From assembly GCF_001039005.1 (NCBI RefSeq), contig NZ_LDWR01000016.1, positions 1-64,000 of the forward strand: a DNA stretch of 64,000 nt. Direction: 5' to 3'. The position numbers were made by a program, and so were the translations under genes. Origin of the DNA: Burkholderia cepacia. GTDB taxonomy: Bacteria; Pseudomonadota; Gammaproteobacteria; Burkholderiales; Burkholderiaceae. The notes under the pieces are model-generated. The model ran no database searches and was not told the origin of the DNA. It was given only the letters and a program-made list of their open reading frames with translations. Shown piece by piece: positions 1-64,000 of the stretch (its first letter is position 1; the number at the start of each line of letters is the position of its first letter).

Positions 1-107
1 TCGAACAGCCCGACGCGCAGGCCGCGGCGTGCCAGCGCGAGCGCGGCCGACGCGCCGACGAGGCCGCCGCCGACGATCGCGACGTCGTAATGACGGGCAT
101 CACTCAT
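1..107 (-). CDS. FAD-dependent oxidoreductase, DadA/opine-oxidase B-like (N-terminus only)
   Basis: Only the first 35 or so codons lie in the window; the gene runs off the left edge. The start reads MSDARHYDVAIVGGGLVGAS, a classic Rossmann dinucleotide-binding motif (GGGLVG) at the extreme N-terminus, as in D-amino-acid dehydrogenase and sarcosine/opine oxidase B subunits. The start ATG overlaps the end of the upstream BFD-type oxidoreductase by eight bases, so the two are translationally coupled. With the next two genes it most likely forms a heterotrimeric oxidase of the OoxABC or LhpBEF kind. The substrate cannot be told from this fragment. Confidence 0.8.
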   Translation of the reverse strand, partial: MSDARHYDVAIVGGGLVGASAALALARRGLRVGLF

Positions 108-1539
108 CGCGTGCCTCGTCGGGAATCGCCGCGACGTCGTCGCCCGCGAGCGCGGCCGAGATCGGGAACGGCTTCACCGGCGGTTGCGCGCGCAACCGGC
201 CGACATCGGCGAGCGGGCGGCCGGTTTCGGCGGCCAGCACGAGCGCGGCCGCGTCGCCGCACATGCGGCCCTGGCAGCGGCCCATCCCGACGCGTGTCAG
301 CGCCTTCAGACGGTTGAGTTCGGTCGCCGCGCCGGCGCGGATGCAGCGCCGCAGCGTGCCCGCGTCGATCTCCTCGCAGCGGCACACGATCGTGTCGTCG
401 GGGCAGCGCGCGACCAGCCCGTCGGGCGGTGCAAACGCCGCTTCGAGGCCCGCGCGGAATGCGCCGACGCGCGCGAGCGTGCGTTCCAGCGTCGCCGCAT
501 CGGGTTTGCCGGACGGCGATGGCGACGGCGTCGCGATGCCGGCATCATCGAGCAGTGCGAGCGCCGCGCGGCGGCCCGACGCTTCGGCTGCGTCGGCACC
601 GGCGATGCCCGCACCGTCGCCCGCGACGTAGATGCCGCGCACCGACGTGCGGCCGGCCGCGTCGCGCTCGGGCAGCCACGCGCGATTGACCGGATCGAAA
701 CCGAACCGGCAGCCGGCGAGATCCGCGAGCTGCGTTTCCGAACGCAGGCCGAAGCCGAGACCGAGCGCATCGCAGTCGAGCACATGCAGCTGTGCATCGT
801 CACCGGCCGCGCGCCATGCGAGCCCCGTCACATGCTGTTCGCCGAGCACGCGTTCGAGCGTGACGCCCGTTTCGATCGCCACGCCGTGCGCGCGCAGCCA
901 GCCGATGTAATAGAGCCCTTTCGCGAAGGTCGACGGCATGCGCAGCAGCGCGGGCGCGGCGGCGGCCTGGCGGCGCAGCGGGCTCGTGTCGAGCACGGCC
1001 GCGACCTGCGCGCCGGCCTTCGCGTACTGGTACGCGACGAGGTAAAGCAGCGGCCCCGTGCCGGCGAACACGATGCGCCGGCCGATCGCGCAGCCCTGCG
1101 CCTTCAATGCGACCTGCGCGCCGCCGAGCGTATAGACGCCCGCGAGCGTCCAGCCGGGCACGGGCAGCATGCGGTCGGTCGCGCCGCTCGCGACGATCAG
1201 GTGCGAGTAGGGCACGGTCACTTCGTGGCCGTCCTGCAGCGTATCGACGCGGCCCGCGCCGCACGCCCACGCAAGCGTGTCCGGCCGGTAGTCGACGTGC
1301 GGCAGCAGCGCGGCCATCGTCCGGTGCACGGCGTCGGCTTTCGCGGCCTCGAAACCGTACAGCGTGCGCTTGCCGCGTGCGAACGCGCCGCCGGCCGGCG
1401 GTTGCCGGTAGATCTGCCCGCCCCAGCGTGCGTTCTCGTCGATCACGACCGGGCGCAGCCCCGCGTCGACCAGCGCCTCTGCAGCGCGCACGCCGGCCGG
1501 GCCCGCGCCGACGATCACCGGTTGCAGTGCGGCGGTCAT
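100..1539 (-). CDS. NAD(P)/FAD oxidoreductase with BFD-type [2Fe-2S] domain (opine oxidase A-like)
   Basis: A 479-residue flavoprotein subunit. A GAGPAGVRAAE dinucleotide fold sits at residues 10-20 and a second one (FAGTGPLL) in the middle. The C-terminal part has a BFD-like iron-sulfur domain with four cysteines in CRCEE and GRCQGRMCG. This layout is that of opine oxidase subunit A, HcnB and the D-hydroxyproline dehydrogenase partner, which pass electrons from the DadA-like subunit. The start was set at MTAALQP because it overlaps the stop of the ferredoxin-like gene (ATGA); an extended upstream frame has no family similarity. It is the middle gene of the oxidase trio. Confidence 0.88.
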   Translation of the reverse strand: MTAALQPVIVGAGPAGVRAAEALVDAGLRPVVIDENARWGGQIYRQPPAGGAFARGKRTLYGFEAAKADAVHRTMAALLPHVDYRPDTLAWACGAGRVDTLQDGHEVTVPYSHLIVASGATDRMLPVPGWTLAGVYTLGGAQVALKAQGCAIGRRIVFAGTGPLLYLVAYQYAKAGAQVAAVLDTSPLRRQAAAAPALLRMPSTFAKGLYYIGWLRAHGVAIETGVTLERVLGEQHVTGLAWRAAGDDAQLHVLDCDALGLGFGLRSETQLADLAGCRFGFDPVNRAWLPERDAAGRTSVRGIYVAGDGAGIAGADAAEASGRRAALALLDDAGIATPSPSPSGKPDAATLERTLARVGAFRAGLEAAFAPPDGLVARCPDDTIVCRCEEIDAGTLRRCIRAGAATELNRLKALTRVGMGRCQGRMCGDAAALVLAAETGRPLADVGRLRAQPPVKPFPISAALAGDDVAAIPDEARDE

Positions 1540-1883
1540 TGCGTGTCTCCGGTCGAGGCCGGCTGCGCGCCGGTGAGAATTCGCATGCCTTCGGCGATGG
1601 GCGTCGAGCACGCGCGCAAGCGCGCGCCGGCCTCGGTGCGCACCCAGCAGTCCTGGCATGCGCCGATCAGGCAGAAGCCCGCGCGCGGCAGGCCGCTGAA
1701 TTCGCTGACGCGCACGCGGCGCTGCGCGACGAGAATCGCGGTGAGCACGGTGTCGCCGGCGAGCGCGTGCGCGGGGCGGCCGTCGAGCGTGAACGCAACG
1801 GCGGCGCGCTCGCGCTCGGCGACGCGCACGAACTGCGCGCCGTCGGCCGGGTCGATGGGGGAACGGGAAACGGGAGTCGACAT
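1536..1883 (-). CDS. Small (2Fe-2S)-binding subunit of an opine/sarcosine-type oxidase
   Basis: A 115-residue protein with a plant-ferredoxin-like fold. The cluster ligands are in GFCLIGACQDCW with a fourth Cys about 14 residues later (LRAC), and the sequence LDGRPAHALAGDTVLTAIL is typical of HcnA, OoxC and SoxA N-terminal modules. It would carry electrons between the two flavoprotein subunits encoded downstream. The start codon overlaps the stop of the ABC permease gene (ATGA), and its stop overlaps the next start in the same way, so transporter and oxidase belong to one transcript. Confidence 0.85.
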   Translation of the reverse strand: MSTPVSRSPIDPADGAQFVRVAERERAAVAFTLDGRPAHALAGDTVLTAILVAQRRVRVSEFSGLPRAGFCLIGACQDCWVRTEAGARLRACSTPIAEGMRILTGAQPASTGDTQ

Positions 1884-2677
1884 CAGTGTTGGCCGATCAG
1901 GATGCGGTTCAGGCCGTACACGCGATCGAGCAGCAGCATCGCGCCGGCGGTGATGAAGATGACGAGCGCCGACACCGACGCCATCATCGGGTCGATCGAC
2001 TCGGTCGCGTACATGTACATGCGCACGGGCAGCGTGACCGTCTGCGGCGACGTGACGAAGATCGACATCGTCAGCTCGTCGAAGCTGTTGATGAACGCGA
2101 GCAGCCAGCCGCCCGTGATGCCGGGCACGATCATCGGCAGCGTGATGCGGCGGAACGTCGTCCACGGGTCCGCGCCGAGCGAGCACGCGGCCTGCTCGAT
2201 GCTGCGGTCGAGGCCCGCGACGGACGCGAGCACGAGCCGCATCACGAACGGCGTGATGACGATCATGTGCGCGAGCACGAGCCACGCGAACGAGCCGGTC
2301 GCGCCGATCAGCGCGAAGAAGCGCAGCAGCGCGATGCCGAGCACGAGGCCGGGGATCACGAGCGGCGACAGCAGCAGGCCGTTCAGGAACGCGCGGCCGG
2401 GAAACGCCGCGCGGCCGATGGCGAGGCCCGCCGGCAGCGCGATCGCGAGCGACAGCGTCGCCGATGCAAACGCGAGCTTCACGCTGTTGAAGAACGCGGT
2501 GACGAAGTCGGGATAGTCGAGGATCGCGCGGAACCAGCGCAGCGACAGCCCGTGGGTCGGCAACGTCAGCGTTTCGTCGGGGGTGAACGCAACCAGCACG
2601 ACGATCGCGAGCGGCGCGAGCACGAACAGGATCACGAGCGTGTGGAACGCAAGGGCGAAGGGGCCGTTCTTTCTCAT
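1883..2677 (-). CDS. ABC transporter permease, PotC-type
   Basis: A 264-residue inner-membrane permease with about six transmembrane helices. The cytoplasmic EAA loop reads EQAACSLGADPWTTFRRITLP, the contact site for the ATPase, as in spermidine/putrescine/opine importers. It follows the first permease with a 4-base overlap and precedes the ferredoxin subunit with another. With the permease at 2674-3651 and the ATPase at 3652-4734 it forms the membrane part of an importer, presumably for the substrate oxidised by the downstream enzyme. No substrate-binding protein gene is visible here; it may lie left of the window. Confidence 0.9.
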   Translation of the reverse strand: MRKNGPFALAFHTLVILFVLAPLAIVVLVAFTPDETLTLPTHGLSLRWFRAILDYPDFVTAFFNSVKLAFASATLSLAIALPAGLAIGRAAFPGRAFLNGLLLSPLVIPGLVLGIALLRFFALIGATGSFAWLVLAHMIVITPFVMRLVLASVAGLDRSIEQAACSLGADPWTTFRRITLPMIVPGITGGWLLAFINSFDELTMSIFVTSPQTVTLPVRMYMYATESIDPMMASVSALVIFITAGAMLLLDRVYGLNRILIGQH

Positions 2678-3651
2678 CGCGATGCGCCTCCGAGGCTGCG
2701 CGCGTAGCGGCGTTCGAGCACGCGGTAGTAAGTGAGCATCACGACGAGGTTCGCGACCAGCAGCAACACCGCGATCGTCGCGCCGAGCGGCCAGTTCAGC
2801 GAGCCGAGGAATTCGTCGTAGACGGCCGTGGCCGCGACCTTCAGCCGGCGTCCGCCGAGCAGGCCGGGAATCGCGAACGCGCTCGCCGACAGCCCGAACA
2901 CCATCAGGCTGCCCGACAGCACGCCGGGCATCAGCTGCGGTAGCACGATGCGGCGCAGCGTCGTGAACGGCGACGCGCCGAGCGACAGCGCCGCGTGCTC
3001 GGTCTGCGGATCGAGCCGTTGCAGCGCGGTCCACACCGGAATCACCATGAACGGCAGCATCACGTGCACCAGCGCGATCACGATCGCGAAGGTCGTGTAT
3101 TCGAGCTTGAAGGGCCCGAGGCCGACGAGCCCGAACGCCTGGTTCACGAGCCCGCTCGTGTTCAGCAGCATGCTCCAGCCGAACGCGCGCACGACGACCG
3201 ACACGAGCAGCGGCGCGAGGATCGCGAGCAGGAACAGCGAGCGCCACGGGTCGCGCATCTTCGACAGCACGTACGCTTCCGGCGTGCCGATCGCGACGCA
3301 GATCGCGGTCGTCAGCGCGGCGATCCCGAACGTGCGCGCGAAGATCGTGTGGAAGTACGACGAGCCGAGCACTTCCGCGTAATTGCCGAACTGGAACGCG
3401 GCGATCGGGCCGGTGGCCGGGTCGTAGCGGTAGACCGTCAGCATGAGCGTCATCGCGAGCGGCACGAGCACGAGCGCGGCGAACAGCGCGAACGCGGGTG
3501 CGCACATCAGCCACAGCGGCGCATGCGCGCGCCATGTCGCGCGTTTCGTGTGCCCGGTGGCGGCAGGGGCCGGCACGGTGTCGGGCGCGGCCGGCCGCGC
3601 GAGGCCGGCCGTTGCGCCGTCGGTGGGCAGCGGGCGGGAAGGCTGTCGCAT
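2674..3651 (-). CDS. ABC transporter permease, PotB-type
   Basis: A 325-residue permease. The N-terminal 45 residues are a polar, Pro/Ala-rich cytoplasmic extension; six hydrophobic segments follow. The EAA loop is EHAALSLGASPFTTLRRIVLP. It is the partner of the PotC-type permease that starts four bases before its stop. Its own start ATG directly abuts the stop codon of the ATPase gene with no gap, so it relies on the upstream gene for ribosome loading. Family membership is clear; a transported opine or amino-acid derivative is inferred from the neighbours. Confidence 0.9.
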   Translation of the reverse strand: MRQPSRPLPTDGATAGLARPAAPDTVPAPAATGHTKRATWRAHAPLWLMCAPAFALFAALVLVPLAMTLMLTVYRYDPATGPIAAFQFGNYAEVLGSSYFHTIFARTFGIAALTTAICVAIGTPEAYVLSKMRDPWRSLFLLAILAPLLVSVVVRAFGWSMLLNTSGLVNQAFGLVGLGPFKLEYTTFAIVIALVHVMLPFMVIPVWTALQRLDPQTEHAALSLGASPFTTLRRIVLPQLMPGVLSGSLMVFGLSASAFAIPGLLGGRRLKVAATAVYDEFLGSLNWPLGATIAVLLLVANLVVMLTYYRVLERRYARSLGGASR

Positions 3652-4734
3652 TCAGGCCTCCCGGCGCATCACGCGCACCGCATCGCTGTGCCAGTCGATG
3701 CCGACCGGCGCGCCTTCCGCGAGCGGCTCCGCGCCTTCGTTCTGGCAGCACACCAGCACTTCGCCGAGTGCGCTGTCGACGCGGTACAGCCACTGGCTGC
3801 CGAGGAAGAAGCGGCTCGTCACCGTCGCGGCGAAGCGGCCGGCATCGGGTGCGCACAGCCGCAGCTTCTCGGGACGGATGCAGACCGATACGGCATCGCC
3901 GACGCGCACGTCGCGTTCGCGCGGCGGCAGGTGCGCGGTGCGGCCCGTCTCGGCAAGATCGTGTCCGAGGTCGATGCGGATCGCGTCGCCGTCGTGCGCG
4001 ACGATCGTGCCGGGCAGCAGGTTCGCCTTGCCGATGAACTGCGACACGAAGCGGTTTTCCGGGCGCTCGTACGCGCGGTACGGCGTGTCGGTCTGCGTGA
4101 TGCGACCGGCTTCCATCACGACCACGCGGTCGCTGATCGACAGCGCTTCCGATTGATCGTGCGTGACCATGATCGTCGTCGTGCCGATCTTGCGCTGGAT
4201 CGCGCGCAGCTCGAACTGCATGTCCTCGCGCAGCTTCGCGTCGAGGTTCGACATCGGTTCGTCGAGCAGCAGCACCGGCGGCTCGATCACGACCGCGCGC
4301 GCGATCGCGACGCGCTGCCGCTGGCCGCCCGACAGCTCGCGCGGAAAGCGGTGCGCGAGCGCATCGAGGCGCACCAGCGCGAGCGCCGCGCGGATGCGCT
4401 CGGCGCGCTCGGCCTTGTCGACGCCGCGCATGTCGAGGCCGAAGCCGACGTTCTCCGCGACGCTCATGTGCGGAAACAGCGCATAGCTCTGGAACACGAT
4501 GCCGAGCCCGCGGCGGTTCGGCTTCAGGTGCGTGATGTCCTGCCCGTCGAGCGCGATGCGGCCGCGCGTGACGTCGACGAAGCCGGCGATCATCTGCAGC
4601 GTCGTGGTCTTGCCGCAGCCCGACGGCCCGAGCAGCGACACGAATTCGCCTTGTTCGACCGACAGGTTGACGTCGGCGACGGCGGTGAGGTCGCCGAAGG
4701 TTTTCGTCAGATCCGACAGCGTGAGAAACGACAT
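3652..4734 (-). CDS. ABC transporter ATP-binding protein, PotA-type
   Basis: A 360-residue ATPase that heads the operon. Walker A is GPSGCGKT (36-43), the signature LSGGQ is at 134-138, Walker B LLLDEP at 155-160 and the switch His at 192. The C-terminal third (about 240-355) is a TOBE-type regulatory domain, as in polyamine, maltose and opine importers. Its start is preceded by GGAGCTCCCC-like purine-poor sequence, but MSFLTLSDLTK is the usual N-terminus. The 294-base gap upstream, shared with the divergent IclR gene, carries several operator-like repeats. Confidence 0.93.
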   Translation of the reverse strand: MSFLTLSDLTKTFGDLTAVADVNLSVEQGEFVSLLGPSGCGKTTTLQMIAGFVDVTRGRIALDGQDITHLKPNRRGLGIVFQSYALFPHMSVAENVGFGLDMRGVDKAERAERIRAALALVRLDALAHRFPRELSGGQRQRVAIARAVVIEPPVLLLDEPMSNLDAKLREDMQFELRAIQRKIGTTTIMVTHDQSEALSISDRVVVMEAGRITQTDTPYRAYERPENRFVSQFIGKANLLPGTIVAHDGDAIRIDLGHDLAETGRTAHLPPRERDVRVGDAVSVCIRPEKLRLCAPDAGRFAATVTSRFFLGSQWLYRVDSALGEVLVCCQNEGAEPLAEGAPVGIDWHSDAVRVMRREA

Positions 4735-4849
4735 GGGGAGCTCCGGGTTCGCACACCGAGTGGCCGGTGCACCAATGACGCGGACTCTAGCCAGCCATAT
4801 TTCGGCGCGTCAATTTCGAATTCTGATCAACGGGATGAATTTCAGAAAA

Positions 4850-4866
4850 ATTCCGATGATCGGAAT
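4850..4866. promoter_or_regulatory. 17-bp perfect palindrome, candidate IclR operator
   Basis: ATTCCGAT and its exact complement are separated by one G. The site lies between the divergent ABC/oxidase operon (start 4734) and the IclR gene (start 5029), about 116 bases upstream of the ATPase start. IclR-family operators are short palindromes of this size, so autoregulation plus control of the operon is a reasonable inference. Confidence 0.6.
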
Positions 4867-4891
4867 GGATCGACGAATCGCATGCAAATCG

Positions 4892-5009
4892 TTCCGTTGA
4901 ATGAAGGGTGACCGGACCGCGAAATGCACGCGTCAATCCCGTGCACACCCGGATGCCCGGCGAATTTCGGCCGGACGACAATGGCGGCTGACGTATTCCG
5001 TTCAATGAA
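4892..5009. promoter_or_regulatory. Direct repeat TTCCGTT(G/C)AATGAA, two copies
   Basis: TTCCGTTGAATGAA (4892-4905) and TTCCGTTCAATGAA (4996-5009) match at 13 of 14 positions, 104 bases (about ten helical turns) apart. Both share TTCCG with the 17-bp palindrome at 4850-4866 and have the frame TTC-N8-GAA. The second copy lies just upstream of the IclR ribosome-binding site. Possibly further IclR boxes allowing DNA looping. Confidence 0.4.
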
Positions 5010-5028
5010 ATTGTTGAGGAGAGCCGGC

Positions 5029-5919
5029 ATGCAGGAACCCCTTTCGTCCGGAATGCGCGGCACGCCCGCCGCGCGCGCACCCGGCGCCGACGAGGACGCC
5101 GATCCGGCCGGCGCGCCGGGCACCGGCATGCTGCAGCGCGCGTTCGCGATCCTGCGCGCGCTGGCCGGCATGCAGCAGGACGGCGTGCGCGTCACGCACC
5201 TCGCGAAGGCCGTCGGCCTCACGCAGGGCACCGCGCACCGGATCCTGCAGTCGCTGATCGCCGAAGGGATGGTCGAGCAGGACGAGCAGTCGAAGCTGTA
5301 CCGGCTGAGCGTTGATTTCTTCGCGCTCGCCGCGCTGGCCGGCAACCCGAGCAGCATGCGCACGCTGTGCCGCCCCGCGCTGCTGCGGCTGTGCGCAAGC
5401 CTCGGCGAAACCATCTTCCTGCTCGTGAAGAGCGGCTTCGACGCGGTGTGTCTCGACCTGTGCGAAGGGCCGTTCCCGATCCGCTCGTTCACCGGCGATA
5501 TCGGCGGGCGCATCGCGCTCGGCGTCGGGCAGGGCAGCCTCGCGATCCTCGCGTTCCTGCCGGAAGCCGAACGCGAGGAAGTGATCCGCTTCAACGTGCC
5601 GCGCATTCGCGGCTATGGCGTGCTTGACGAGGTGTACCTGCGCACCGAGATCGAACGCGTGCGGCAGCTCGGCTACGCGGGCCGCAACAGCGGCGTGCTC
5701 GACGGCATGGCCGGCGTCGCGGTGCCGATTCTCGATCGCACCGGTTATCCGGTCGGCGCGCTGAGCGTCGGCACGCTCGCGTCGCGCCTCGGCGACGACC
5801 GGATGCCGATGGTCGTCGAACTGCTGCGACGTCAGGCCGACGCGATCGGGCCGCGCACCAACCCGTTCGACGCCGCGCTGCGCCGGCCGATGCACGGGCT
5901 CTCAGGGAAAACCGCATAG
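5029..5919 (+). CDS. IclR family transcriptional regulator
   Basis: A 296-residue regulator. A winged helix-turn-helix lies at about residues 33-90 (LQRAFAILRAL ... VTHLAKAVGLTQGTAHRILQSL), followed by the IclR effector domain ending near residue 275. The start at 5029 was chosen because GAGGAG lies six bases upstream; upstream ATGs have no ribosome-binding site. The first 30 residues are a disordered Ala/Pro/Asp-rich tail. It is divergent from the ABC/oxidase operon and precedes the porin-symporter-amidohydrolase genes, so it probably controls one or both sets. Confidence 0.9.
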   Translation: MQEPLSSGMRGTPAARAPGADEDADPAGAPGTGMLQRAFAILRALAGMQQDGVRVTHLAKAVGLTQGTAHRILQSLIAEGMVEQDEQSKLYRLSVDFFALAALAGNPSSMRTLCRPALLRLCASLGETIFLLVKSGFDAVCLDLCEGPFPIRSFTGDIGGRIALGVGQGSLAILAFLPEAEREEVIRFNVPRIRGYGVLDEVYLRTEIERVRQLGYAGRNSGVLDGMAGVAVPILDRTGYPVGALSVGTLASRLGDDRMPMVVELLRRQADAIGPRTNPFDAALRRPMHGLSGKTA

Positions 5920-6019
5920 GCGCGGCGCGCGCGCCGTTCCGTCAGCTTGCTTACGCGAGCCATTCACGTCTGAGCAAATCGGGCCCCGTCCAGCGGGCCT
6001 GTTCACTTTCGTTTGTCTT

Positions 6020-6040
6020 GCGGGGTCGCATAGGCCCCGC
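6020..6040. terminator. Hairpin after the IclR gene
   Basis: GCGGGG and CCCCGC are separated by nine bases, followed by GCGTTTCCCC. The T-run is short, so it is at best a weak intrinsic terminator about 100 bases past the IclR stop. It could also be part of the porin leader. Confidence 0.3.
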
Positions 6041-6063
6041 GCGTTTCCCCTCCATTCGATTTT

Positions 6064-6137
6064 CAACTGCTGGCCAGTTGAACATTTCATTTCTTGATGT
6101 GATTGCGGCTGGATACCATCCAGCGACTGTCTAGACA
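6064..6137. promoter_or_regulatory. Three consecutive inverted repeats upstream of the porin
   Basis: Within 74 bases lie CAACTG-N5-CAGTTG (6064-6080), CTGGAT-N3-ATCCAG (6109-6123) and the perfect palindrome TGTCTAGACA (6128-6137). They occupy the only long non-coding gap (5920-6234) of this region, which otherwise shows no gene. They sit about 100-170 bases before the porin start and are candidates for binding sites of the IclR protein and of a GntR-type repressor, or for mRNA leader structure. Confidence 0.4.
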
Positions 6138-6234
6138 ACTCGATGCAACGCGATCGGGATGCATGGCAGGACCAACAAAACACAACACGACATCAATGAG
6201 CAGGTTTGGAGCGGAGACGACGGAGATGATGCAA

Positions 6235-7353
6235 ATGAAGGGTGGAAAGACGTGCGCCGCAAGCGTGGGCGCCGCGATCGCGATGCTGTTTGCCGGCGCC
6301 GCGCATGCGCAGTCGACGGTGACGCTGTACGGCATCGTCGACGCGGGCGTGACCTACACGAACAACGCGAAGGGCCATGCGCTGTGGCAGTTCACGGGCG
6401 GCAACGAATCGGGCCCGCGCTGGGGCTTGATCGGCTCCGAGGATCTCGGCGGTGGCCTGAAGGCGAACTTTCGGCTCGAGAACGGCTTCAACGTCGCGAA
6501 CGGCGCGCTCGGCCAGGGCGGCCGGATGTTCGGCCGCTCGGCGTGGGTTGGCCTGAGCGGCGCGAACTGGGGCGCGGTGACGCTCGGCCGCCAGTACAAC
6601 TCGACGCAGGACATCCTCGGCTCGCTGCAGATGAGCAGCTTCCTCGTGCAGAACTCGACGCACCCGTTCGACAACGACGACATCAACAACACGTTCCGTC
6701 TCAACAACGCGGTCAAGTACGTGTCGCCGACGATCGCGGGGCTGCAGGCGAACCTGGTGTACGGCTTCTCGAACTCGACCGGCTTCGCGAACGACAACAG
6801 CTGGAGCGCGGGTGTCACGTACGCGAACGGGCCGCTCAATGCAGGCGCCGCGTATGCGCGCGTGAATCATCCGGCGAGCAGCGCCGCGGGCGCCGTCGCC
6901 TCCGACAACTACTACCCGTCGTCGGCGTCGGTGTTCGGCGCGAGCCTGTCGAGCGCGGTGCGCCAGCAGATCTGGGGCGCGGGCGGCAGCTACGCGATCG
7001 GGCAGGCGACGCTCGGGCTGCTGTACACCGGCTCGAACTTCGGTCAGGTGACGGGCGGCGCGCTGCGCTTCAACAACTACGAAGGCAGCCTGCGCTACAT
7101 GGTGACGCCCGCGCTGATGGCCGCGGCCGGCTACACGTATACGAAGGTCGCGCGCGGCGGCGACAGCGGCCACTACCAGCAGGTGTCGGCCGGCGTGCAG
7201 TACCTGCTGTCCAAGCGCACCGACGTGTACGTGAACGGCTTCTACCAAAAGGCGTCGTCGTCGGTCGGCACGGCGTGGATCGACGGCACCGACAGCCCGT
7301 CGTCGACGACGTCGCAAGTGGCGGTGGTGGTCGGCATCCGCCAGAAGTTCTGA
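6235..7353 (+). CDS. Gram-negative porin (OmpC/PhoE-type)
   Basis: About 372 residues with a cleavable signal peptide (MKGGKTCAASVGAAIAML... ending AHA-QS). The mature start QSTVTLYGIVDAGV, the repeated aromatic beta-strands and the C-terminal Phe (GIRQKF) are hallmarks of Burkholderiales general porins, trimeric outer-membrane channels. Three ATGs are close together (6226, 6229, 6235); 6235 has GGAG at a nine-base spacing and gives the usual MK start. It precedes the symporter genes by 39 bases, so outer- and inner-membrane uptake may be co-expressed. Confidence 0.93.
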   Translation: MKGGKTCAASVGAAIAMLFAGAAHAQSTVTLYGIVDAGVTYTNNAKGHALWQFTGGNESGPRWGLIGSEDLGGGLKANFRLENGFNVANGALGQGGRMFGRSAWVGLSGANWGAVTLGRQYNSTQDILGSLQMSSFLVQNSTHPFDNDDINNTFRLNNAVKYVSPTIAGLQANLVYGFSNSTGFANDNSWSAGVTYANGPLNAGAAYARVNHPASSAAGAVASDNYYPSSASVFGASLSSAVRQQIWGAGGSYAIGQATLGLLYTGSNFGQVTGGALRFNNYEGSLRYMVTPALMAAAGYTYTKVARGGDSGHYQQVSAGVQYLLSKRTDVYVNGFYQKASSSVGTAWIDGTDSPSSTTSQVAVVVGIRQKF

Positions 7354-7392
7354 TGTCCTGATGCGCACGCGCGTCTTCCGGAGGAGGCTCAC

Positions 7393-7605
7393 ATGAAATT
7401 CAAACTGTTGCTGGCGTCGTTGCCGTTCGTCGGGATGTATACGGGCGGCTCGATCGCCGAGGTGCGGCCGCTGTTGTTCGGGCTGCCGTTCCTGCTTGTC
7501 TGGAACCTGATCTGGATGGCGGCGACGGCCGCGATCCTCGCGATCCTGTTCCATCTCGACGAGCGCGACGCGGCCCGTGACGGCCGCACGGGAGACGCGC
7601 AATGA
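7393..7605 (+). CDS. DUF3311 small membrane protein
   Basis: A 70-residue protein with two hydrophobic segments (about 4-20 and 27-52) and a charged tail. DUF3311 proteins are typically encoded directly before a sodium:solute symporter, like the YhdT/PanF arrangement, and are thought to be an accessory subunit. The stop overlaps the symporter start (ATGA). GGAGG lies 9 bases before the ATG. The role is inferred from synteny; no catalytic residues are seen. Confidence 0.85.
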   Translation: MKFKLLLASLPFVGMYTGGSIAEVRPLLFGLPFLLVWNLIWMAATAAILAILFHLDERDAARDGRTGDAQ

Positions 7606-9080
7606 ACGCATCGATCATCATCATCGCGGCGTTCGCCGTGTTCGCGCTCGCGATCGGCGTGATGGCGCGTCGTGGCCGCAAGCTCACGCTCGAACAGTGG
7701 GCGGTCGGCGGGCGCGGCTTCGGCTCGCTGCTCACGTTCCTGCTGATGGCCGGCGAGGCGTTTTCGACGTTCTCGTTCCTCGGTGCGAGCGGCTGGACCT
7801 ACAGCAAGGGCGTGCCGGCGTTCTACATCCTGTCGTACGGCTGCCTCGCGTTCGTGATCGGCTACTGGATGCTGCCGGCGGTGTGGCGCTACGCGAAGGA
7901 GCGCGGCCTCGTGTCGTTCGCCGATTATTTCGCGGCGAAGTACGACAGCCGCGCGATCGGCGTGCTGGTGTCGCTCGTCGCGGTGTTCGCGATGGTGTCG
8001 CTGCTGATGATCCAGTTGCGCGGGCTCGGCGTGATCGTGTCGGAGATGTCGTACGGGCTGATTCCGCAGGCCGCCGCGATCTGGATCGCCGCGACGCTGA
8101 TGGCCGTCTACATGGTCGTGTCGGGCATCCACGGGTCGGCGAGCATCGCGATCTTCAAGGACGTGCTGATCCTCGCGATCGCGATCTTCCTCGGCCTGTA
8201 CCTGCCGATGCATTATTACGGCGGCCTCGGCGCGATGTTCGCGAAGCTCGACGCCGCGCATCCCGAACTCCTGCGCATGCCCGAGCATGGTTTCAACCTG
8301 AGCTGGTACAACTCGACGATCCTGCTCACGTCGCTCGGTTATTACCTGTATCCGCACGGCTTCACCGCGATCTACGTTGCGAAGGACGAGCGCGCGCTGC
8401 GCCGCAACGTGATCCTGATGCCGCTGTACCAGGTGCTGATCGCGTTCCTGTTCCTCGTCGGCTTCGCGGCTGTGATGACCGTGCACGGGCTCGAAGGCGC
8501 GCAGACCGATCTCGCGCTGCTGCGGCTCGTGAAGCAGACCTTCCCCGCGTGGTTCGTCGGCATCGTCGGCGGCACGGGCTTGCTGACCGCGCTGGTGCCG
8601 GGCTCGCTGATCATGCTGAACGCGTCGACGACGATCGCACGCAACATCTACCGCGAAGGCTTCGCGCCGAACGCGACCGACCGCGAAGTGACGCGCGTCG
8701 CGCGAATCGCGTTGCCGATCTTCACGCTGGTGGTTGTCTACTTCGTGCTGCGCGGTGGCGCGACCTTCGTCACGCTCGCGATCTTCTCGTCGAGCCTGCT
8801 CACGCAGCTCGTGCCGATGCTCGCGTCGAGCTTCCTGAAGCGGCCGTTCGGCACGCGTGAAGGCGCGTTCGCGGGCATCGTCGCCGGTGCGATCGTGATC
8901 GCGATGACGAACTACTACGGCGTGACGCTTGCGTCGCTGTTCCCCGGCGCGTCGAACACGCTGACGTCGATCAACCCCGGGCTCGTCGCGCTCGCGGTGA
9001 ACGCGGTGGTGTTCATCGCGATCAGCGCGGTGCAGCGCAAGCTGAAGGCCCGTGTCGCGGCGCCGGTCGGTTCCGCGTGA
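7602..9080 (+). CDS. Sodium:solute symporter family protein
   Basis: A 492-residue inner-membrane carrier with about 13 hydrophobic segments, of the SSS family that includes pantothenate, proline and urea carriers. The stretch LLMAGEAFSTFSFLGASGWTYSKG near residue 47 matches the sodium-binding first helix of the core. It is translationally coupled to the DUF3311 gene and followed, past a hairpin, by an amidohydrolase gene. The context suggests the carrier imports the amidohydrolase substrate or a related ring compound. The substrate cannot be read from sequence. Confidence 0.9.
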   Translation: MNASIIIIAAFAVFALAIGVMARRGRKLTLEQWAVGGRGFGSLLTFLLMAGEAFSTFSFLGASGWTYSKGVPAFYILSYGCLAFVIGYWMLPAVWRYAKERGLVSFADYFAAKYDSRAIGVLVSLVAVFAMVSLLMIQLRGLGVIVSEMSYGLIPQAAAIWIAATLMAVYMVVSGIHGSASIAIFKDVLILAIAIFLGLYLPMHYYGGLGAMFAKLDAAHPELLRMPEHGFNLSWYNSTILLTSLGYYLYPHGFTAIYVAKDERALRRNVILMPLYQVLIAFLFLVGFAAVMTVHGLEGAQTDLALLRLVKQTFPAWFVGIVGGTGLLTALVPGSLIMLNASTTIARNIYREGFAPNATDREVTRVARIALPIFTLVVVYFVLRGGATFVTLAIFSSSLLTQLVPMLASSFLKRPFGTREGAFAGIVAGAIVIAMTNYYGVTLASLFPGASNTLTSINPGLVALAVNAVVFIAISAVQRKLKARVAAPVGSA

Positions 9081-9105
9081 CAGCTGCTTTGTCATGACGA
9101 TAGCG

Positions 9106-9133
9106 AGCCGCCGGGCACTCAACCGGCGGCTTT
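9106..9133 (+). terminator. Stem-loop between symporter and amidohydrolase
   Basis: A 9-bp perfect stem (AGCCGCCGG / CCGGCGGCT) with an 8-base loop, followed by TTT. It lies 25 bases past the symporter stop and could end or attenuate that transcript before the amidohydrolase gene. Confidence 0.5.
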
Positions 9134-9183
9134 GCCGTTCGACGGCGTCATGACCCTCCCGAATCACAACAGGACAATACGCG

Positions 9184-10656
9184 ATGACTACCGAGGTAAA
9201 ACGCGAGGACCAGCGCGAAGCGATCGACATCCTGATCGCGAACGGCTGCGTGATCACGATGGACCCGCAGCGGCGCGTGATCGACAACGGCGCGGTTGCC
9301 GTGAAGGGCGATCGCATCGTCGCCGTGGGCGGCACCGATGAACTGCAGGCGCGCTATCGCGCCGCGCGCACGATCGACGCGCGCCGCAAGGCCGTGCTGC
9401 CGGGGCTGATCGACGCGCATGCGCACGCGGGCCACGCGATGCTGCGCACGATCGGCGGCGCGGACGGCGATGCGTGGTCGGCCGCGGCCGAGACGATCTA
9501 CACGCGCGCATCGGACGAGGCGTTCTGGGAGACCGAATCGCATCTCGCCGCGCTCGAACGGCTGAAGGCCGGCGTGACGACGGGCGTGTCGTTGCTCGGC
9601 GGCGGCAACTCGATCATGCGCGTCGACGATCCGGTGTACGCGCGGCGCCATTGCGACGCGGTCGTGCGTACCGGCACGCGCTCGATCGTCGCGGTCGGCC
9701 CGTCGCGTCCGCCCGCGCCGCGTGCGTACACGCGCCACACACCGGACGGCAGCGACACGCGCGACATCGATTTCGACACGATGTACGACGTGTGCAAGAA
9801 CATCATCGACGCATGCCACGGCGACGCCGGCGGCCGGATCCGGATCGCGCTCACGCTGCCCGTGTACGGCCCCGAGCACGACCCGGAACTCGCGCAGTAC
9901 GAGCGTGACTTTCGCGATCAGGCCGCGCGCTACGGCGCGCTGGCGCGCGAGCGCGAGCTGACGTTTACGCAGGACGGCCACCGCGCCGGCACGCTCGCGT
10001 TCGCGCATCGCGAGCTCGGGCTGCTCGGCCCGACGTCGTTCATGTCGCACAGCATCGACCTGACCGACGACGATATCGCCGCCTGCGTGGAGACGGGCAC
10101 CGCGATCGTCCACAACCCGAGCGCGATCATGTCGATCATCGGGCGCTGCCCGGTGCCCGAACTGATCGATGCGGGCGTGACGGTGGCGATCGCGTCGGAC
10201 GGCGCGGCGCCCGATCGCGGCTACGACATGTTCCGCCACATGTGGCAGTGCATGCATTACCACCGTCGGCATTTCCGCGACCCGGACGTGCTGCCGCACG
10301 GCAAGGTGCTGGAGATGGTGACGATCGACGCGGCGAAGGCGCTGTCGATCGATCACGAAGTCGGCTCGCTCGAAGCCGGCAAGTTCGCCGACGTCATCCT
10401 CGTCGACCTGTTCCGGCCGCACATGATGCCGATGAACATGCCCGTGTATCGCGTCACGTGTTTCGCGAACGCGGCCGACGTGTGCATGACGATGGTCGGC
10501 GGGCGCGTGCTGATGGAAGATCGGAAGGTGCTGTCGGTCGACGAGAACGCAATTCTCGAGCGGGTGAACGAAGTCGCGGAACGCGTGATTGAACGCAGCG
10601 GGTTGCATCATCTGCTCGACGAGCCGGCGACGCTGTGGGGGCGCAGTCACTATTGA
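9184..10656 (+). CDS. Amidohydrolase family protein (TRZ/ATZ, cytosine-deaminase-like)
   Basis: A 490-residue metal-dependent hydrolase. The composite beta domain (about 15-70) precedes the metal motif HAH (79-81); a later metal His is H289 (FMSHS) and the catalytic Asp is D339 (ASDGAAPD). Such enzymes deaminate or dechlorinate purines, triazines and related rings. The segment that normally holds the third metal His and the acid (H-x-x-E) reads F-T-Q-D-G-H at 261-266, so ligand geometry may differ from classical members. The start follows an AGGA site. It is the last gene of the porin-symporter group and is closed by a strong terminator. Confidence 0.88.
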   Translation: MTTEVKREDQREAIDILIANGCVITMDPQRRVIDNGAVAVKGDRIVAVGGTDELQARYRAARTIDARRKAVLPGLIDAHAHAGHAMLRTIGGADGDAWSAAAETIYTRASDEAFWETESHLAALERLKAGVTTGVSLLGGGNSIMRVDDPVYARRHCDAVVRTGTRSIVAVGPSRPPAPRAYTRHTPDGSDTRDIDFDTMYDVCKNIIDACHGDAGGRIRIALTLPVYGPEHDPELAQYERDFRDQAARYGALARERELTFTQDGHRAGTLAFAHRELGLLGPTSFMSHSIDLTDDDIAACVETGTAIVHNPSAIMSIIGRCPVPELIDAGVTVAIASDGAAPDRGYDMFRHMWQCMHYHRRHFRDPDVLPHGKVLEMVTIDAAKALSIDHEVGSLEAGKFADVILVDLFRPHMMPMNMPVYRVTCFANAADVCMTMVGGRVLMEDRKVLSVDENAILERVNEVAERVIERSGLHHLLDEPATLWGRSHY

Positions 10657-10700
10657 GTGACTGTCGCGCTGACGGCGGTTCACGTAGCGCAATCCGGCAA

Positions 10701-10729
10701 GGCCGGCCCCGATCGGGGCTGGCCTTTTT
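10701..10729 (+). terminator. Rho-independent terminator
   Basis: A 10-bp stem (GGCCGGCCCC / GGGGCTGGCC, one G-T pair) with the tetraloop GATC, followed directly by TTTTT. It lies 45 bases past the amidohydrolase stop and faces the convergent SDR gene. Confidence 0.85.
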
Positions 10730-10746
10730 CGATTCCGGGTCTTTCG

Positions 10747-11490
10747 TCAACCAGTGATCGTCGCAGTCGGGCGCACGACGATCTCGTTCACGTCGACGTC
10801 GGCGGGCTGGGCGATCGCATACGCGATTGCCGCAGCGATCGCGTCCGGTTCGAGCGCGATACTGCGGTACGTCGCCATCGCGTCCGCGGCGACCGGGTCC
10901 GTGATGGTGTCGGCCAGCTCCGACGTGACGACGCCCGGACAAATGCTCGTGACGCGCAGCTTGTCGTTCTCCTGCCGCAGGCCATCGGAGATCGCGCGCA
11001 CCGCATACTTCGTCGCGCAATAGACGGCGGCGGTCGGCGACACCCGCAACCCGCCGATCGACGATACGTTGACGATCTGGCCGAAACCCTGGCGATTCAT
11101 CACCGGCAGCACGGCCGCGATGCCGTACAGCACGCCCTTGATGTTGACGTCGACCATGCGGTCCCATTCGTCGACTTTCAGCGACGCCATCAGCGACAGC
11201 GGCATGACGCCCGCATTGTTGACGATGACGTCGATACGTCCATACTCGGCGAGCGCGGCTTCGACGAAGGCGACGCTGTCGTCGCGACGCGTCACGTCGA
11301 GCGGGCGCCACGCTGCGGTGCCGCCCTTGGCACGAATGTCGCCGGCGAGGGTAGCAAGACGTTCGGTGCGACGCGCGCCGAGCATGAGCCGGGCGCCGCG
11401 GGCGCCCAGATAGCGGGCGGTGGCGTCGCCGATGCCGCTGCTCGCGCCCGTGATCAGGACCACTTTCTGTTCGATGTTGTGGCTGGACAT
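10747..11490 (-). CDS. SDR family oxidoreductase
   Basis: A 247-residue classical short-chain dehydrogenase. TGASSGIG (14-21) binds NAD(P), NNAG is at 91-94, and the catalytic residues are S143/S144, Y157 and K161 (YCATK). The start at 11490 has GAGGA seven bases upstream. It is divergent from an AraC-family regulator, a common pairing in which the regulator activates the reductase gene in response to aldehydes or toxic carbonyls. The substrate is unknown. Confidence 0.92.
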   Translation of the reverse strand: MSSHNIEQKVVLITGASSGIGDATARYLGARGARLMLGARRTERLATLAGDIRAKGGTAAWRPLDVTRRDDSVAFVEAALAEYGRIDVIVNNAGVMPLSLMASLKVDEWDRMVDVNIKGVLYGIAAVLPVMNRQGFGQIVNVSSIGGLRVSPTAAVYCATKYAVRAISDGLRQENDKLRVTSICPGVVTSELADTITDPVAADAMATYRSIALEPDAIAAAIAYAIAQPADVDVNEIVVRPTATITG

Positions 11491-11551
11491 ATCCGTTCCT
11501 CGGTTCAGGTGAAGAACCGACAGCATCGCGCGGAAGGGGCGGCGGCCGATA

Positions 11552-11575
11552 TCTTGCAAGTCCGCATTTCTTGCA
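11552..11575. promoter_or_regulatory. TCTTGCA direct repeat, candidate AraC-family sites
   Basis: TCTTGCA occurs at 11552-11558 and 11569-11575, spaced 17 bases start to start, inside the 147-base divergent SDR/AraC spacer. AraC-type activators bind two such direct half-sites, so this is a likely activator site for the SDR promoter. Confidence 0.45.
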
Positions 11576-11637
11576 CGATTCTCCGAAAATGCAGCGGCTG
11601 CGATGCCGGTCACGATCGGATATGCGACACTCGAACC

Positions 11638-12531
11638 ATGGAAAAAATCGCTGATCTCGCGGCGCTGATCGCGCGCCATGCGCCTGCGGACGGCGCGGTC
11701 GACACAGCAATTGAGGGTCTGGGCCTGCTGCGCTCGTCGGCCACGACGGAACCCGTGCATACGCTCTACGAACCGTCCTGCTGCATCGTCGCGCAAGGGC
11801 GCAAGCGTGCGGTGGTCGGCGGCCGCGCGTATCAGTACGATCCGTCGAACTACCTGATCGTCGGCCTGGATTTGCCGGTGATCGGTGCGGTGATCGAGGC
11901 CAGCGCGCACAAGCCGTATCTCAGCGTGCGATTGCCGCTGAATCGTCAGGCGCTCGCCGACATGCTCATGCACGATTCAGCGAAGCCCGATCGCGGCGCG
12001 GAGCGCGCTTCGCCCGCGATCGTCGTGGAAGCCGCGACGCCGCACCTGATCGACGCGGCAACGCGGCTGCTGCATCTGCTCGACGCACCGGACGACGTGC
12101 CCGCGCTCGCGCCGCTGATCGAGCGCGAGATTCTCTATCGCCTGTTGCGCGGGCCGCATGCCGGCATGTTGCATCAGATTGCGTATCAGACCGGCCGTAT
12201 CAGCCGGATTCAGCGAGCGATCGTGTTCATTCGCCAGCACTTCACCGAAGATTTCGCCATCGACGAACTCGCCGCGCTCGCGGACATGAGCGTGTCGAAT
12301 TTCCACGCGCAATTCAAGGCGGCCACGCACATGAGCCCGCTGCGTTTTCGTGCGCAGATCCGTTTGCAGGAGGCGCGCCGTCTGATGCTGGCGGAAGGAC
12401 TGGGTGCGGCGGAAGCCGGGTATCGTGTCGGCTACGAAAGCCCGTCGCAATTCAGCAGGGAGTACGGGCGGCTGTTCAACGCGCCACCCAAGCGCGACGC
12501 AGAAAAACGAAAGGCCTTGGCGCTCGCTTGA
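11638..12531 (+). CDS. AraC family transcriptional regulator (AraC_N type)
   Basis: A 297-residue regulator. The N-terminal part (about 20-165, with VHTLYEPSCCIVAQGRKRAVVGG) is the AraC_N cupin-like sensor. The C-terminal 100 residues hold two helix-turn-helix motifs (FAIDELAALADMSVSNFHAQFK and AEAGYRVGYESPSQFSREYGR). Members such as YqhC sense aldehydes and activate an adjacent reductase gene, which fits the divergent SDR. The start is the first ATG with a conventional N-terminus (MEKIADLAAL). Confidence 0.92.
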   Translation: MEKIADLAALIARHAPADGAVDTAIEGLGLLRSSATTEPVHTLYEPSCCIVAQGRKRAVVGGRAYQYDPSNYLIVGLDLPVIGAVIEASAHKPYLSVRLPLNRQALADMLMHDSAKPDRGAERASPAIVVEAATPHLIDAATRLLHLLDAPDDVPALAPLIEREILYRLLRGPHAGMLHQIAYQTGRISRIQRAIVFIRQHFTEDFAIDELAALADMSVSNFHAQFKAATHMSPLRFRAQIRLQEARRLMLAEGLGAAEAGYRVGYESPSQFSREYGRLFNAPPKRDAEKRKALALA

Positions 12532-12663
12532 CGATCAGGACGCACCGAAGCACGGGCGCAAGATGACGAGGTGGCACGTCGTCATCAACGTACGGAAACA
12601 TTGCCGATGGTTGGCCGTCGGCGGACATGCTAGGATTTCCACCAAACAACTCCGGAGACTGCT

Positions 12664-13047
12664 ATGCCGTTCATCTGCGAAAACGTTGAATGTCGTGCCG
12701 TGCTGGCTCGCGGTCAGGTCAGGTCCAGGCAGGACGACGACGGGTGGTGCTTCTACTGCCCCGACTGCAATGCCAGAAACGAGTTGAAGGATGTCGGCGC
12801 ACCCGGCGGTCCGGTCGAGCTGGTTCAGCCGGAACGATCCGATCTGCCGCACAAGGTGATCGCAACTGCCCGACCATTGGAGGACGGCAGATACGCCGCG
12901 CAATTGCGCGTTCAGCGGGCGCTCGGTGTGAAGGGAACGTACGCGGCCGAAGAGCACTGGGAGCAGCTCGGTGTATTCCCCGACGCGCAGGAAGCCGTCG
13001 CGCATGCGAAGTCGTTCGCCACCAACCTGCTGGAACGCACGGCCTAG
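12664..13047 (+). CDS. Hypothetical protein with N-terminal zinc-ribbon-like motif
   Basis: A 127-residue protein not recognised by family. Cysteines at CENVEC (6-11) and CFYCPDC (29-35) suggest a zinc knuckle; the rest is a soluble alpha/beta domain with an internal motif (YAAQLRVQRALGVKG) and a C-terminal helix. CGGAG lies 7 bases before the ATG. It stands alone between the AraC gene and a convergent gene, with an inverted repeat past its stop. No function can be assigned; DNA or RNA binding is only one possibility. Confidence 0.7.
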   Translation: MPFICENVECRAVLARGQVRSRQDDDGWCFYCPDCNARNELKDVGAPGGPVELVQPERSDLPHKVIATARPLEDGRYAAQLRVQRALGVKGTYAAEEHWEQLGVFPDAQEAVAHAKSFATNLLERTA

Positions 13048-13088
13048 CCGCTTACACCATAACGGGTGTTGCGCGGATCGATACGGGC

Positions 13089-13106
13089 GGCCCACGACCG
13101 TGGGTC
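13089..13106. repeat. Short palindrome between convergent genes
   Basis: GGCCCACG and CGTGGGTC are separated by AC (one G-T pair). It lies 42 bases past the zinc-ribbon gene and has no T-run; possibly a weak terminator. Confidence 0.25.
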
Positions 13107-13210
13107 CGCGCGACAACCGGGTGCCGTGCGGCGTGCGCAAAGGAATACCGCGTCACACCGAATCTCCAGCCAGACGAGATGTGACTGGCCTGAATTCGAT
13201 CAGCGTCGAT

Positions 13211-13669
13211 TCACGCAGCACCACCGGCAGTGAGCTTGACGAAGAGTCGGGCCGCTTCATTTTCATTGGACAACGCGCGCAGTGCGAGGGCGAGCGCCAG
13301 CTGGGCGTCGTGCGAGGCCGCGCTGCGATCCTGGTCGAACAGCTTGACCGCGTGACGCATGTGCTGCGCCGCCTGCGTGTGAAGCTCGACGGCCGCCGCA
13401 TGAAGCTTGGCCACGTCCGCGGCACTTGCGCTCGAGCCGGATGACGAAGGCGTGGTGGATGGCGAATTGGCGCCGTGCGCGCCGGCGTCGTGTGCCTGAT
13501 CGATCGCATGCAGCGTGTGACCATGGGCGATCATCGCCTGATGGGCGGCGTGGGCAAAGTCCTTGCCGTCCTCGAAATGCCGCGATGCCTCGCGGTGATA
13601 TCGCGCGGCCTGCTCGTGGTGCGACGCCGCGGCTTCGAGATGACCTTTCTTGCTGTGCTTCGTGTTCAT
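13211..13669 (-). CDS. His/Ala-rich helical hypothetical protein
   Basis: A 152-residue protein made of two amphipathic helical halves joined by a Ser/Thr/Pro linker (about 72-85). The first half carries repeated His-Ala pairs (ASHHEQAARYHREASRHFEDGKDFAHAAHQAMIAHGH is the region, positions 14-50), resembling a short four-helix or TPR-like bundle. The start at 13669 was preferred over the one four codons upstream because GGGAG precedes it by five bases. There is no signal peptide. Similar proteins occur in Burkholderia as uncharacterised stress-related genes; the His-rich half could bind metal, which is inference. Confidence 0.65.
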   Translation of the reverse strand: MNTKHSKKGHLEAAASHHEQAARYHREASRHFEDGKDFAHAAHQAMIAHGHTLHAIDQAHDAGAHGANSPSTTPSSSGSSASAADVAKLHAAAVELHTQAAQHMRHAVKLFDQDRSAASHDAQLALALALRALSNENEAARLFVKLTAGGAA

Positions 13670-13856
13670 GCCGGCTCCCATGCAACTTCAGGATTGACTC
13701 GGATGGCGACCGATTCGAAGACACAGCGACGGGTCGCAGCGAGGTCCTAATCTACACGCACTCGCGCGTTGTGTGGCATTTACGTGTCGCCGGACATCGG
13801 CATCGCATTCGGATTCGGCCACGAGCCGCCTTGCACATGCGTCGTTGGCCGGACGT

Positions 13857-14702
13857 TCACGCGTCGGTCTCGTAAAACAGACCGTATTCCCCCGTCGTTC
13901 GCTTGATTCGCGCGAAACCGAGTTCGCCCAGATGCATGCCGGCGATCAGAAGTCCGTCGGAACTGACCCGGTCCAACAGCCGCGAGCGTGTGGTGGCTGC
14001 CAGCGACGGATCTTGATCGAATGCGATCGATACATCTGGCCGTTTGATCTGGATGTGAGGGAAATGAACGACATCCCCCCACACGAGCAGGCCGCGATCG
14101 CCGGATTCGACGAGATAGCCGGTGTGCCCGTCCGTGTGTCCCGGTAGCGACATCGCCATGATGCCGGGCAGCACTTCGCCGTCATCGAATGTACGGAGCC
14201 TGTCGCGGTAGCCGTCGAATACCTGGCGCGCGATCAGGAAGTTGCCGCGGGCCCGCTCGCCGGCACGGCTCAGATTTCCGTCGTCCTGCCAGAACTTGAC
14301 CTCGCGTTGATGTGCTACGAGCTCCGCATTCGGAAAGGCCACTTGTCCGGCCGTATTCACCAGCCCGCCGACATGGTCGGGATGCGCGTGCGTGAGCAGG
14401 ATCGTGTCGATCGTGGACGGCTCGATGCCGGCAAGCAACAAGTTGGTCTGCAGGCGGCCGCCCCATTGCTTGAACCCGCCGGCCCCACCGTCGATGAGAA
14501 TCGTGCGGCCTGCGCCGCGTACCACGTAGCAGTTGATATGCACCGCGGCGGGCTCGTTCTGCCCGGCGTCGCGCTGCATTCTGGAAGCGTCGGGCGCGTC
14601 GAGGTTCGACAGGAAGTCGAGGCTGGCGGTGAGGTAACCGTCGCTGATCGCGGTGATCGTGAAATCGCCGGCTTGCTGACTGGGAAAGGTAGCGGTGGAC
14701 AC
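13857..14702 (-). CDS. MBL-fold metallo-hydrolase
   Basis: A 281-residue cytoplasmic hydrolase of the metallo-beta-lactamase fold. The zinc motif HAHPDH is at 105-110, and later metal ligands are in PGHTDGH and a C-terminal GMHLG. The family includes lactonases, thioesterases and sulfatases; the N-terminal AISDGYLTASL is common in quorum-quenching-like lactonases, but that is not proof. It is the third gene of a minus-strand operon with a tautomerase and an alpha/beta-barrel protein, divergent from a LysR regulator. Confidence 0.9.
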   Translation of the reverse strand: MSTATFPSQQAGDFTITAISDGYLTASLDFLSNLDAPDASRMQRDAGQNEPAAVHINCYVVRGAGRTILIDGGAGGFKQWGGRLQTNLLLAGIEPSTIDTILLTHAHPDHVGGLVNTAGQVAFPNAELVAHQREVKFWQDDGNLSRAGERARGNFLIARQVFDGYRDRLRTFDDGEVLPGIMAMSLPGHTDGHTGYLVESGDRGLLVWGDVVHFPHIQIKRPDVSIAFDQDPSLAATTRSRLLDRVSSDGLLIAGMHLGELGFARIKRTTGEYGLFYETDA

Positions 14703-14720
14703 AATGATTCTCCGGACCGA

Positions 14721-15047
14721 TTAATTTCGGGCGTGAATGTTCGACGCGGCATGACCGAAACAACGGATGCGCGCGGTGAGACCGGTGCAGCGGACGATGG
14801 CGTTTTCCAGCGCTTCCATGAACCGGTCCATTACCGCGGGTGTGCGAAACGTCTCGACGCGATACTGGACTTCCGCGAAGACGGGATGGCCGTGCCCATG
14901 CCGAACCTCGACAAAGATGACGTGAACGTTCTTGAGTGTCGCTTCAAGGACGCGCGTGCAGAGTTCGACGCAGTCGCCGGACAGCTCGGCAAGCCGCTCG
15001 TCCGACGGCATTTGCCCCGCAGGGATATGGATGGTGACGTTGGGCAT
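14721..15047 (-). CDS. Tautomerase family protein (4-oxalocrotonate tautomerase-like)
   Basis: A 108-residue protein starting MPNVTIHIPAGQMPS. The Pro after the initiator Met would be the N-terminal catalytic base once Met is removed, as in 4-oxalocrotonate tautomerase and malonate-semialdehyde decarboxylase relatives. The chain is longer than the 62-residue single-unit form. The gene lies seven bases after the barrel-protein gene and 18 bases before the MBL hydrolase gene, so the three are co-transcribed. It probably acts on an enol or keto acid made in the same pathway. Confidence 0.82.
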   Translation of the reverse strand: MPNVTIHIPAGQMPSDERLAELSGDCVELCTRVLEATLKNVHVIFVEVRHGHGHPVFAEVQYRVETFRTPAVMDRFMEALENAIVRCTGLTARIRCFGHAASNIHARN

Positions 15048-15054
15048 CGCGGAT

Positions 15055-15600
15055 CTATTGTTCCTGTTCGGTCGACACGGTGCGGAAGCGGGTCAGTTGT
15101 TCCGTCATCGGCGCGTAGAGGTGGACGCCTTCGGGCACGCTCTCGGCCAACTGAGCGGTTCGCCGAGGCAGCGTGGCGAGCCAACGGCGTTCCGGGCTTT
15201 TCTCCAGCGCAACCGCGTGCATGGCCAGCGGCGTGACGCCCATCCGGATCAGCGGTTCGGGGCCGCTTGCACACAGCGCGAGGCGTTCGTCCGCATCGAC
15301 CGCCGGCGCAACGCCGATATCGCTGTACAGGTTTCGATGCCAGTCGGTGATGTGTTGCTGCCACCGGGCGAAATTGCCGCCGCCTTTCCGGCGATATTCA
15401 TCACCGGTCAGGATCTCGGGACCGTCGATCGTGTGGACGGCGAGGTAGACCGGGCAACCGTCGCTCAACGCCTTGAAGCGTTGCGACGTGTGAAAGCCGG
15501 TAACCGAGATGAGGGCGGGCAGCTTTTCGAGGCTGTAGAAGTCGTTCCATTCGGCTTCGCTGCCGGGGTCGGCGAAGCTGCATTCCACGGTGTAGATCAT
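15055..15600 (-). CDS. Hypothetical protein, EthD/dimeric alpha-beta barrel-like
   Basis: A 181-residue cytoplasmic protein. The N-terminal half (IYTVECSFADPGSEAEWNDFY ... HTSQRFKAL region, residues 2-50) has the pattern of ferredoxin-like dimeric barrels such as EthD or antibiotic monooxygenase proteins: a leading strand, a helix with W-N-x-F/Y and a strand with SQRF. No strictly catalytic residue stands out. AAGGA lies 7 bases before the start. It heads the operon with the tautomerase and MBL hydrolase and is divergent from LysR at 15767. Function unknown; degradation of a small aromatic or lactone is a guess from context. Confidence 0.7.
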   Translation of the reverse strand: MIYTVECSFADPGSEAEWNDFYSLEKLPALISVTGFHTSQRFKALSDGCPVYLAVHTIDGPEILTGDEYRRKGGGNFARWQQHITDWHRNLYSDIGVAPAVDADERLALCASGPEPLIRMGVTPLAMHAVALEKSPERRWLATLPRRTAQLAESVPEGVHLYAPMTEQLTRFRTVSTEQEQ

Positions 15601-15766
15601 CAGATTATCCTTCGGGCCGGATGAGTATTTTTCCGCGAACGATCGATGGTCGCTGCGAAAATGTAATGGTAGGCTGGTGTTTTCTGCGTAGATAACGAAA
15701 TAAAGTCAGCCTTCAGTGATCTTTGATCAAGCTGACGTCGAGCGCATACCCACCGGCGAGACCCTC

Positions 15767-16660
15767 ATGCGACGCAAGATTCCAAGCAATTCCGCGCTTC
15801 AGGCTTTCGAGGCCGCGGCTCGACACGGCAGCTTCGCCCGCGCGGCCGAGGAGCTGGCGCTGACCGAGGGTGCCGTCAGTCGCCAGATCGGTCGACTGGA
15901 GGCGTTTCTGGGTGTCGCGCTGTTCGAGCGCGTGGGAAATCGGGTGCGGCTCGCCCCCAACGGCATGCGATACGCGGGGCAGGTTCGCGAGATTCTGGAT
16001 CGGCTGGAACGGGACAGCCTGTATCTGATGGGGCAGCCGAGCGAGGGCGCGAGCATCGATATCGCCGCCATTCCAACCTTCGCCACCCGTTGGCTTATCC
16101 CGCGACTGAAACGCTTTCAGGACAGGCATCCGAACATTACCGTGCATATCGCCGAACGGATGGAACCCTTCCTGCTTGCCGGCAGCGGTTTCGATGCGGC
16201 GATTCATTTCGAGCATCCGGCATGGGCGGGCATGCATCTGCATCAGCTGCTGGAGGAGGTGCTGGTGCCTGTTTGTAGTCCGGCGCTCCTCGAAGGCGCC
16301 GGTGCGAACGTATCGCTGGATGAGTTGCCGCGCCTGCACCGGCGACAAAATCCGGACGCGTGGCAGCTTTATGCACAGGAGTCCGGCATCGCGCTGACCA
16401 ATTCGGCGGTCGGCGCGCGTTACGATCTGCATTCCATGCTGATCGAAGCGGCGCTGGCTGGTTTGGGCGTTGCGTTGGTGCCGCGTCTTTACATCGAGAC
16501 CGAGCTTGAACAAGGCCGTCTGGTCGCGCCCTGGCCAGACGGCAAGTCGATTGCCAAAAACTTCTGCCTCGTTCTTCCCGAGCCGATCGAGTTGAGCGAA
16601 GGGCCGCTACAGGCATTTGCGAAATGGATGCTTGATGAAGCCCGGGGAATGGCGCTTTGA
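15767..16660 (+). CDS. LysR family transcriptional regulator (GcvA-like)
   Basis: A 297-residue regulator with an N-terminal helix-turn-helix (FEAAARHGSFARAAEELALTEGAVSRQIGRLE) and a periplasmic-binding-protein-like effector domain (about 90-295). SNSALQAFEAAARHGSF is the GcvA/AmpR subgroup pattern. The start at MRRKIPSN was preferred over an ATG 51 bases upstream because family members begin there; neither has a strong ribosome-binding site. It is divergent from the barrel/tautomerase/MBL operon across a 166-base spacer and probably controls it. Confidence 0.9.
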   Translation: MRRKIPSNSALQAFEAAARHGSFARAAEELALTEGAVSRQIGRLEAFLGVALFERVGNRVRLAPNGMRYAGQVREILDRLERDSLYLMGQPSEGASIDIAAIPTFATRWLIPRLKRFQDRHPNITVHIAERMEPFLLAGSGFDAAIHFEHPAWAGMHLHQLLEEVLVPVCSPALLEGAGANVSLDELPRLHRRQNPDAWQLYAQESGIALTNSAVGARYDLHSMLIEAALAGLGVALVPRLYIETELEQGRLVAPWPDGKSIAKNFCLVLPEPIELSEGPLQAFAKWMLDEARGMAL

Positions 16661-16751
16661 AGCGATGTCCGGCGGTCATTGACAATGGAAGTCGGCGAGA
16701 TCCGTTACCCCGACAAAGTCTGCACGCAACTGATTCGAAGTTAGGCATCCG

Positions 16752-17651
16752 ATGAATACACAAGCCATGTTGATCAACAGGCAGGAACGAAGCGGAGAAG
16801 AATCATCCTCGCGGCAGCGATATCCAGGCGAAAGGAAAAGCAGGAAACGCCACTTGTACGTACAAACGGCGTTGGCGCTCATACTCGCGTTGGCTGCAAA
16901 TTGCACGTTTGCCGAGAGCGGCGTGAGCGACGTGCGCGACACGGATCAGCAGCAAGCCGCGTTGCGTACCCTGATGGACAAGAATCCGGCACCGGCGGAA
17001 AGCGTCAAGGGTCTCGCGCTGGCGCCATGGGCGCATGGGCCATCCATGTCAGGGCCGCTGTGGGTCGTGGCCGCATTGGTACAGCACCCGAACGATGACG
17101 TCGAAGCGGCATTGTGGACAGGCATCCTGACCCGCGACGAGCAAGGATTCCGCCTGCTCGCGAGTGACCGAAGCGAGCGCGTCGATACGTCGCCGCTATT
17201 GTGGAACGCATCGGTTGCCATGGATCTCGTCCCGTACCGAATCAGCGACCGGGAAACTGCCTTTGGCGTCCGCTTCGACAACAACTACACATCGACCGCA
17301 CATAGCGATACGACCGAGATACTGAGCTTGTATCGTTATGCAGAGGGTCGCGTGATGCCCATCTTCACCGCGCTGACGGATTGGTCGACCTATGACAAGG
17401 ATGAGGCTAGCGATTGCGTGAAGAAGAAGGCCGGGAAGGGCACGAATTCGAGCGATGCCCGACAGGATGCGTGTGATGCGGAAAGCACGACGGAGGCTCA
17501 CTACGTGCTGTCGTTTAGTCCTCACACGACCAATGGGTTCCATGACCTGCTTGTGCGCCCCAGGGGCAAGGTTGCGTCGGGCAAGTCAGCGCGTTTTACC
17601 TGGAACAACGGTACTTATCAACCGCGTCGATTCGCTGGCGACTGGCACTGA
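16752..17651 (+). CDS. Secreted hypothetical protein
   Basis: A 299-residue protein, not recognised by family. A hydrophobic signal sequence (LALILALAANCTFA, about 40-54) is preceded by 34 polar residues. That is unusual; a TTG at 16854 with AGGA eight bases upstream would give a conventional start (MYVQTALALIL) and may be the true one. The mature part is acidic, with strands such as PLWVVAALVQHP and SLYRYAEGRVMPIFTAL, and two cysteines (SDCVKKK and QDACDAE) that could form a disulfide. Probably periplasmic. No operon partner is obvious. Confidence 0.7.
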   Translation: MNTQAMLINRQERSGEESSSRQRYPGERKSRKRHLYVQTALALILALAANCTFAESGVSDVRDTDQQQAALRTLMDKNPAPAESVKGLALAPWAHGPSMSGPLWVVAALVQHPNDDVEAALWTGILTRDEQGFRLLASDRSERVDTSPLLWNASVAMDLVPYRISDRETAFGVRFDNNYTSTAHSDTTEILSLYRYAEGRVMPIFTALTDWSTYDKDEASDCVKKKAGKGTNSSDARQDACDAESTTEAHYVLSFSPHTTNGFHDLLVRPRGKVASGKSARFTWNNGTYQPRRFAGDWH

Positions 17652-17835
17652 CATTCAGCTGCAGGCCGGTTGAGACGGTCGTATTTTGCGGCCGCTTCCC
17701 GGCGTTGCCGCCGTCTCGCGTTTCCTCGATGGCATACAAGCAATATTCAGGTCGGACGACGTCCGCCATCGGCTATCTCGCAAGAAAATATCGAATGGCG
17801 CTATTCGAGGGTTATCCGTAAAATACGTCACTTCG

Positions 17836-18807
17836 ATGGTTTTCGATCACGACATCATCATGCATCGAATTGGATTCTTCGTTTGCCGCGGCTACGATGC
17901 GCTTGACCTGGCCGGACCCCTTTCGGCCTTTAATCAGGTGGTCAGAGCCGCCGGCCATACCCCATACGATCTGCAGGTCATCTCGCAGGCCGGAGGCTCC
18001 GTGCTCGGCAATGCGGGCTTTCCGATCGAGACGAAGCCGGTCGGGCGGCGCACGTTCGACACCGTCGTATTCGTGGGCGGTGATATCGAACCGATGCAGA
18101 CATCGGAGAACATCGCCGCTGCCAGGAAACTGGGGGCCAAGGCGTCGCGGGTGGCAAGCGTGTGTACGGGCGCGTTTCTGCTGGCGGAAACCGGCTTGCT
18201 GGACGGCCTGAGAGCAACGACGCACTGGCTGTATGCTGCCCAGTTGCAGTCGCGCTTCCCTCGCACCCGGGTCGAGAGCGACAGCATTTATATCGCCGAT
18301 GGCCGCATCTGGACGTCGGCGGGCATCGCCGCCGGAATAGACTTGGCGCTCGCGATGATCGAACGAGACATGGGCGCGGAAATCGCGCGCGCTGTCGCAA
18401 GGTATTTGGTCGTCCCGTATCGCCGACCGGGAGGGCAGTCCCAATTCTCGGCGATGTCGCAGATGGAACCGGAGTCGGATCGTATCCGCATCGCGCTGAA
18501 TTTTGCCCGTGAGCATCTTGCCGAAGCGCTGCCTGTCGAGCGGCTTGCCGATGCCGCCAGATTGAGTCCGCGGCAATTCGGACGCGCATTTCGCCGGGAA
18601 ACGGGTGAAACGCCCGCCAAGGCGGTCGAGCGCTTGCGCGTTGAAGCTGCACGGCTGCGCCTGCAGAGCGGTAGTGAGCCGATCGAACAGATTGCGCTCG
18701 CGGTGGGGTTCGCCGATCCGGAACGGATGCGAAGGGCCTTCGTCAAACTGCATGGACATCCGCCGCAATCGATCCGACGCGAAAGCAGATTGAACGGTGA
18801 GCGCTGA
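17836..18807 (+). CDS. GlxA family transcriptional regulator (DJ-1/PfpI + AraC HTH)
   Basis: About 323 residues. The N-terminal DJ-1/PfpI-like domain (10-180) has the nucleophile-elbow Cys at 110 (SVCTGAFLLAETGLLDG). The C-terminal AraC-type domain holds two helix-turn-helix motifs (VERLADAARLSPRQFGRAFRR and IEQIALAVGFADPERMRRAF). Regulators of this class control quaternary-amine, arginine or stress genes. Two starts are possible (17836 and 17860), neither with a clear ribosome-binding site. Nearby is a second DJ-1/PfpI protein, Tat-exported, at 19510-20364. Confidence 0.88.
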   Translation: MVFDHDIIMHRIGFFVCRGYDALDLAGPLSAFNQVVRAAGHTPYDLQVISQAGGSVLGNAGFPIETKPVGRRTFDTVVFVGGDIEPMQTSENIAAARKLGAKASRVASVCTGAFLLAETGLLDGLRATTHWLYAAQLQSRFPRTRVESDSIYIADGRIWTSAGIAAGIDLALAMIERDMGAEIARAVARYLVVPYRRPGGQSQFSAMSQMEPESDRIRIALNFAREHLAEALPVERLADAARLSPRQFGRAFRRETGETPAKAVERLRVEAARLRLQSGSEPIEQIALAVGFADPERMRRAFVKLHGHPPQSIRRESRLNGER

Positions 18808-18825
18808 TCGAGGGCCGATCAGCGC
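18801..18825 (+). terminator. Stem-loop overlapping the GlxA-type stop codon
   Basis: A perfect 10-bp stem (GCGCTGATCG / CGATCAGCGC) with a 5-base loop; the stop TGA (18805-18807) is inside the first arm. GTCACTTTCCC follows, so the T-run is poor. It lies between convergent genes. Confidence 0.5.
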
Positions 18826-18911
18826 GTCACTTTCCCATTCCGATGGATCAGGCCGCTGCCGTTTGACCCACCGCCCGGGAAACTTTCACCGACACCGACG
18901 AGCGTCGGGTT

Positions 18912-19376
18912 TCAGCGGGCGTAACTGTTCCAGATGTCGCGATGCAGCTTCCAGGTGTCGCCCTGCTTCACGAAGACAAGGATCTGCTTGCCGCGATATT
19001 TGAGCTTGCCGCTCGGATCACGGATCTCGGCATCCGACACTTCGGTCACCATCCGGTCGTTGCCGTAGAACTCGTAGTTGTCGAAGGATACGGTGCAAGG
19101 CCTGGATCCCGAATATCCTTTGGTGAAATACGCGACGATCGCGCCGGGGCCGGTGACCCGGTCGCCCCCGGGCGGTAACAGTGCGCCGTCTTCCGTATAG
19201 AGGCGACCTATCGCAGCGTAATCACCTCGCGCGAAGGCGTCCGCCCATCGTGCATTTTCGGCTTTGATGGCCGCTTCGGGCGGACGCTGGGCGTCACTTG
19301 CCGTTGCAGGTGGCGCAACAGCGAAAAGGGCGATGCAGGCTGCGAGGGCAGCAACACAATGACGAGTCTGTCGCAT
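18912..19376 (-). CDS. Exported SnoaL/NTF2-like protein (SgcJ/EcaC type)
   Basis: A 154-residue protein with a signal peptide (MRQTRHCVAALAACIALFAV...ATAS). The mature domain IKAENARWADAFARGDYAAIGRLYTEDGALLPPGGDRVTG covers the NTF2-like cone fold, and the C-terminal W-K-L-H-R-D-I-W-N is the usual last strand of the SgcJ/EcaC group. Such domains bind small hydrophobic ligands or act as isomerases; exported versions are poorly understood. The start at 19376 gives a normal signal peptide. It lies downstream of the DJ-1 gene on the same strand and could share its transcript. Confidence 0.8.
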   Translation of the reverse strand: MRQTRHCVAALAACIALFAVAPPATASDAQRPPEAAIKAENARWADAFARGDYAAIGRLYTEDGALLPPGGDRVTGPGAIVAYFTKGYSGSRPCTVSFDNYEFYGNDRMVTEVSDAEIRDPSGKLKYRGKQILVFVKQGDTWKLHRDIWNSYAR

Positions 19377-19509
19377 GCGATGATTTCCGATCTTGGCTTG
19401 AATTGAAGTGGGCCGCACCGGCTTGGGCAGACGGGGCGTGCAGACCATGCCGGTTGCGGCCTTCATCGAGGCCAGCGGTGTGGCCTCGCGCACAACGCGT
19501 GGAAGTGTT

Positions 19510-20364
19510 TCAGCGAACACCTGGAATGCGTGCGAGTCCCTTGGATGCGCCCGGCAGTTTCTTGTCGACCATCGCAATGAGTTCTGGCCGGGCATCTCGG
19601 GGATGGCCGGAATGGAACGGCGGCGCGGGATCGTATTCGATCACGAGTTGCGTGAATTCGGCGGCCTGTTGACCGCGCAGTTTCGCGGCCACGCGAAGGG
19701 CGAAGTCGATGCCCGCCGTTACGCCGCCGCCGCTCATGAAGCGGCCGTTGTCGTCTTCCACGAAGCGATCCGGAACGGGGATGGCGCCATATTCGGACAG
19801 CTTGTTGACGAAGGCCCAATGGCAGGCGCTGCGCTTGCCCTTGAGAATGCCCGTTGCGGCGAGCACGAGCGACCCGTTGCACACCGACGTCACATGGTCG
19901 GCGCGCTCGGCCAGACGCCGGATCTGCGCTTGATATGCCGGCTGCATCGGCGCCGTCAGATTAGATCCGCCGGGAACCAGAATCAGGCCTGCCTTCTCGA
20001 TATCGGCCAGTCGTTCGGTCTTGCCATACATGACGCCGAATTCGAGCGGCACATAACCGCCATCGAGGCTCGCATAGCGAACGTTCGTGTTCGGTAACCG
20101 GTGAAAGATCTCGCTGGGGCCGGCGAAATCGAGCAGTGTCCCGCCGGGATATACCGCGATGACGATGTCGAGCGGATCGGCCGGGGAGAGCATCCCGTCG
20201 TTGCCCGTCTGCGCATAAGCGGAAGTGGGGCGGCCAAGCAGGGTTCCGCCTCCCAGGATGGCGCCGAGCGTGGCGAGGCTGCCAAGCTTGAGCACATCGC
20301 GGCGGGAACGGTCCGCGCCAATCGGCTGCTGGCCGGACGCGTTGTTTTCGCTATTGTCGGTCAA
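19510..20364 (-). CDS. Tat-exported DJ-1/PfpI family protein
   Basis: A 284-residue protein starting with TTG (20364), which has AAGGAG eight bases upstream and no better ATG. A twin-arginine signal (SRRDVLK, 20-26, then LGSLATLGAILGGG) ends near AYA-QT (51). The DJ-1/PfpI domain has the nucleophile-elbow Cys at 162 (SVCNGSLVLAATGIL) and resembles isonitrile hydratase (InhA) and the sensor half of GlxA regulators. A folded, periplasmic DJ-1 protein is uncommon. The gene lies about 150 bases downstream of an SDR gene on the same strand. Confidence 0.87.
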   Translation of the reverse strand: MTDNSENNASGQQPIGADRSRRDVLKLGSLATLGAILGGGTLLGRPTSAYAQTGNDGMLSPADPLDIVIAVYPGGTLLDFAGPSEIFHRLPNTNVRYASLDGGYVPLEFGVMYGKTERLADIEKAGLILVPGGSNLTAPMQPAYQAQIRRLAERADHVTSVCNGSLVLAATGILKGKRSACHWAFVNKLSEYGAIPVPDRFVEDDNGRFMSGGGVTAGIDFALRVAAKLRGQQAAEFTQLVIEYDPAPPFHSGHPRDARPELIAMVDKKLPGASKGLARIPGVR

Positions 20365-20516
20365 GATATTTTCTCCTTGTACGTCGGCCCCCTCTGCGGG
20401 CGCAGCCAGGTCGGGCCGGATTGCCGGACCGCCACGACGAAAGGCGCGGCGGGGGTGTGATTCACATGAGTGGAGCCGCGGTGTCGTGCCGGGCTCCGAA
20501 ACCGGAAGCCGAGGCC

Positions 20517-21263
20517 TTAAAGTTGCGACATGCCGCCATCGACGACCAGTTCGGTGCCGACGACGTAGGAGGATTCGTCGCTGGCGAGATAGAGCGCCGC
20601 GTAGGCAATGTCCTCGGCTTTTCCCATGTGGCCCACCGGGATAGCCTTGGCGAACTCGGCCTTGCGGTCGCGAACCCACTCTTCGGACATCCCCCACTTG
20701 CTGATCAGGGGCGTGTCCATCGCGCCGGGAGCGATCGCGTTGAAGCGGATCTTGCGGTCGAGAAACTCGTAGGACCAGCTGCGGGCAAGGGATCGGACGG
20801 CCGCCTTCGCCGCCGCGGTCAGCGAGATGCCATGCTTGCCGGTCTGCGCGACGAACGATGTATTGAGGATGACTGAGGAACACTCTCGCAAGATCGGGAG
20901 CGCCGCCTGGAGCGTATACACCACGCCCTTGACGTTGATGTCCAGGATCTCGTCATAGAGTGCCTCGTCGATGTCGTTGACGGCTGACGGGAACGCCCGA
21001 CCCGCATTGGCGAACACGACATCCAGCCCGCCGAACTGCTCTTTCACTTCCGCGGCAATCGCCCGCATGTCGTCGATCGAACGGACGTCGCCCTTGAGAA
21101 CGAGCGCATTCTCGCCAAGCTCGGCCTTCACGCGTTCAAATACGGCATCGTCGCGACCGGTAACCGCTACGCGGGCGCCTTCGGCAATGAAGAGCCTGGC
21201 GGTTGCAAGACCGATGCCACTCGTGCCACCGGTGATCAAAGCTGACTTGTTCCTGAGCCTCAT
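20517..21263 (-). CDS. SDR family oxidoreductase with altered active site
   Basis: A 248-residue short-chain dehydrogenase fold. TGGTSGIG (11-18), NAG (86-88) and S136 are normal, and the C-terminal end VDGGMSQL is typical. The catalytic Tyr of Y-x-x-x-K is missing: the segment reads S-L-T-A-A-A-K, with Thr at 149 and Lys at 153. The codon is ACC, two changes away from a Tyr codon. The protein may therefore be inactive, use another residue or have a binding role. AAGGA precedes the start at 21263 by seven bases. It heads the SDR/DJ-1/NTF2-like group. Confidence 0.88.
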   Translation of the reverse strand: MRLRNKSALITGGTSGIGLATARLFIAEGARVAVTGRDDAVFERVKAELGENALVLKGDVRSIDDMRAIAAEVKEQFGGLDVVFANAGRAFPSAVNDIDEALYDEILDINVKGVVYTLQAALPILRECSSVILNTSFVAQTGKHGISLTAAAKAAVRSLARSWSYEFLDRKIRFNAIAPGAMDTPLISKWGMSEEWVRDRKAEFAKAIPVGHMGKAEDIAYAALYLASDESSYVVGTELVVDGGMSQL

Positions 21264-21435
21264 CGTGTGTTCCTTTATCTGCCTCGTGATTGACCAAGCC
21301 GACGGTTCAAAGCGCAATCATGTTGATGCGCCTGACTCGTCTTCCATACCAATTATGAAAGGCGACACAGAAGGCTCAAAGGTCGTATAACCCTCAAAAA
21401 ACGTCACGCGGTCGCAGGCGGTTGGCCAAACGTCG

Positions 21436-21545
21436 GGCGGACTCACTTCCGCGCTCGATTCGGGAATGGTCGGCGAGATATGGACCGTGATGCAGACGCT
21501 GGCCCGCGAGGGAACATGACGAGGGTCGTCGTTGCGTACGCAACG
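21436..21545 (+). pseudogene. Remnant of a polar amino acid ABC transporter ATPase
   Basis: In the gap 21264-21690, codons 21436-21519 read GGLTSALDSGMVGEIWTVMQTLAREGT and a stop. This matches the Walker B/D-loop stretch of GlnQ-type ATPases ([26 protein letters not shown]). After a one-base frame change at 21516 the reading continues MTRVVVAYAT, matching MTMVVVTHEM. The rest of the gene is not seen. The remnant is convergent with the lone amino-acid-binding protein gene that follows, suggesting loss of a former transporter operon. Recognised by eye only. Confidence 0.5.
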
Positions 21546-21690
21546 GCCGAGGCTGAACAGAAGGCACCGTGATCGACGAACGGCTGCTATGTCTTCGAAT
21601 ACCGCTGCCCAAAAAAAGAGGCGCCGCGCACTCATGCACGACGCCCCTTCGCTTTCTCCGCCAGCCGTCACCGGCCAACTCGTCACATCG

Positions 21691-22461
21691 TCAATTGTAG
21701 ATATCGAACGAGAAATACTTCTTCGCGATGCGTTGGTAAGTCCCGTCCTGAATCAGGCTCGCAAGCGCCTGGTTGATCTGCGTGCGCAGCGGGTCATCGT
21801 CCTTGCGCACACCGATCGCCGAACCGACACCGAGCGTCTTCGGATCATGCAGTGCCGGCCCCGCGAATTCGAAGTTCGCCCCCTTCGCGGTCTTCAGGAA
21901 ACCGAGGTCGGCCTGCACCGACGATTGCAGCGACGCGTCGAGCCGGCCCGACAGCAGGTCCTGGTACACGAGATCCTGCGTCTGGTACGTGCGGACGATC
22001 ACACCCTTCGGCTCCCAGTACGTGCGTGCGTAGGTCTCCTGCGTCGAACCCTGCTCGACACCGACGCTCTTGCCCTGCAGCGACTCGGGCGTCGGCTGCA
22101 GGTTCGAGCCGCGCCGCGCGACGAGACGCGGCGGCACGTTGTTGATCTTGTCGGTGAACGCGATCTGCGCGAGCCGTTTCTCGGTCACGCTCATCGACGA
22201 CAGCACGCCGTCGAACTTGCGTGCCTTCAACGCGGGGATCATCCCGTCGAACGCGTTCTCGACCCATACGCAGCGCACCTTCATCCGTTCGCAGATCGCG
22301 TTGCCGAGATCGATGTCGAAGCCGACGAGCTTGCCGTCGGGCGCGAGCGATTCGAACGGCGCATAACTGGGATCGACGCCGAGGCGCAGGACCGCCGGGT
22401 CTTTCGCGGCGGCGGCGCCTGCCGTCAGCGCGAGCGCGACGGCCAGAACGAGCTTTTTCAT
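21691..22461 (-). CDS. Amino acid ABC transporter substrate-binding protein (ArgT/HisJ-like)
   Basis: A 256-residue periplasmic binding protein. The signal peptide is MKKLVLAVALALTAGAAAA. The mature protein has the family 3 pattern LRLGVDPSYAPFESLAPDG..GFDIDLGNAICERM, which binds lysine/arginine/ornithine/histidine-type ligands. The start at 22461 has TTGGAG six bases upstream. No permease or ATPase gene adjoins; only an ATPase remnant lies downstream. It may serve another importer in trans, or be an orphan of a decayed operon. The MFS gene upstream is 141 bases away. Confidence 0.92.
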   Translation of the reverse strand: MKKLVLAVALALTAGAAAAKDPAVLRLGVDPSYAPFESLAPDGKLVGFDIDLGNAICERMKVRCVWVENAFDGMIPALKARKFDGVLSSMSVTEKRLAQIAFTDKINNVPPRLVARRGSNLQPTPESLQGKSVGVEQGSTQETYARTYWEPKGVIVRTYQTQDLVYQDLLSGRLDASLQSSVQADLGFLKTAKGANFEFAGPALHDPKTLGVGSAIGVRKDDDPLRTQINQALASLIQDGTYQRIAKKYFSFDIYN

Positions 22462-22602
22462 TTGTGTCTCCAATACCGATTGATTGTGTTTGTCGTGAAG
22501 CGAACAGCGGCCGATGGGCGTGACGGCCCGCGCCCGGCCATGCGCGGGCGGCTGGACGGTCGCCGGAAGAGGCCGGCGAACACCCGGATCAGGAAATCGG
22601 GT

Positions 22603-23832
22603 TCAGTGCGCGGCGCCGGTGATGCGCACCATGCTGTGCCGGTAGCCGGCGGGCGAGAACGCGGCGTTCAGCGCGGCCATCGCCGCGATCACGGCGATGT
22701 GCATCCACCACGCGTTCGCGAAACCGCCGCCCGCGTCGCGCAGCCAGCCGATCAGCCAGGGGCTCGCCGCCACCGTCAGGAAGCCGACGCCCTGCACGAA
22801 CGCGGCGAGCGCGCCCGCGAGCCGCGCGTCGTGCAGGTGGTCGAGCGTGACGATCAGGCTCATCGAGAAGAAGCCGCCGAGACCGAGGCCGACGCTCGCG
22901 ACCCACAGCCACGGCGCGAACGCGGGCAGCGTCGCGAACCCGACGAAGCCGGCCGCCTGCAGCGCGAGCGTGAGCCACAGCACGTTGCGACGGTCGGGCG
23001 AACGTTTCGCGAGCATCGGCATCGCGAGCGCGCCGGTCGCCTGGAACAGCGCCATCCATGCGAACAGGTTGCCGCTCGCCTGCGGGCTCATGCCGACGCC
23101 GCGGTAGAACGCGGGCAGCCACGCGACGAGGCTCGCGTAGCCGCTGTTGCTGAGGCCGAAGAACAGCGCGAGCTGCCATGCGCGCGGAATGCGTGCGAAT
23201 GCAGTGATCGAGGTCGAGGCGGCCGTCGCGTGCACGGTGTCGCGCGGCGCTTTCGCGCGCCACAGCGCGAGCGTGACGAACGCGGGCACGGCCCACACGG
23301 CGAGCGCGAGATGCCAGCCGCCGTGCACGGCGAGCCACGGGCTCGCGACCGCGCCGAATGCGCCGCCGCCGACCAGCGCGGCCGAATAGAGCCCCATCGC
23401 GAGCGGCAGCCGGTCGACGAACCAGCGTTTCGCGAGGCCCGGCACGAGCGCCTGGACCACGGCGACACCGGCGCCCGCGACGATCGCGGTTGCGATCAGG
23501 CCCGCACTGCCGCCGGCCCACAGGCGCGCCGTGCAGCCGGCCGCGATCAGCGCCAGCGCGGCGGTCAGCGCGCGCTGCTCGCCGAAGCGCCGCGCGAGCC
23601 CGACACCGACACCGGCCACGACCCCCATCAGCACGAACGGCAGCGTGGTCAGTAGCGCGGCCGCACGGAAGCCGAGGCCCGTGTCGGCGCGCACGACGTC
23701 GAGCACGGGGCCGAACGCGGTCAGGAACGGACGCAGGTTGAGGCCGGCGAGTACCAGCAGCGCGAGCGCGCCATAGGACACGAAAGCCGCATGCGGGCGG
23801 TGTACGGCTTGCGCGGTGCCGGGATCGGTCAT
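22603..23832 (-). CDS. MFS transporter (CynX/NimT-like)
   Basis: A 409-residue carrier with twelve hydrophobic segments in two halves. The early segment LNLRPFLTAFGPVLDVVRADTGL is the signature of the CynX/NimT cyanate and 2-nitroimidazole subgroup of the major facilitator superfamily. Substrates of that group are small anions or drugs, and here it is unknown. No regulator is directly attached; the XRE/MmyB regulator gene lies upstream on the same strand 218 bases away. Confidence 0.9.
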   Translation of the reverse strand: MTDPGTAQAVHRPHAAFVSYGALALLVLAGLNLRPFLTAFGPVLDVVRADTGLGFRAAALLTTLPFVLMGVVAGVGVGLARRFGEQRALTAALALIAAGCTARLWAGGSAGLIATAIVAGAGVAVVQALVPGLAKRWFVDRLPLAMGLYSAALVGGGAFGAVASPWLAVHGGWHLALAVWAVPAFVTLALWRAKAPRDTVHATAASTSITAFARIPRAWQLALFFGLSNSGYASLVAWLPAFYRGVGMSPQASGNLFAWMALFQATGALAMPMLAKRSPDRRNVLWLTLALQAAGFVGFATLPAFAPWLWVASVGLGLGGFFSMSLIVTLDHLHDARLAGALAAFVQGVGFLTVAASPWLIGWLRDAGGGFANAWWMHIAVIAAMAALNAAFSPAGYRHSMVRITGAAH

Positions 23833-24050
23833 CGGGGATGCTCCAGGGAAGGGCCGGTGGCCCTGTGATGCGATGCCGAAAGGGTAAGCGCGCGCTACGC
23901 CAGGTGAAAATTAAATATTCGACTGGGAATCAGTGCGGATTGCGATGGGATCGCGCGGGGCGGTGGGGACGGATGGGCGCGGCCGGCGGGGCGGGCGACG
24001 CCGTGTGGCGCATGGCCCGCGGCGCAGCCGTCGCTCCGGATTGCGCGTGG

Positions 24051-24920
24051 TTATGCAGCCGGCACTTGCTGCGCGCCGGCCTGTTCACGTGCCTGTTCTC
24101 GGGCCGCGACGAGCGCCCGGATGCGCGCGCGGTCGGCCGCCGTCGAGGGCGTGAAGATCACGAGGCTCAGGTCGGGGCGGCCGATCACCGAGAACGCCGA
24201 ATACTCGAGCGCGATCCGGCCGGCCTGCGGATGGCGGATCTCTTTCGTCCCTTCGTCATGCGAATGGATATCGTGGTCGCGCCACATCGCGTCGAATTCG
24301 GCGCTCTCCATGCGCATCTCGTCGACGAACGCCTGCACGGCCTGCGTCGCGCCGCTGCGCGCGACGTCGGCGCGAAACGCGCCCACCGCGAATTGCGCGA
24401 CGCGCGCCCAGTTCGACTGCGCCGCGCGCACGCGCGGATCGACGAAGATCAGCCGCAGGATGTTGCGCGCGGACGGCTGCAGCGTTGCATAGTCGGTCAG
24501 CGTCGCGGCCGCCGCGTCGTTCCATGCGACGACGTCCCAGGTCGCCGTGCGCACGATCGCGGGGCTCGCGTCGAGCGAATCGAGCACGTGCTGCAGGCGC
24601 GGCGTCACGCTGGCGGGGGCGTGATAGCGCACCTCGGGCGGATGGCCGACGCCGATCAGGAACAGGTGCTCGCGTTCCGCTTCGTTGAGCATCAGCGCGC
24701 GGGCGAGCCGATCGAGCACGTCGGCCGACGGCGCGCCGCCGCGCCCCTGTTCGAGCCACGTGTACCACGCGGCACTCACGTGCGCGCGCTGCGCGACTTC
24801 CTCGCGTCGCAGGCCCGGCGTGCGGCGGCGCGTGGCCGGCAGCCCGAGCGCGGCCGGGTCGAGTTTCTCGCGGCGGTCCCGCAGGTACGCGCCGAGCAGG
24901 TTGTCGGGGGCGTCAGCCAT
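24051..24920 (-). CDS. XRE-type regulator with MmyB-like ligand domain
   Basis: A 289-residue regulator. The helix-turn-helix is in residues 30-85 ([27 protein letters not shown]). The rest is the MmyB-like PAS-fold domain, with [16 protein letters not shown] and the [14 protein letters not shown] stretch; members in Streptomyces bind fatty-acid ligands. It is divergent from an NAD-dependent epimerase gene, with a 14-bp perfect palindrome 14 bases before its start, suggesting autorepression and control of the epimerase. Confidence 0.92.
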
Positions 24921-24933
24921 ATCCTGTTAGTTC

Positions 24934-24947
24934 GTTTACCGGTAAAC
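24934..24947. promoter_or_regulatory. 14-bp perfect palindrome GTTTACCGGTAAAC
   Basis: The site lies in the 95-base divergent spacer between the XRE/MmyB gene (start 24920) and the epimerase gene (start 25016). It is AT-richer than its surroundings and is the best candidate operator for the adjacent regulator. Confidence 0.6.
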
Positions 24948-25015
24948 CGTCACGACTTCACCGCGAGCGGCCGTCGACAGATAGTAAGCCTCCATTCCAC
25001 CCGGAGGTACTCAAC

Positions 25016-25909
25016 ATGCGTGTCTTTGTCACTGGAGCGTCGGGATTCGTCGGCGCCGCCGTCGTTGCCGAACTCGTTGCCGCCGGGCACTCGGTGCTCG
25101 GTCTCGCGCGGTCCGACGCGGCCGCCGCGTCGGTTTCGGCCGCCGGCGCCGACGTGCATCGCGGGTCGCTGGAGGATCACGACAGCCTGACGCGCGGCGC
25201 CGAAGCCGCCGATGCGGTGATCCATACGGGATTCAATCACGACTTCTCGCGCTTCGCGCAGAACTGCGAGCTCGACCGTCGCGCGATCGAAGCGATCGGC
25301 GCGGTGCTCGCGGGCTCGGCGCGGCCGCTGGTCGTCACGTCGGGCCTCGCGCTCGTCGCGCCTGGACGCGAGGCGACGGAGGACGATCCGCACGTGCCGG
25401 TGTCGTCGGTGTATCCGCGCGCGTCCGAAGCCACCGCGGCCGCGCTGGAAGCGCGCGGCGTGCACACGTCGGTCGTGCGCCTGCCGCCGTCCGTGCACGG
25501 CGACGGCGATCACGGCTTCGTGCCGCGCCTCATTGCGTTCGCCAGGGAGAAGGGCGCGTCGGCCTATCTCGGCGACGGCGGCAATCGCTGGCCGGCCGTG
25601 CACCGGCTCGACGCGGCGCGCGTGTACCGGCTCGCGGTCGAGCGCGGCGCGGCCGGCGCGCGCTATCACGCGGTCGACGATACCGGGGTGCCGTTCCGCG
25701 AGATCGCGGCGGTGATCGGCCGCCGGCTGAACCTGCCGGTCGTCGCGAAATCGAGTGCGGATGCGGGCGAGCACTTCGGCTGGTTCGCGATGTTCGCGGG
25801 GATGGATGCGCCGGCAACCAGCGAGCGCACGCGTGCATCGCTCGACTGGGCGCCGACGCAGCCGGGGCTGCTGGCCGATATCGACCGGCCGCGGTATTTC
25901 GAAAGCTGA
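25016..25909 (+). CDS. NAD-dependent epimerase/dehydratase (extended SDR)
   Basis: A 297-residue Rossmann protein starting [20 protein letters not shown] (GxxGxxG at 7-13). The later stretch [15 protein letters not shown] stands where extended SDRs carry Y-x-x-x-K; here Y is followed by P-R-A-S, so the Lys is not at the usual place. Such proteins form the atypical SDR a5-like group of putative NAD-binding reductases. GGAGG precedes the start by nine bases. Divergent from the XRE/MmyB regulator, which probably controls it. Confidence 0.88.
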
Positions 25910-25946
25910 GCGGGCGGCGCGACGGCTCGCCGAGGCCGCCGCCCGC
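25910..25946. terminator. GC-rich hairpin between convergent genes
   Basis: GCGGGCGGC (25910-25918) and GCCGCCCGC (25938-25946) are exact complements around an inner loop that can itself pair. It lies between the epimerase stop and the convergent reductase stop and has no T-run; possibly a bidirectional terminator. Confidence 0.35.
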
Positions 25947-25956
25947 CATGCGCCGC

Positions 25957-26946
25957 TCAGACCGTGACGACGATCTTCCCGACCTGCGCGCCGGCTTCCA
26001 TGTACCGATGCGCTTCGGCGATGTCGTCGAACGCGAACGTGCGGTCGATCAGCGGCTTCAGCGCGCCGGCCGCGAGCCCGTCGACGATGAAGCGCTTCGC
26101 GCGTTCGAGCCGCTGCGCGTCGCCGGTGATCTCGAACAGCTCGTAGCCGCGCAGCGTCAGGTGGCGCGCGAGCAGGTCCATCACCGGCACCGGGATGTCG
26201 CGCGTGTCGAGCGCGCCGTACTGGAAGAACGTGCCGTGGGGGCGCAGCGCGCGCAGCAGGTTGGCCGCGTCGGGGCCGCCGACCGGATCGAACACGATGC
26301 GCGCGCCGCTGCCGCCCGTCATCTCCGCCACCTGCTGCGGCAGGTCCGCGGGGCTGCCGACGATCACGTGCGCGGCACCGGCGTCGAGCAGCGCCTGGCG
26401 CTTCGATTCGCCGCGCGTCAGCGCGATCGGCACCGCACCGATATGGTTCGCCACCTGGATCGCCGCCTGCCCGACGCTGCTCGACGCGGCGCCGATCAGC
26501 ACCGCATCGCCGCGCTGCAGCCCGCCGAGTTCGATCAGCGCGCCGTAGGCCGTGACGAACATCATCCAGGTCGCGGCCGCTTCCTCGAACGACAGGCTGT
26601 CCGGATGCCTGACGACCGCATGCGCGGGCACGTTGACCACCTCGCCGTACATCCCGTAGTCCGCGAACGAGAACGCCGGCACGACGCTCACCGCGTCGCC
26701 TTCGGCGAATGCCGTCACGTTGCGGCCGACCGCCGCGACGACGCCCGACGCTTCATAACCGAGCGATGCGGGCAAGCGCGGCATGAACGTGTATTCGCCG
26801 CTGCGGTACATGACTTCCGCGCGATTCAGGCCGATTGCCTTCACGCGCAACTGGATTTCGTCCGGCCCGGGCGCGGGCACGTCGACGGTGTCGATCTGCA
26901 GCACGTCGGGGCCGCCGATGCGATGGAAACGAACGATGCGGGACAT
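25957..26946 (-). CDS. Zinc-type alcohol dehydrogenase / quinone oxidoreductase family protein
   Basis: A 329-residue medium-chain dehydrogenase/reductase. The GroES-like domain is N-terminal (IGLNRAEVMYRSGEYTFMPRLPASLGYEASG), and the nucleotide site is AASSSVGQAAIQVANHIGA near 150. The structural-zinc cysteines are absent, as in NADPH:quinone oxidoreductases that do not need zinc. The start at 26946 has GAAGGAGCAATCC upstream. A 27-bp near-perfect inverted repeat lies 84 bases before the start. It is divergent from the A-T-R enzyme gene at 27217, so it could reduce a product of that enzyme; this is inference. Confidence 0.9.
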   Translation of the reverse strand: MSRIVRFHRIGGPDVLQIDTVDVPAPGPDEIQLRVKAIGLNRAEVMYRSGEYTFMPRLPASLGYEASGVVAAVGRNVTAFAEGDAVSVVPAFSFADYGMYGEVVNVPAHAVVRHPDSLSFEEAAATWMMFVTAYGALIELGGLQRGDAVLIGAASSSVGQAAIQVANHIGAVPIALTRGESKRQALLDAGAAHVIVGSPADLPQQVAEMTGGSGARIVFDPVGGPDAANLLRALRPHGTFFQYGALDTRDIPVPVMDLLARHLTLRGYELFEITGDAQRLERAKRFIVDGLAAGALKPLIDRTFAFDDIAEAHRYMEAGAQVGKIVVTV

Positions 26947-27029
26947 GGATTGCTCCTTCGATGAACGGGGGTTGATGAAGGAGCACTGTAGGCGCGTGAC
27001 CGCGCCGGATAAACGCGTGACGAAATCAT

Positions 27030-27056
27030 TGATTGTTATTCGAAGAATAACAATCA
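27030..27056. promoter_or_regulatory. 27-bp inverted repeat with 12-bp perfect arms
   Basis: TGATTGTTATTC, a GAA spacer, then the exact complement GAATAACAATCA. It is an AT-rich island in GC-rich DNA, in the 270-base divergent spacer between the quinone-oxidoreductase gene (start 26946) and the A-T-R gene (start 27217). The symmetry suits a homodimeric regulator. The 3-base loop also allows a hairpin in RNA, but its place upstream of both genes argues for an operator. Confidence 0.7.
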
Positions 27057-27153
27057 GCCGCGTGCCGTCGCGGACCCGGAACATCGTCGAATGCTTCGCC
27101 GAATGCATCAAATAACCCCGGCGTTTCGTGATGCGTGATGACCGCGGGTGAAA

Positions 27154-27181
27154 TTGCTTTTTGTTTGTCGCCGCCTATATT
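27154..27181 (+). promoter_or_regulatory. Candidate sigma-70 promoter of the A-T-R gene
   Basis: TTGCTT (27154-27159) and TATATT (27176-27181) are separated by 16 bases, 36 bases before the start codon at 27217. Both are close to the consensus in a region otherwise rich in GC. Confidence 0.45.
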
Positions 27182-27216
27182 GAGATCTGTTGTGTTCGAT
27201 ATGAGGAATAAAAACG

Positions 27217-30210
27217 ATGACTACTCAATCGAACGTGCTCGACGCATTCAAAATGCGTGCGGCCTGCGGGGGACACAGGCCGGCCGTGGTCTCCGAGCAC
27301 GAAACCCTGAGTTACGAGGCGCTGGACCGTTTGAGCGACGCGGTTGCCGATGCATTGCAGGACCGGGGAATCGGACGTGGCAGCCTGGTGCCGATCGAGG
27401 CGTCGCGCAACGCGCACTTCATTGTCGGCATCCTCGGCATCCTGAAAGCGGGCGCGACCTATGTGCCGATCGACGACCGCTATCCGGATGCCCGCAAGGA
27501 CACCATCCTGCGCGAATGCAATGCCCCGCTGGTATTGACGGCCGGCGCGACTTCGCGGAATGTGGCCATCCCGTTCGCTTGCGTGGCCGACCTGTGTGCG
27601 CGGCGACCGGATCGGGACGCCGCGCGTGCGACGCCCCGTTTCGATGCGCGGGACAGTGCGATCTATGTGATCTTCACGTCCGGTTCCACCGGGGCGCCGA
27701 AAGGCGTGATCGTCGAACACGCCGCGGTGGCGGCACTCGTCGATTGGCACAATACGCGTTTCGCGATGAACGCCGACAGCCGTGCGACGCTGATGGCCGG
27801 CCTCGGCTTCGACGTATCGCAGTGGGAAATCTGGTCGACCCTTGCTTCGGGCGCGACGCTGTTTTTACCCGACGATGAAACGCGCCTCGACGCCGACGCG
27901 CTGGTGGGCTTCTTCGCCCGTCACCGGATCACGCATGCGTACGTGCCCACCGTGATGGTTGCCGATGTGGTGCGCGTCGGGCAGCCGGCGGAACTGGCGC
28001 TGCAATATTTGTTTACCGCCGGCGAAAAGCTTGGCCCGATCGATACCGGCGGGATCGATTACACGGTCATCGACTACTACGGGCCGACCGAAGCGACGAT
28101 CTTCGCGACTTGCCACGTCGTTCCGGATGCGGCGCTCGGCCGTCCGGACTCGATCGGGCGGCCCATCGACGGCACGGAGATCCTGATCCTGAACGACGCA
28201 CTGGAATCCGTGACGGCGGACGAGGTCGGCGAGATCTGCATCGGCGGGCGCAGCCTGGCCCGCGGCTACCTGGGCAACCCTGCGTTGACCCGCGAGAAAT
28301 TCCGCCCGCATCCGCAGCGTCCGGACCAGATCGTCTATCGCACCGGCGACCTCGGGCGCTGGCTGGACGATGGCTCGATCCAGTTCCTCGGGCGCCTGGA
28401 CGATCAGGTCAAGATCAGGGGCAATCTGGTCGAGCTGAGTGAAATTCACGCCGCGCTCGTCGGGTCCGGCGAGGTGCGCAAGGCAGTGGTGCTGGCGTTG
28501 CCCGGCGCGGCCGGAACCGGGCCGGAACTGGTCGCATTTGTCGTGCCGCGCGAATCCGACGCGTCGCCCGCGCGTGTCGTCGACGCGCTCAAGGCGAGCG
28601 TGCGGCAAACCCTGCCCGATTACATGTGGCCCGTCAGCCATGTGCTGCTGGACGACCTGCCGATGACGGTGAACGGCAAGACCGACCGCGTCGCGCTCGA
28701 ACATCGTTACCGTGCGGAACAGCGCAACCGGACTGAGCGGGAACCGTACACGGCCGTCGAGCGGATCGTGGCAGATGCGTTCGTCGCGTTGATCGGACAT
28801 GCGTCCTTTCGCAAGACCGACAGTTTTTTCGACATTGGCGGAAATTCGCTGCTGACCGCGAAGCTCGCACGGGCGCTGTCGGATGCCGTGGGGACGAAGA
28901 TGCTGATCCGGGACGTCTACGAGCATCCATCGGTGGAGCGGCTCGCGGGCGAGATCGAGCGGCGTGTCGCCGTGGTGGCGCCCGAGATCGAGCGCGAACC
29001 GGTTTATGTGCTGGCGAACGATATCCGCATACCGGAGCAGGCGGATTTCAGCGGTGCCTTCGACACGGCGCTGCTGGCGCGTCCGCGCACGATCCTGCTG
29101 ACGGGTGCGACGGGATTCGTCGGGGTTCACTTGCTGGCCGAACTGCTCGCGACGACGTCGGCGGTGGTGCATTGCGTGGTGCGTGCGCAGGATGCCGCCG
29201 CGGCGCGCGTGCGGATCGACGAGAAGCTGCATGCATACGACGTGAACCTCGGGCCGGACGAGCGATCGCGCATCCGCGTGTGGGCGGGCGACTTCACGCA
29301 GCCGCGCTTGGGCATGAACGAGCAAGACTACGCGGTGCTGGCGGACGAAATCGACATCGTTTACCACTCCGCCAGCGCGGTCAATTTCATCCAGCCGTAT
29401 TCGTACATGAAGAAGATCAATGTGGACGGCATGTTCGAGGTCCTTGCGTTCGCCGGGTGCCGGCGAAGCAAGGCGGTGATCCTGCTGTCGACGATCTCGG
29501 TGTACAGCTGGGGGCATCGCTTCACCGGCAAGACGATGATGACCGAAGCGGACGACATCGATCAGAACCTGCCGGCGGTGCTTGAGGATATCGGCTACAC
29601 GCGCAGCAAATGGGTGATGGAGAAGATGGCCGACCAGGCCGGGCAGCGCGGCCTGCCGCTGATGACCTTCCGGCTCGGATACGCGACGTTTCACGGCGAG
29701 ACCGGCGTGAGCGCGGATTATCAGTGGTGGGGACGGCTGGTGAAGACATGTATTGCGCTCGGTACCGTGCCGGATCTGCAGGACCTGCGCGAAGGGCTGA
29801 CGAGCGTGGATTACATGACGAAAGCGCTGGCACGGATTTCACGCAATCCGGCGGCGCTGGGGCGCAAATTCAATCTGATCAATTCGCCCGAGACCGACCT
29901 GACGCTGAGGGAATTCTTCTCGAGGCTGGAGCGCTACTTCGGTATGCGGTTTCAGGTCGTGCCGTTCCGTGAATGGCGCGATGCGTGGAAGTCGGATGTC
30001 GACGCGCCGCTCTATCCGTTATTGAGCCTGTTCGACGACAACATCCGCGACGGCATGAGTACCGCCGAGCTCTACCAGAACAATTACGTGTGGGACTGCC
30101 GCAATGTAATCGAATTTCTCGACGGCAGCGGGATCGAGCAGCCGGCATTTTCCCGGGAGCAACTGGCGCGGTACCTGGAGCGATCGCTGGGTTATCGCGT
30201 CACGCGGTGA
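27217..30210 (+). CDS. NRPS-like adenylation-carrier-thioester reductase (A-T-R) enzyme
   Basis: A 997-residue single-module enzyme. The adenylation domain (about 10-500) has the ATP loop FTSGSTGAPKG (about 152-162) and DYYGPTEAT (about 285-293). A carrier domain follows (about 510-590) with FFDIGGNSL, S544 taking phosphopantetheine. The C-terminal reductase domain (about 620-997) starts LLTGATGFVGVHLL and has Y794 and K798 (YTRSK). Such enzymes load an acid, usually an amino acid, and release it as an aldehyde or alcohol using NADPH. There is no condensation domain. By-eye alignment gives the pocket code D-V-W-Y-F-A-Y-I-F, which I do not recognise. GAGGA lies nine bases before the ATG. Confidence 0.92.
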   Translation: MTTQSNVLDAFKMRAACGGHRPAVVSEHETLSYEALDRLSDAVADALQDRGIGRGSLVPIEASRNAHFIVGILGILKAGATYVPIDDRYPDARKDTILRECNAPLVLTAGATSRNVAIPFACVADLCARRPDRDAARATPRFDARDSAIYVIFTSGSTGAPKGVIVEHAAVAALVDWHNTRFAMNADSRATLMAGLGFDVSQWEIWSTLASGATLFLPDDETRLDADALVGFFARHRITHAYVPTVMVADVVRVGQPAELALQYLFTAGEKLGPIDTGGIDYTVIDYYGPTEATIFATCHVVPDAALGRPDSIGRPIDGTEILILNDALESVTADEVGEICIGGRSLARGYLGNPALTREKFRPHPQRPDQIVYRTGDLGRWLDDGSIQFLGRLDDQVKIRGNLVELSEIHAALVGSGEVRKAVVLALPGAAGTGPELVAFVVPRESDASPARVVDALKASVRQTLPDYMWPVSHVLLDDLPMTVNGKTDRVALEHRYRAEQRNRTEREPYTAVERIVADAFVALIGHASFRKTDSFFDIGGNSLLTAKLARALSDAVGTKMLIRDVYEHPSVERLAGEIERRVAVVAPEIEREPVYVLANDIRIPEQADFSGAFDTALLARPRTILLTGATGFVGVHLLAELLATTSAVVHCVVRAQDAAAARVRIDEKLHAYDVNLGPDERSRIRVWAGDFTQPRLGMNEQDYAVLADEIDIVYHSASAVNFIQPYSYMKKINVDGMFEVLAFAGCRRSKAVILLSTISVYSWGHRFTGKTMMTEADDIDQNLPAVLEDIGYTRSKWVMEKMADQAGQRGLPLMTFRLGYATFHGETGVSADYQWWGRLVKTCIALGTVPDLQDLREGLTSVDYMTKALARISRNPAALGRKFNLINSPETDLTLREFFSRLERYFGMRFQVVPFREWRDAWKSDVDAPLYPLLSLFDDNIRDGMSTAELYQNNYVWDCRNVIEFLDGSGIEQPAFSREQLARYLERSLGYRVTR

Positions 30211-30213
30211 CGC
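30197..30213. terminator. Short hairpin overlapping the A-T-R stop codon
   Basis: GCGTCAC and GTGACGC flank GCG; the stop TGA (30208-30210) is in the second arm. There is no T-run, so termination here is uncertain. The downstream gene is convergent. Confidence 0.3.
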
Positions 30214-30317
30214 ACGCAACGCGGTCGCGTGGAAGTCGCGCCCGGACCTTCGTCCGGCGATCCGGCTGCAAGCGTATCGTCTTCGTCGACCGCGTTCGTG
30301 CAGGTTCATGACCGGTT

Positions 30318-31220
30318 CTACGCCGGATAGCGGCGCGCGATCAGCTCGGTCAGCCAGTCGATGAACGCGCGCACCTTGTCGGGCAGATGCGCGCGGTTCG
30401 GGTACAGCACCGAAATCGGCTTCGGCACGGCCGGCACGCCCGGCAGCAGTTCGATCAGGTGCCCCGAGTCGATGCTCGGCTGCAGCGCGGGCCGCAGCGC
30501 GTGCACGATGCCGAGGCCGGCCAGCCCGCAGGACAGCAGCGCTTCCGAGTTGTTCGTGAGCAGGCTGCTCGCGAGCTTCAGCGCGACGGTTTCGCCGTTC
30601 GGGCGGAACGTCCATTCGAGCACCCGGCGATTGCTGCCGGTAAAGAAGTTGACCGCGCGATGCGCGCGCAGATCGTCGAGCGTGCGCGGCAAACCGTGGC
30701 GGGAAATATACGCGGGCGATGCGCACGTCACCATCGGCACGGCGCCGACCGTGCGCGCGACCATGCTCGAATCCTTCAGCGTGCCGACCCGCACGACGCA
30801 GTCGATGCCTTCGCCGATCAGGTCGGACGGCTGGTCGCTCGCGCCGAGCACGAGCTCGATCTGCGGATAGCGCTGCTGGAAATCGGGCAGCGCCGGAATC
30901 ACGACCGTCTTCGCGAGCGCGAGCGCGATGTCGAGCCGCAGCCGGCCCTTCGGCGCCGCGCGCTGCTTGGGGAACGACGCGAACGCGTCGTCGATGCTGC
31001 CGAGCAGCTGCACGCAGCGCGCGTAGAATGCCTCGCCTTCGGCGGTCACGCTGACGCGGCGCGTGCTGCGGTTCAGCAGCCGGATGCCGAGTTCCTGTTC
31101 GAGCTGCTGCACGGCTTTCGTCACGGCCGGCCGATGCAGTTGCAGCGCGTCGGCGGCTTGCGTGAAGTTGCCGCGTTCGACGATCTGTACGTAGATCTGC
31201 ATCGTTTGCAGGCGGTCCAT
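30318..31220 (-). CDS. LysR family transcriptional regulator
   Basis: A 300-residue regulator. The N-terminal helix-turn-helix is MQIYVQIVERGNFTQAADALQLHRPAVTKAVQQLEQ; the effector-binding domain spans about 90-295. MDRLQTMQIYVQIVE is the usual start of the CrgA/AaeR-like subgroup that often governs quinone oxidoreductases or efflux. It is in tandem with the upstream flavin disulfide reductase gene (86-base gap) and convergent with the A-T-R gene. Its target could be either neighbour. Confidence 0.92.
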   Translation of the reverse strand: MDRLQTMQIYVQIVERGNFTQAADALQLHRPAVTKAVQQLEQELGIRLLNRSTRRVSVTAEGEAFYARCVQLLGSIDDAFASFPKQRAAPKGRLRLDIALALAKTVVIPALPDFQQRYPQIELVLGASDQPSDLIGEGIDCVVRVGTLKDSSMVARTVGAVPMVTCASPAYISRHGLPRTLDDLRAHRAVNFFTGSNRRVLEWTFRPNGETVALKLASSLLTNNSEALLSCGLAGLGIVHALRPALQPSIDSGHLIELLPGVPAVPKPISVLYPNRAHLPDKVRAFIDWLTELIARRYPA

Positions 31221-31306
31221 GGCGTTCCCGGGTGTCGTGGCGAGCGGCCATCTTCGCACACCGTCCGACCCCGGTGAAACGCCGATGCACGGCTGCCCGC
31301 CACGCG

Positions 31307-32686
31307 TCATTCGACCGGATGCAGATCCTGCAGCAGCGTTGGCACCAGCTCCGAGACGGTCGGGTGGATGTGCATCGCGCGGCTGATCGTCGTGTACGGC
31401 GCGCCGGCGGCCATCACGTCGAGCATCCCGTGCACGACTTCGTCGCCCGTCACGCCGAGGATCGACGCGCCGAGGATCGCGTGGCTGTCCGCGTCGACGA
31501 TCACCTTCATGAAACCCTGGCTCTCGCCTTTTTCCACCGCGCGGCCGACGCGCGTCATCGGGCGCGTGCCGACCAGCAGCCGGCGGCCCGTCTGCTTCGC
31601 TTCCGCGAGCGTCATGCCGACCCGGCCGAGCGGCGGATCGATATACATCGCGTATGCGGTGATGCGGTCGGATACCTTGCGCGGATCGTCGTCGAGCAGG
31701 TTGGCCGCGACGATCTCGTAGTCGTTGTACGCGGTGTGCGTGAACGCGCCGCGCCCGTTGCAGTCGCCGAGCGCCCAGATGCCGGGCACGTTCGTGCGCA
31801 ACTGGTTGTCGACGTCGATATAACCGCGCGCGTCGGTCGCGACGCCCGCGCGGTCGAGCCCGAGATCGTCGGTGTTCGGCACGCGTCCGACCGCGAGCAG
31901 CAGGTGCGAGCCCGCGACCTCGCGGCCGCCGCCCGCGCAGTCGAGGCCGACCACGACGTTGCTGCCGTCGCGCCGCGCGCTCAGGCAGTTCGCGTCGAGC
32001 TGCACGTCGATCCCTTCGTTTTCGAGAATCTCGCGCACGGCCTGCGATACGTCGTCGTCCTCGCGGCGGATCAGGCGCGAGCCCTTCTCGACGATCGTGA
32101 CTTGCGACCCGAAGCGGCGGTACATCTGGCCGAATTCGAGCCCGACGTAGCTGCCGCCGACGATCACGAGATGCTCGGGCAGGAAGTCGACATCCATCAT
32201 CGTCGAGTTGGTCAGGTACGGCACCGAATCGAGGCCCGGCATCGGCGGTACCAGCGCGCGTCCGCCGACGTTGATGAAGATGCGTTCGGCTTCGAGCAGC
32301 GCGTCGCCCACGCGCACCGCGTCGGCGCGCTCGAACCGGGCATGACCCTGGAACACGGTCGTGTTGGCGAGCCCGCGCACCCATTGTTCGACGCCGTGGG
32401 TTGAGCGGCCGGAGATCTGGTCCTTGCGCGCCTTCACGGCCTTCATGTCGACGGTGACGGGGCCGCCGACCGACACGCCGTATTCGCTGCCCCGCCGCGC
32501 GAGGTGGGCGGCGTACGCGCTCGCGATCAGTGTCTTGGTGGGGATGCAACCGGTGTTCACGCAGGTGCCGCCGAAGCGGCCGCGCTCGATGATCGCGACC
32601 TTCATCCCGGCGGCCGACAGCCGTGCGGCGAGCGGCGGGCCGGCTTGCCCGGTGCCGATGACGATCGCGTCGAAGTGTTGCGTCAT
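31307..32686 (-). CDS. FAD-containing pyridine nucleotide-disulfide oxidoreductase (MerA-like)
   Basis: A 459-residue class I flavin disulfide reductase. The FAD-binding GTGQAG is at 11-16, and the redox pair is C42 and C47 in GGTCVNTGCIPTK. A central NAD(P)-binding GGSYVGLEFG and a dimerisation domain with HIHPTVSEL near the end follow. It has neither the N-terminal metal-binding domain nor the C-terminal Cys pair of true mercuric reductase, so the family name mercuric-reductase-like fits, but the substrate is unknown. A LysR gene lies downstream on the same strand. Confidence 0.92.
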   Translation of the reverse strand: MTQHFDAIVIGTGQAGPPLAARLSAAGMKVAIIERGRFGGTCVNTGCIPTKTLIASAYAAHLARRGSEYGVSVGGPVTVDMKAVKARKDQISGRSTHGVEQWVRGLANTTVFQGHARFERADAVRVGDALLEAERIFINVGGRALVPPMPGLDSVPYLTNSTMMDVDFLPEHLVIVGGSYVGLEFGQMYRRFGSQVTIVEKGSRLIRREDDDVSQAVREILENEGIDVQLDANCLSARRDGSNVVVGLDCAGGGREVAGSHLLLAVGRVPNTDDLGLDRAGVATDARGYIDVDNQLRTNVPGIWALGDCNGRGAFTHTAYNDYEIVAANLLDDDPRKVSDRITAYAMYIDPPLGRVGMTLAEAKQTGRRLLVGTRPMTRVGRAVEKGESQGFMKVIVDADSHAILGASILGVTGDEVVHGMLDVMAAGAPYTTISRAMHIHPTVSELVPTLLQDLHPVE

Positions 32687-32927
32687 GACGTCCTCCTGCG
32701 CGGGTTCTACGTGGGAAGGGCAGGCGCACGGCGTATGCCGTGCGGCGATCGCCCGAAGGGCGACGAGCGCCTATGGTAGACCTGTTGGCGGGCCGTCGCG
32801 AGTTGTCGTGAATCGCCTGGCGTGGATCATGGTTTGCCCGCGGGGCAGTGCGGCGGGTTCCGGCTCCGGGCGATACGGATCCCCATGATGCGTTCCTGCG
32901 CCAACCTTCCGAGGGAGCGTGGCGTCA

Positions 32928-33884
32928 TTATTTCGACCGACCGATTCTCTTCCGCTCCGGTGCCGCGTTGTTCACGTCGACCGGAACAAACGGCGCCTCG
33001 AAGTGCTTGACGAGAAAGTCGATGAACGCACGGGCGCGAGTCGACTCGTTGCGTTGCCCCGGGTAGTAGACGAACAGGTCTGCGGAGGGCAGGACGACGT
33101 CGGGCAGCACGAGGCGAAGTCGCCCGCTCTGGATGTATTTGGCGAGATCCCATTCCGAGCGGATCAGGATGCCATGACCGTCCAGCGCCCAGCGCAGCAC
33201 GATGTCGCCGTCGTTGCTGGAGAGCGAGCCGCTTACCTTCAACGCCTCGAGATGATCGTCCTGCATGAAGCGCCAGACGCCGAACGCGTCGTCGTTCTGC
33301 GTGTGAATGATGCAGCGGTGATGGACGAGATCTTCCTTGCGCTGGGGAACACCGTTTCGCTCGAGATACTTTGGCGACGCGCACAGGAACCTGCGATTGC
33401 TCATCAGGCGCCGTGCCCGCAAGCGCTGGTCCGGCAATTCGCCGAACCGGATGGCCATGTCGAACGCACCCTCGACCAGATCCACCGGGCGATCGGTGAC
33501 CACGAACTGGACATCGACGTTCGGATAGCGCTTCGCAAATTCCGATACCAGCGGCGCGATGGTAGTGCGCCCGAAGCCAAGCGTCGCATTGATGCGCAGC
33601 CGACCATGCGGGTCTGCCGGCGTCCCGGCGATCGCCTCCTCCATCTCCCGCACCTGATCGAGGATCTGTGTGGCGTACTGCGCATACATCTCGCCTTCCG
33701 GTGTCAGGCTCACGCTGCGTGTCGTCCGGTTGACCAGCCGCTTGCCGAACCGGTCCTCGAGAATGCCGAGCCGCTTGGTCGCCGCGGGAGGCGTGATTCC
33801 GAGAGACCGGGCTGCTCCCGACAGGCTCTTCAGTTTTGCGAGCTGGATGAAGAACTCGAAGTCCGACGTCGAATCAGTTCTCAC
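32928..33884 (-). CDS. LysR family regulator of the tartrate genes
   Basis: A 318-residue regulator read from a GTG start at 33884 (MRTDSTSDFEFFIQLAKLKS), the only start that gives a normal N-terminus; longer frames have no similarity. The helix-turn-helix is LKSLSGAARSLGITPPAATKRLGILED, and the effector domain runs to about 300 with a polar C-terminal tail. It is divergent from the D-tartrate dehydratase gene across an AT-rich 129-base spacer, the standard layout of a LysR activator and its catabolic target. Confidence 0.87.
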   Translation of the reverse strand: MRTDSTSDFEFFIQLAKLKSLSGAARSLGITPPAATKRLGILEDRFGKRLVNRTTRSVSLTPEGEMYAQYATQILDQVREMEEAIAGTPADPHGRLRINATLGFGRTTIAPLVSEFAKRYPNVDVQFVVTDRPVDLVEGAFDMAIRFGELPDQRLRARRLMSNRRFLCASPKYLERNGVPQRKEDLVHHRCIIHTQNDDAFGVWRFMQDDHLEALKVSGSLSSNDGDIVLRWALDGHGILIRSEWDLAKYIQSGRLRLVLPDVVLPSADLFVYYPGQRNESTRARAFIDFLVKHFEAPFVPVDVNNAAPERKRIGRSK

Positions 33885-34013
33885 TTTTGGTAAAAAATGA
33901 AATGAATTAAGGTGAATTATAGGTCGTTCTCCGCGGACTATGCTCCGTCTCATTGCAGCAGCGTGCATGCAATCGAGATCGCCAGCAAACGTGTCAGTCC
34001 AGGAGACACCACC
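33885..34013. promoter_or_regulatory. AT-rich divergent control region of the tartrate genes
   Basis: The stretch 33890-33927 is conspicuously AT-rich, with AATT repeated around a six-base spacer (33907-33920 area), a likely LysR contact site overlapping the divergent promoters. AGGAGACACC (34001-34010) serves as the ribosome-binding site of the dehydratase gene. Confidence 0.5.
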
Positions 34014-35180
34014 ATGAGAATCGTCGAGATTCGCGAAAAAACCGTTCCTATCAGTTCCCCGATCCGCAACGCCTACATCGACTTCAGCAAGATGACGCTG
34101 AGCCTCGTCGCCGTAATCACCGACGTGATCCGCGACGGCAAGCCGGTCGTCGGCTATGGCTTCAACTCGAACGGCCGCTACGGCCAGGGCAAGCTCATGC
34201 GCGAACGCTTCATCCCGCGCATTCTCGAGGCCGATCCCGGCTCGCTCGCCAACGATGCCGGCGACAACCTCGATCCGCACAAGATCTGGGCGACGATGTT
34301 CACCAACGAAAAGCCGGGCGGCCATGGCGAGCGCTCGGTCGCCATCGGCACGATCGACATGGCCGTGTGGGATGCGGTGGCCAAGATCGACGGCAAGCCG
34401 CTGTTCCAGTTGTTGGCGGACCGCTACGGCGACGGTCGGCCGAACCGTAAGATCTTCGTCTATGCAGCGGGCGGCTACTACTATCCGGGCCAGGATCACG
34501 AGAAGCTCAAGGACGAGATGCGCAGCTATATCGACCGTGGCTACACGGTCGTGAAGAAGAAGATCGGCGGCGCGTCGCTCGATGAAGACCTGCGCCGCAT
34601 CGACTCGATCCTCAGCGTGCTCGGTGATGGCCAGAAACTTGCGGTCGACGCGAACGGCCGATTCGATCTCGACACCGCGATCCGGTACGCGAAGGCACTC
34701 TCGCAATACGACCTGTTCTGGTACGAGGAACCGGGCGATCCGCTCGATTTCGAACTCCAGGCGACGTTGCGCAATTACTACGACAAACCGATGGCGACGG
34801 GCGAGGACCTGTTCTCGATGCAGGACGCCCGCAACCTGATCCGCTACGGCGGGATGCGCGCGGATCGCGACTGGCTGCAGTTCGACTGCGCGCTGAGCTA
34901 TGGTCTCGTCGAGTATCTGCGCACGCTCGACATGCTGCGCCAGCACGGCTGGTCGCCGAGCCGCTGCATTCCGCATGGCGGCCATCAGATGTCGCTCAAC
35001 ATCGCGGCCGGCCTAGGCCTCGGCGGCAACGAGTCGTATCCGGACCTGTTCCAGCCGTACGGCGGCTTTCCCGATGGCGTGAAGGTCGACAACGGCTTCA
35101 TTACGATGCCGGACCTGCCCGGCATCGGCTTCGAAGGCAAGGCCGACCTGTTCGCGGAAATGCAAAAGCTGTCGGCATAA
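34014..35180 (+). CDS. tarD: D(-)-tartrate dehydratase (enolase superfamily)
   Basis: A 388-residue member of the mandelate-racemase subgroup of the enolase superfamily. It converts D-tartrate to oxaloacetate with Mg2+. Residues match what I recall of the Bradyrhizobium TarD enzyme with an offset of one: the KxK base at 181-183 (K183), metal ligands D212 (VDAN), E238/E239 (YEEP) and E264 (GED), and the general acid H321 in PHGGHQMSL. Length is as expected. It is followed by a DctA-type carrier and preceded by a divergent LysR gene, consistent with a D-tartrate utilisation unit. Confidence 0.88.
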   Translation: MRIVEIREKTVPISSPIRNAYIDFSKMTLSLVAVITDVIRDGKPVVGYGFNSNGRYGQGKLMRERFIPRILEADPGSLANDAGDNLDPHKIWATMFTNEKPGGHGERSVAIGTIDMAVWDAVAKIDGKPLFQLLADRYGDGRPNRKIFVYAAGGYYYPGQDHEKLKDEMRSYIDRGYTVVKKKIGGASLDEDLRRIDSILSVLGDGQKLAVDANGRFDLDTAIRYAKALSQYDLFWYEEPGDPLDFELQATLRNYYDKPMATGEDLFSMQDARNLIRYGGMRADRDWLQFDCALSYGLVEYLRTLDMLRQHGWSPSRCIPHGGHQMSLNIAAGLGLGGNESYPDLFQPYGGFPDGVKVDNGFITMPDLPGIGFEGKADLFAEMQKLSA

Positions 35181-35190
35181 GCCCCATCGG

Positions 35191-35223
35191 CACGGTGCGC
35201 CGGACGCTCGCCGGCGCACCGTG
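35191..35223. terminator. 13-bp perfect stem-loop between tartrate dehydratase and carrier genes
   Basis: CACGGTGCGCCGG and its exact complement flank a seven-base loop, ten bases past the dehydratase stop. No T-run follows (ACACATAAC), so it may protect the upstream mRNA or uncouple expression of the two genes rather than end transcription. Confidence 0.5.
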
Positions 35224-35338
35224 ACACATAACAAATAGTCAGGCAGGCGAGATCGACGTCGACGTTCAGGGTGAGCGGCTGCATCGCCCCCGCGCGCACG
35301 CGATTTCCGAAACAGGACGCCATGCACAGGAGACAGTC

Positions 35339-36706
35339 ATGCTGGCATCACGCATTCGCAGAACGCTTTCCAAACTTTACGTCCAGGTTCTGATCGGCAT
35401 CGTTGCCGGCATCCTCGTCGGGCATTTCTACCCCGATATCGGATCCCAGCTCAAGCCGCTCGGCGACCTGTTCATCAAGCTGATCCGGATGCTTCTCGCG
35501 CCGATCATCTTTGCGTCGGTGGTGGTCGGCATTGCGCGCATGACCGACCTTCACGAAGCCGGGAGGGTCGGCGTGAAGGCCGTGCTGTATTTCGAGGCCG
35601 CATCCACCGTTGCGCTCGTGGTCGGGATGGTGGTCGTCAACGTGATCAAGCCGGGCAGTGGAATGAACGCCGATCCGTCGAGGATCGACAGTGCCGCGAT
35701 CGCCAGCTACACGCATGCAGCACAGCATCACGGCGCGCTCGATTTCTTGATGAGCATCGTGCCGGGCAGCGTTGTCGGGGCATTCGCGACTGGCGAGATA
35801 CTGCCGATCATCTTCTTCTCGGTGATTTTCGCGATCGCGCTTGCGAAGCTCGGCCCGCGGACCGCGCCGCTCGTCGATATGCTGGACATGTTCCTGCAGG
35901 GGATGTTCGGTGTCGTGCGCATCGTCATGTATGTGGCGCCCGCAGGCGCGTTTGGCGGGATGGCGTTCACCATCGCAAAATATGGCATCGGTACGCTCGC
36001 GCAGTTCGGGCAACTCATGCTGTGCCTGTACCTCACGTCGATCCTGTTCGTGACTGTCGCGCTCGGTCTGGTCATGCGCGTGTGCGGGTTGTCGCTGTGG
36101 AAGTACCTGCGTTACATCCGCGACGAGATCCTGATCACGCTCGGCACGGCATCGACGGAAGCCGTGCTGCCGCAGATGCTGCTCAAGTTGGAACGCATGG
36201 GGTGTTCGCGTCCGGTCGTCGGCATGGTCTTGCCCACGGGCTACACCTTCAACGCGGACGGCACTGCGATCTACCTGACGATGGCATCCCTCTTCATCGC
36301 GCAGGCGTTCAATATCCACCTGTCGATCTGGGATCAGCTTCTGCTGCTCGGGGTCCTGCTGCTTACGTCGAAGGGCTCCGCCGGGGTGGCCGGCGCGGGT
36401 TTCGTCGCGCTGGCGGCGACGTTGTCCACGATGCATCAGGTGCCCGTGTCCGGTCTGGTTTTGCTGCTCGGCGTCGATCGCTTCCTGAACGAAGCACGCG
36501 CCGTGACCAACTTGATCGGGAACGGCGTCGCCACGGTGGTGGTGGCCCGCTGGGAAGGGGCGCTGGATATGGACAAGGCGCGAGCTGTTCTCGATCGGCG
36601 AGCCGGGTCGGACGTGATCGTCGCGAGCGGGCACGACGCGGGCCTGCCGGCGTCGGAGCGGAGCGCGCCGGCGAGTGCACCGGGCATGCAATCGAATTTC
36701 CGCTAG
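35339..36706 (+). CDS. Dicarboxylate/cation symporter, DctA-like
   Basis: A 455-residue carrier of the DAACS family. The N-terminus KLYVQVLIGIVAGILVGHFYP, the motif GTASTEAVLPQML (about 276-288) and GYTFNADGTAIYLTMASLF are signatures of DctA, which imports succinate, fumarate and malate with protons or sodium. AGGAGACAGTC is the ribosome-binding site. Sitting behind the D-tartrate dehydratase, it probably takes up tartrate, a hydroxylated C4 dicarboxylate. The Ala/Ser/Pro-rich last 35 residues are a cytoplasmic tail. Confidence 0.92.
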   Translation: MLASRIRRTLSKLYVQVLIGIVAGILVGHFYPDIGSQLKPLGDLFIKLIRMLLAPIIFASVVVGIARMTDLHEAGRVGVKAVLYFEAASTVALVVGMVVVNVIKPGSGMNADPSRIDSAAIASYTHAAQHHGALDFLMSIVPGSVVGAFATGEILPIIFFSVIFAIALAKLGPRTAPLVDMLDMFLQGMFGVVRIVMYVAPAGAFGGMAFTIAKYGIGTLAQFGQLMLCLYLTSILFVTVALGLVMRVCGLSLWKYLRYIRDEILITLGTASTEAVLPQMLLKLERMGCSRPVVGMVLPTGYTFNADGTAIYLTMASLFIAQAFNIHLSIWDQLLLLGVLLLTSKGSAGVAGAGFVALAATLSTMHQVPVSGLVLLLGVDRFLNEARAVTNLIGNGVATVVVARWEGALDMDKARAVLDRRAGSDVIVASGHDAGLPASERSAPASAPGMQSNFR

Positions 36707-36794
36707 TCTCGACATTTCCTGTCACCCGCGTACTCCCCGGGCGGTGCGTTTTGCCTGCGGGATTTCGCCGGTGTCGGTGCTTGCCGTGCCCCGT

Positions 36795-37373
36795 TTAATC
36801 CTTGCGTTTCCACTGTCCGAACGACACCGGCTGGTGCGCGTCGGCGCGCGTGACGGTGACGTGGTCGGGCTTGTCGTCGAGCGGATACGAGACGGTGACG
36901 ATCTGGTTCGAAAATTCCCAGCCGTGCGTGCGCGGGTCGTAGCGGAACGTCACGTAGTCGGTCCAGTGCTGCCCGCACGCGACGAAGTTCTGCACGGTGA
37001 AATAGCGGCCTTTCACCGAGAGGCCGTTGTCGGCGGCGTATTCGGGATCGAACGGGTCGCACTGGCCGCCGTCGTTCGCGCGCAGGACGACCTCGTCGTT
37101 GCGCGCGGTGAGCCGGAATGCGTGATCGGGTTGCTCCTCGAAGATCAGCAGCGGGCGCGGCGACGGCTGCTCGCGCGTATCGATCGCGCGATGCACGACG
37201 ACCAGAAAGCTGTGCCGGCCGTTGCCGAGATCCGGCCCGGCTTGCGCGAGCAGCGGCCGGTAGTCGGGCGGCAGTTGCGCGGCGATCGACTTCGGCAGCT
37301 CGCCGGCGCGGGCGCCGGCAGGCAGCGCCGCGAGCAGCGGGAGCAGCAGGAGGGACAGGCGGAGGACGCGCAT
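36795..37373 (-). CDS. Exported hypothetical protein
   Basis: A 192-residue protein with a signal peptide (MRVLRLSLLLLPLLAALPAGARA). The mature part holds the motifs GNGRHSFLVVVH, RPLLIFEEQ, NDGGQCDPFDPEYAADNGLSVKG and NFVACGQHWTDYVTFRYD. The two cysteines could form a disulfide in the periplasm. I do not recognise a named domain; the repeated strand pattern suggests a beta-propeller fragment or jelly-roll. The start at 37373 gives a clean signal sequence. It stands in tandem with an acetyltransferase gene 47 bases upstream. Confidence 0.8.
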   Translation of the reverse strand: MRVLRLSLLLLPLLAALPAGARAGELPKSIAAQLPPDYRPLLAQAGPDLGNGRHSFLVVVHRAIDTREQPSPRPLLIFEEQPDHAFRLTARNDEVVLRANDGGQCDPFDPEYAADNGLSVKGRYFTVQNFVACGQHWTDYVTFRYDPRTHGWEFSNQIVTVSYPLDDKPDHVTVTRADAHQPVSFGQWKRKD

Positions 37374-37420
37374 GGCGGGGTGTCGGGTCGAAAGGAGGAA
37401 GGGCATGCCGGCCGCGCGGG

Positions 37421-37885
37421 TCACAGATCGCGCCCGAGAAACTCGGTGCCGGGCACCGGATTGAACGTGACGGGCGGCGCGGGCGTGAAGCCGAGTGAAG
37501 CATACAGTTGCCTTGCGGCGACGAACTCGGGCAGCACGTCGAGGCACATGCGCGCATAACCGGCCGCCTTTGCGTCGCGTAGCAGCCGTTCGACGAGCTG
37601 GCGGCCGACGTTCAACCCGCGCGCTTCGGGGCGTACGTAGACACGCTTCATCTCGCACGTTACCGCGTCGATCTCGCGAAACGCCCCGCAGCCGACCGCG
37701 CGCTCGCCGTGCCACGCGAGCAGCAGCAACCCGCGCGGCGCCGCGTATTTGCCGGGCAGCGCGGCGATCTCGGGCTCGTAGTCCTGGAATTTGAGGCTGA
37801 CGGAGGGGCTCGCGATGTACTCGCGGAAGATCGCTTCGACGACGCGGGCGTCGTCGGGATAGCGGGCGGCGCGGATCTCGATCAT
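37421..37885 (-). CDS. GNAT family N-acetyltransferase
   Basis: A 154-residue acetyltransferase. The acetyl-CoA loop is VRPEARGLNVGRQLVERLL (about 92-110), and the C-terminal EFVAARQLYASLGF is the usual GNAT motif B. It belongs to a group close to carbonic-anhydrase-linked acetyltransferases with E-M-K-R-V-Y. The substrate is unknown. The start at 37885 (MIEIRAARYPDDA) is the canonical N-terminus. It is divergent from a LysE-type exporter gene. Confidence 0.9.
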   Translation of the reverse strand: MIEIRAARYPDDARVVEAIFREYIASPSVSLKFQDYEPEIAALPGKYAAPRGLLLLAWHGERAVGCGAFREIDAVTCEMKRVYVRPEARGLNVGRQLVERLLRDAKAAGYARMCLDVLPEFVAARQLYASLGFTPAPPVTFNPVPGTEFLGRDL

Positions 37886-38037
37886 GGGCGACGGTGCGGG
37901 ATGACGGGAAAAACGGCCAGCATAGCAGCGCGCGGGCGCTTTCGGCCGCCCGGGAAGCGTGCCAGAATCAGCGCTTCGACCGTCGGAAACGACACGCAGG
38001 CGTCGGCGAATCGGCGTCGTTGACCAAGGAGACTTCG

Positions 38038-38676
38038 ATGACTGCATCGGCTGCCGTACTCGCCATCCTGGCCGCGCTGTGGCTCGGCGCGATGATTCCG
38101 GGCCCGAGTTTCGTGCTGGTTGCCCGCAATTCGATCGGACTGTCGCGCCGCGACGGCCTTGCCACCGCGCTCGGCATGGGCCTGGGCGGCATCGTGTTCG
38201 GCGGCGTCGCGCTGGCCGGGCTCTATACGCTGCTGCAGGCCGTCGAATGGCTGTATGTGGGCCTCAAGGTGGCGGGCGGCGCGTACCTGATCTATATGGC
38301 GTCGAAGATCTGGCGCGGCGCCGACCGGCCGATCGCGATGGACGATCCGCAGGCGATGGCCGCCGGCAGCGCGCGCAAGTCGTTCTGGACGGGCCTCACG
38401 ACCCAGCTCAGCAACCCGAAGACGGCAATCTGGTACGGCAGCATCTTCGCGGCGCTGCTCCCGCAGCATCCGCCGCTGTGGTGCTACCTCGCGCTGCCGC
38501 CGCTCGTGTTCGGCGTCGAATTCGGCTGGTACACGATCGTCGCGCTGTGCTTTTCCACCCGCCGGCCGCGCGAGCTGTACCTGCGCGCGAAGAAGTGGGT
38601 TGACCGCATCGCGGCTGGCGCGATCACGCTGCTCGGGCTGCGGCTGATCCTGAACGCGCCGAAAGCGGGGATCTGA
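38038..38676 (+). CDS. LysE family translocator
   Basis: A 212-residue exporter with five or six transmembrane segments. The stretch GAMIPGPSFVLVARNSIGLSRRDG is the conserved first-helix motif of LysE/RhtB amino-acid exporters, and the second conserved stretch is TQLSNPKTAIWYGSIF. AAGGAG lies seven bases before the start. The gene is monocistronic. It likely exports an amino acid or homoserine-type compound; the exact substrate cannot be inferred. Confidence 0.92.
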   Translation: MTASAAVLAILAALWLGAMIPGPSFVLVARNSIGLSRRDGLATALGMGLGGIVFGGVALAGLYTLLQAVEWLYVGLKVAGGAYLIYMASKIWRGADRPIAMDDPQAMAAGSARKSFWTGLTTQLSNPKTAIWYGSIFAALLPQHPPLWCYLALPPLVFGVEFGWYTIVALCFSTRRPRELYLRAKKWVDRIAAGAITLLGLRLILNAPKAGI

Positions 38677-39037
38677 CCGCTTCCGATTCCGGTTTGCATT
38701 GCACGGCGGCTGGCCATTTACGTGGCCGGCCGCCGGAGCGAACTGCTCGAACCGCTCAAACGGCGCCAACGCGCATCCGGTTTCCGGAAACCGCAGGTCG
38801 ACCGGAAACGCCGTTTCTTCCTCTTCAGGCACTAGGTGATGTGCCCGGCAGCCCGATTCCGGCGGCGCGCCAGGCCGTTGCCGACGATCTTCCCGGCTCC
38901 CTGCCGCCACCCGGCGAGCCTTGCGCGGCGGGCGTTCGCGCGTGTCGCTCGGCGCGCTCGACGGCGCCGCTTCCCCGATTCTGGCGGTCGACCTCCCGGC
39001 GCCGTGTAAACTGCTGCCTTTTTTGACGGTTTGCAGC
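38677..39037. other. Intergenic gap with a 12-bp stem-loop
   Basis: No convincing gene is seen in these 361 bases. A hairpin lies at 38705-38734: GGCGGCTGGCCA and TGGCCGGCCGCC (one G-T pair) around TTTACG. It lacks a T-run but is well placed to end the LysE-type transcript. The promoter of the DUF3348 operon should lie near 38990-39030, where the run TTTTTTGACGG is the only AT-richer stretch. Confidence 0.5.
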
Positions 39038-39802
39038 ATGGTGCACGCTTCCCCGCGCCCGGCACTGACCGGCCCGACGCTCGTCCGGCTGCTCGCGCGC
39101 CTGGCCGACGCCGATGTCGCGGAATCCCGGCAAACGCTGTCCGACCGGCTGAGCCAGTGGCTCGGCTGGACCGACGCGATCACGCTGTCGTCCGCGCTGG
39201 GTGCGAGCCCGCCCGGCGTCGCGGCCGGCGTGCGCGGCTACGACGCGGAGCGCGACTTCGCGCGCGTGCGCCACGACCTCGCGCAGGCGATCGCGGCCAC
39301 CAACCGGCCGCGTACGCGGCGCCGGCCCGGCGACCTGCCGCCGCCGGCTGCCGATACGGCCGATTTCGCGGACTTCCGCCAGCGTTATCTGTCCCTGCAG
39401 CAGGACATGGAAACGGCGATCGGCCAGTTGCGCGGCCGCTTGCGGGGCGCGCTCGCCGCGCGCTCGTCCGGGATGGCGCGGCTCGCGACGCTCGACGCGA
39501 TCATGGAGCGCGTGCTCGGCGCGCGCGAGCGCAGCCTGCTGTCGGCCGTGCCCGCGCTGCTCGGCACGCGTTTCGGGCGGCTGCGCGACGCGGAGCGGCA
39601 GGCGCTGGCCGATGCCGAATCCGCTGCTGCCGTCGACCCCACCGATGACGGCGCGGTTGCCGACGGCGCGACCGTCAAGGCGCTCGTGCCCGGCGCATGG
39701 CTCGACACGTTTCGAGACGAGATGCAAGGCATCCTGCTTGCCGAACTCGAAGTCCGGTTTCAAACGGTAGACGGGCTGCTCGCGGCCCTTCGCACCTGCT
39801 AA
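39038..39802 (+). CDS. DUF3348 domain-containing protein
   Basis: A 254-residue soluble, mostly helical protein with no signal peptide. The N-terminal half (LTGPTLVRLLARLADADVAESRQTLSDRLSQWLGW) and the C-terminal PGAWLDTFRDEMQGILLAELEVRFQTVDGLLAAL are the conserved blocks of DUF3348. It heads a four-gene operon with DUF802, an OmpA-family protein and DUF2894, with an 10-base gap to the next gene. Function is unknown; being cytoplasmic, it could be an effector or a rotor/stator partner of the membrane complex encoded downstream. Confidence 0.87.
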   Translation: MVHASPRPALTGPTLVRLLARLADADVAESRQTLSDRLSQWLGWTDAITLSSALGASPPGVAAGVRGYDAERDFARVRHDLAQAIAATNRPRTRRRPGDLPPPAADTADFADFRQRYLSLQQDMETAIGQLRGRLRGALAARSSGMARLATLDAIMERVLGARERSLLSAVPALLGTRFGRLRDAERQALADAESAAAVDPTDDGAVADGATVKALVPGAWLDTFRDEMQGILLAELEVRFQTVDGLLAALRTC

Positions 39803-39812
39803 TCAACACGCT

Positions 39813-42800
39813 ATGTCCAGAATTCGCATTGATCTCGTTGTCTTCGTCGCCGGTTTGCTCGCAGTGTGCTGGATCGGTGTCGGTTACGTCGCGTCGAACC
39901 CGCTGGCGTCGGCCGTCACGCTGCTGATCGGCGCGTGCTACGTCGCCGGCGCGTGGGAACTGCTGCGCTACCGGCAGGCGACTGCCACGCTGTCGCGTGC
40001 GGTCGCCGGCCTGACCGAGCCGCCCGCGAAGCTCGACACGTGGCTCGACACGCTGCACCCGGGCCTGCGCGGCGCCGTGCGCGCGCGTGTCGAAGGCGCG
40101 CGCGTCGCGCTGCCGGGCCCGTCGCTCACGCCTTACCTCGTCGGCCTGCTCGTGCTGCTCGGCATGCTCGGCACGCTGCTCGGGATGGTCGTGACGCTGA
40201 AGGGCACGGGCGCCGCGCTCGAAAGCGCGACCGATCTCGACGCGATCCGCGCATCGCTGATCGCGCCGGTGAAGGGCCTCGGGTTCGCGTTCGGCACGTC
40301 GATCGCGGGTGTCGCGACGTCCGCGATGCTCGGGCTGCTGTCCGCGCTCGTGCGCCGTGAGCGGATCGACGCGGCACAGCAGCTCGACGCGAAGATCGCG
40401 ACGACGTTGCGCGTGCATTCGTCCGCGCACCAGCGCGACGAATCGTTCCGGCTGCTGCAGCGCCAGGCCGACGTGATGCCGGCGCTGGTCGACCGGCTGC
40501 AGACGATGATGACGACGCTCGAGGCGCGCAGCGTCGCGCTGCACGATCGCCAGCTCGACAGCCAGCAGGCGTTTTTCGACCGGACCGAGCGTGCGTACGC
40601 GGGCCTTGCGTCGAACGTCGGCGACGCGCTGAAGGAAAGCGCCGCCGAAAGCGCGCGCGTGGCCGGTGCCGCGCTGCAGCCGGTCGTCGCGGCGACGATG
40701 ACGGGGCTCGCGCACGAGATGGCCGCGCTGCGCGACACCGTGACGGGCGCCGTGCAGCGTCAGCTCGACGGGCTGACGGACGGCTTCGAGAAGACCACCG
40801 GCAACGTGACGGCCGTGTGGAACCGCGCGCTCGACGAACAGCGCCGCGCCGGCGACGCCGTTGCGCAGCAGCTGCAGACGACGCTCGGCCAGTTCACCGA
40901 CACGTTCGCGCAGCGTTCGACGGACCTGCTCGATGGCGTCGCGACCCGCCTCGAATCGACCGAAGGCCGCCTGTCGGACGCATGGCGCGATGCGCTGTCG
41001 CGCCAGGAGCAGGTCGGCGAGACGCTGGCCGGCCAGCATGCGCGCGCGTTGGGCGAGGCTGCCGCGACGTTCGAGCGACATTCGGGCGCGGCGCTTGCCG
41101 CGATGCGCGAGTCGCACGCGGGGCTGCAGACCGAACTGGCTGTGCGCGACGAACAGCGCCTCACGGCGTGGAACGATTCGCTGGCCGCGATGGCCACGAA
41201 GCTCGGCGACGAATGGCAGCGTGCGGGCGTGCACAGCGCCGGCCGCCAGCAGGAAATCTGCGACGCACTCGCGCAAACGACGCGCGAACTCACCACGCAG
41301 GCAACGACCTTCGAACAACGCTCGAACGACCTGCTGTCGACGATCCGCGATTCGCACACGGGCCTGCAAACGCAACTCGCCGCACGCGACGAAGAACGCC
41401 TGTCGGCATGGAACGATTCGCTGGCCGCGATGGCTACGAAGCTCGGCGACGAATGGCAACGCGCGGGCGTGCACAGCGCCGGCCGTCAGCAGGAAATCTG
41501 CGACGCACTCGCACAAACGACGCGCGAACTCACCACGCAGGCAGCGACCTTCGAGCAACGCTCGAACGACCTGCTGGCGACGATCCGCGATTCGCACACG
41601 GGCCTGCAAACGCAACTCGCCGCGCGCGACGAAGAACGCCTGTCCGCGTGGAACGATTCTCTGGCCGCGATGGCGACGAAGCTCGGCGACGAATGGCAGC
41701 GTGCGGGCGTGCACAGCGCAGGCCGTCAGCAGGAAATCTGCGACGCACTCGCGCAAACGACACGCGATCTCACCACGCAGGCAACGACCTTCGAACAACG
41801 CTCGAACGATCTGCTGTCGACGATCCGCGATTCGCATACGGGCCTGCAAACGCAACTCGCCGCACGCGACGAAGAACGTCTGTCGACATGGAACGCCTCG
41901 CTGGCCGCGATGGCCACGAAGCTCGGCGACGAATGGCAGCGTGCTGGCGTGCACAGCGCCGGCCGTCAGCAGGAAATCTGCGACGCACTTGCGCAAACGA
42001 CACGCGATCTCACCACGCAGGCAACGACCTTCGAACAACGCTCGAACGATCTGCTGACGACGATCCGCGATTCGCACACGGGCCTGCAGACGCAACTCGC
42101 CGCGCGCGACGAACAGCGCCTGTCCGCGTGGAACGATTCGCTCGCCGCGATGGCGGCCGCGCTGCGCGACGAATGGGCACAGACGAGCGCACAGGCCGCG
42201 ACGCGCCAGCAGGACATCTGCGACACGCTGGCCCGCACCGCGAACGACATCACCGCGCAGGCGCAGGTGCATGCGAGCGACACGATCAACGAGATCGCGC
42301 GCCTCGTGCAGGCCGCGTCGGAGGCGCCGAAGGCCGCGGCCGACGTCGTTGCCGAGTTGCGCCAGCGCCTGTCCGACAGCATGGTGCGCGATACCGCGAC
42401 GCTCGAGGAGCGCAGCCGCCTGCTCGCGACGCTCGAAACGCTGCTCGGCGCGGTCAATCACGCGTCGACCGAACAGCGCACCGCGATCGATGCGCTCGTC
42501 AGCACGTCGGCCGACCTGCTCGATCGTGTCGGCGCGCGCTTCAACGACACCGTCGATGCCGAAACGCGCAAGCTCGATTCGGTGGCCGCGCAGGTCACCG
42601 CGGGCGCCGTCGAGGTCGCGAGCCTCGGCGATGCGTTCGGGATGGCCGTGCAGGTGTTCGGCGAATCGAACGACAAGCTGTTGAACCATCTGCAGCGCAT
42701 CGAGGCCGCGCTCGAGAAATCGCTCGCGCGCAGCGACGAGCAGCTCGAGTACTACGTCGCGCAGGCGCGCGAGGTGATCGACCTGAGCATGATGTCGCAG

Positions 42801-42860
42801 AAGCAGATCGTCGAGGATCTGCAGCAGCTCGCCGGCCGGCGGGCGCCCGTCGGAGCGTAA
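39813..42860 (+). CDS. DUF802 protein: MotA/ZorA-like membrane subunit with long tail
   Basis: A 1015-residue protein. Four hydrophobic segments (about 7-25, 33-50, 106-127 and 157-180) include GMLGTLLGMVVTL and AFGTSIAGVATSAMLGL, which match helices 3 and 4 of the MotA/ExbB/TolQ proton-channel fold. From residue 200 to 960 follows a very long helical, Gln/Ala/Thr-rich tail, partly built of 80-residue tandem repeats. That layout is the one of ZorA in Zorya anti-phage systems. The neighbouring OmpA protein supplies a MotB-like partner. The family name DUF802 reflects the tail; the motor role is inference from topology and operon. Confidence 0.85.
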   Translation: MSRIRIDLVVFVAGLLAVCWIGVGYVASNPLASAVTLLIGACYVAGAWELLRYRQATATLSRAVAGLTEPPAKLDTWLDTLHPGLRGAVRARVEGARVALPGPSLTPYLVGLLVLLGMLGTLLGMVVTLKGTGAALESATDLDAIRASLIAPVKGLGFAFGTSIAGVATSAMLGLLSALVRRERIDAAQQLDAKIATTLRVHSSAHQRDESFRLLQRQADVMPALVDRLQTMMTTLEARSVALHDRQLDSQQAFFDRTERAYAGLASNVGDALKESAAESARVAGAALQPVVAATMTGLAHEMAALRDTVTGAVQRQLDGLTDGFEKTTGNVTAVWNRALDEQRRAGDAVAQQLQTTLGQFTDTFAQRSTDLLDGVATRLESTEGRLSDAWRDALSRQEQVGETLAGQHARALGEAAATFERHSGAALAAMRESHAGLQTELAVRDEQRLTAWNDSLAAMATKLGDEWQRAGVHSAGRQQEICDALAQTTRELTTQATTFEQRSNDLLSTIRDSHTGLQTQLAARDEERLSAWNDSLAAMATKLGDEWQRAGVHSAGRQQEICDALAQTTRELTTQAATFEQRSNDLLATIRDSHTGLQTQLAARDEERLSAWNDSLAAMATKLGDEWQRAGVHSAGRQQEICDALAQTTRDLTTQATTFEQRSNDLLSTIRDSHTGLQTQLAARDEERLSTWNASLAAMATKLGDEWQRAGVHSAGRQQEICDALAQTTRDLTTQATTFEQRSNDLLTTIRDSHTGLQTQLAARDEQRLSAWNDSLAAMAAALRDEWAQTSAQAATRQQDICDTLARTANDITAQAQVHASDTINEIARLVQAASEAPKAAADVVAELRQRLSDSMVRDTATLEERSRLLATLETLLGAVNHASTEQRTAIDALVSTSADLLDRVGARFNDTVDAETRKLDSVAAQVTAGAVEVASLGDAFGMAVQVFGESNDKLLNHLQRIEAALEKSLARSDEQLEYYVAQAREVIDLSMMSQKQIVEDLQQLAGRRAPVGA
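41161..42120 (+). repeat. Four 240-bp tandem repeats inside the DUF802 gene
   Basis: Near-identical units begin at 41161, 41401, 41641 and 41881; a fifth partial unit starts at 42121 and decays after about 60 bases. Each unit is 80 codons, so copy-number changes keep the frame. Units encode AWNDSLAAMATKLGDEWQ, then GVHSAGRQQEICDALAQ and TTFEQRSNDLL blocks, predicted coiled coil. Differences are few, pointing to recent duplication or gene conversion. Confidence 0.9.
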
Positions 42861-42863
42861 CGC

Positions 42864-43508
42864 ATGCACGACGAAATCGACGGCGGCGCGCCATCCGCGC
42901 CGGTGTGGCCCGCGTTCGCCGACCTGATGTCGGTGCTGCTCGGCGCGTTCGTGCTGATCCTCGTCGGCGTGATCGGCATGCAGCTTCAGCTCACGTCGAA
43001 GCTCGAGGAAGCCGTGCGCGCGCGCCAGCAGGAAGCGCAGCAGCGCAAGTCGCTCGAACAGGCGCTCGCCGGGCCGCTCGCGGCCGGCCGCGTGACGCTC
43101 ATCAACGGCCGCATCGGCATCAGCGGCAACGTGTTGTTCGCGCTGAACTCCGACCAGTTGCAGCCCGCGGGCCGCGACTTGCTGAAGACGCTGGCCGGGC
43201 CGCTGGCCGCCTACCTGAAGACGCGCGACGAGATCCTGATGATCAGTGGTTTCGCTGACGACCAGCAGGTGCATGCCGGCAACCGCCAGTTCGCGGACAA
43301 CTGGGAACTGTCGGCCAAGCGCGCGCTGACCGTCACGCGTGCGCTGATCGATGCCGGCGTGCCGGCGCCGTCGGTGTTCGCCGCCGCGTTCGGCTCCGAA
43401 CAGCCGGTCAGCTCGAATGCGGACGATGAAGGCCGCGCGAAGAACCGCCGCGTGGAGATCGCGCCGGTGCCGCGCAAGAGCGCATCGAACGGAGGAAAGG
43501 CGCAGTGA
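42864..43508 (+). CDS. OmpA family protein, MotB/ZorB-like
   Basis: A 214-residue protein with one N-terminal transmembrane helix (about 16-40). Asp20 in PAFADLMSVLL stands where MotB has its proton-binding Asp32. A short coiled linker (40-70) is followed by an OmpA-type peptidoglycan-binding domain (about 80-205), with NWELSAKRALTVTRALIDAGV and the final KNRRVEI. This is the stator partner expected for the MotA/ZorA-like DUF802 protein, whose gene ends four bases upstream. Anchoring to the cell wall through the OmpA domain is known for MotB and ZorB. Confidence 0.9.
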   Translation: MHDEIDGGAPSAPVWPAFADLMSVLLGAFVLILVGVIGMQLQLTSKLEEAVRARQQEAQQRKSLEQALAGPLAAGRVTLINGRIGISGNVLFALNSDQLQPAGRDLLKTLAGPLAAYLKTRDEILMISGFADDQQVHAGNRQFADNWELSAKRALTVTRALIDAGVPAPSVFAAAFGSEQPVSSNADDEGRAKNRRVEIAPVPRKSASNGGKAQ

Positions 43509-44122
43509 CGGGCGACGCGACGCACGCCCGCGCGACGCTCGACGCATGGCGCGAGCAGGGCGCGGATCGGCTCGATCCCGTGCGCTTTCACCGGATCGAC
43601 GCACTCGAACGGCGCGCGGCCGCACTCGATGGCGACGCGCGCGGGTTGCTCGACGCGCGGCTGGCGACGCTGATCGAAGGTTTTGCGGCGGTCGTCGCGC
43701 GGGCCGATGAAGCAACGGAAGTGAGCAAGGCGGCGGAAGCCGCGGCAGATGCGCCGCCGCGTGGCGCGCTTGCCGGGCTCGTCGATCGGCTCGCGCGTGA
43801 TGCGCAGGCCGACCGGCGCGGGCTCGATCCCGAACTGGTCGACTACTTCCACACGATGTGGTCGAAAGTTCGCACGGAAAAGCAGTATCGCCAGTCGCTC
43901 GACCAGGTGCCGCGCAACGCGGGGCCGCTCAATTCGAACAGCCTCGTGCATCGGTCGCTGGCGACGATGCGCGAGCTGTCGCCGGCCTATCTGCAGCAAT
44001 TCCTGTCGTACGTCGATGCGCTCGCGTGGCTCGAGGATCTTGCCGGCGGCGGCGCGCAGCCCGAGAAGGAAGCGCCGCGCGCGAAGGCGGTGAAGAAGGG
44101 CACGCGGAGCAAGAGCCGGTAG
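43505..44122 (+). CDS. DUF2894 domain-containing protein
   Basis: A 205-residue soluble protein starting at a GTG that overlaps the OmpA gene stop (GTGA), so translation is coupled. The conserved block is LDPELVDYFHTMWSKVRTEKQYRQSLDQVPRNAGPLNSNSL region (about 112-150), followed by LVHRSLATMRELSPAYLQQFLSYVDAL. The C-terminus is rich in Lys/Arg (KGTRSKSR), possibly for nucleic-acid or membrane contact. It is always seen, as far as I recall, with DUF3348/DUF802 genes in Burkholderiales. Function unknown; no nuclease or helicase motif is visible. Confidence 0.85.
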   Translation: MTGDATHARATLDAWREQGADRLDPVRFHRIDALERRAAALDGDARGLLDARLATLIEGFAAVVARADEATEVSKAAEAAADAPPRGALAGLVDRLARDAQADRRGLDPELVDYFHTMWSKVRTEKQYRQSLDQVPRNAGPLNSNSLVHRSLATMRELSPAYLQQFLSYVDALAWLEDLAGGGAQPEKEAPRAKAVKKGTRSKSR

Positions 44123-44153
44123 CGCGACCTCGTACCGTTGCAGCTGGGGCCGA

Positions 44154-44657
44154 TTACATCGACACACTGCCCGACGTCGCTGCGCTTTGATATCGGGCCG
44201 CGCTGATGAATTTCGAAAATCGCTCGCACCAGATCACGACCGTCGTGTATTGCGCGGGATTCACGTCGTCGGGAAGCGGCACGACGAAATTGCCGAAGGT
44301 CGTCAGGTCGCCCACGCGCGCGGCACGCGCCTTGATCGCGAGGAACGACGCTCGCGTGTCGACGAATTCCGGAACGAGATAGATCTTGTAGTCGGGCCCT
44401 GGCGCGATGTCGCCTTCGAAGGCGATCGACGAATCGGTGATCGTCAGCTTGCCGTTGGCCCAGTGCAGCGGATCGCTTCCCGGCAGGTCGCGTTCGAAGC
44501 GGCCGGTATGTCGGGTGTTTTCGGCGGCCACTTGCAGTTCGATGGCGCTTGCACCTTCCGATGCCGTCAGGATCGGGAGCACGTAGATGCCCGCTGCGAA
44601 TGCAACGAGACCCGTTGCGAGATGCGACGCGATCAGTATCCAGATTCTGCTTTTCAT
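44154..44657 (-). CDS. DM13 domain-containing protein
   Basis: A 167-residue protein with an N-terminal membrane anchor or signal (IWILIASHLATGLVAFAAGIYVLPIL, about 5-30). The DM13 domain (about 50-150) contains GRFERDLPGSDPLHWANGKLTI, GPDYKIYLVPEF and VVIWCERFS with its single conserved Cys. DM13 domains are thought to serve in electron transfer or redox sensing at the cell surface. The gene is divergent from a DUF4148 gene and convergent with the DUF2894 operon. Confidence 0.85.
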   Translation of the reverse strand: MKSRIWILIASHLATGLVAFAAGIYVLPILTASEGASAIELQVAAENTRHTGRFERDLPGSDPLHWANGKLTITDSSIAFEGDIAPGPDYKIYLVPEFVDTRASFLAIKARAARVGDLTTFGNFVVPLPDDVNPAQYTTVVIWCERFSKFISAARYQSAATSGSVSM

Positions 44658-44871
44658 ATCGGACCCTTTGAACGAGAACAGAGGGTGGCGCGTGGCCACC
44701 ACACTGTAGTCGCGCGAGCCGGCGAAATCTGACAGTCGGTCGACATTCACGTGCGTATGTCGTTCGCGTCGGACACGACGTCGAATAAATTTCGTCGACG
44801 CGTGTCATCTTTGCGCTCGCGGGTCGACTCACTCTCCATCGACAACGTCGTCGATGCTCAGGAGAGATCAG

Positions 44872-45177
44872 ATGAACAAGCTTGCTCTGTATGTTCTTGC
44901 GACGGTTGCCGCGACCGCTTCCGTTTCCGCATGGGCCGCGCCGCAGTCCACCGTGACGCGCGCGGAGGTCACGGCCGAACTGGCCGCACTGCACGCGGCC
45001 GGCTACCGTCAGACGGGTGAAGATCCGCACTATCCGGCGCGACTGGCGGAAGCGCTGACGAAGATCGGCTCGACCGGTACGTCGACCGCCGATACGAGCG
45101 GATACGGGACGATGTCGCCGACCGCGAGCGAATCGGGCTCGATTACCCGCGACAATCCGATCTATCGCGGACGATGA
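44872..45177 (+). CDS. DUF4148 domain-containing protein
   Basis: A 101-residue exported protein with a signal peptide (MNKLALYVLATVAATASVSAWA-AP). The mature N-terminus TVTRAEVTAELAALHAAGYRQTGEDPHYPARLAEAL is the DUF4148 core, a small periplasmic domain greatly expanded in Burkholderia; the rest is Thr/Ser/Gly-rich. AGGAGAG precedes the start by seven bases. Function unknown. Small periplasmic DUF4148 genes often respond to envelope stress, but nothing here shows that directly. Confidence 0.9.
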   Translation: MNKLALYVLATVAATASVSAWAAPQSTVTRAEVTAELAALHAAGYRQTGEDPHYPARLAEALTKIGSTGTSTADTSGYGTMSPTASESGSITRDNPIYRGR

Positions 45178-45256
45178 TCCGGGTTGGACATTGCGCCTGT
45201 CGACGGGTGCAACGTCCGATTCGTTTGGACTGCGATGCGTTGCCGGATGCGCAACA

Positions 45257-45829
45257 TCAGTGCGGCGGCTCGCCTTCGGTTATCGCCGCGCCGAGCGCCT
45301 GCAATGCTTCGGCCAGCATCGACGCGAACGGCGGATGCGCGGCGATGCCCGCGGCGTCGAGCTGACTCCCGAGGATCGGCAGCGTGATCGACGCGCGCTC
45401 GATGATGCGGGCCGACATCACCGACAGTGTTTCCCGCAGCGCCGCGTCCGCATGCGTTGCGCGCGGCGATGCATTCAGCACCGCGACCGGCTTGTGGACG
45501 ATGGCTTCGCACCCCACGACCCAGTCCAGCGCGTTCTTCATCACGCCGGTTACGCCGTGCGCGTATTCCGGGCTCGCGATCAGCACGCCGTCCGCCGCGT
45601 TCAGGCGATCGATCAGGTCGCGCACGGCGGCGGGCGACGGAAATTCGGCATCGGGATTGAACAGCGGGAATTCGCCGAGGCGATCGAAACGCGTGATGCG
45701 CATGCCGCGCGGCGCGACGTGCGCGGCAGCATCGAGCAGCGCGGCGTTGTACGACAGCGACCGGAGGCTGCCGCACAGGGCGACGATGTTGATGCGGCGG
45801 TCGGCGTCGGTTCGGAATTCGGTGGTCAT
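45257..45829 (-). CDS. NADPH-dependent FMN reductase family protein
   Basis: A 190-residue flavodoxin-like reductase. The FMN phosphate loop is CGSLRSLSYNAALLDA (19-34), and the conserved SPEYAHGVTGVMKNALDWV (about 86-104) contacts the flavin and subunit partner. Members reduce FMN, quinones, chromate or azo compounds with NADPH. It is followed in tandem on the same strand by no close gene; the gene upstream at 45926 ends 96 bases away. Confidence 0.92.
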   Translation of the reverse strand: MTTEFRTDADRRINIVALCGSLRSLSYNAALLDAAAHVAPRGMRITRFDRLGEFPLFNPDAEFPSPAAVRDLIDRLNAADGVLIASPEYAHGVTGVMKNALDWVVGCEAIVHKPVAVLNASPRATHADAALRETLSVMSARIIERASITLPILGSQLDAAGIAAHPPFASMLAEALQALGAAITEGEPPH

Positions 45830-45925
45830 CGATGGGCGTTTCGGTTGGCGGGGTGCGCAGCCGCGTCACGCGGACCGGACGGATTATCGCATCGGCGTTC
45901 GATCGGCGTGGCGCGTGTGCCGACG

Positions 45926-46561
45926 CTACGTACGCGACGCGGTCCGTGCTGCCTCGTTGAAAATGGTTGCTGACTCGCGTCGAGCCGGTTCGGCGTCGCT
46001 CATCCCGACCGCTCGTGCGAATGCGCCGATTTCCCATCCGTTGCCGAGCAACAGGCGCCGCGTATGCAGCGCGCCGTGTACGTCGTCGGCGACGGTTTCG
46101 CCGAGATAGCGCAGCGCGCGGCCCTCGATATCGACGAAGCCGTGCCGGTAATCGTGCGCGAGCGTGGTCCACAGCTGCGCGGCGCCGACCGACTGGCGCG
46201 CGCCGCTGATCAGGCACAGGCCTGCGTCGAGCCCCCAGCGATACAGCGTCGTCGCGAGGCCCTTGCGTTGCGACGAGCCGCGCAGCCGCGTATGCGGCGC
46301 GCGCAGGTAGCGGTCCGCGCGGCGCGGGATTTCGGGAAGGCGGTTGAACACCGTGTAGCCGGCAAGTTCGCGCGCGGCCGGATCCTCGACGTACAGGAAG
46401 TATTCGCCGTCCGCCTCGCGGTGGCGGACGATCAGGCCCGAGCGGCCGAGCGTGACGGCCGGCAGCCCGTGCAGGCGATGGCCCGGCTGATGGAGGCGTG
46501 CGTAGAGTGTGTCGAGTTCATCGTCGATGTCGTGCTGGGAATGCTGTACGTCGATGCGCAT
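45926..46561 (-). CDS. Hypothetical protein, GNAT-like (LuxI/autoinducer-type fold possible)
   Basis: A 211-residue protein, probably cytoplasmic. The middle portion (SGLIVRHREADGEYFLYVEDPAARELAGYTVFNRL, about 44-78) and the stretch RGSSQRKGLATTLYRWGLDAGLCLISG (about 94-120) follow a GNAT-like pattern: a strand pair, then R-x-x-G-L/A-T-x-L with a helix. The usual Q/R-x-x-G-x-G/A loop is recognisable as Q-R-K-G-L-A. The C-terminal part is specific. I cannot assign a substrate. It may share a transcript with the FMN reductase gene. Confidence 0.7.
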   Translation of the reverse strand: MRIDVQHSQHDIDDELDTLYARLHQPGHRLHGLPAVTLGRSGLIVRHREADGEYFLYVEDPAARELAGYTVFNRLPEIPRRADRYLRAPHTRLRGSSQRKGLATTLYRWGLDAGLCLISGARQSVGAAQLWTTLAHDYRHGFVDIEGRALRYLGETVADDVHGALHTRRLLLGNGWEIGAFARAVGMSDAEPARRESATIFNEAARTASRT

Positions 46562-46666
46562 GGCAAAGGTCGCCCGTCCCGGGCGGTTCGAGAAAAGGGT
46601 TCATCGCAACAAGGGAGAGGAATGGGTGCGGCCCCCGGGCTCGGCGAAGCGAGCCGGGGCCGCGAA

Positions 46667-46753
46667 TCAGCTGGGGATGTGCTGGAAACCGGCGGCGATC
46701 GCGGCGAGGCCCGCGATGCAGAGTGCGAACAGGATCAGGACTTTGTGGATCAC
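46667..46753 (-). CDS. Putative 28-residue small membrane protein
   Basis: A GTG start at 46753 with AGGAAAGAGGC just upstream opens a frame encoding MIHKVLILFALCIAGLAAI and nine more residues, ending HIPS. One hydrophobic helix fills residues 4-22. A GC-rich hairpin with one bulged base follows at 46633-46659, suggesting a transcript end. Short single-helix proteins of this kind are common and usually missed. The evidence is the ribosome-binding site, helix and hairpin; expression is unproven. Confidence 0.5.
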   Translation of the reverse strand: MIHKVLILFALCIAGLAAIAAGFQHIPS

Positions 46754-47089
46754 GCCTCTTTCCTCATGAATGCGCGGCGCCGGCGGGCGGCATCGCGGAG
46801 ACGGTGAGCGGCGGGCACGGCCCGCACGGCCGTCGTGCGGGACGACGGTCGGGTGTCCGGGCGACAGGGCGCACGCGGACGGCCGGAACCATACGCCAGG
46901 CGATCGGGCTGGGCAATCGGACTGGCGGGGAAAAGCGACGGAAAGCGGAGAAAAGCGTTGTTTCGCGACAATTGGCCGCAACGGAGCTGCGTTGCGGCGA
47001 TACTCGATGCGCGCGAACACGGAGCGTTCGGAGGGCGGGCGAGTGCATGGTTGCCACGCACGCCAGCACGTGTTGCGCGAGCGTGACCG
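46754..47089. other. Intergenic gap with an 8-bp inverted repeat
   Basis: No convincing gene in 336 bases. GCCGCAAC (46975-46982) and GTTGCGGC (46991-46998) form a perfect stem with an eight-base loop about 90 bases past the acetyltransferase stop; there is no T-run. The stretch 46930-46975 is locally AT-richer (repeated GAAAAGCG) and may hold the promoter of the small membrane protein. Confidence 0.45.
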
Positions 47090-47587
47090 TCAGCCCGCCA
47101 CCGCGCGCTCGTAAAGCGACGCGATATACCCGCTCGCCATCGGCCGCAGCGACACGCGCGCGAACCCCAGCGCCTCGTAGTACGCACACAGCCGCGCGTT
47201 GCGCGGATCGCAATCGAGCCGCAGAAACGGGCGCCGGCGCGTGCGTACCTGATCGGCGCACCAGTCGATCGCGTGGCGACCGAGCCCGTGGCCGTGGAAG
47301 CCGTCACGCACCGAGAGCCGGTGCACGTAGCCGGCGACCGGGTCCTGCGGCCCCCAGTACTCGTCGTCCTGCCACGTCAGCATGAAGATCGCGGCGGCCA
47401 CGCCGTCCTGCTCGACGACTTGAACATTGCCGTCGTCGAGCATCGGCAGCACGTCGTGTTCGGTTCGCGGGCGGTGCCCCCATGCCATGTCGTCGTGGGC
47501 GATCTTGAACGCGACTGCATCGGAGAGGATGCGCGCGACGATCGCCGCGTCGCCGGTGGTTGCCGGTCGTATCGTTTTGTCGTTCAT
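47090..47587 (-). CDS. GNAT family N-acetyltransferase
   Basis: A 165-residue acetyltransferase. The acetyl-CoA loop is VRDGFHGHGLGRHAIDWC (about 92-110), and RLDCDPRNARLCAYYEALGFARV is the conserved C-terminal GNAT region. The N-terminus IRPATTGDAAIVARILSDAVA is standard. The substrate is not known. The frame extends far upstream of 47587 without similarity, so MNDKTIRPAT was chosen. It is the last gene of a minus-strand pair with the ICMT-like gene 97 bases upstream. Confidence 0.9.
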   Translation of the reverse strand: MNDKTIRPATTGDAAIVARILSDAVAFKIAHDDMAWGHRPRTEHDVLPMLDDGNVQVVEQDGVAAAIFMLTWQDDEYWGPQDPVAGYVHRLSVRDGFHGHGLGRHAIDWCADQVRTRRRPFLRLDCDPRNARLCAYYEALGFARVSLRPMASGYIASLYERAVAG

Positions 47588-47684
47588 CGTTCGAATCGCG
47601 CGCCGTCCGTCGGGGAGCGCCATTGTGCGCCGGGGCCGGCGAAACGTCGACGCTTGCGCGCTGCCCCGGCCTCCAGTCGATGCG

Positions 47685-48968
47685 TCAGGCCGGCTGCTGC
47701 ACCCCGAACGCCTGCCTGATCCGCGCGAACAGCCCGTGCTCCGCGATCCATGCGGCATACGCGCGATAGTCGGGGTCGCGCATCAGGTGGCGTTCTTCCG
47801 TCTTCGCGCGCAGGTAATAGATCAGGTTGACCGCGACCAGCGCGGCGCAGTGCATGAGCCCGATCTGCCAGCCGAGCGGCTCGACGAACGGCACCGACAC
47901 CATCCAGTACGACAGGTTCTTCGTGATGTACGCCGGATGCTTCGTAAAGCGGTACGGGCCCGACGTGATGATTCCGCGATGGGTGAGGTTCGAGAAGCGC
48001 AGCCCGAACGAGATCGTCGACAGCGCATACGTCAGCAGCAGCAGGATGATCAGCGCGCCCCAGATCACGCGCAGCGTCGGCGCGGACAGCAGCCAGTTGT
48101 CCCAGAACAGCGAGCCTTCGTAGCGGATGTAGTGGCCCGAGATCAGCGACCAGAACGGTTGGTAGCAGATCAGCGCGGCGCCCCAGCCGAGTGCCGTCGG
48201 TTCGACCGTGCGCACGTGGCTGTCGAGGATGCGGAACGTGCACAGATAGCCGACGGTGCCGAACATCAGGTCCATCGTGAACGACAGGTCGTACATGAAC
48301 GTGAAGGTCGCGAGCGACATCGGCGCGCTCATCGCGTGCGCGAGCGACGCGGTCAGATGATCGGCGTCCTTCGACAGGTAGACGGTCATCAGCGGCAGGA
48401 AGAACGTCTTCACGCCCCAGCCGGCGAGCATTTCGCGCACCGGCTGCCAGCTCGCGGGCTTCTCGCGGCGGAACAGGAGGCGGCCCCACAGCAGGTACGC
48501 GTCGTCGGTTTCGCGCTGATGGCGGTCCATCCACATGAAATAGAACGGCGCGGCGACGATCACGTACGGCGCGAGCGCGCGCAGCAGCGACCAGAACGGC
48601 AGGTAGAAATCGCCGTGATATTCGGGCAGCAGCCAGTACAGCATCCCGATGCCCGCGTAGATCGACGTGAGCGCGCCGAGCCGTGTCGCGACGCGCGCGA
48701 GGCCGAGCGGCCGCACGGCCTGGCGCGACAGCCCCGCGCTCGGGCGCAGGTAGACGCGCGAGATGAGGATTTCGTGCAGCGCGATCGTGCCGATGATCGC
48801 GAGGCTCGCGATGATCGCGCGCGTCGCGGCGTCGAGGGCCGGCTGGTCGCGCGTGAACCACAGCGCGAGGAGCCCGGCCGTGATGCCGAGCAGGCCGGCA
48901 CGGAAGGGCGTGGCGGAACGGGGCGGGCGGTCCTGGACCGCGGCGATGCCGTCGAGCGTGGAATTCAT
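47685..48968 (-). CDS. Isoprenylcysteine carboxyl methyltransferase-like membrane protein
   Basis: A 427-residue integral membrane protein with about ten hydrophobic segments. The last quarter carries the ICMT/PEMT cofactor motif ITSGPYRFTKHPAYITKNL (about 333-351) and EERHLMRDPDYRAYAAWI near the end, which bind S-adenosylmethionine at the membrane face. Bacterial relatives with five helices are about 200 residues; the additional N-terminal 250 residues here are a further membrane domain of unknown role. It precedes, on the same strand, an acetyltransferase gene. Confidence 0.85.
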   Translation of the reverse strand: MNSTLDGIAAVQDRPPRSATPFRAGLLGITAGLLALWFTRDQPALDAATRAIIASLAIIGTIALHEILISRVYLRPSAGLSRQAVRPLGLARVATRLGALTSIYAGIGMLYWLLPEYHGDFYLPFWSLLRALAPYVIVAAPFYFMWMDRHQRETDDAYLLWGRLLFRREKPASWQPVREMLAGWGVKTFFLPLMTVYLSKDADHLTASLAHAMSAPMSLATFTFMYDLSFTMDLMFGTVGYLCTFRILDSHVRTVEPTALGWGAALICYQPFWSLISGHYIRYEGSLFWDNWLLSAPTLRVIWGALIILLLLTYALSTISFGLRFSNLTHRGIITSGPYRFTKHPAYITKNLSYWMVSVPFVEPLGWQIGLMHCAALVAVNLIYYLRAKTEERHLMRDPDYRAYAAWIAEHGLFARIRQAFGVQQPA

Positions 48969-49088
48969 GATCGGATCCTCGTCGGGATGAGGGCCGGCGC
49001 CCCCGCTTGGCGGGTGACGCCGGCCGTCGGCCGGGCTTTGTATTGATGCGTGCCCGGCCATTGGCCTGTGGTTCTGGTAGGTAAGACG

Positions 49089-51383
49089 TTACTTCTTGGT
49101 GCCGCCGCCCAGCAGACCGCCGAGGAGGTTCGTCACCGGCGACAGCAGGTTGGCTGCACCACCCGCGGCGGCGCCGTTCGAGCTGCCGGTCAGGCCGGCC
49201 GCCACGGTGCCGCTGCCGGCCGGTGTCGTCGCGGTGCCGGCCGCGCCGCTCGGGGTGACCGTCGCGCCGGCACCGGCGCCGCCGGCCGGCGTCGTCAGCG
49301 CGCCCGTCAGCGTGCCGACCGGGCCGCTCGTCAGCAGGCCGCCGAGGGTGCCCGTCACGTTGCCTCCCGGCGTCGTGACCGTGCCGGTGAGGCTTGCGCC
49401 GAGCGGCGTCAGCGAGTTGACGAGGTTGGTGACCGGCGCCAGCAGGCCGCCGACACCCGAACCGCCGGTGCCGCTTGTGCCGCCGGTCCCGCTGGTGCCG
49501 CCCGAACCGAGGCCGCCGAGTGCGCCCGTCACGGTACCGAGCAGGCCGGTGACCGGTGCCAGCGGGCCGCCGCCGGTGCCGCTCGTGCCGCCGGTCCCGC
49601 TGGTGCCGCTCGAACCGAGGCCGCCGAGTGCGCCGGTCAGCGAGCCGAGCAGGCCCGTGACCGGTCCGAGCGGGCCGCCGCTCGTGCCGCTGGTGCCGCC
49701 CGAACCGCTCGAGCTGCCGCCGCCGAGCCCACCCGTCAGCGTGCCGAGCAGGCCCGTGATCGGGGCGAGCGGGTTGCTGCCGCCGGTGCCGCTGCTGGAG
49801 CTGCCCGCGTTGTTGTCGTGGACGAGGCCGCCGGTGGAGGTCACCGTATTGCCGAGCTGGGCCACGACGCCGCCGAGAGCCGCGCCGAGCGGGTTGTCGG
49901 TCGCGCCGCCGACCTTCGTGCCTGCGGTTGCGAGGCCGTTGCCGAGCGTGCTCAGCAGGCCGTTGAGCGGTGTGCCGAGCAGCGTCACGCCGCCGAGCGT
50001 CTGCGTGGCGCCCGGCGTCGTGACGCCGCCGGTCAGCGTGTTCGTGATCGGGTTGATCACCTTGCCGACCTGCGTCTCGAGCTGCTGGACCGGCGAGCTG
50101 TTCAGCGCCGTGTTGAGGCCGGACGCGGTCGAGTTGACGGCGCCGCCGACGGTGTTGACGAGATCGCCGACGAGCGTCGTCACGGGCGACAGCGGCGACA
50201 GCGGGCCCGAGCCGAGGCTCTTCACCGCGTTGCCGAGGTTGTTGACCGTGCCGCCGGCGCCGGTCAGCAGGCCGGTGGTCGACGTCAGCGTCGGTCCGAG
50301 CGGGTTCGCCGACACGCCGATCGAGCCGAGGCCGGCCGCGACGCCGTTGCCGAGCGACTGCACGCCGTTGCCGAGGCTCGTGACCGCATTGCCGATGCTG
50401 GTGGCCGTCGTCGGGTTCGTGCCGGGGATCTGCACGCCGCCGATCTGCGCGCCGCCGTTCGCGACCGTCGTGCCGACTGCCGTCACGAGGTTGCCGGATT
50501 TCTGGAGGACATTGCCGAGCGGGGTGACGCCGGTACCGGAGGTGCCGGAAGTACCCGACGTGCCAGAGGTGCCCGACGTACCCGACGTGCCCGACGTGCC
50601 CGACGTACCCGACGTACCCGACGTACCCGACGTACCCGACGTACCCGAGGTGCCGGAGGTGCCCGAGGTGCCCGAGGTGCCGGAAGTACCCGAAGTACCC
50701 GAAGTGCCGGAAGTACCCGAAGTACCCGAAGTACCCGAAGTGCCCGAAGTGCCCGAAGTGCCCGAAGTGCCCGAAGTGCCCGAAGTGCCAGAGGTGCCGG
50801 AGGTACCCGACGTACCGGAAGTGCCCGAGGTGCCGGAAGTGCCCGAGGTGCCGGAAGTGCCCGAGGTACCGGAAGTGCCCGAGGTACCGGAAGTGCCCGA
50901 GGTGCCGGAGGTACCCGACGTACCGGAGGTACCCGACGTACCGGAAGTACCCGACGTACCGGAAGTGCCCGACGTACCGGAAGTGCCCGACGTGCCGGAA
51001 GTACCCGACGTACCGGAAGTACCCGACGTACCGGAAGTGCCCGACGTACCGGAAGTACCCGAGGTGCCAGACGTACCCGACGTGCCAGACGTACCCGACG
51101 TACCGGAAGTACCCGACGTGCCAGACGTGCCAGACGTGCCAGACGTGCCAGACGTACCCGACGTACCGGAAGACGTACCCGAAGTCCCCGAACTACCGCC
51201 GCCCGACGTCCCCGACGAACCGCCGCCCGACGTGCCGGAAGTCCCCGAACTGCCGCCCGTCCCCGACGTGCTCGGCTTGATCGTCGGCGGGGTCGTCGGT
51301 CCATCGACCGAGCCGCAACCATATAGTGCGAGCAGCGACGAGACGGCCATCGTTACCGTCGTCTTCTTGAAAATGTTGTACAT
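49089..51383 (-). CDS. Collagen-like (GTS)n repeat lipoprotein
   Basis: A 764-residue exported protein. The N-terminus [24 protein letters not shown] is a lipoprotein signal with Cys23. Then follow a Ser/Gly/Thr linker, 71 uninterrupted G-T-S triplets (about residues 71-283), and a long Gly/Leu/Val-rich domain of short repeats such as [12 protein letters not shown] and [13 protein letters not shown] periodicity without proline is collagen-like, as in Burkholderia Bucl proteins; the repeated Thr/Ser could be glycosylated. It is most likely a surface or outer-membrane protein. The next gene downstream on the strand is the ICMT-like gene. Confidence 0.87.
50533..51171. repeat. 71 tandem copies of a 9-bp unit (GTRCCSGAM)
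   Basis: 639 bases of strictly periodic nine-mers, read on the plus strand as GT(A/G)CC(C/G)GA(C/A/G), with a few CCA variants. On the coding strand each unit is G-T-S. Higher-order patterns such as alternating GTACCGGAA/GTGCCCGAC blocks indicate repeated duplication of larger segments. Being a multiple of three, copy-number change would alter stalk length without a frameshift. Confidence 0.95.
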
Positions 51384-51743
51384 GTTGGCCTCGACATTGG
51401 AAGTGTGTCCAAGCCTGCACTGCAAATTCCGCGCCACGACGGGTTCCGCGAAACGGTGTCGCGCTTTGTTGCGGAAATCGGGAATATCAACGCGATTTAA
51501 ACGCATTAATGATGGTTTCGCGCGGCGGGCACGCACGGTGCGCCGGTGCGTTCATGGCGATGTTCCCGTGAACCGCCGTAACGCGCGGCGCAATGTTACG
51601 TAGCGTTCGACATCGCGTCACGCGGGCGGCCGCGAACCGAGGGCCGCGTCTTTGACGAAACGCGCCGGCCCCGTGAACATGGCGCGACATCTCCCGGCCG
51701 CCGGCGCCGCCGCAACGGTCACGACCTCACACAGGACACCGAC
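51384..51743. other. Intergenic gap upstream of the repeat lipoprotein and CMD genes
   Basis: I see no gene in these 360 bases. The minus-strand promoter of the repeat lipoprotein should lie here; the AT-richer stretch at 51485-51515 (GATTTAAACGCATTAATGATG) is a candidate. The stretch upstream of 51744 carries the ACAGGACACC ribosome-binding site of the decarboxylase-like gene. Confidence 0.4.
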
Positions 51744-52142
51744 ATGAGCGAACAGGACAGGGAATACGGCAAGGCGCGGCGGATCGACGTGATGGGCGAG
51801 GCGTTCGTCGAGCGCGCGATGCGCGACCTCGACGGTTTTTCGCGTCCGCTGCAGAACTGGCTGAACGAACACGCGTGGGGCAGCACGTGGCAACGGGGCG
51901 GGATCGACCTGAAGACGCGCAGCCTGTGCACGTGCGCGATGCTGGCGGCGCTCGGCCGCAGCACGGAACTGAAAGGCCATATTCGCGGAGCGCTCAACAA
52001 CGGCGCGAGCCTCGTCGAGATCCGCGAGGTGCTGCTGCACAGCGCGCTGTACGCGGGCGCGCCGGCCGCGGTCGCGGCATTCCGCAGCGCGCGCGAGGTG
52101 ATCTCGGATCTCGGGCTGTCGGTGCCCGACGACGAAGCCTGA
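51744..52142 (+). CDS. Carboxymuconolactone decarboxylase family protein
   Basis: A 132-residue protein of the gamma-carboxymuconolactone decarboxylase (CMD/AhpD) superfamily. The core LKTRSLCTCAMLAALGRSTELKGHIRGALNNGAS and EVLLHSALYAGAPAAVAAF match PcaC. The Cys pair of AhpD peroxidases (C-x-x-C) is present only as C-T-C, so a decarboxylase or lyase role is more likely than peroxidase. It is not in a protocatechuate operon here, so the real substrate is open. Convergent with the hydrolase-monooxygenase operon. Confidence 0.9.
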   Translation: MSEQDREYGKARRIDVMGEAFVERAMRDLDGFSRPLQNWLNEHAWGSTWQRGGIDLKTRSLCTCAMLAALGRSTELKGHIRGALNNGASLVEIREVLLHSALYAGAPAAVAAFRSAREVISDLGLSVPDDEA

Positions 52143-52203
52143 TTCCGCCGCGGCGCCGGCGGTCCGGCACGGGATCAGGCTTCGTTACGTTCCGGCTTGG
52201 TGT

Positions 52204-53190
52204 TCAGTGCTCGACACGCGCCGCTTGCGCGGCGGCATCGGTCGGCGCGGCGGCGACTTCGAGCAGCCAGTCGGCCGTCGCATCGGGAATCGTGATCGGC
52301 AGCATGTGACCGCCTTCGACGACCTTCAGCCGCACGCGCGCCGATTTCTTCGCCAGCGCGTCGCCGTGCTCGCGCCAGTTCAGGATCGGATCGGCGCGGC
52401 CGTACAGCACGTCGACCGGCAGCGCGAGGTCCGCGTAGCGGCGCTCCATCGCGGGCAGGTCGACGGGCGCCGACAGCAGGTCGGTCGCCGTCGCGTAGAA
52501 CACGTGCGGCCGCATGCCGAGCAGCCCGCCGCCTTTGACCGGGAAGTCGCGCGGCACGTCTTCCGGCGCGAACACCTGGCGCACGGCCTTGCGGCCGGTC
52601 AGGATCGTCAGCGGGATCGCGAAGGTCCACGACACGAAACGGCGCACGAGCGGCGACGGCAGCATCAGCGGCCGGAACGGCGCCGGCGGCTCGGGCTGCT
52701 GGTGCGATAGCGGCGCGATCAGCGCGAGCCGGCTCACGCGGTCCGTGTGGTTGAGGCCGACCGCGAGCGCGATCGCGCCGCCGAGCGAATGGCCGACGAG
52801 CATGGGCTTGTCGAGCCGCAGCGCGTCGATGAACGCGGCGACCGTGCGGGCCTGCGCGAACACGTTCGCCTGCGAACCCGCGCCGCGGATCGAGCGGCCG
52901 GCGCCGGGCCGGTCGATGAGGATCACGCGATGCTGCTGCGCGAGCCGTGCGAGCGGCAGGTACGCGAAGTTGCGCAGCTGCCCCGCGAGCCCGTGCACGA
53001 ACACGATCGGCGGGCCGTTGCCGTATTCGACGTAGTGGATACGGTCGCCGCCGATGTCGACGAACCGGCCTTCGGGCGGAAACGCGCGCGTCACGCGACG
53101 GGCCACATAACCGGAAAACAGCGCGAGCGCGGCGAGCACCGCGACGACGCCGAGCAGCACGTTCTGGATCAGATGGAGCGTATGGGTCAT
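52204..53190 (-). CDS. Alpha/beta hydrolase with N-terminal membrane anchor
   Basis: A 328-residue hydrolase. A transmembrane helix (about 7-28) precedes the alpha/beta fold. The nucleophile elbow is GHSLGG with Ser135, the acid D in YGRADPI and the His in EGGHMLP; HGLAG (66-70) forms the oxyanion hole. It is the last gene of the SDR-monooxygenase-hydrolase operon, seven bases after the monooxygenase gene. There it would cleave the ester made by the Baeyer-Villiger enzyme into an acid and an alcohol. Confidence 0.92.
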   Translation of the reverse strand: MTHTLHLIQNVLLGVVAVLAALALFSGYVARRVTRAFPPEGRFVDIGGDRIHYVEYGNGPPIVFVHGLAGQLRNFAYLPLARLAQQHRVILIDRPGAGRSIRGAGSQANVFAQARTVAAFIDALRLDKPMLVGHSLGGAIALAVGLNHTDRVSRLALIAPLSHQQPEPPAPFRPLMLPSPLVRRFVSWTFAIPLTILTGRKAVRQVFAPEDVPRDFPVKGGGLLGMRPHVFYATATDLLSAPVDLPAMERRYADLALPVDVLYGRADPILNWREHGDALAKKSARVRLKVVEGGHMLPITIPDATADWLLEVAAAPTDAAAQAARVEH

Positions 53191-53197
53191 GTCGGTC

Positions 53198-54781
53198 TCA
53201 ACGGGTTTCGAGTGCGGGTTCGGCAACCGGCGCGGTGGCGGCCGGGCCGGCTTTCGCGCGGCGTTCGAAATGCATCGCCGAATCGGCGAGCGCGCTGAAC
53301 TTCAGCGATGCGAGATCGAGCACGTAGTTCTGATGGAATTTCCACGGCTTGCGGTGGCCCTGCTTCGGCAGGATGCCGGCCGCGCGCTGGATGTAGCCCG
53401 AGCTCAGGTTGACGGCCGGCACGTCGCCGAGATCGCCGGCCCCGAGCCGCGGCACGCACGTGTCGTAGCCGTTCGCGCGCATGTGGTTGAGCAGCCGGCA
53501 CACGTAGCGCGCGATCAGCTCGGCCTTCAGCGTCCATGACGCGTTCGTGTAGCCGAACGACGACGCGAGGTTCGGCACGTCGCTGTACATCATCCCCTTG
53601 TACGACACGGTGTCCGGCAGGTCGACCGCGCGGCCGTCGACCGTGACGCGCGCGCCGCCAAGCATCTTCACCTTCAGCCCGGTCGCGGTGACGATCACGT
53701 CCGCGTCGAGCTGCTGGCCGCTCTTCAGCTTGAGGCCGGTCGGCGTGAAGCGCTCGATCTCGTCGGTGACGATCGACGCGCGGCCCGCGCGGATCGACTT
53801 GAACAGGTCGCCGTTCGGCACGAGGCACACGCGCTGGTCCCACGGCATGTAGCGCGGCGTCAGGTGCTTCGCGACGTCGAAGCCGGGGCCGAGCTGCTTG
53901 CCGGCCGCGCGGATGATGAACTTCTTCGTTTGATCGGGCTTGCGGCGCGACACGTTGTACAGGTACATCGTCAGCAGCACGTTCTTCACGCGCACGAGCC
54001 GGTGTGCGAGCCGCGCCGGCAGCACGCGGCGCAGCGCGTTCGCGATCTTGTCGCGTGCGGGCAGCGACACGATGTAGGTCGGCGAGCGCTGCAGCATCGT
54101 CACGTGCTGCGCGTCGGCCGCCATCGACGGCACGAGCGTGACGGCCGTCGCGCCGCTGCCGATCACGACGACGCGCCGGTTCGCGTATGACAGATCCTTC
54201 GGCCAGTGCTGCGGATGCACGAGGTTGCCCTCGAACGTGTCCATGCCGGGCCAGTCGGGCCGGTAGCCGGCGTCGTAGTCGTAGTAGCCGCTGCACATGA
54301 ACAGGAAACGGCAGGTGGTGACGAGCGTGTCGGTCGCGCCGTCGCGCGTGCGCTCGATGCGTACCGTCCAGCGCGCGCGGTTCGAATCCCAGTCGGCCGC
54401 GACGACCTTCTGGCCGTAGCGGATCGTCTTGTCGATGCCGTAGCTGCGTGCGGTGTCGCGGATGTAGTCGAGGATCGTCTGGCCGTCCGAGATCGCCTTG
54501 TCGCTGTGCCACGGGCGGAAGCTGTAGCCGAGCGTGAACATATCGGAATCCGAACGGACGCCCGGATAGCGGAACAGGTCCCAGGTGCCACCGCTCGCCT
54601 CGCGCGCCTCGACGATCGCGACGCTCGCATGCGGGCAGCGCTGCTTCAGGTGATACGCGGCGCCGATGCCGGACAAGCCGGCGCCGACGATCAGCACGTC
54701 GAGGTCGCGGTTGTCGCCATCGTCGCGGCGGGCGCCGGGGGCGGGCGGCGCGTCGCGCCGGTCGGTCGTCGTCGAGGTCAT
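53198..54781 (-). CDS. Flavin-containing Baeyer-Villiger monooxygenase, EthA-like
   Basis: A 527-residue class B flavoprotein monooxygenase. FAD site GAGLSG at 33-38, NADPH site VVIGSGATAV near 205-214, and the Baeyer-Villiger fingerprint FEGNLVHPQHW at 183-193. GGTWDLFRYPGVRSDSDM and SWTLKAELIARYVCRLLNHM match what I recall of mycobacterial EthA, which oxidises ketones and activates ethionamide. The gene starts inside the SDR stop (ATGA). Between an alcohol dehydrogenase and a hydrolase, it fits a secondary alcohol to ketone to ester route. Confidence 0.92.
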   Translation of the reverse strand: MTSTTTDRRDAPPAPGARRDDGDNRDLDVLIVGAGLSGIGAAYHLKQRCPHASVAIVEAREASGGTWDLFRYPGVRSDSDMFTLGYSFRPWHSDKAISDGQTILDYIRDTARSYGIDKTIRYGQKVVAADWDSNRARWTVRIERTRDGATDTLVTTCRFLFMCSGYYDYDAGYRPDWPGMDTFEGNLVHPQHWPKDLSYANRRVVVIGSGATAVTLVPSMAADAQHVTMLQRSPTYIVSLPARDKIANALRRVLPARLAHRLVRVKNVLLTMYLYNVSRRKPDQTKKFIIRAAGKQLGPGFDVAKHLTPRYMPWDQRVCLVPNGDLFKSIRAGRASIVTDEIERFTPTGLKLKSGQQLDADVIVTATGLKVKMLGGARVTVDGRAVDLPDTVSYKGMMYSDVPNLASSFGYTNASWTLKAELIARYVCRLLNHMRANGYDTCVPRLGAGDLGDVPAVNLSSGYIQRAAGILPKQGHRKPWKFHQNYVLDLASLKFSALADSAMHFERRAKAGPAATAPVAEPALETR

Positions 54782-55680
54782 GCGGGGTCCTTGGTCGGCG
54801 TGGTCGGGAGTGCGGCCGGGGCGTGGGTGCGTTCGAGGTTGCGTGCGCGGGCGCGGCGCACGTAGCGCAGCATCAGCCGCTGGTAACCGGCGCCGAGCAC
54901 GCGTGCGATCCGGTCGAGACGGCGTGCGTCGGCGCCGACGAGCACGCGGCGCGCATTACGCTCGACACCCGCGAGAATCTGCCGCGCGGCATCGTCGGCC
55001 GTCGTTGCGTTGATCAGGCGGTTCGCCTGCCGGCGATGGGTCGCTTCGTCCTGGCCCGTGAGCGCGTGGATGCTGGTATCGACGCGGCTCGCGTCGACGA
55101 TGTTCGTCGCGACGCCGCCCGGATGCACGCAGGTCGCGCTCACCGGCGCGCCGTCGAGTTCGAGCTCCATCCGCAGTGCCTCGGTGAAGCCGCGCACCGC
55201 GAACTTGGTTGCGTTGTACGCGCTTTGCGTCGGCATCGCGACGAGCCCGAACAGGCTCGACGTGTTGACGACGTGTCCGTCGCCCGACGCGCGCAGATGC
55301 GGCAGGAACGCCTGCGTGCCGTGCACGACGCCCCAGAAGTTGATGCCGACGATCCATTCGAGATCGGCGATGCGCGCGGTCTCGGCGCTGGCGGCCAGCG
55401 ACACGCCCGCGTTGTTGAAGACCAGGTTGACCTTGCCGTGTTCGGCGCGGACGAAGCCGGCCCACGCGAATACCGCATCGCGGTCGGCGACGTCGAGCCG
55501 CCGCGTGCTCACGCGCACCCCGTGCTGCGCACAGGCGGCGGCCGTGCCGGCGAGCCCGACATCGTTGACGTCGGCGAGCGCGACCGCGCAGCCGCGCCGC
55601 GCGAGCTCGACCGCGAGGCTGCGGCCCATGCCCGAACCGGCGCCCGTGATCGCGGCGACTTTCCCGGAAAACCCCTTCAT
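54778..55680 (-). CDS. SDR family oxidoreductase (alcohol dehydrogenase step)
   Basis: A 300-residue short-chain dehydrogenase. GAGSGMG (13-19), NNAG (89-92), S141/S142, Y155 and K159 (YNATK) form a complete active site. The C-terminal extension (about 245-300), ending in Arg-rich and Pro/Thr-rich sequence, is typical of SDRs paired with flavin monooxygenases. It heads the operon and is divergent from a TetR gene; a 20-bp palindrome lies 49 bases upstream. It probably oxidises an alcohol to the ketone used by the EthA-like enzyme. Confidence 0.92.
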   Translation of the reverse strand: MKGFSGKVAAITGAGSGMGRSLAVELARRGCAVALADVNDVGLAGTAAACAQHGVRVSTRRLDVADRDAVFAWAGFVRAEHGKVNLVFNNAGVSLAASAETARIADLEWIVGINFWGVVHGTQAFLPHLRASGDGHVVNTSSLFGLVAMPTQSAYNATKFAVRGFTEALRMELELDGAPVSATCVHPGGVATNIVDASRVDTSIHALTGQDEATHRRQANRLINATTADDAARQILAGVERNARRVLVGADARRLDRIARVLGAGYQRLMLRYVRRARARNLERTHAPAALPTTPTKDPA

Positions 55681-55728
55681 CCGTCGTTCCTCCCGTTCCG
55701 CTTGCGCCGCGCCGGCGGCGTGTCTATT

Positions 55729-55748
55729 GTGGTGTTGATCGTCACCAC
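55729..55748. promoter_or_regulatory. 20-bp palindrome, candidate TetR operator
   Basis: GTGGTG and CACCAC flank TT-GATC-GT; 16 of 20 positions are symmetrical about the GATC centre. It lies in the 88-base spacer between the SDR gene (start 55680) and the TetR gene (start 55769), as expected for a repressor that controls both directions. Confidence 0.65.
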
Positions 55749-55768
55749 TTTAGTTTTCGGGTGTCCTG

Positions 55769-56425
55769 ATGTCAAATAGCGGAATGGAGAAAGCACTCGA
55801 AACGGAAAAACGGGGCCGCTCGTATGGCGGCGTGGCGCCCGAGGTGCGGGCCGCCGAGCGGCGCGATGCGCTGATCCGCGCGGCGACGCGCGTGTTCGGC
55901 ACGGTCGGGTTCCGCAAGGCGACCGTGCGGTCGATCTGCCAGGAAGCGAAGCTGAACGATCGCTATTTTTATGCGGCGTTCGCCAGCACCGAGGATTTGC
56001 TGCGCTGCACCTACCTGCATCTCGCACAGCAACTGCATGACGCGGTCGCGCAGGCGGTCGCCGCGCGCGGCGGCGATCTGCGCGAGAGCGTCGACGCGGG
56101 GCTTGCCGCGTTCTTCGCGTTCCTGCGCGACCCGTGCGCGGCGCGCGTGCTGCTGCTCGAGGTGATGGGCGTGAGCCCGGACACCGACATGACCTACCAG
56201 CGCATGCTGATCGACTTCGGCAAGCTGATCATGGCGATCGGCGCGCCCGGCGAAGCGACGACGCCCGCGGAGCGCACCGAGCAGCGGCTGATCGGGCTCG
56301 CGCTCGTCGGCGCGATGACGAACGTCGGCGCGGCGTGGCTGCTCACCGAATATCGCGATCCGGAAGCGCAGATGGTGGCGAGTTGCAGGAAGGTGCTGCT
56401 GGGGACGTTGCGCGAGATCGGCTGA
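55769..56425 (+). CDS. TetR/AcrR family transcriptional regulator
   Basis: A 218-residue repressor. The helix-turn-helix is RRDALIRAATRVFGTVGFRKATVRSICQEAKLNDRYFYAAFASTEDLL (about 31-78); the remaining helices form the ligand pocket. Divergent from the SDR/EthA-like/hydrolase operon, like EthR beside EthA in mycobacteria. A start five codons later (55784) is possible, but the longer form follows the operator at a typical distance. The ligand is likely a ketone, ester or fatty compound; this is inferred from the operon. Confidence 0.92.
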   Translation: MSNSGMEKALETEKRGRSYGGVAPEVRAAERRDALIRAATRVFGTVGFRKATVRSICQEAKLNDRYFYAAFASTEDLLRCTYLHLAQQLHDAVAQAVAARGGDLRESVDAGLAAFFAFLRDPCAARVLLLEVMGVSPDTDMTYQRMLIDFGKLIMAIGAPGEATTPAERTEQRLIGLALVGAMTNVGAAWLLTEYRDPEAQMVASCRKVLLGTLREIG

Positions 56426-56510
56426 CCGGATGGCGTCGCGTTGCCCGTCATGCCCGCCGGGCGGCCGCATGCGGCACGCAAGCGCTTGCGCGCCGTGCCG
56501 ATGAGCCGGC

Positions 56511-57413
56511 TTAAGCGGGCCGATTGAAAGCGGATGTCTGGCGCTCGCGTTCGCCCGCGATCCAGTCGCCGAACAGCTGGATCTTCTGCTGCTGCTCGGC
56601 GCCGCCTGGATACACGAAGTAGTAGCCCATCCCGGTCGGCAGCGACACGTCGAACGGCGTCACGAGCCGGTGCGCCGCCACGCTTTCGTCGACGAGTGTC
56701 CGGTCGCCGATCGCGATGCCGTAGCCGTCGATCGCCGCGTGGGTGGCGAGGTCGAGCGTCTCGAAGCTCAATCCGCGCGTCGAGTCGACGTGTGGTGCGC
56801 CCGCATGGTCGAGCCACCGTTTCCAGTCGCGGTGATCGCGGGTCGGATGCAGCAGCGTATGGTCGGCCAGGTCGTCGACGTTCGCGAGCGGATGCCGGTC
56901 CAGCAGGTCAGGCGAGCATACCGGCGTGAGCCGCTCTTCGAACAGCGGGATCGCATGCATGTCGGGGCCGGCGCCGGGGGCGTAGATCACCGCGGCGTCG
57001 AACGGCTCCATGCGGAAATCGACGTGATGGCCCCAGGTCGTCGTGATCTGCACCTGGAGCTCCGGGTGCTCGGACTGAAACCGCATGATCCGCGGCAACA
57101 TCCACTGCATCATGCAGGTCGGCACCTTCAGCGCGAGCTCGGTGCGCCGGCGCGACAGGCGCATCGACACCTCTTCGATGCGCGCAAAGCTCTCGCGCAC
57201 CGTCGGCAACAGCAGTTCGCCTTCGGCCGTCAGCGTCAGGCCCTTCGGCGTGCGCTTGAACAGCGGGAACTGGTAGAACGCCTCCAGCGCGAGGATCTGC
57301 CGGCTCACCGCACCCTGCGTCAGGCACAGCTGCTCGGCGGCGCGCGTGAAGCTGCCGTGGCGGGCGACGATGTCGAAGATCTGCAGCGCGTTGAGGGAAG
57401 GCAGTCGTTTCAT
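56511..57413 (-). CDS. LysR family transcriptional regulator, GcvA-like
   Basis: A 300-residue regulator starting MKRLPSLNALQIFDIVARHGSFTRAAEQLCLTQGAVSRQI, the GcvA/AmpR-type helix-turn-helix. The effector domain includes LKVPTCMMQWMLPRIMRFQSEHPELQVQ. A longer start at 57428 is possible. It is the last gene of a long minus-strand run encoding two ABC importers, 90 bases after the amino-acid ATPase gene, so it is probably co-transcribed and controls amino-acid uptake. The 5' end of the operon is beyond the window. Confidence 0.9.
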   Translation of the reverse strand: MKRLPSLNALQIFDIVARHGSFTRAAEQLCLTQGAVSRQILALEAFYQFPLFKRTPKGLTLTAEGELLLPTVRESFARIEEVSMRLSRRRTELALKVPTCMMQWMLPRIMRFQSEHPELQVQITTTWGHHVDFRMEPFDAAVIYAPGAGPDMHAIPLFEERLTPVCSPDLLDRHPLANVDDLADHTLLHPTRDHRDWKRWLDHAGAPHVDSTRGLSFETLDLATHAAIDGYGIAIGDRTLVDESVAAHRLVTPFDVSLPTGMGYYFVYPGGAEQQQKIQLFGDWIAGERERQTSAFNRPA

Positions 57414-57503
57414 CGGAAAGGCCGGCATGGAACGGGCGATCGGAAGGGGCGATCGGAAGGGGCGGGTGCGACGCGTCGTGCGCACGACGTGCCGCGGCAG
57501 CGT

Positions 57504-58229
57504 TCAGTGCAGGATCTTCGCGAGGAAGTCCTTCGCGCGTTCCGATTTCGGATTCGAGAAGAAATCGTCCTTGCGGTCGTCCTCGACGATCGCGCCCTTG
57601 TCCATGAAGATCACGCGATGCGCGACCTTCTTCGCGAAGCCCATCTCGTGCGTGACGACCATCATCGTCATCCCTTCCTGCGCGAGTTCGACCATCACGT
57701 CGAGCACTTCGTTGATCATCTCGGGATCGAGCGCGGACGTCGGTTCGTCGAACAGCATCGCGATCGGGTCCATCGACAACGCGCGCGCGATCGCGACACG
57801 CTGCTGCTGGCCGCCCGACAGCTGGCCCGGGAACTTGTGCGCATGCGCCTTCAGGCCGACGCGATCGAGCAGCTTCATGCCTTTCTCGTTCGCCTCGTCC
57901 TTGCCGCGGCCGAGCACCTTGATCTGCGCGAGCGTCAGGTTCTCGGTGATCGACAGGTGCGGGAACAGCTCGAAATGCTGGAACACCATCCCGACCTTCG
58001 AGCGCAGCTTCGACAGGTTCGTCTTCTTGTCGCCGACCGACTGGCCGTTCACCAGGATCTCGCCCTGCTGGAACGGCTCGAGGCCGTTCACGGTCTTGAT
58101 CAGCGTCGACTTGCCGGAACCCGACGGGCCGCACACGACGACCACTTCGCCCTTCCTGACCTCGGTCGTGCAGTCGGTGAGGACCTGAAACGGGCCGTAC
58201 CACTTCGAAACGTTGCTGATGGAAATCAT
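57504..58229 (-). CDS. Amino acid ABC transporter ATP-binding protein (GlnQ/GltL-like)
   Basis: A 241-residue ATPase with Walker [11 protein letters not shown] (about 34-43), [15 protein letters not shown] (about 140-154), Walker [14 protein letters not shown] and switch His in [10 protein letters not shown]. The short length without a TOBE domain is typical of polar-amino-acid importers. The start [12 protein letters not shown] at 58229 was chosen; MQVSP 15 bases upstream is an alternative. It completes the importer with the permeases at 58271-59688 and the binding protein at 59732-60550. Confidence 0.93.
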
Positions 58230-58270
58230 GGGGGATACCTGCATCGTAATGAGGCGCGCGTGGCGCCGGT

Positions 58271-58927
58271 TCAGCGTGCCTTCGCGACGCGGTAGCGGCG
58301 TTCGAGCACGCGGGCGTACCACGTCAACGGGAAGCACATCGCGAAGTAGAGCAGCGCGACCATCGCGTAGATCGGAAACGGCTTGAACACCGCGTTGGTG
58401 ATGATGTTGCCGGTCTTCGTGAGTTCGGTCAGCCCGATGATCGACGTCAGCGCCGTGCTCTTCACCGCCTGCACGAGAAAACCGACGGTCGGCGGCAGCG
58501 CGATTTTCCATGCCTGCGGCCACACCGCATAACGCAGTTGTTGCGTCCACGTCATGCCGAGGCTGGCCGCCGCACTCCACTGGCCGCGCGGCACGGCGTC
58601 GACGCACCCGCGCCAGATGTCGGCCAGGTACGCGCTCGCGTTCAGCGTCAGCACGACCGATGCGGCGACCCACGGCGTCACGTCGATGCCGACCAGCGGC
58701 AGTCCGAAGAAACCGAGGAACAGTTGCATCAGCAACGGCGTGCCCTGAAACAGCTCGACGTACAGGCTCACGAAACGGCGCAGCGCCGGCACCGGCGAGA
58801 TGCGCATCGCGAGCAACACGAACCCGGCGACACTGCCGCCGACGAACGTGATCAGCGACAGCAGCATGGTCCAGCGTGCGGCCAGCAGCAGGTTCCACGC
58901 AATATCCTGGAAGGTGAATTCGATCAT
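58271..58927 (-). CDS. Amino acid ABC transporter permease (HisM-type)
   Basis: A 218-residue permease with five hydrophobic segments. [23 protein letters not shown] and [21 protein letters not shown] (EAA loop) are signatures of the polar-amino-acid family. It overlaps the other permease gene by four bases. The two form the heterodimeric channel of the importer; glutamate/aspartate or basic amino acids are possible ligands. The ATPase gene starts 41 bases downstream. Confidence 0.92.
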
Positions 58928-59688
58928 CGGGCACGCTCCGTCGGGAGGCCGGTTTCAGGGGAGCGTGCGCGCCACGTGAAGCGGGCGACGCACGAGCGGC
59001 GCGGTGCGGCGGTCGTGCCGTGCGGCGCGCGGCCCGCGAACAGACGGCGGCCGACGCGATTGAGCAGCATGCGCAGCGCGATCGACAGCAGCAGGTAGAT
59101 CGCAGTCACGACGATGTAGATCTCGAACGCACGGAAATTGCGCGACTGGATGAAATTCGCCGCATAGGTCAGGTCGGGCACCGAGATCTGCGACACGACG
59201 GCCGAGCCGAGCATCACGATCAGCACCTGCCCGAGCAGCGCGGGGTACACGTTCGCGAGCGCCTGCGGCAGCACGACGTGACCGAACACCTGCCGGCCGT
59301 GCAGCCCGAGCGCGCGTGCGGCCTGCGTCTGCCCGTGCGGCACCGATTCGATGCCGGCCCGCAGGATCTCGACCGCATACGCGCCCAGGTTGACCGTCAT
59401 CGCCAGCACGGCCGCCTGCGCTTCGTCGATGTGCACGCCGATCCCGGGCAGCCCGAAGAAGATGAAGAACAGCTGGACCAGGAACGGCGTATTGCGGATC
59501 AGCTCGACGTAGGCTGCGACGAGCGTGCGTGCCCAGCGCGGGCCGGCGAGCGCGGCCCACGCGCCGGCGGTGCCGATCAGGCCGCCGAGCGCGGTGGAGG
59601 CCGCGGTGAGGCCGAGCGTCACGCCGATCCCGCGCGCGAGCATGCCGGCGTAGAGGCCGAAATCGCTGAAGTCGAACACGTAGGTCAT
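58924..59688 (-). CDS. Amino acid ABC transporter permease (HisQ-type)
   Basis: A 254-residue permease. [26 protein letters not shown] and [23 protein letters not shown] (EAA loop) are diagnostic. The C-terminal 35 residues ([19 protein letters not shown] region) are an extra polar tail not usual in the family. The gene is 43 bases downstream of the binding-protein gene. Together with HisM-type permease it forms the inner-membrane channel. Confidence 0.92.
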
Positions 59689-59731
59689 AACGATACCTCT
59701 CGTCGTGAATGCGGGGCGGGCGCGACGCGCA

Positions 59732-60550
59732 TCACAGGTCGGCCGGCAGTGCCGCGTGCAGCCACTTCTGCGACAGCGTGTTCAGCGTGCCGCTTTTCTT
59801 CGCGCCGGCGATCGCATCATTGACCTTCTGCATCAGGCGCGGCTCGTTCTTGTTCAGGCCGACGTGATCGGGCGAGCTGAACAGCGAGAACTTCTGCTCC
59901 GGATCGATCGACGGATGGCGCGCGATGATCGTCGCGCCGACGTCGTTGCCGACCACGAGCAGTTGCGCCTGTCCCGACAGGAACGCCGCGATCGCGCCGT
60001 TCGGATCGTCGAAGCGCTTGATCGTCGCGTTCGGCGGCGCGACCTTGCTCACGCTCAGGTCCTCGAGCGTGCCGCGCGCGACCGCGACCGACTTGCCGGC
60101 GAGATCGGCGGTGCCCTTCACGGCGAGCGATTTCGGGCCGAATACCGCGAGATAGTACGGCGCATACGCATTCGAGAAATCGATCACCTTCGCGCGCTCC
60201 GGCGTCTGGCCGACCGACAGCAGCATGTCGGTCTTGCGGTCGGCGAGATACGCCATCCGGTTGTCGCCGGTAACCTGCACGAGCTCGACCTTCGCGTTGA
60301 GCGCCTTGCCGATCAGCGTGGCCATGTCGATGTCGTAACCTTGCGGCTTCATGTCGGGGCCGATCGAGCCGAACGGCGGGTAGTCCTCGAACACGCCGAT
60401 GCGCACGACGCCGGATTTCGCGATCGTGTCGAGTGCGTCGGCATGCGCGAGCGGCGCGACGGCGGCGAGACCCGCCGCGCAGGTGCAGACGAGGGCGGTG
60501 CGGGCGAGCAGGCGTCGCACGAGACGGTGGGCTTGGGTCGATGCGTTCAT
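59732..60550 (-). CDS. Amino acid ABC transporter substrate-binding protein
   Basis: A 272-residue periplasmic protein. The signal peptide spans about 37 residues (MNASTQAHRLVRRLLARTAL... ending AHA-DA). The mature N-terminus is VVRIGVFEDYPPFGSIGPDMKPQGYDIDMA, a family 3 binding protein of the polar-amino-acid type. It lies 40 bases downstream of the PotA-like ATPase gene of another importer and 43 bases upstream of the permease gene. The ligand cannot be read from the pocket by eye. Confidence 0.92.
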   Translation of the reverse strand: MNASTQAHRLVRRLLARTALVCTCAAGLAAVAPLAHADALDTIAKSGVVRIGVFEDYPPFGSIGPDMKPQGYDIDMATLIGKALNAKVELVQVTGDNRMAYLADRKTDMLLSVGQTPERAKVIDFSNAYAPYYLAVFGPKSLAVKGTADLAGKSVAVARGTLEDLSVSKVAPPNATIKRFDDPNGAIAAFLSGQAQLLVVGNDVGATIIARHPSIDPEQKFSLFSSPDHVGLNKNEPRLMQKVNDAIAGAKKSGTLNTLSQKWLHAALPADL

Positions 60551-60590
60551 GGTGGAGTCCTTGTTGCTGCGCTGGGGAAAGAACAGGAAA

Positions 60591-61664
60591 TCAGGCGCCG
60601 CGTGCGGCGATCAGCTTGCATGCATGCGCGGGCAGCTCGGCGGCGACCGGCATGCCGACGTGCAGGTCGGGCGTCTCGCGCGGCGTCGTCGCGGCCGTCA
60701 GCGTGAAGCCGCGGCAATCGATCGTCGCCTCGATCGACGCGCCGACGTCGCGCACGAACGTGACCGTGCCGGCGAGCGTGTTCGGCGCGGACGGCGATGC
60801 CGCGGCCGCGCGCACGCACACGTCCTCGGGGCGAATCAGCAGGCGCACGGCGTCGTCCGCGCGCGGCGCGTCGGGCGCGCGCCGGATCGCGAGCCGCTGC
60901 CCGCCGGGCAGCACGATCGCGTCGTCGCCGTCGCACGCGACCGGCAGGATGTTGCCGAGGCCGATGAAATCCGCGACGAATTCGTTGACCGGATCGCGAT
61001 AGATGTCGAGCGGCCGGCCGACCTGCTGGATGCGGCCTTGCTCCATCACGACGATCTCGTCGGCCATCGTCATCGCCTCGCGCTGGTCGTGCGTGACCAT
61101 GATCGTCGTGATGCCGAGCCGTTGCTGGAGCAGCCGGATCTCGACCTGCATCGCCTCGCGCAGCTTCGCGTCGAGCGCCGACAGCGGCTCGTCGAGCAGC
61201 AGCAGGCGCGGCGACGAAGCGATCGCGCGCGCGATCGCGACGCGCTGGCGCTGCCCGCCCGACAGTTGCGTGACGAGCCGGTCGGCCAGGTGCGGAAGCT
61301 GGATGAGTTCCAGCAGCTCCGCGACACGCTGCGCTTGGGCCGTCCTGGCCGTCTTGCGCAGCCGCAGCGGATACGCGATGTTCTGCGCGACCGTCATGTG
61401 CGGGAACAGCGCGAGCGACTGGAACACCATGCCGAAGTCGCGCCGGTTGGCCGGCACGTGCGTGAGGTCGCGGCCGGCGAACGTGAGCGTGCCGGAAGTC
61501 GGCGTCTCGAGGCCGGCGATGATCCGCATCAGCGTGGTCTTGCCGCAGCCCGACGGGCCGAGAAAGCAGACGAGCTTGCCGTCCGGCACGGACAGGTCGA
61601 CGTGATCGACGGCATACGCGTGGTGGAAGCGCTTCGTCACGCTCTGAAGGGTGAGCTGGGTCAT
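60591..61664 (-). CDS. ABC transporter ATP-binding protein, PotA/CysA-type
   Basis: A 357-residue ATPase. Walker A GPSGCGKT (34-41), [15 protein letters not shown], Walker B LLLLDEPLSALD and switch His in MVTHDQREAM, followed by a TOBE domain (about 240-355, with VRLLIRPEDVCV). The start MTQLTLQSVTKRF at 61664 was preferred over an ATG 51 bases upstream. It serves the PotB/PotC-type permeases encoded just upstream and the binding protein at the right edge. Confidence 0.93.
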   Translation of the reverse strand: MTQLTLQSVTKRFHHAYAVDHVDLSVPDGKLVCFLGPSGCGKTTLMRIIAGLETPTSGTLTFAGRDLTHVPANRRDFGMVFQSLALFPHMTVAQNIAYPLRLRKTARTAQAQRVAELLELIQLPHLADRLVTQLSGGQRQRVAIARAIASSPRLLLLDEPLSALDAKLREAMQVEIRLLQQRLGITTIMVTHDQREAMTMADEIVVMEQGRIQQVGRPLDIYRDPVNEFVADFIGLGNILPVACDGDDAIVLPGGQRLAIRRAPDAPRADDAVRLLIRPEDVCVRAAAASPSAPNTLAGTVTFVRDVGASIEATIDCRGFTLTAATTPRETPDLHVGMPVAAELPAHACKLIAARGA

Positions 61665-61704
61665 GGGGAGTCCTTGGATGGGCGAGGGCGGCGTCGTGCG
61701 CGTA

Positions 61705-62547
61705 TCAGAGCGCAACGCCCTTGTCGCCGACGAGTTTTTCGAGCATCCAGATCAGCGCGAAATCGATCGCGACGGTGAACACCGCGAAACAGAACACGGT
61801 CGGGTCGAGCGACGACACGGTGCGGCTGTAGAGCCAGACCGGCAGCGTCATCGTGTCGACGCTGTACAGGAAGAACGTCACCGTGAACTCGTTGAACGAC
61901 ACGATGAACGCGAACAGCATGCCGGCGAGGACGCCCGGCCGCATCAGCGGCAGGATGACATCGACGAACGCGCGGCGCGGGCTCGCGCCCATCAGGCACG
62001 CGGCTTCCTCGAATTCCGGGCCGATCGATGCGACCGACGCCGCGCAGTTCTTCACGGTGAACGGCAGCGTCAGGATCACGTGCGCGACGACGAGCCGCAC
62101 GAGCCCGAGTTCGACCGGCAGCGCGTTGAACACGAGCAGCAGCGCGAGGCCGAGCATGACGAGCGGATAGACGATCGGCAGCGCGACGAGCTGCTCGACC
62201 AGCGTCTTGCCGCGGAAGCGGTAGCGCGACAGCGCATAGGCGGCGGGTACCGAAACCGCAGTCGCGACCAGCATCGTCGCGATCGCGACGACGAGGCTCG
62301 TCGTCAGCGCGGCGCCCATCGATTGCGCGCTGCCGGCATCGGCGGTCACGAAGGTCTGCCAGGCGGCGCGGTACCAGTGCAGGCTGAAATCGCGCGGCGG
62401 GAATTCGAGCGTGCCCGACGAGCCGAACGACATCGTGATCATCGTCACGATCGGCAGTGCGGCGAGGCACAGCACGAGCGTCGCGAGCGCACCGGTCGAG
62501 CGTCCGAGGCGGCCAGGCAGCGGCGCGCGCGGCAGAAGGGCATTCAT
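61705..62547 (-). CDS. ABC transporter permease, PotC-type
   Basis: A 280-residue permease with six hydrophobic segments. The EAA loop is EEAACLMGASPRRAFVDVILP, as in spermidine/putrescine and thiamine-type importers. It overlaps the PotB-type gene by four bases at its start and is followed by the ATPase gene 40 bases downstream. The late stretch FNEFTVTFFLYSVDTMTLPVWLYS is the usual PotC signature. Confidence 0.92.
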   Translation of the reverse strand: MNALLPRAPLPGRLGRSTGALATLVLCLAALPIVTMITMSFGSSGTLEFPPRDFSLHWYRAAWQTFVTADAGSAQSMGAALTTSLVVAIATMLVATAVSVPAAYALSRYRFRGKTLVEQLVALPIVYPLVMLGLALLLVFNALPVELGLVRLVVAHVILTLPFTVKNCAASVASIGPEFEEAACLMGASPRRAFVDVILPLMRPGVLAGMLFAFIVSFNEFTVTFFLYSVDTMTLPVWLYSRTVSSLDPTVFCFAVFTVAIDFALIWMLEKLVGDKGVAL

Positions 62548-63467
62548 CGGTTTACCTCATCATGTTGCACGGCGCGCACGAGGCGCTGGGACACCGCCAT
62601 CACGACGAGCGTCGCACCCATCAGCACGACGCCCGACGCCGACGCGGCCGGCCAGTTCAGCAGCGGCGCGACCTGGTCATGCACGAGCACCGCGAGCATC
62701 GGCACGCGCCGGCCGCCGAGCAGCAGCGGCACCGCGAACGCACTCGCGTTGTACGCGAACACGAGCAGCGCGCCCGATACGAGCCCCGGCATCGCGAGCG
62801 GCAGCGTCACGTGCCGCAGCGTCTGCCAGCGCGTCGCGCCGAGCGTCGCGGCGGCTTCGTCGTACGCGCGGGACACGGCACGCAGCGCGCTCGACAGCGG
62901 CAGCACGGCGAGCGGGAATGCGGTCTGGATCAGCCCGAGCAGCACGCCGTGTTCGCGGTACAGCAGCTGCAGCGGCCGTTCGATGACACCGGCTGCCAGC
63001 AGCGAGCGGTTGAGCAGGCCCGCCGGGCCGAGCATCACGAGCCAGCCGTAACCCTGCAGCAGCAGGTTGACGAGCAGCGGCAGCAGCACGCCGGCGAGCA
63101 TGAGTCGCCGCGCGAGCCGCGATTCGGCGCGCGCCATCGCCAGCGCGACCGGAATCGCGAGCAGCACCGCGCACACCATGCTCTGGAACGCGAGGCGCAG
63201 CGTGAGCCACAGCGAGTGCATGAAGTACGGGTCGGCGAGATCGGCGTAGTTCTGCAGCGTGAACGTGTGCCATTCGTCGCCCGGCGTACCGACGCTCATC
63301 CGCAGCACGGTGAGCGTCGCCGCCGCGAGCACCGCGAGGAATGCGAGGATCGGCGCAAGCAGCAGCCACGGCGGCACGCCGGGCCGCGCGGCAGCGGCGG
63401 CCGAAGCGCCGTCGGCAGGGCCGGCGGCGACCGGGTCCGCGTGACGGGAGGAGGGCAGCGAGGCCAT
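62544..63467 (-). CDS. ABC transporter permease, PotB-type
   Basis: A 307-residue permease. A disordered Ala/Ser/Pro tail (1-35) leads into six hydrophobic segments. The EAA loop is DEAAATLGATRWQTLRHVTLP. The start at 63467 (MASLPSS) follows GGAGGAGGGCAGCGAGGCC-type purine-rich sequence and lies four bases after the stop of the binding-protein gene. It pairs with the PotC-type permease. Confidence 0.9.
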   Translation of the reverse strand: MASLPSSRHADPVAAGPADGASAAAAARPGVPPWLLLAPILAFLAVLAAATLTVLRMSVGTPGDEWHTFTLQNYADLADPYFMHSLWLTLRLAFQSMVCAVLLAIPVALAMARAESRLARRLMLAGVLLPLLVNLLLQGYGWLVMLGPAGLLNRSLLAAGVIERPLQLLYREHGVLLGLIQTAFPLAVLPLSSALRAVSRAYDEAAATLGATRWQTLRHVTLPLAMPGLVSGALLVFAYNASAFAVPLLLGGRRVPMLAVLVHDQVAPLLNWPAASASGVVLMGATLVVMAVSQRLVRAVQHDEVNR

Positions 63468-63471
63468 GTCG

Positions 63472-64000
63472 TCAGGCCGCGAAGAGGCTGGTATAGCGCT
63501 TGATCCACGCCGGCTGGACGGCCGCGAGCGCCTTGTCGTCATGCAGGATGGCCTTCTCCGCGATCTGCTGCGGCGACGGCACGAATGCGCGGCTTTCCGC
63601 CGGGATCACGGCCTTCGAATTCACCGGCCCGTTCAGCACGTCGGCCGCCATCCGGCCCTGCACGCCCGCGTCGAGCGTGTGGTTGATGAACGCATGGATC
63701 AGGTCGAGGTCGCCCGGGTGCGCTTTCGGAATCACCGTGAACATCAGTTGCGTCGCGAAGCCTTCCTTCATCCCGTACGTCACGCCCATCTTGTAGTCGG
63801 GCTTGCGGATCTGGTCCGGGAAGAACGCGGGCGAATAGATGCCGCCGATGTCGAGCGAGCCGGTGCGGAACAGGTCGGCGACCTGGTTCGGGTTTTCGCC
63901 GAGCGTCATCACGCGATCCTTGAGCGCCGCGAGCTTGCGGAAGCCCGGCTCGATGTTCTGCTGCGAACCGCCGGCCAGCTTCGCGGCGACGATCGCGAGA
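63472..64000 (-). CDS. ABC transporter substrate-binding protein, PotD-type (C-terminal part)
   Basis: The 5' part lies beyond the right edge; the visible 175 codons are the C-terminal half of a family 1/8 periplasmic binding protein. The stretch DRVMTLGENPNQVADLFRTGSLDIGGIYS and the later VIPKAHPGDLDLIHAFINHTLDAGVQGRMA match the polyamine/opine/iron-type PotD fold: pocket strand, then hinge helices. It would deliver its ligand to the PotB/PotC-type permeases encoded just downstream, forming a complete importer. Confidence 0.9.
   Translation of the reverse strand, partial: LAIVAAKLAGGSQQNIEPGFRKLAALKDRVMTLGENPNQVADLFRTGSLDIGGIYSPAFFPDQIRKPDYKMGVTYGMKEGFATQLMFTVIPKAHPGDLDLIHAFINHTLDAGVQGRMAADVLNGPVNSKAVIPAESRAFVPSPQQIAEKAILHDDKALAAVQPAWIKRYTSLFAA

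What the first reader, a model, noticed from the sequence alone, without database searches (positions are those of the whole stretch)
39038..44122. A MotAB/ZorAB-like motor operon with two DUF partners
Four tightly packed genes: DUF3348, a 1015-residue four-helix membrane protein with MotA/ExbB-type helices 3-4 and an approximately 750-residue helical tail (DUF802), a 214-residue OmpA protein with Asp20 in the single membrane helix as in MotB, and DUF2894 (GTGA-coupled). Four membrane helices plus a giant tail, followed by a short TM-OmpA protein, is the design of the ZorA/ZorB ion-driven core of Zorya anti-phage systems. DUF3348 and DUF2894 would then occupy the place of the cytosolic effectors, although no nuclease or helicase motif is visible. 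It could instead be a conserved Burkholderiales envelope complex with a non-defence role. A motor whose function is not described is the most novel system in the window.
Basis: partly seen in the sequence, partly recalled or inferred. Interest (0 to 1): 0.82.

Follow-up and report, generated by a model that had tools for sequence, protein, structure and literature searches.

The report
Zorya type III phage-defence motor operon
These four genes are a Zorya type III system, a membrane motor already described as a bacterial defence against phages; what is unusual is that nearly every species of the genus examined carries it and that its long motor tail varies in whole repeat units.

Summary
In detail: four tightly packed genes at 39038-44122. 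But it is not an undescribed motor. All four proteins match PADLOC's Zorya type III models (ZorA3 E=0, ZorB3 3e-114, DUF3348 2.6e-95, DUF2894 7.9e-83). That type was named in 2021 and one example protected E. coli from phage (PMC8565338, passages). The motor reading holds: ZorA's membrane part matches type I ZorA (8vvn, E=3.7e-4) and ZorB Asp20 is invariant in 112 of 112 sequences. No enzyme fold was found for DUF3348 or DUF2894.

The surprise is its biology. DUF3348 occurs in 64 of 65 genomes of the genus, one copy each, against 1 of 65 for ZorE2 and 3 of 65 for ZorC1. No defence island is evident; no phage record holds it, and the 26 plasmid records that do are 0.59 Mb or larger. Yet cassette and host trees conflict and its chromosomal address shifts. 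ZorA length runs from 643 to 1229 residues, mostly in repeat-unit steps that lie near whole helical turns (suggestive only).

The parts
39038..39802 (+). DUF3348 protein (ZorF in the papers, ZorG3 in PADLOC-DB 2.0), 254 aa, predicted all-helical
   Evidence: Pfam 8.9e-85; PADLOC 2.6e-95; AlphaFold2 pLDDT 77
39813..42860 (+). ZorA3, 1015 aa: about four membrane segments, then a long helical repeat tail (DUF802)
   Evidence: PADLOC ZorA3 E=0; DUF802 3.7e-26; profile match to type I ZorA 8vvn_C 3.7e-4 over residues 109-194
40173..40175 (+). Thr121 of ZorA3, helix 3, candidate ion-path residue
   Evidence: invariant, 112 of 112
40296..40301 (+). Thr162-Ser163 of ZorA3, helix 4, candidate ion-path residues
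   Evidence: invariant, 112 of 112; aligned with a Thr-Ser of type I ZorA
41101..42154 (+). tandem array in the ZorA3 tail, 240-bp (80-residue) unit x 4.4
   Evidence: Tandem Repeats Finder; units 86-96% identical in protein
42864..43508 (+). ZorB3, 214 aa: one membrane helix and an OmpA-type peptidoglycan-binding domain
   Evidence: PADLOC ZorB3 3e-114; OmpA 2.9e-18; profile match to type I ZorB 8vvn_B 4.1e-7
42921..42923 (+). Asp20 of ZorB3, the proposed ion-carrying residue
   Evidence: invariant, 112 of 112
43505..44122 (+). DUF2894 protein (ZorG in the papers, ZorF3 in PADLOC-DB 2.0), 205 aa, GTGA overlap with ZorB3, basic C-terminus
   Evidence: Pfam 2.8e-56; PADLOC 7.9e-83; charge; overlap

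Best explanation
A complete Zorya type III anti-phage cassette. ZorA3 (probably five copies) and ZorB3 (two) form an ion-driven inner-membrane motor. ZorB3's OmpA domain engages peptidoglycan when an incoming phage disturbs the envelope; ions then pass Asp20 of ZorB3 and the Thr/Ser ring of ZorA3 helices 3-4; ZorA3 turns or rearranges, and its long helical tail (about 120 nm if straight) carries the change into the cytoplasm, where DUF3348 and DUF2894 act as adaptor and effector in place of ZorC/ZorD or ZorE. Shown here: gene content and order, homology to ZorA/ZorB, invariant candidate ion-path and OmpA residues. Shown by others for types I and II only: 5:2 assembly and the need for the Asp, the tail and peptidoglycan binding. 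Shown by others for one type III system: phage protection in E. coli. Inferred: what DUF3348 and DUF2894 do, and that this copy defends its own host.
For: All four proteins hit the type III models, and ZorA1/ZorB1 models are hit as well (8.2e-14, 1.2e-16). Profile matches to the type I structure for both subunits. Invariant Asp20, Thr121, Thr162, Ser163 (112 of 112) and OmpA residues D132, D133, R153, N194, R195, R196 (115 of 115). The four genes together in 114 of 120 loci. Published phage protection by a type III operon (PMC8565338, passages). Published requirements in types I and II (PMC11890865, sections 6 and 10). In B. cenocepacia K56-2 the first one or two genes of the predicted Zorya III operon changed in transcription during infection (PMC12584637, passages).
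Against: Near-universal single-copy presence in the genus, no evident defence island and absence from phages and from plasmid records under 0.58 Mb are unlike most defence systems. CRISPRi knockdown of predicted defence genes in K56-2, Zorya III among the predicted systems, had no effect on phage Bcep176. No effector fold or active site was recognised. The membrane match to type I ZorA is modest (3.7e-4). The position I take for the peptidoglycan-contacting His of types I and II is Phe or Tyr here.
Confidence: 0.72

Rival explanations
1. A core envelope or chromosome machine of these bacteria whose main role is not phage defence; the protection seen in E. coli would be a side effect of an over-expressed motor.
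For: 64 of 65 genomes of the genus, one copy each, and DUF2894 in 63 of 65, against 1 of 65 and 3 of 65 for ZorE2 and ZorC1; no evident defence island; native composition; no phage phenotype by CRISPRi with one phage.
Against: Cassette and host histories conflict: g3+g11+g24 and g13+g20 are rejected, while two host genes agree with each other. The address differs in 9 of 20 genomes of the genus. Patchy above genus level (11 of 25 genera; 18 of 54; 20 of 398 genomes). One type III operon protects E. coli.
Confidence: 0.18
2. A general envelope-threat responder that acts on other invaders too (conjugating plasmids, contact-dependent attackers), with phage only one trigger.
For: Genus-wide presence would suit a constant threat; an OmpA domain could sense peptidoglycan disturbance from any source (inference).
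Against: No direct data. A 2026 paper, citing Hu et al. 2025, says Zorya has no effect on conjugation (PMC13367071, passages).
Confidence: 0.05
3. An ordinary flagellar or Tol/Exb-type stator, unrelated to Zorya.
For: OmpA/MotB-like domain; MotA_ExbB matched weakly by 3 of 32 ZorA3 N-termini.
Against: Type III models far outscore others; the window's own N-terminus has no MotA_ExbB match at E 0.01; giant tail and two DUF partners.
Confidence: 0.03

Closest known systems
Zorya type III (Payne et al. 2021, PMC8565338, passages)
   Same: All four protein families, their partnership and the tight operon
   Different: Nothing that sets this locus apart; its tail carries an 80-residue unit array, a length class shared by 24 of 111 distinct relatives
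Zorya type I and II ZorAB (PMC11890865, sections 6 and 10)
   Same: MotA/ExbB-like membrane part, long cytoplasmic tail, ZorB with membrane Asp and OmpA domain
   Different: No ZorC/ZorD or ZorE in the operon; ZorA length varies widely, where component size is called well conserved within types I and II
Flagellar stator MotAB and relatives (PMC12505986, passages)
   Same: Ion-driven A/B plan and OmpA-type domain
   Different: Weak or no sequence match of the A subunit; giant tail; DUF partners

Membership tests
Zorya type III | ZorA3: MotA/ExbB-type membrane part plus long tail | tested here: met
   PADLOC E=0; 8vvn_C 3.7e-4
Zorya type III | ZorB3: membrane helix with Asp plus OmpA domain | tested here: met
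   PADLOC 3e-114; Asp20 112 of 112; OmpA 2.9e-18
Zorya type III | DUF3348 and DUF2894 genes flanking the A/B pair | tested here: met
   together in 114 of 120 loci
Zorya type III | Anti-phage activity | not testable with these tools
   published for another member only
Zorya (all types) | 5:2 ZorA:ZorB assembly and ion flow | not testable with these tools
Zorya (all types) | Peptidoglycan binding by ZorB | tested here: inconclusive
   D132, D133, R153, N194, R195, R196 invariant in 115 of 115; motif His position is Phe (112) or Tyr (3); correspondence recalled, not aligned
Zorya type I | ZorC and ZorD partners | tested here: not met
   none among the four proteins; ZorC1 model finds nothing in the window's own genome; ZorD not searched genome-wide
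Zorya type II | ZorE HNH partner | tested here: not met
   none among the four; ZorE2 model finds nothing in the window's own genome
Flagellar MotAB stator | Pfam MotA_ExbB membership of the A subunit | tested here: not met
   window N-terminus no match at E 0.01; 3 of 32 relatives match, best 0.0017

The most novel reading that the evidence does not exclude
In this genus Zorya III has become a core machine: a nearly always present, envelope-anchored rotary device whose standing job goes beyond phage defence, with a 66-154 nm drive shaft whose length changes only by whole helical turns, so that the angular phase of the pentameric rod is kept from membrane to tip. The tail would be a true torque or phase transmitter rather than a flexible tether.
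Probability: 0.15. Interest if true: 0.8.

Novelty: already known. Interest (0 to 1): 0.42.

Why it matters
Types I and II have structures and (for II) a nuclease effector; for type III I found neither in the papers I could read. If its tail evolves in phase-keeping steps, nature has supplied a series of shaft lengths (ZorA of 643 to 1229 residues) with which to ask whether Zorya tails rotate, measure distance or merely tether. A defence system carried by almost every species of a genus, with no evident defence island, would be an unusual case of core immunity, or a hint of a second role.

Tried and rejected
1. Undescribed motor: rejected; PADLOC models and two papers name it.

3. Fixed locus: rejected. 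At least one of the window's landmark neighbours (LysE type at 38038, FMN reductase at 45257) lies near the cassette in 11 of 20 genomes of the genus, neither in 9. Empty-site test inconclusive: in those nine genomes LysE has a likely orthologue (64-73%) in three, away from the cassette, and FMN reductase a 69% partial match in one.

4. Strict vertical descent: not supported, but single-clade tests for the whole genus (p-AU 0.055), g10 (0.053) and G043+G017+G021 (0.084) do not reject the host grouping. Groups were chosen after the trees were seen. Single-gene trees of DUF3348, ZorB and DUF2894 show no supported conflict with the host genes either; ZorA shows 1 of 9 (AlaRS) and 2 of 9 (ComEC), so the conflict rests on the concatenation and on ZorA.

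5. First AlaRS tree was wrong: the script took antisense frames. Redone; one search is not used. One search timed out with no output.

6. Tail periodicity: nine unit lengths fit whole turns at 3.63 residues per turn (0 of 20,000 random sets as good) and at 3.65 (2), not at 3.667 (2549), 3.6 (4180) or 3.68 (13,353). 3.63 was the best fit found beforehand on the same data. The window's own tail has a hydrophobic period of 3.65-3.66, but 25 base-form tails give 3.65 or 3.68 depending on window length. Unit lengths are not independent (80=51+29, 131=80+51, 149=80+69, 98=69+29); 102 was dropped as 2x51 although one of its two loci (L195) is not plainly so. With 51, 69, 80 and 87 alone the chance fraction is 5e-5 at 3.63, 0.009 at 3.65, 0.16 at 3.667. 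Suggestive only.

Full report
WHAT IS THERE. Four forward genes: DUF3348 (39038-39802), a 1015-residue ZorA-like protein (39813-42860), a 214-residue OmpA protein (42864-43508) and DUF2894 (43505-44122). Pfam confirms DUF3348, DUF802, OmpA and DUF2894. Composition is native: operon GC 0.699 against 0.670 for the window; GC3 0.82-0.91 against a mean of 0.846 (SD 0.075) for the called genes.

WHAT IT IS. PADLOC-DB recognises all four: ZorA3 (E=0), ZorB3 (3e-114), DUF3348 (2.6e-95), DUF2894 (7.9e-83); type I models are hit too, ZorA1 at 8.2e-14 and ZorB1 at 1.2e-16. NCBIfam has no passing Zorya model here: its ZorA type I model scores 17.7 bits against a cut-off of 190. Zorya type III was defined in 2021 from 6,401 loci, and an operon from Stenotrophomonas nitritireducens lowered plaquing of at least one phage in E. 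coli (PMC8565338, passages). [quoted passage not shown]). Both papers call DUF3348 ZorF and DUF2894 ZorG; PADLOC-DB 2.0 labels them the other way round. In the library, 'Zorya type III' occurs in 2 papers and DUF802, DUF3348 or DUF2894 in 3.

MOTOR ANATOMY. A profile of 32 ZorA3 N-termini finds two PDB sequences under E=1: type I ZorA 8vvn_C (3.7e-4, over helices 3-4) and an aquaporin (0.85); the window sequence alone reached only 0.042 with 8vvn_C. A ZorB3 profile finds 46 sequences at 1e-6 or better, mostly MotB/OmpA domains, among them type I ZorB 8vvn_B over profile positions 8-201 at 4.1e-7. Over 111 distinct relatives plus the window, ZorB Asp20 and ZorA Thr121, Thr162 and Ser163 are invariant (112 of 112). 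OmpA residues D132, D133, R153, N194, R195 and R196 are invariant in 115 of 115 rows; the position I take by motif for the peptidoglycan-contacting His of types I and II is Phe in 112 and Tyr in 3 (correspondence recalled, not aligned). In types I and II the Asp, the tail and peptidoglycan binding are needed for defence.

PARTNERS. DUF3348 is predicted all-helical (pLDDT 77, pTM 0.72) with no meaningful structural relative. DUF2894 is helical and poorly predicted; it has a conserved N-A-GPLNS-x-x-LVHR block over 59 sequences and a basic end, mean net charge +6.0 in the last 20 residues of 114 copies, range +1 to +9. No nuclease, helicase or nucleotide-binding family was found. That either binds nucleic acid or the tail is inference.

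TAIL. ZorA length runs from 643 to 1229 over 114 copies; coefficient of variation 0.157 against 0.016 for ZorB. Of 111 distinct sequences 88 fall in seven narrow classes, drawn after seeing the data: 697-701 (22), 784-788 (20), 855 (4), 871-872 (7), 935 (7), 958-959 (4), 1015 (24); 23 lie elsewhere (counted). Relatedness alone puts neighbours in one class. A strong internal repeat is found in 87 of 114 copies, none in 27; the unit is 80 residues in 39, 87 in 32, 69 in 4, and 29, 33, 51, 98, 102, 131 or 149 in the other 12. The window's array is 240 bp x 4.4. Unit lengths lie near whole helical turns at 3.63 residues per turn; the limits of that test are under Tried and rejected. At 0.15 nm per residue (textbook rise, straight rod assumed) the window's rod would be about 122 nm, 66-154 nm across relatives. 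In types I and II component size is called well conserved within each family. I saw no report of this length series; searches.

DISTRIBUTION. In the window's genus DUF3348 is found in 64 of 65 genomes, one match each (G051 partial), and in 64 of 64 that are at least 90% complete and at most 5% contaminated. DUF2894 is found in 63 of 65; the genome without DUF3348 has it and the two without DUF2894 have DUF3348, so each of the 65 carries at least one. Controls on the same 65: ZorE2 in 1, ZorC1 in 3. Family: 207 of 299 genomes, 11 of 25 genera. A second family: 70 of 198, 18 of 54 genera. Phylum: 20 of 398, 19 over cut-off. Plasmid records: 26 of 72,556, smallest 588,872 bp, 19 non-mobilizable and 7 mobilizable. 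Phage records: no match in 50,697. Viral contigs: 87 pattern matches, none confirmed. All this is one genome per species; within-species variation was not tested.

NEIGHBOURHOOD. Near flanks of the fetched loci gave 152 proteins after dropping those over 900 aa; 150 were scanned, with 58 of the 59 other called genes of the window. PADLOC at 1e-5 gave scattered families, each in 1 to 3 proteins: mad2, mad3, mad8, AriA, RmrA, HTH_VI, HEC-02A/B, ATPase-Toprim_I-B, LmuA (best 6.8e-34, mad3). I judge these mostly look-alikes, since three window proteins are ABC ATPases; which proteins they were was not traced. No second full system is evident, but none was formally excluded.

HISTORY. For 29 of 30 chosen genomes (G114 lacks a ComEC match) two host genes agree: AlaRS and the faster ComEC have 0 supported conflicts, distance correlation 0.94. 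The concatenated cassette conflicts with 6 of 20 supported ComEC splits (correlation 0.53) and 3 of 10 AlaRS splits (0.43). Its four genes show no supported conflict with one another, with correlations of 0.81-0.86 among DUF3348, ZorA and DUF2894 and 0.50-0.64 for ZorB with the rest. Under a mixture model the cassette rejects the host groupings g3+g11+g24 (p-AU 2.5e-6) and g13+g20 (2.7e-5), but not the genus itself (0.055), g10 (0.053) or G043+G017+G021 (0.084). ComEC rejects one cassette grouping (2.0e-5). So the cassette either moved between genera or passed through old duplication and loss. Long branches are present.

READING. This is a known defence type. Presence in nearly all species of a genus with no evident island is unusual for defence; a discordant tree and a shifting address are unusual for housekeeping. 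The simplest account is a defence cassette under constant selection, kept by nearly all lineages and now and then replaced or moved. A core role beyond phage stays open: in B. cenocepacia K56-2 the first one or two genes of the predicted Zorya III operon changed in transcription on infection, while guides against predicted defence genes had no significant effect with phage Bcep176 (PMC12584637, passages).

Noticed in passing
39038-39802 and 43505-44122: Name clash: two papers call DUF3348 ZorF and DUF2894 ZorG, PADLOC-DB 2.0 labels DUF3348 ZorG3 and DUF2894 ZorF3.
   Followed up: yes
41101-42154 and relatives L062-L198: Lineage-specific tail repeat units (80, 87, 69, 51, 131, 149 residues and others) lie near whole helical turns; the fit depends on the period assumed.
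   Followed up: partly
39675-43715 (-): A 1346-residue antisense open frame covers the operon; probably a by-product of the high-GC codon pattern.
   Followed up: no
   Followed up: no
control genomes: Corynebacterium glutamicum matches the DUF2894 model over its cut-off, outside the phylum of this system.
   Followed up: no
44154-45177: A DM13-domain protein and a DUF4148 protein follow the cassette; both are recognised beside it in 2 of 20 genus loci, L072 and L074.
   Followed up: no
window:47688-48968, 49096-51600, 45929-46561, 36798-37406: Four nearby called genes have no Pfam match at 1e-5.
   Followed up: no
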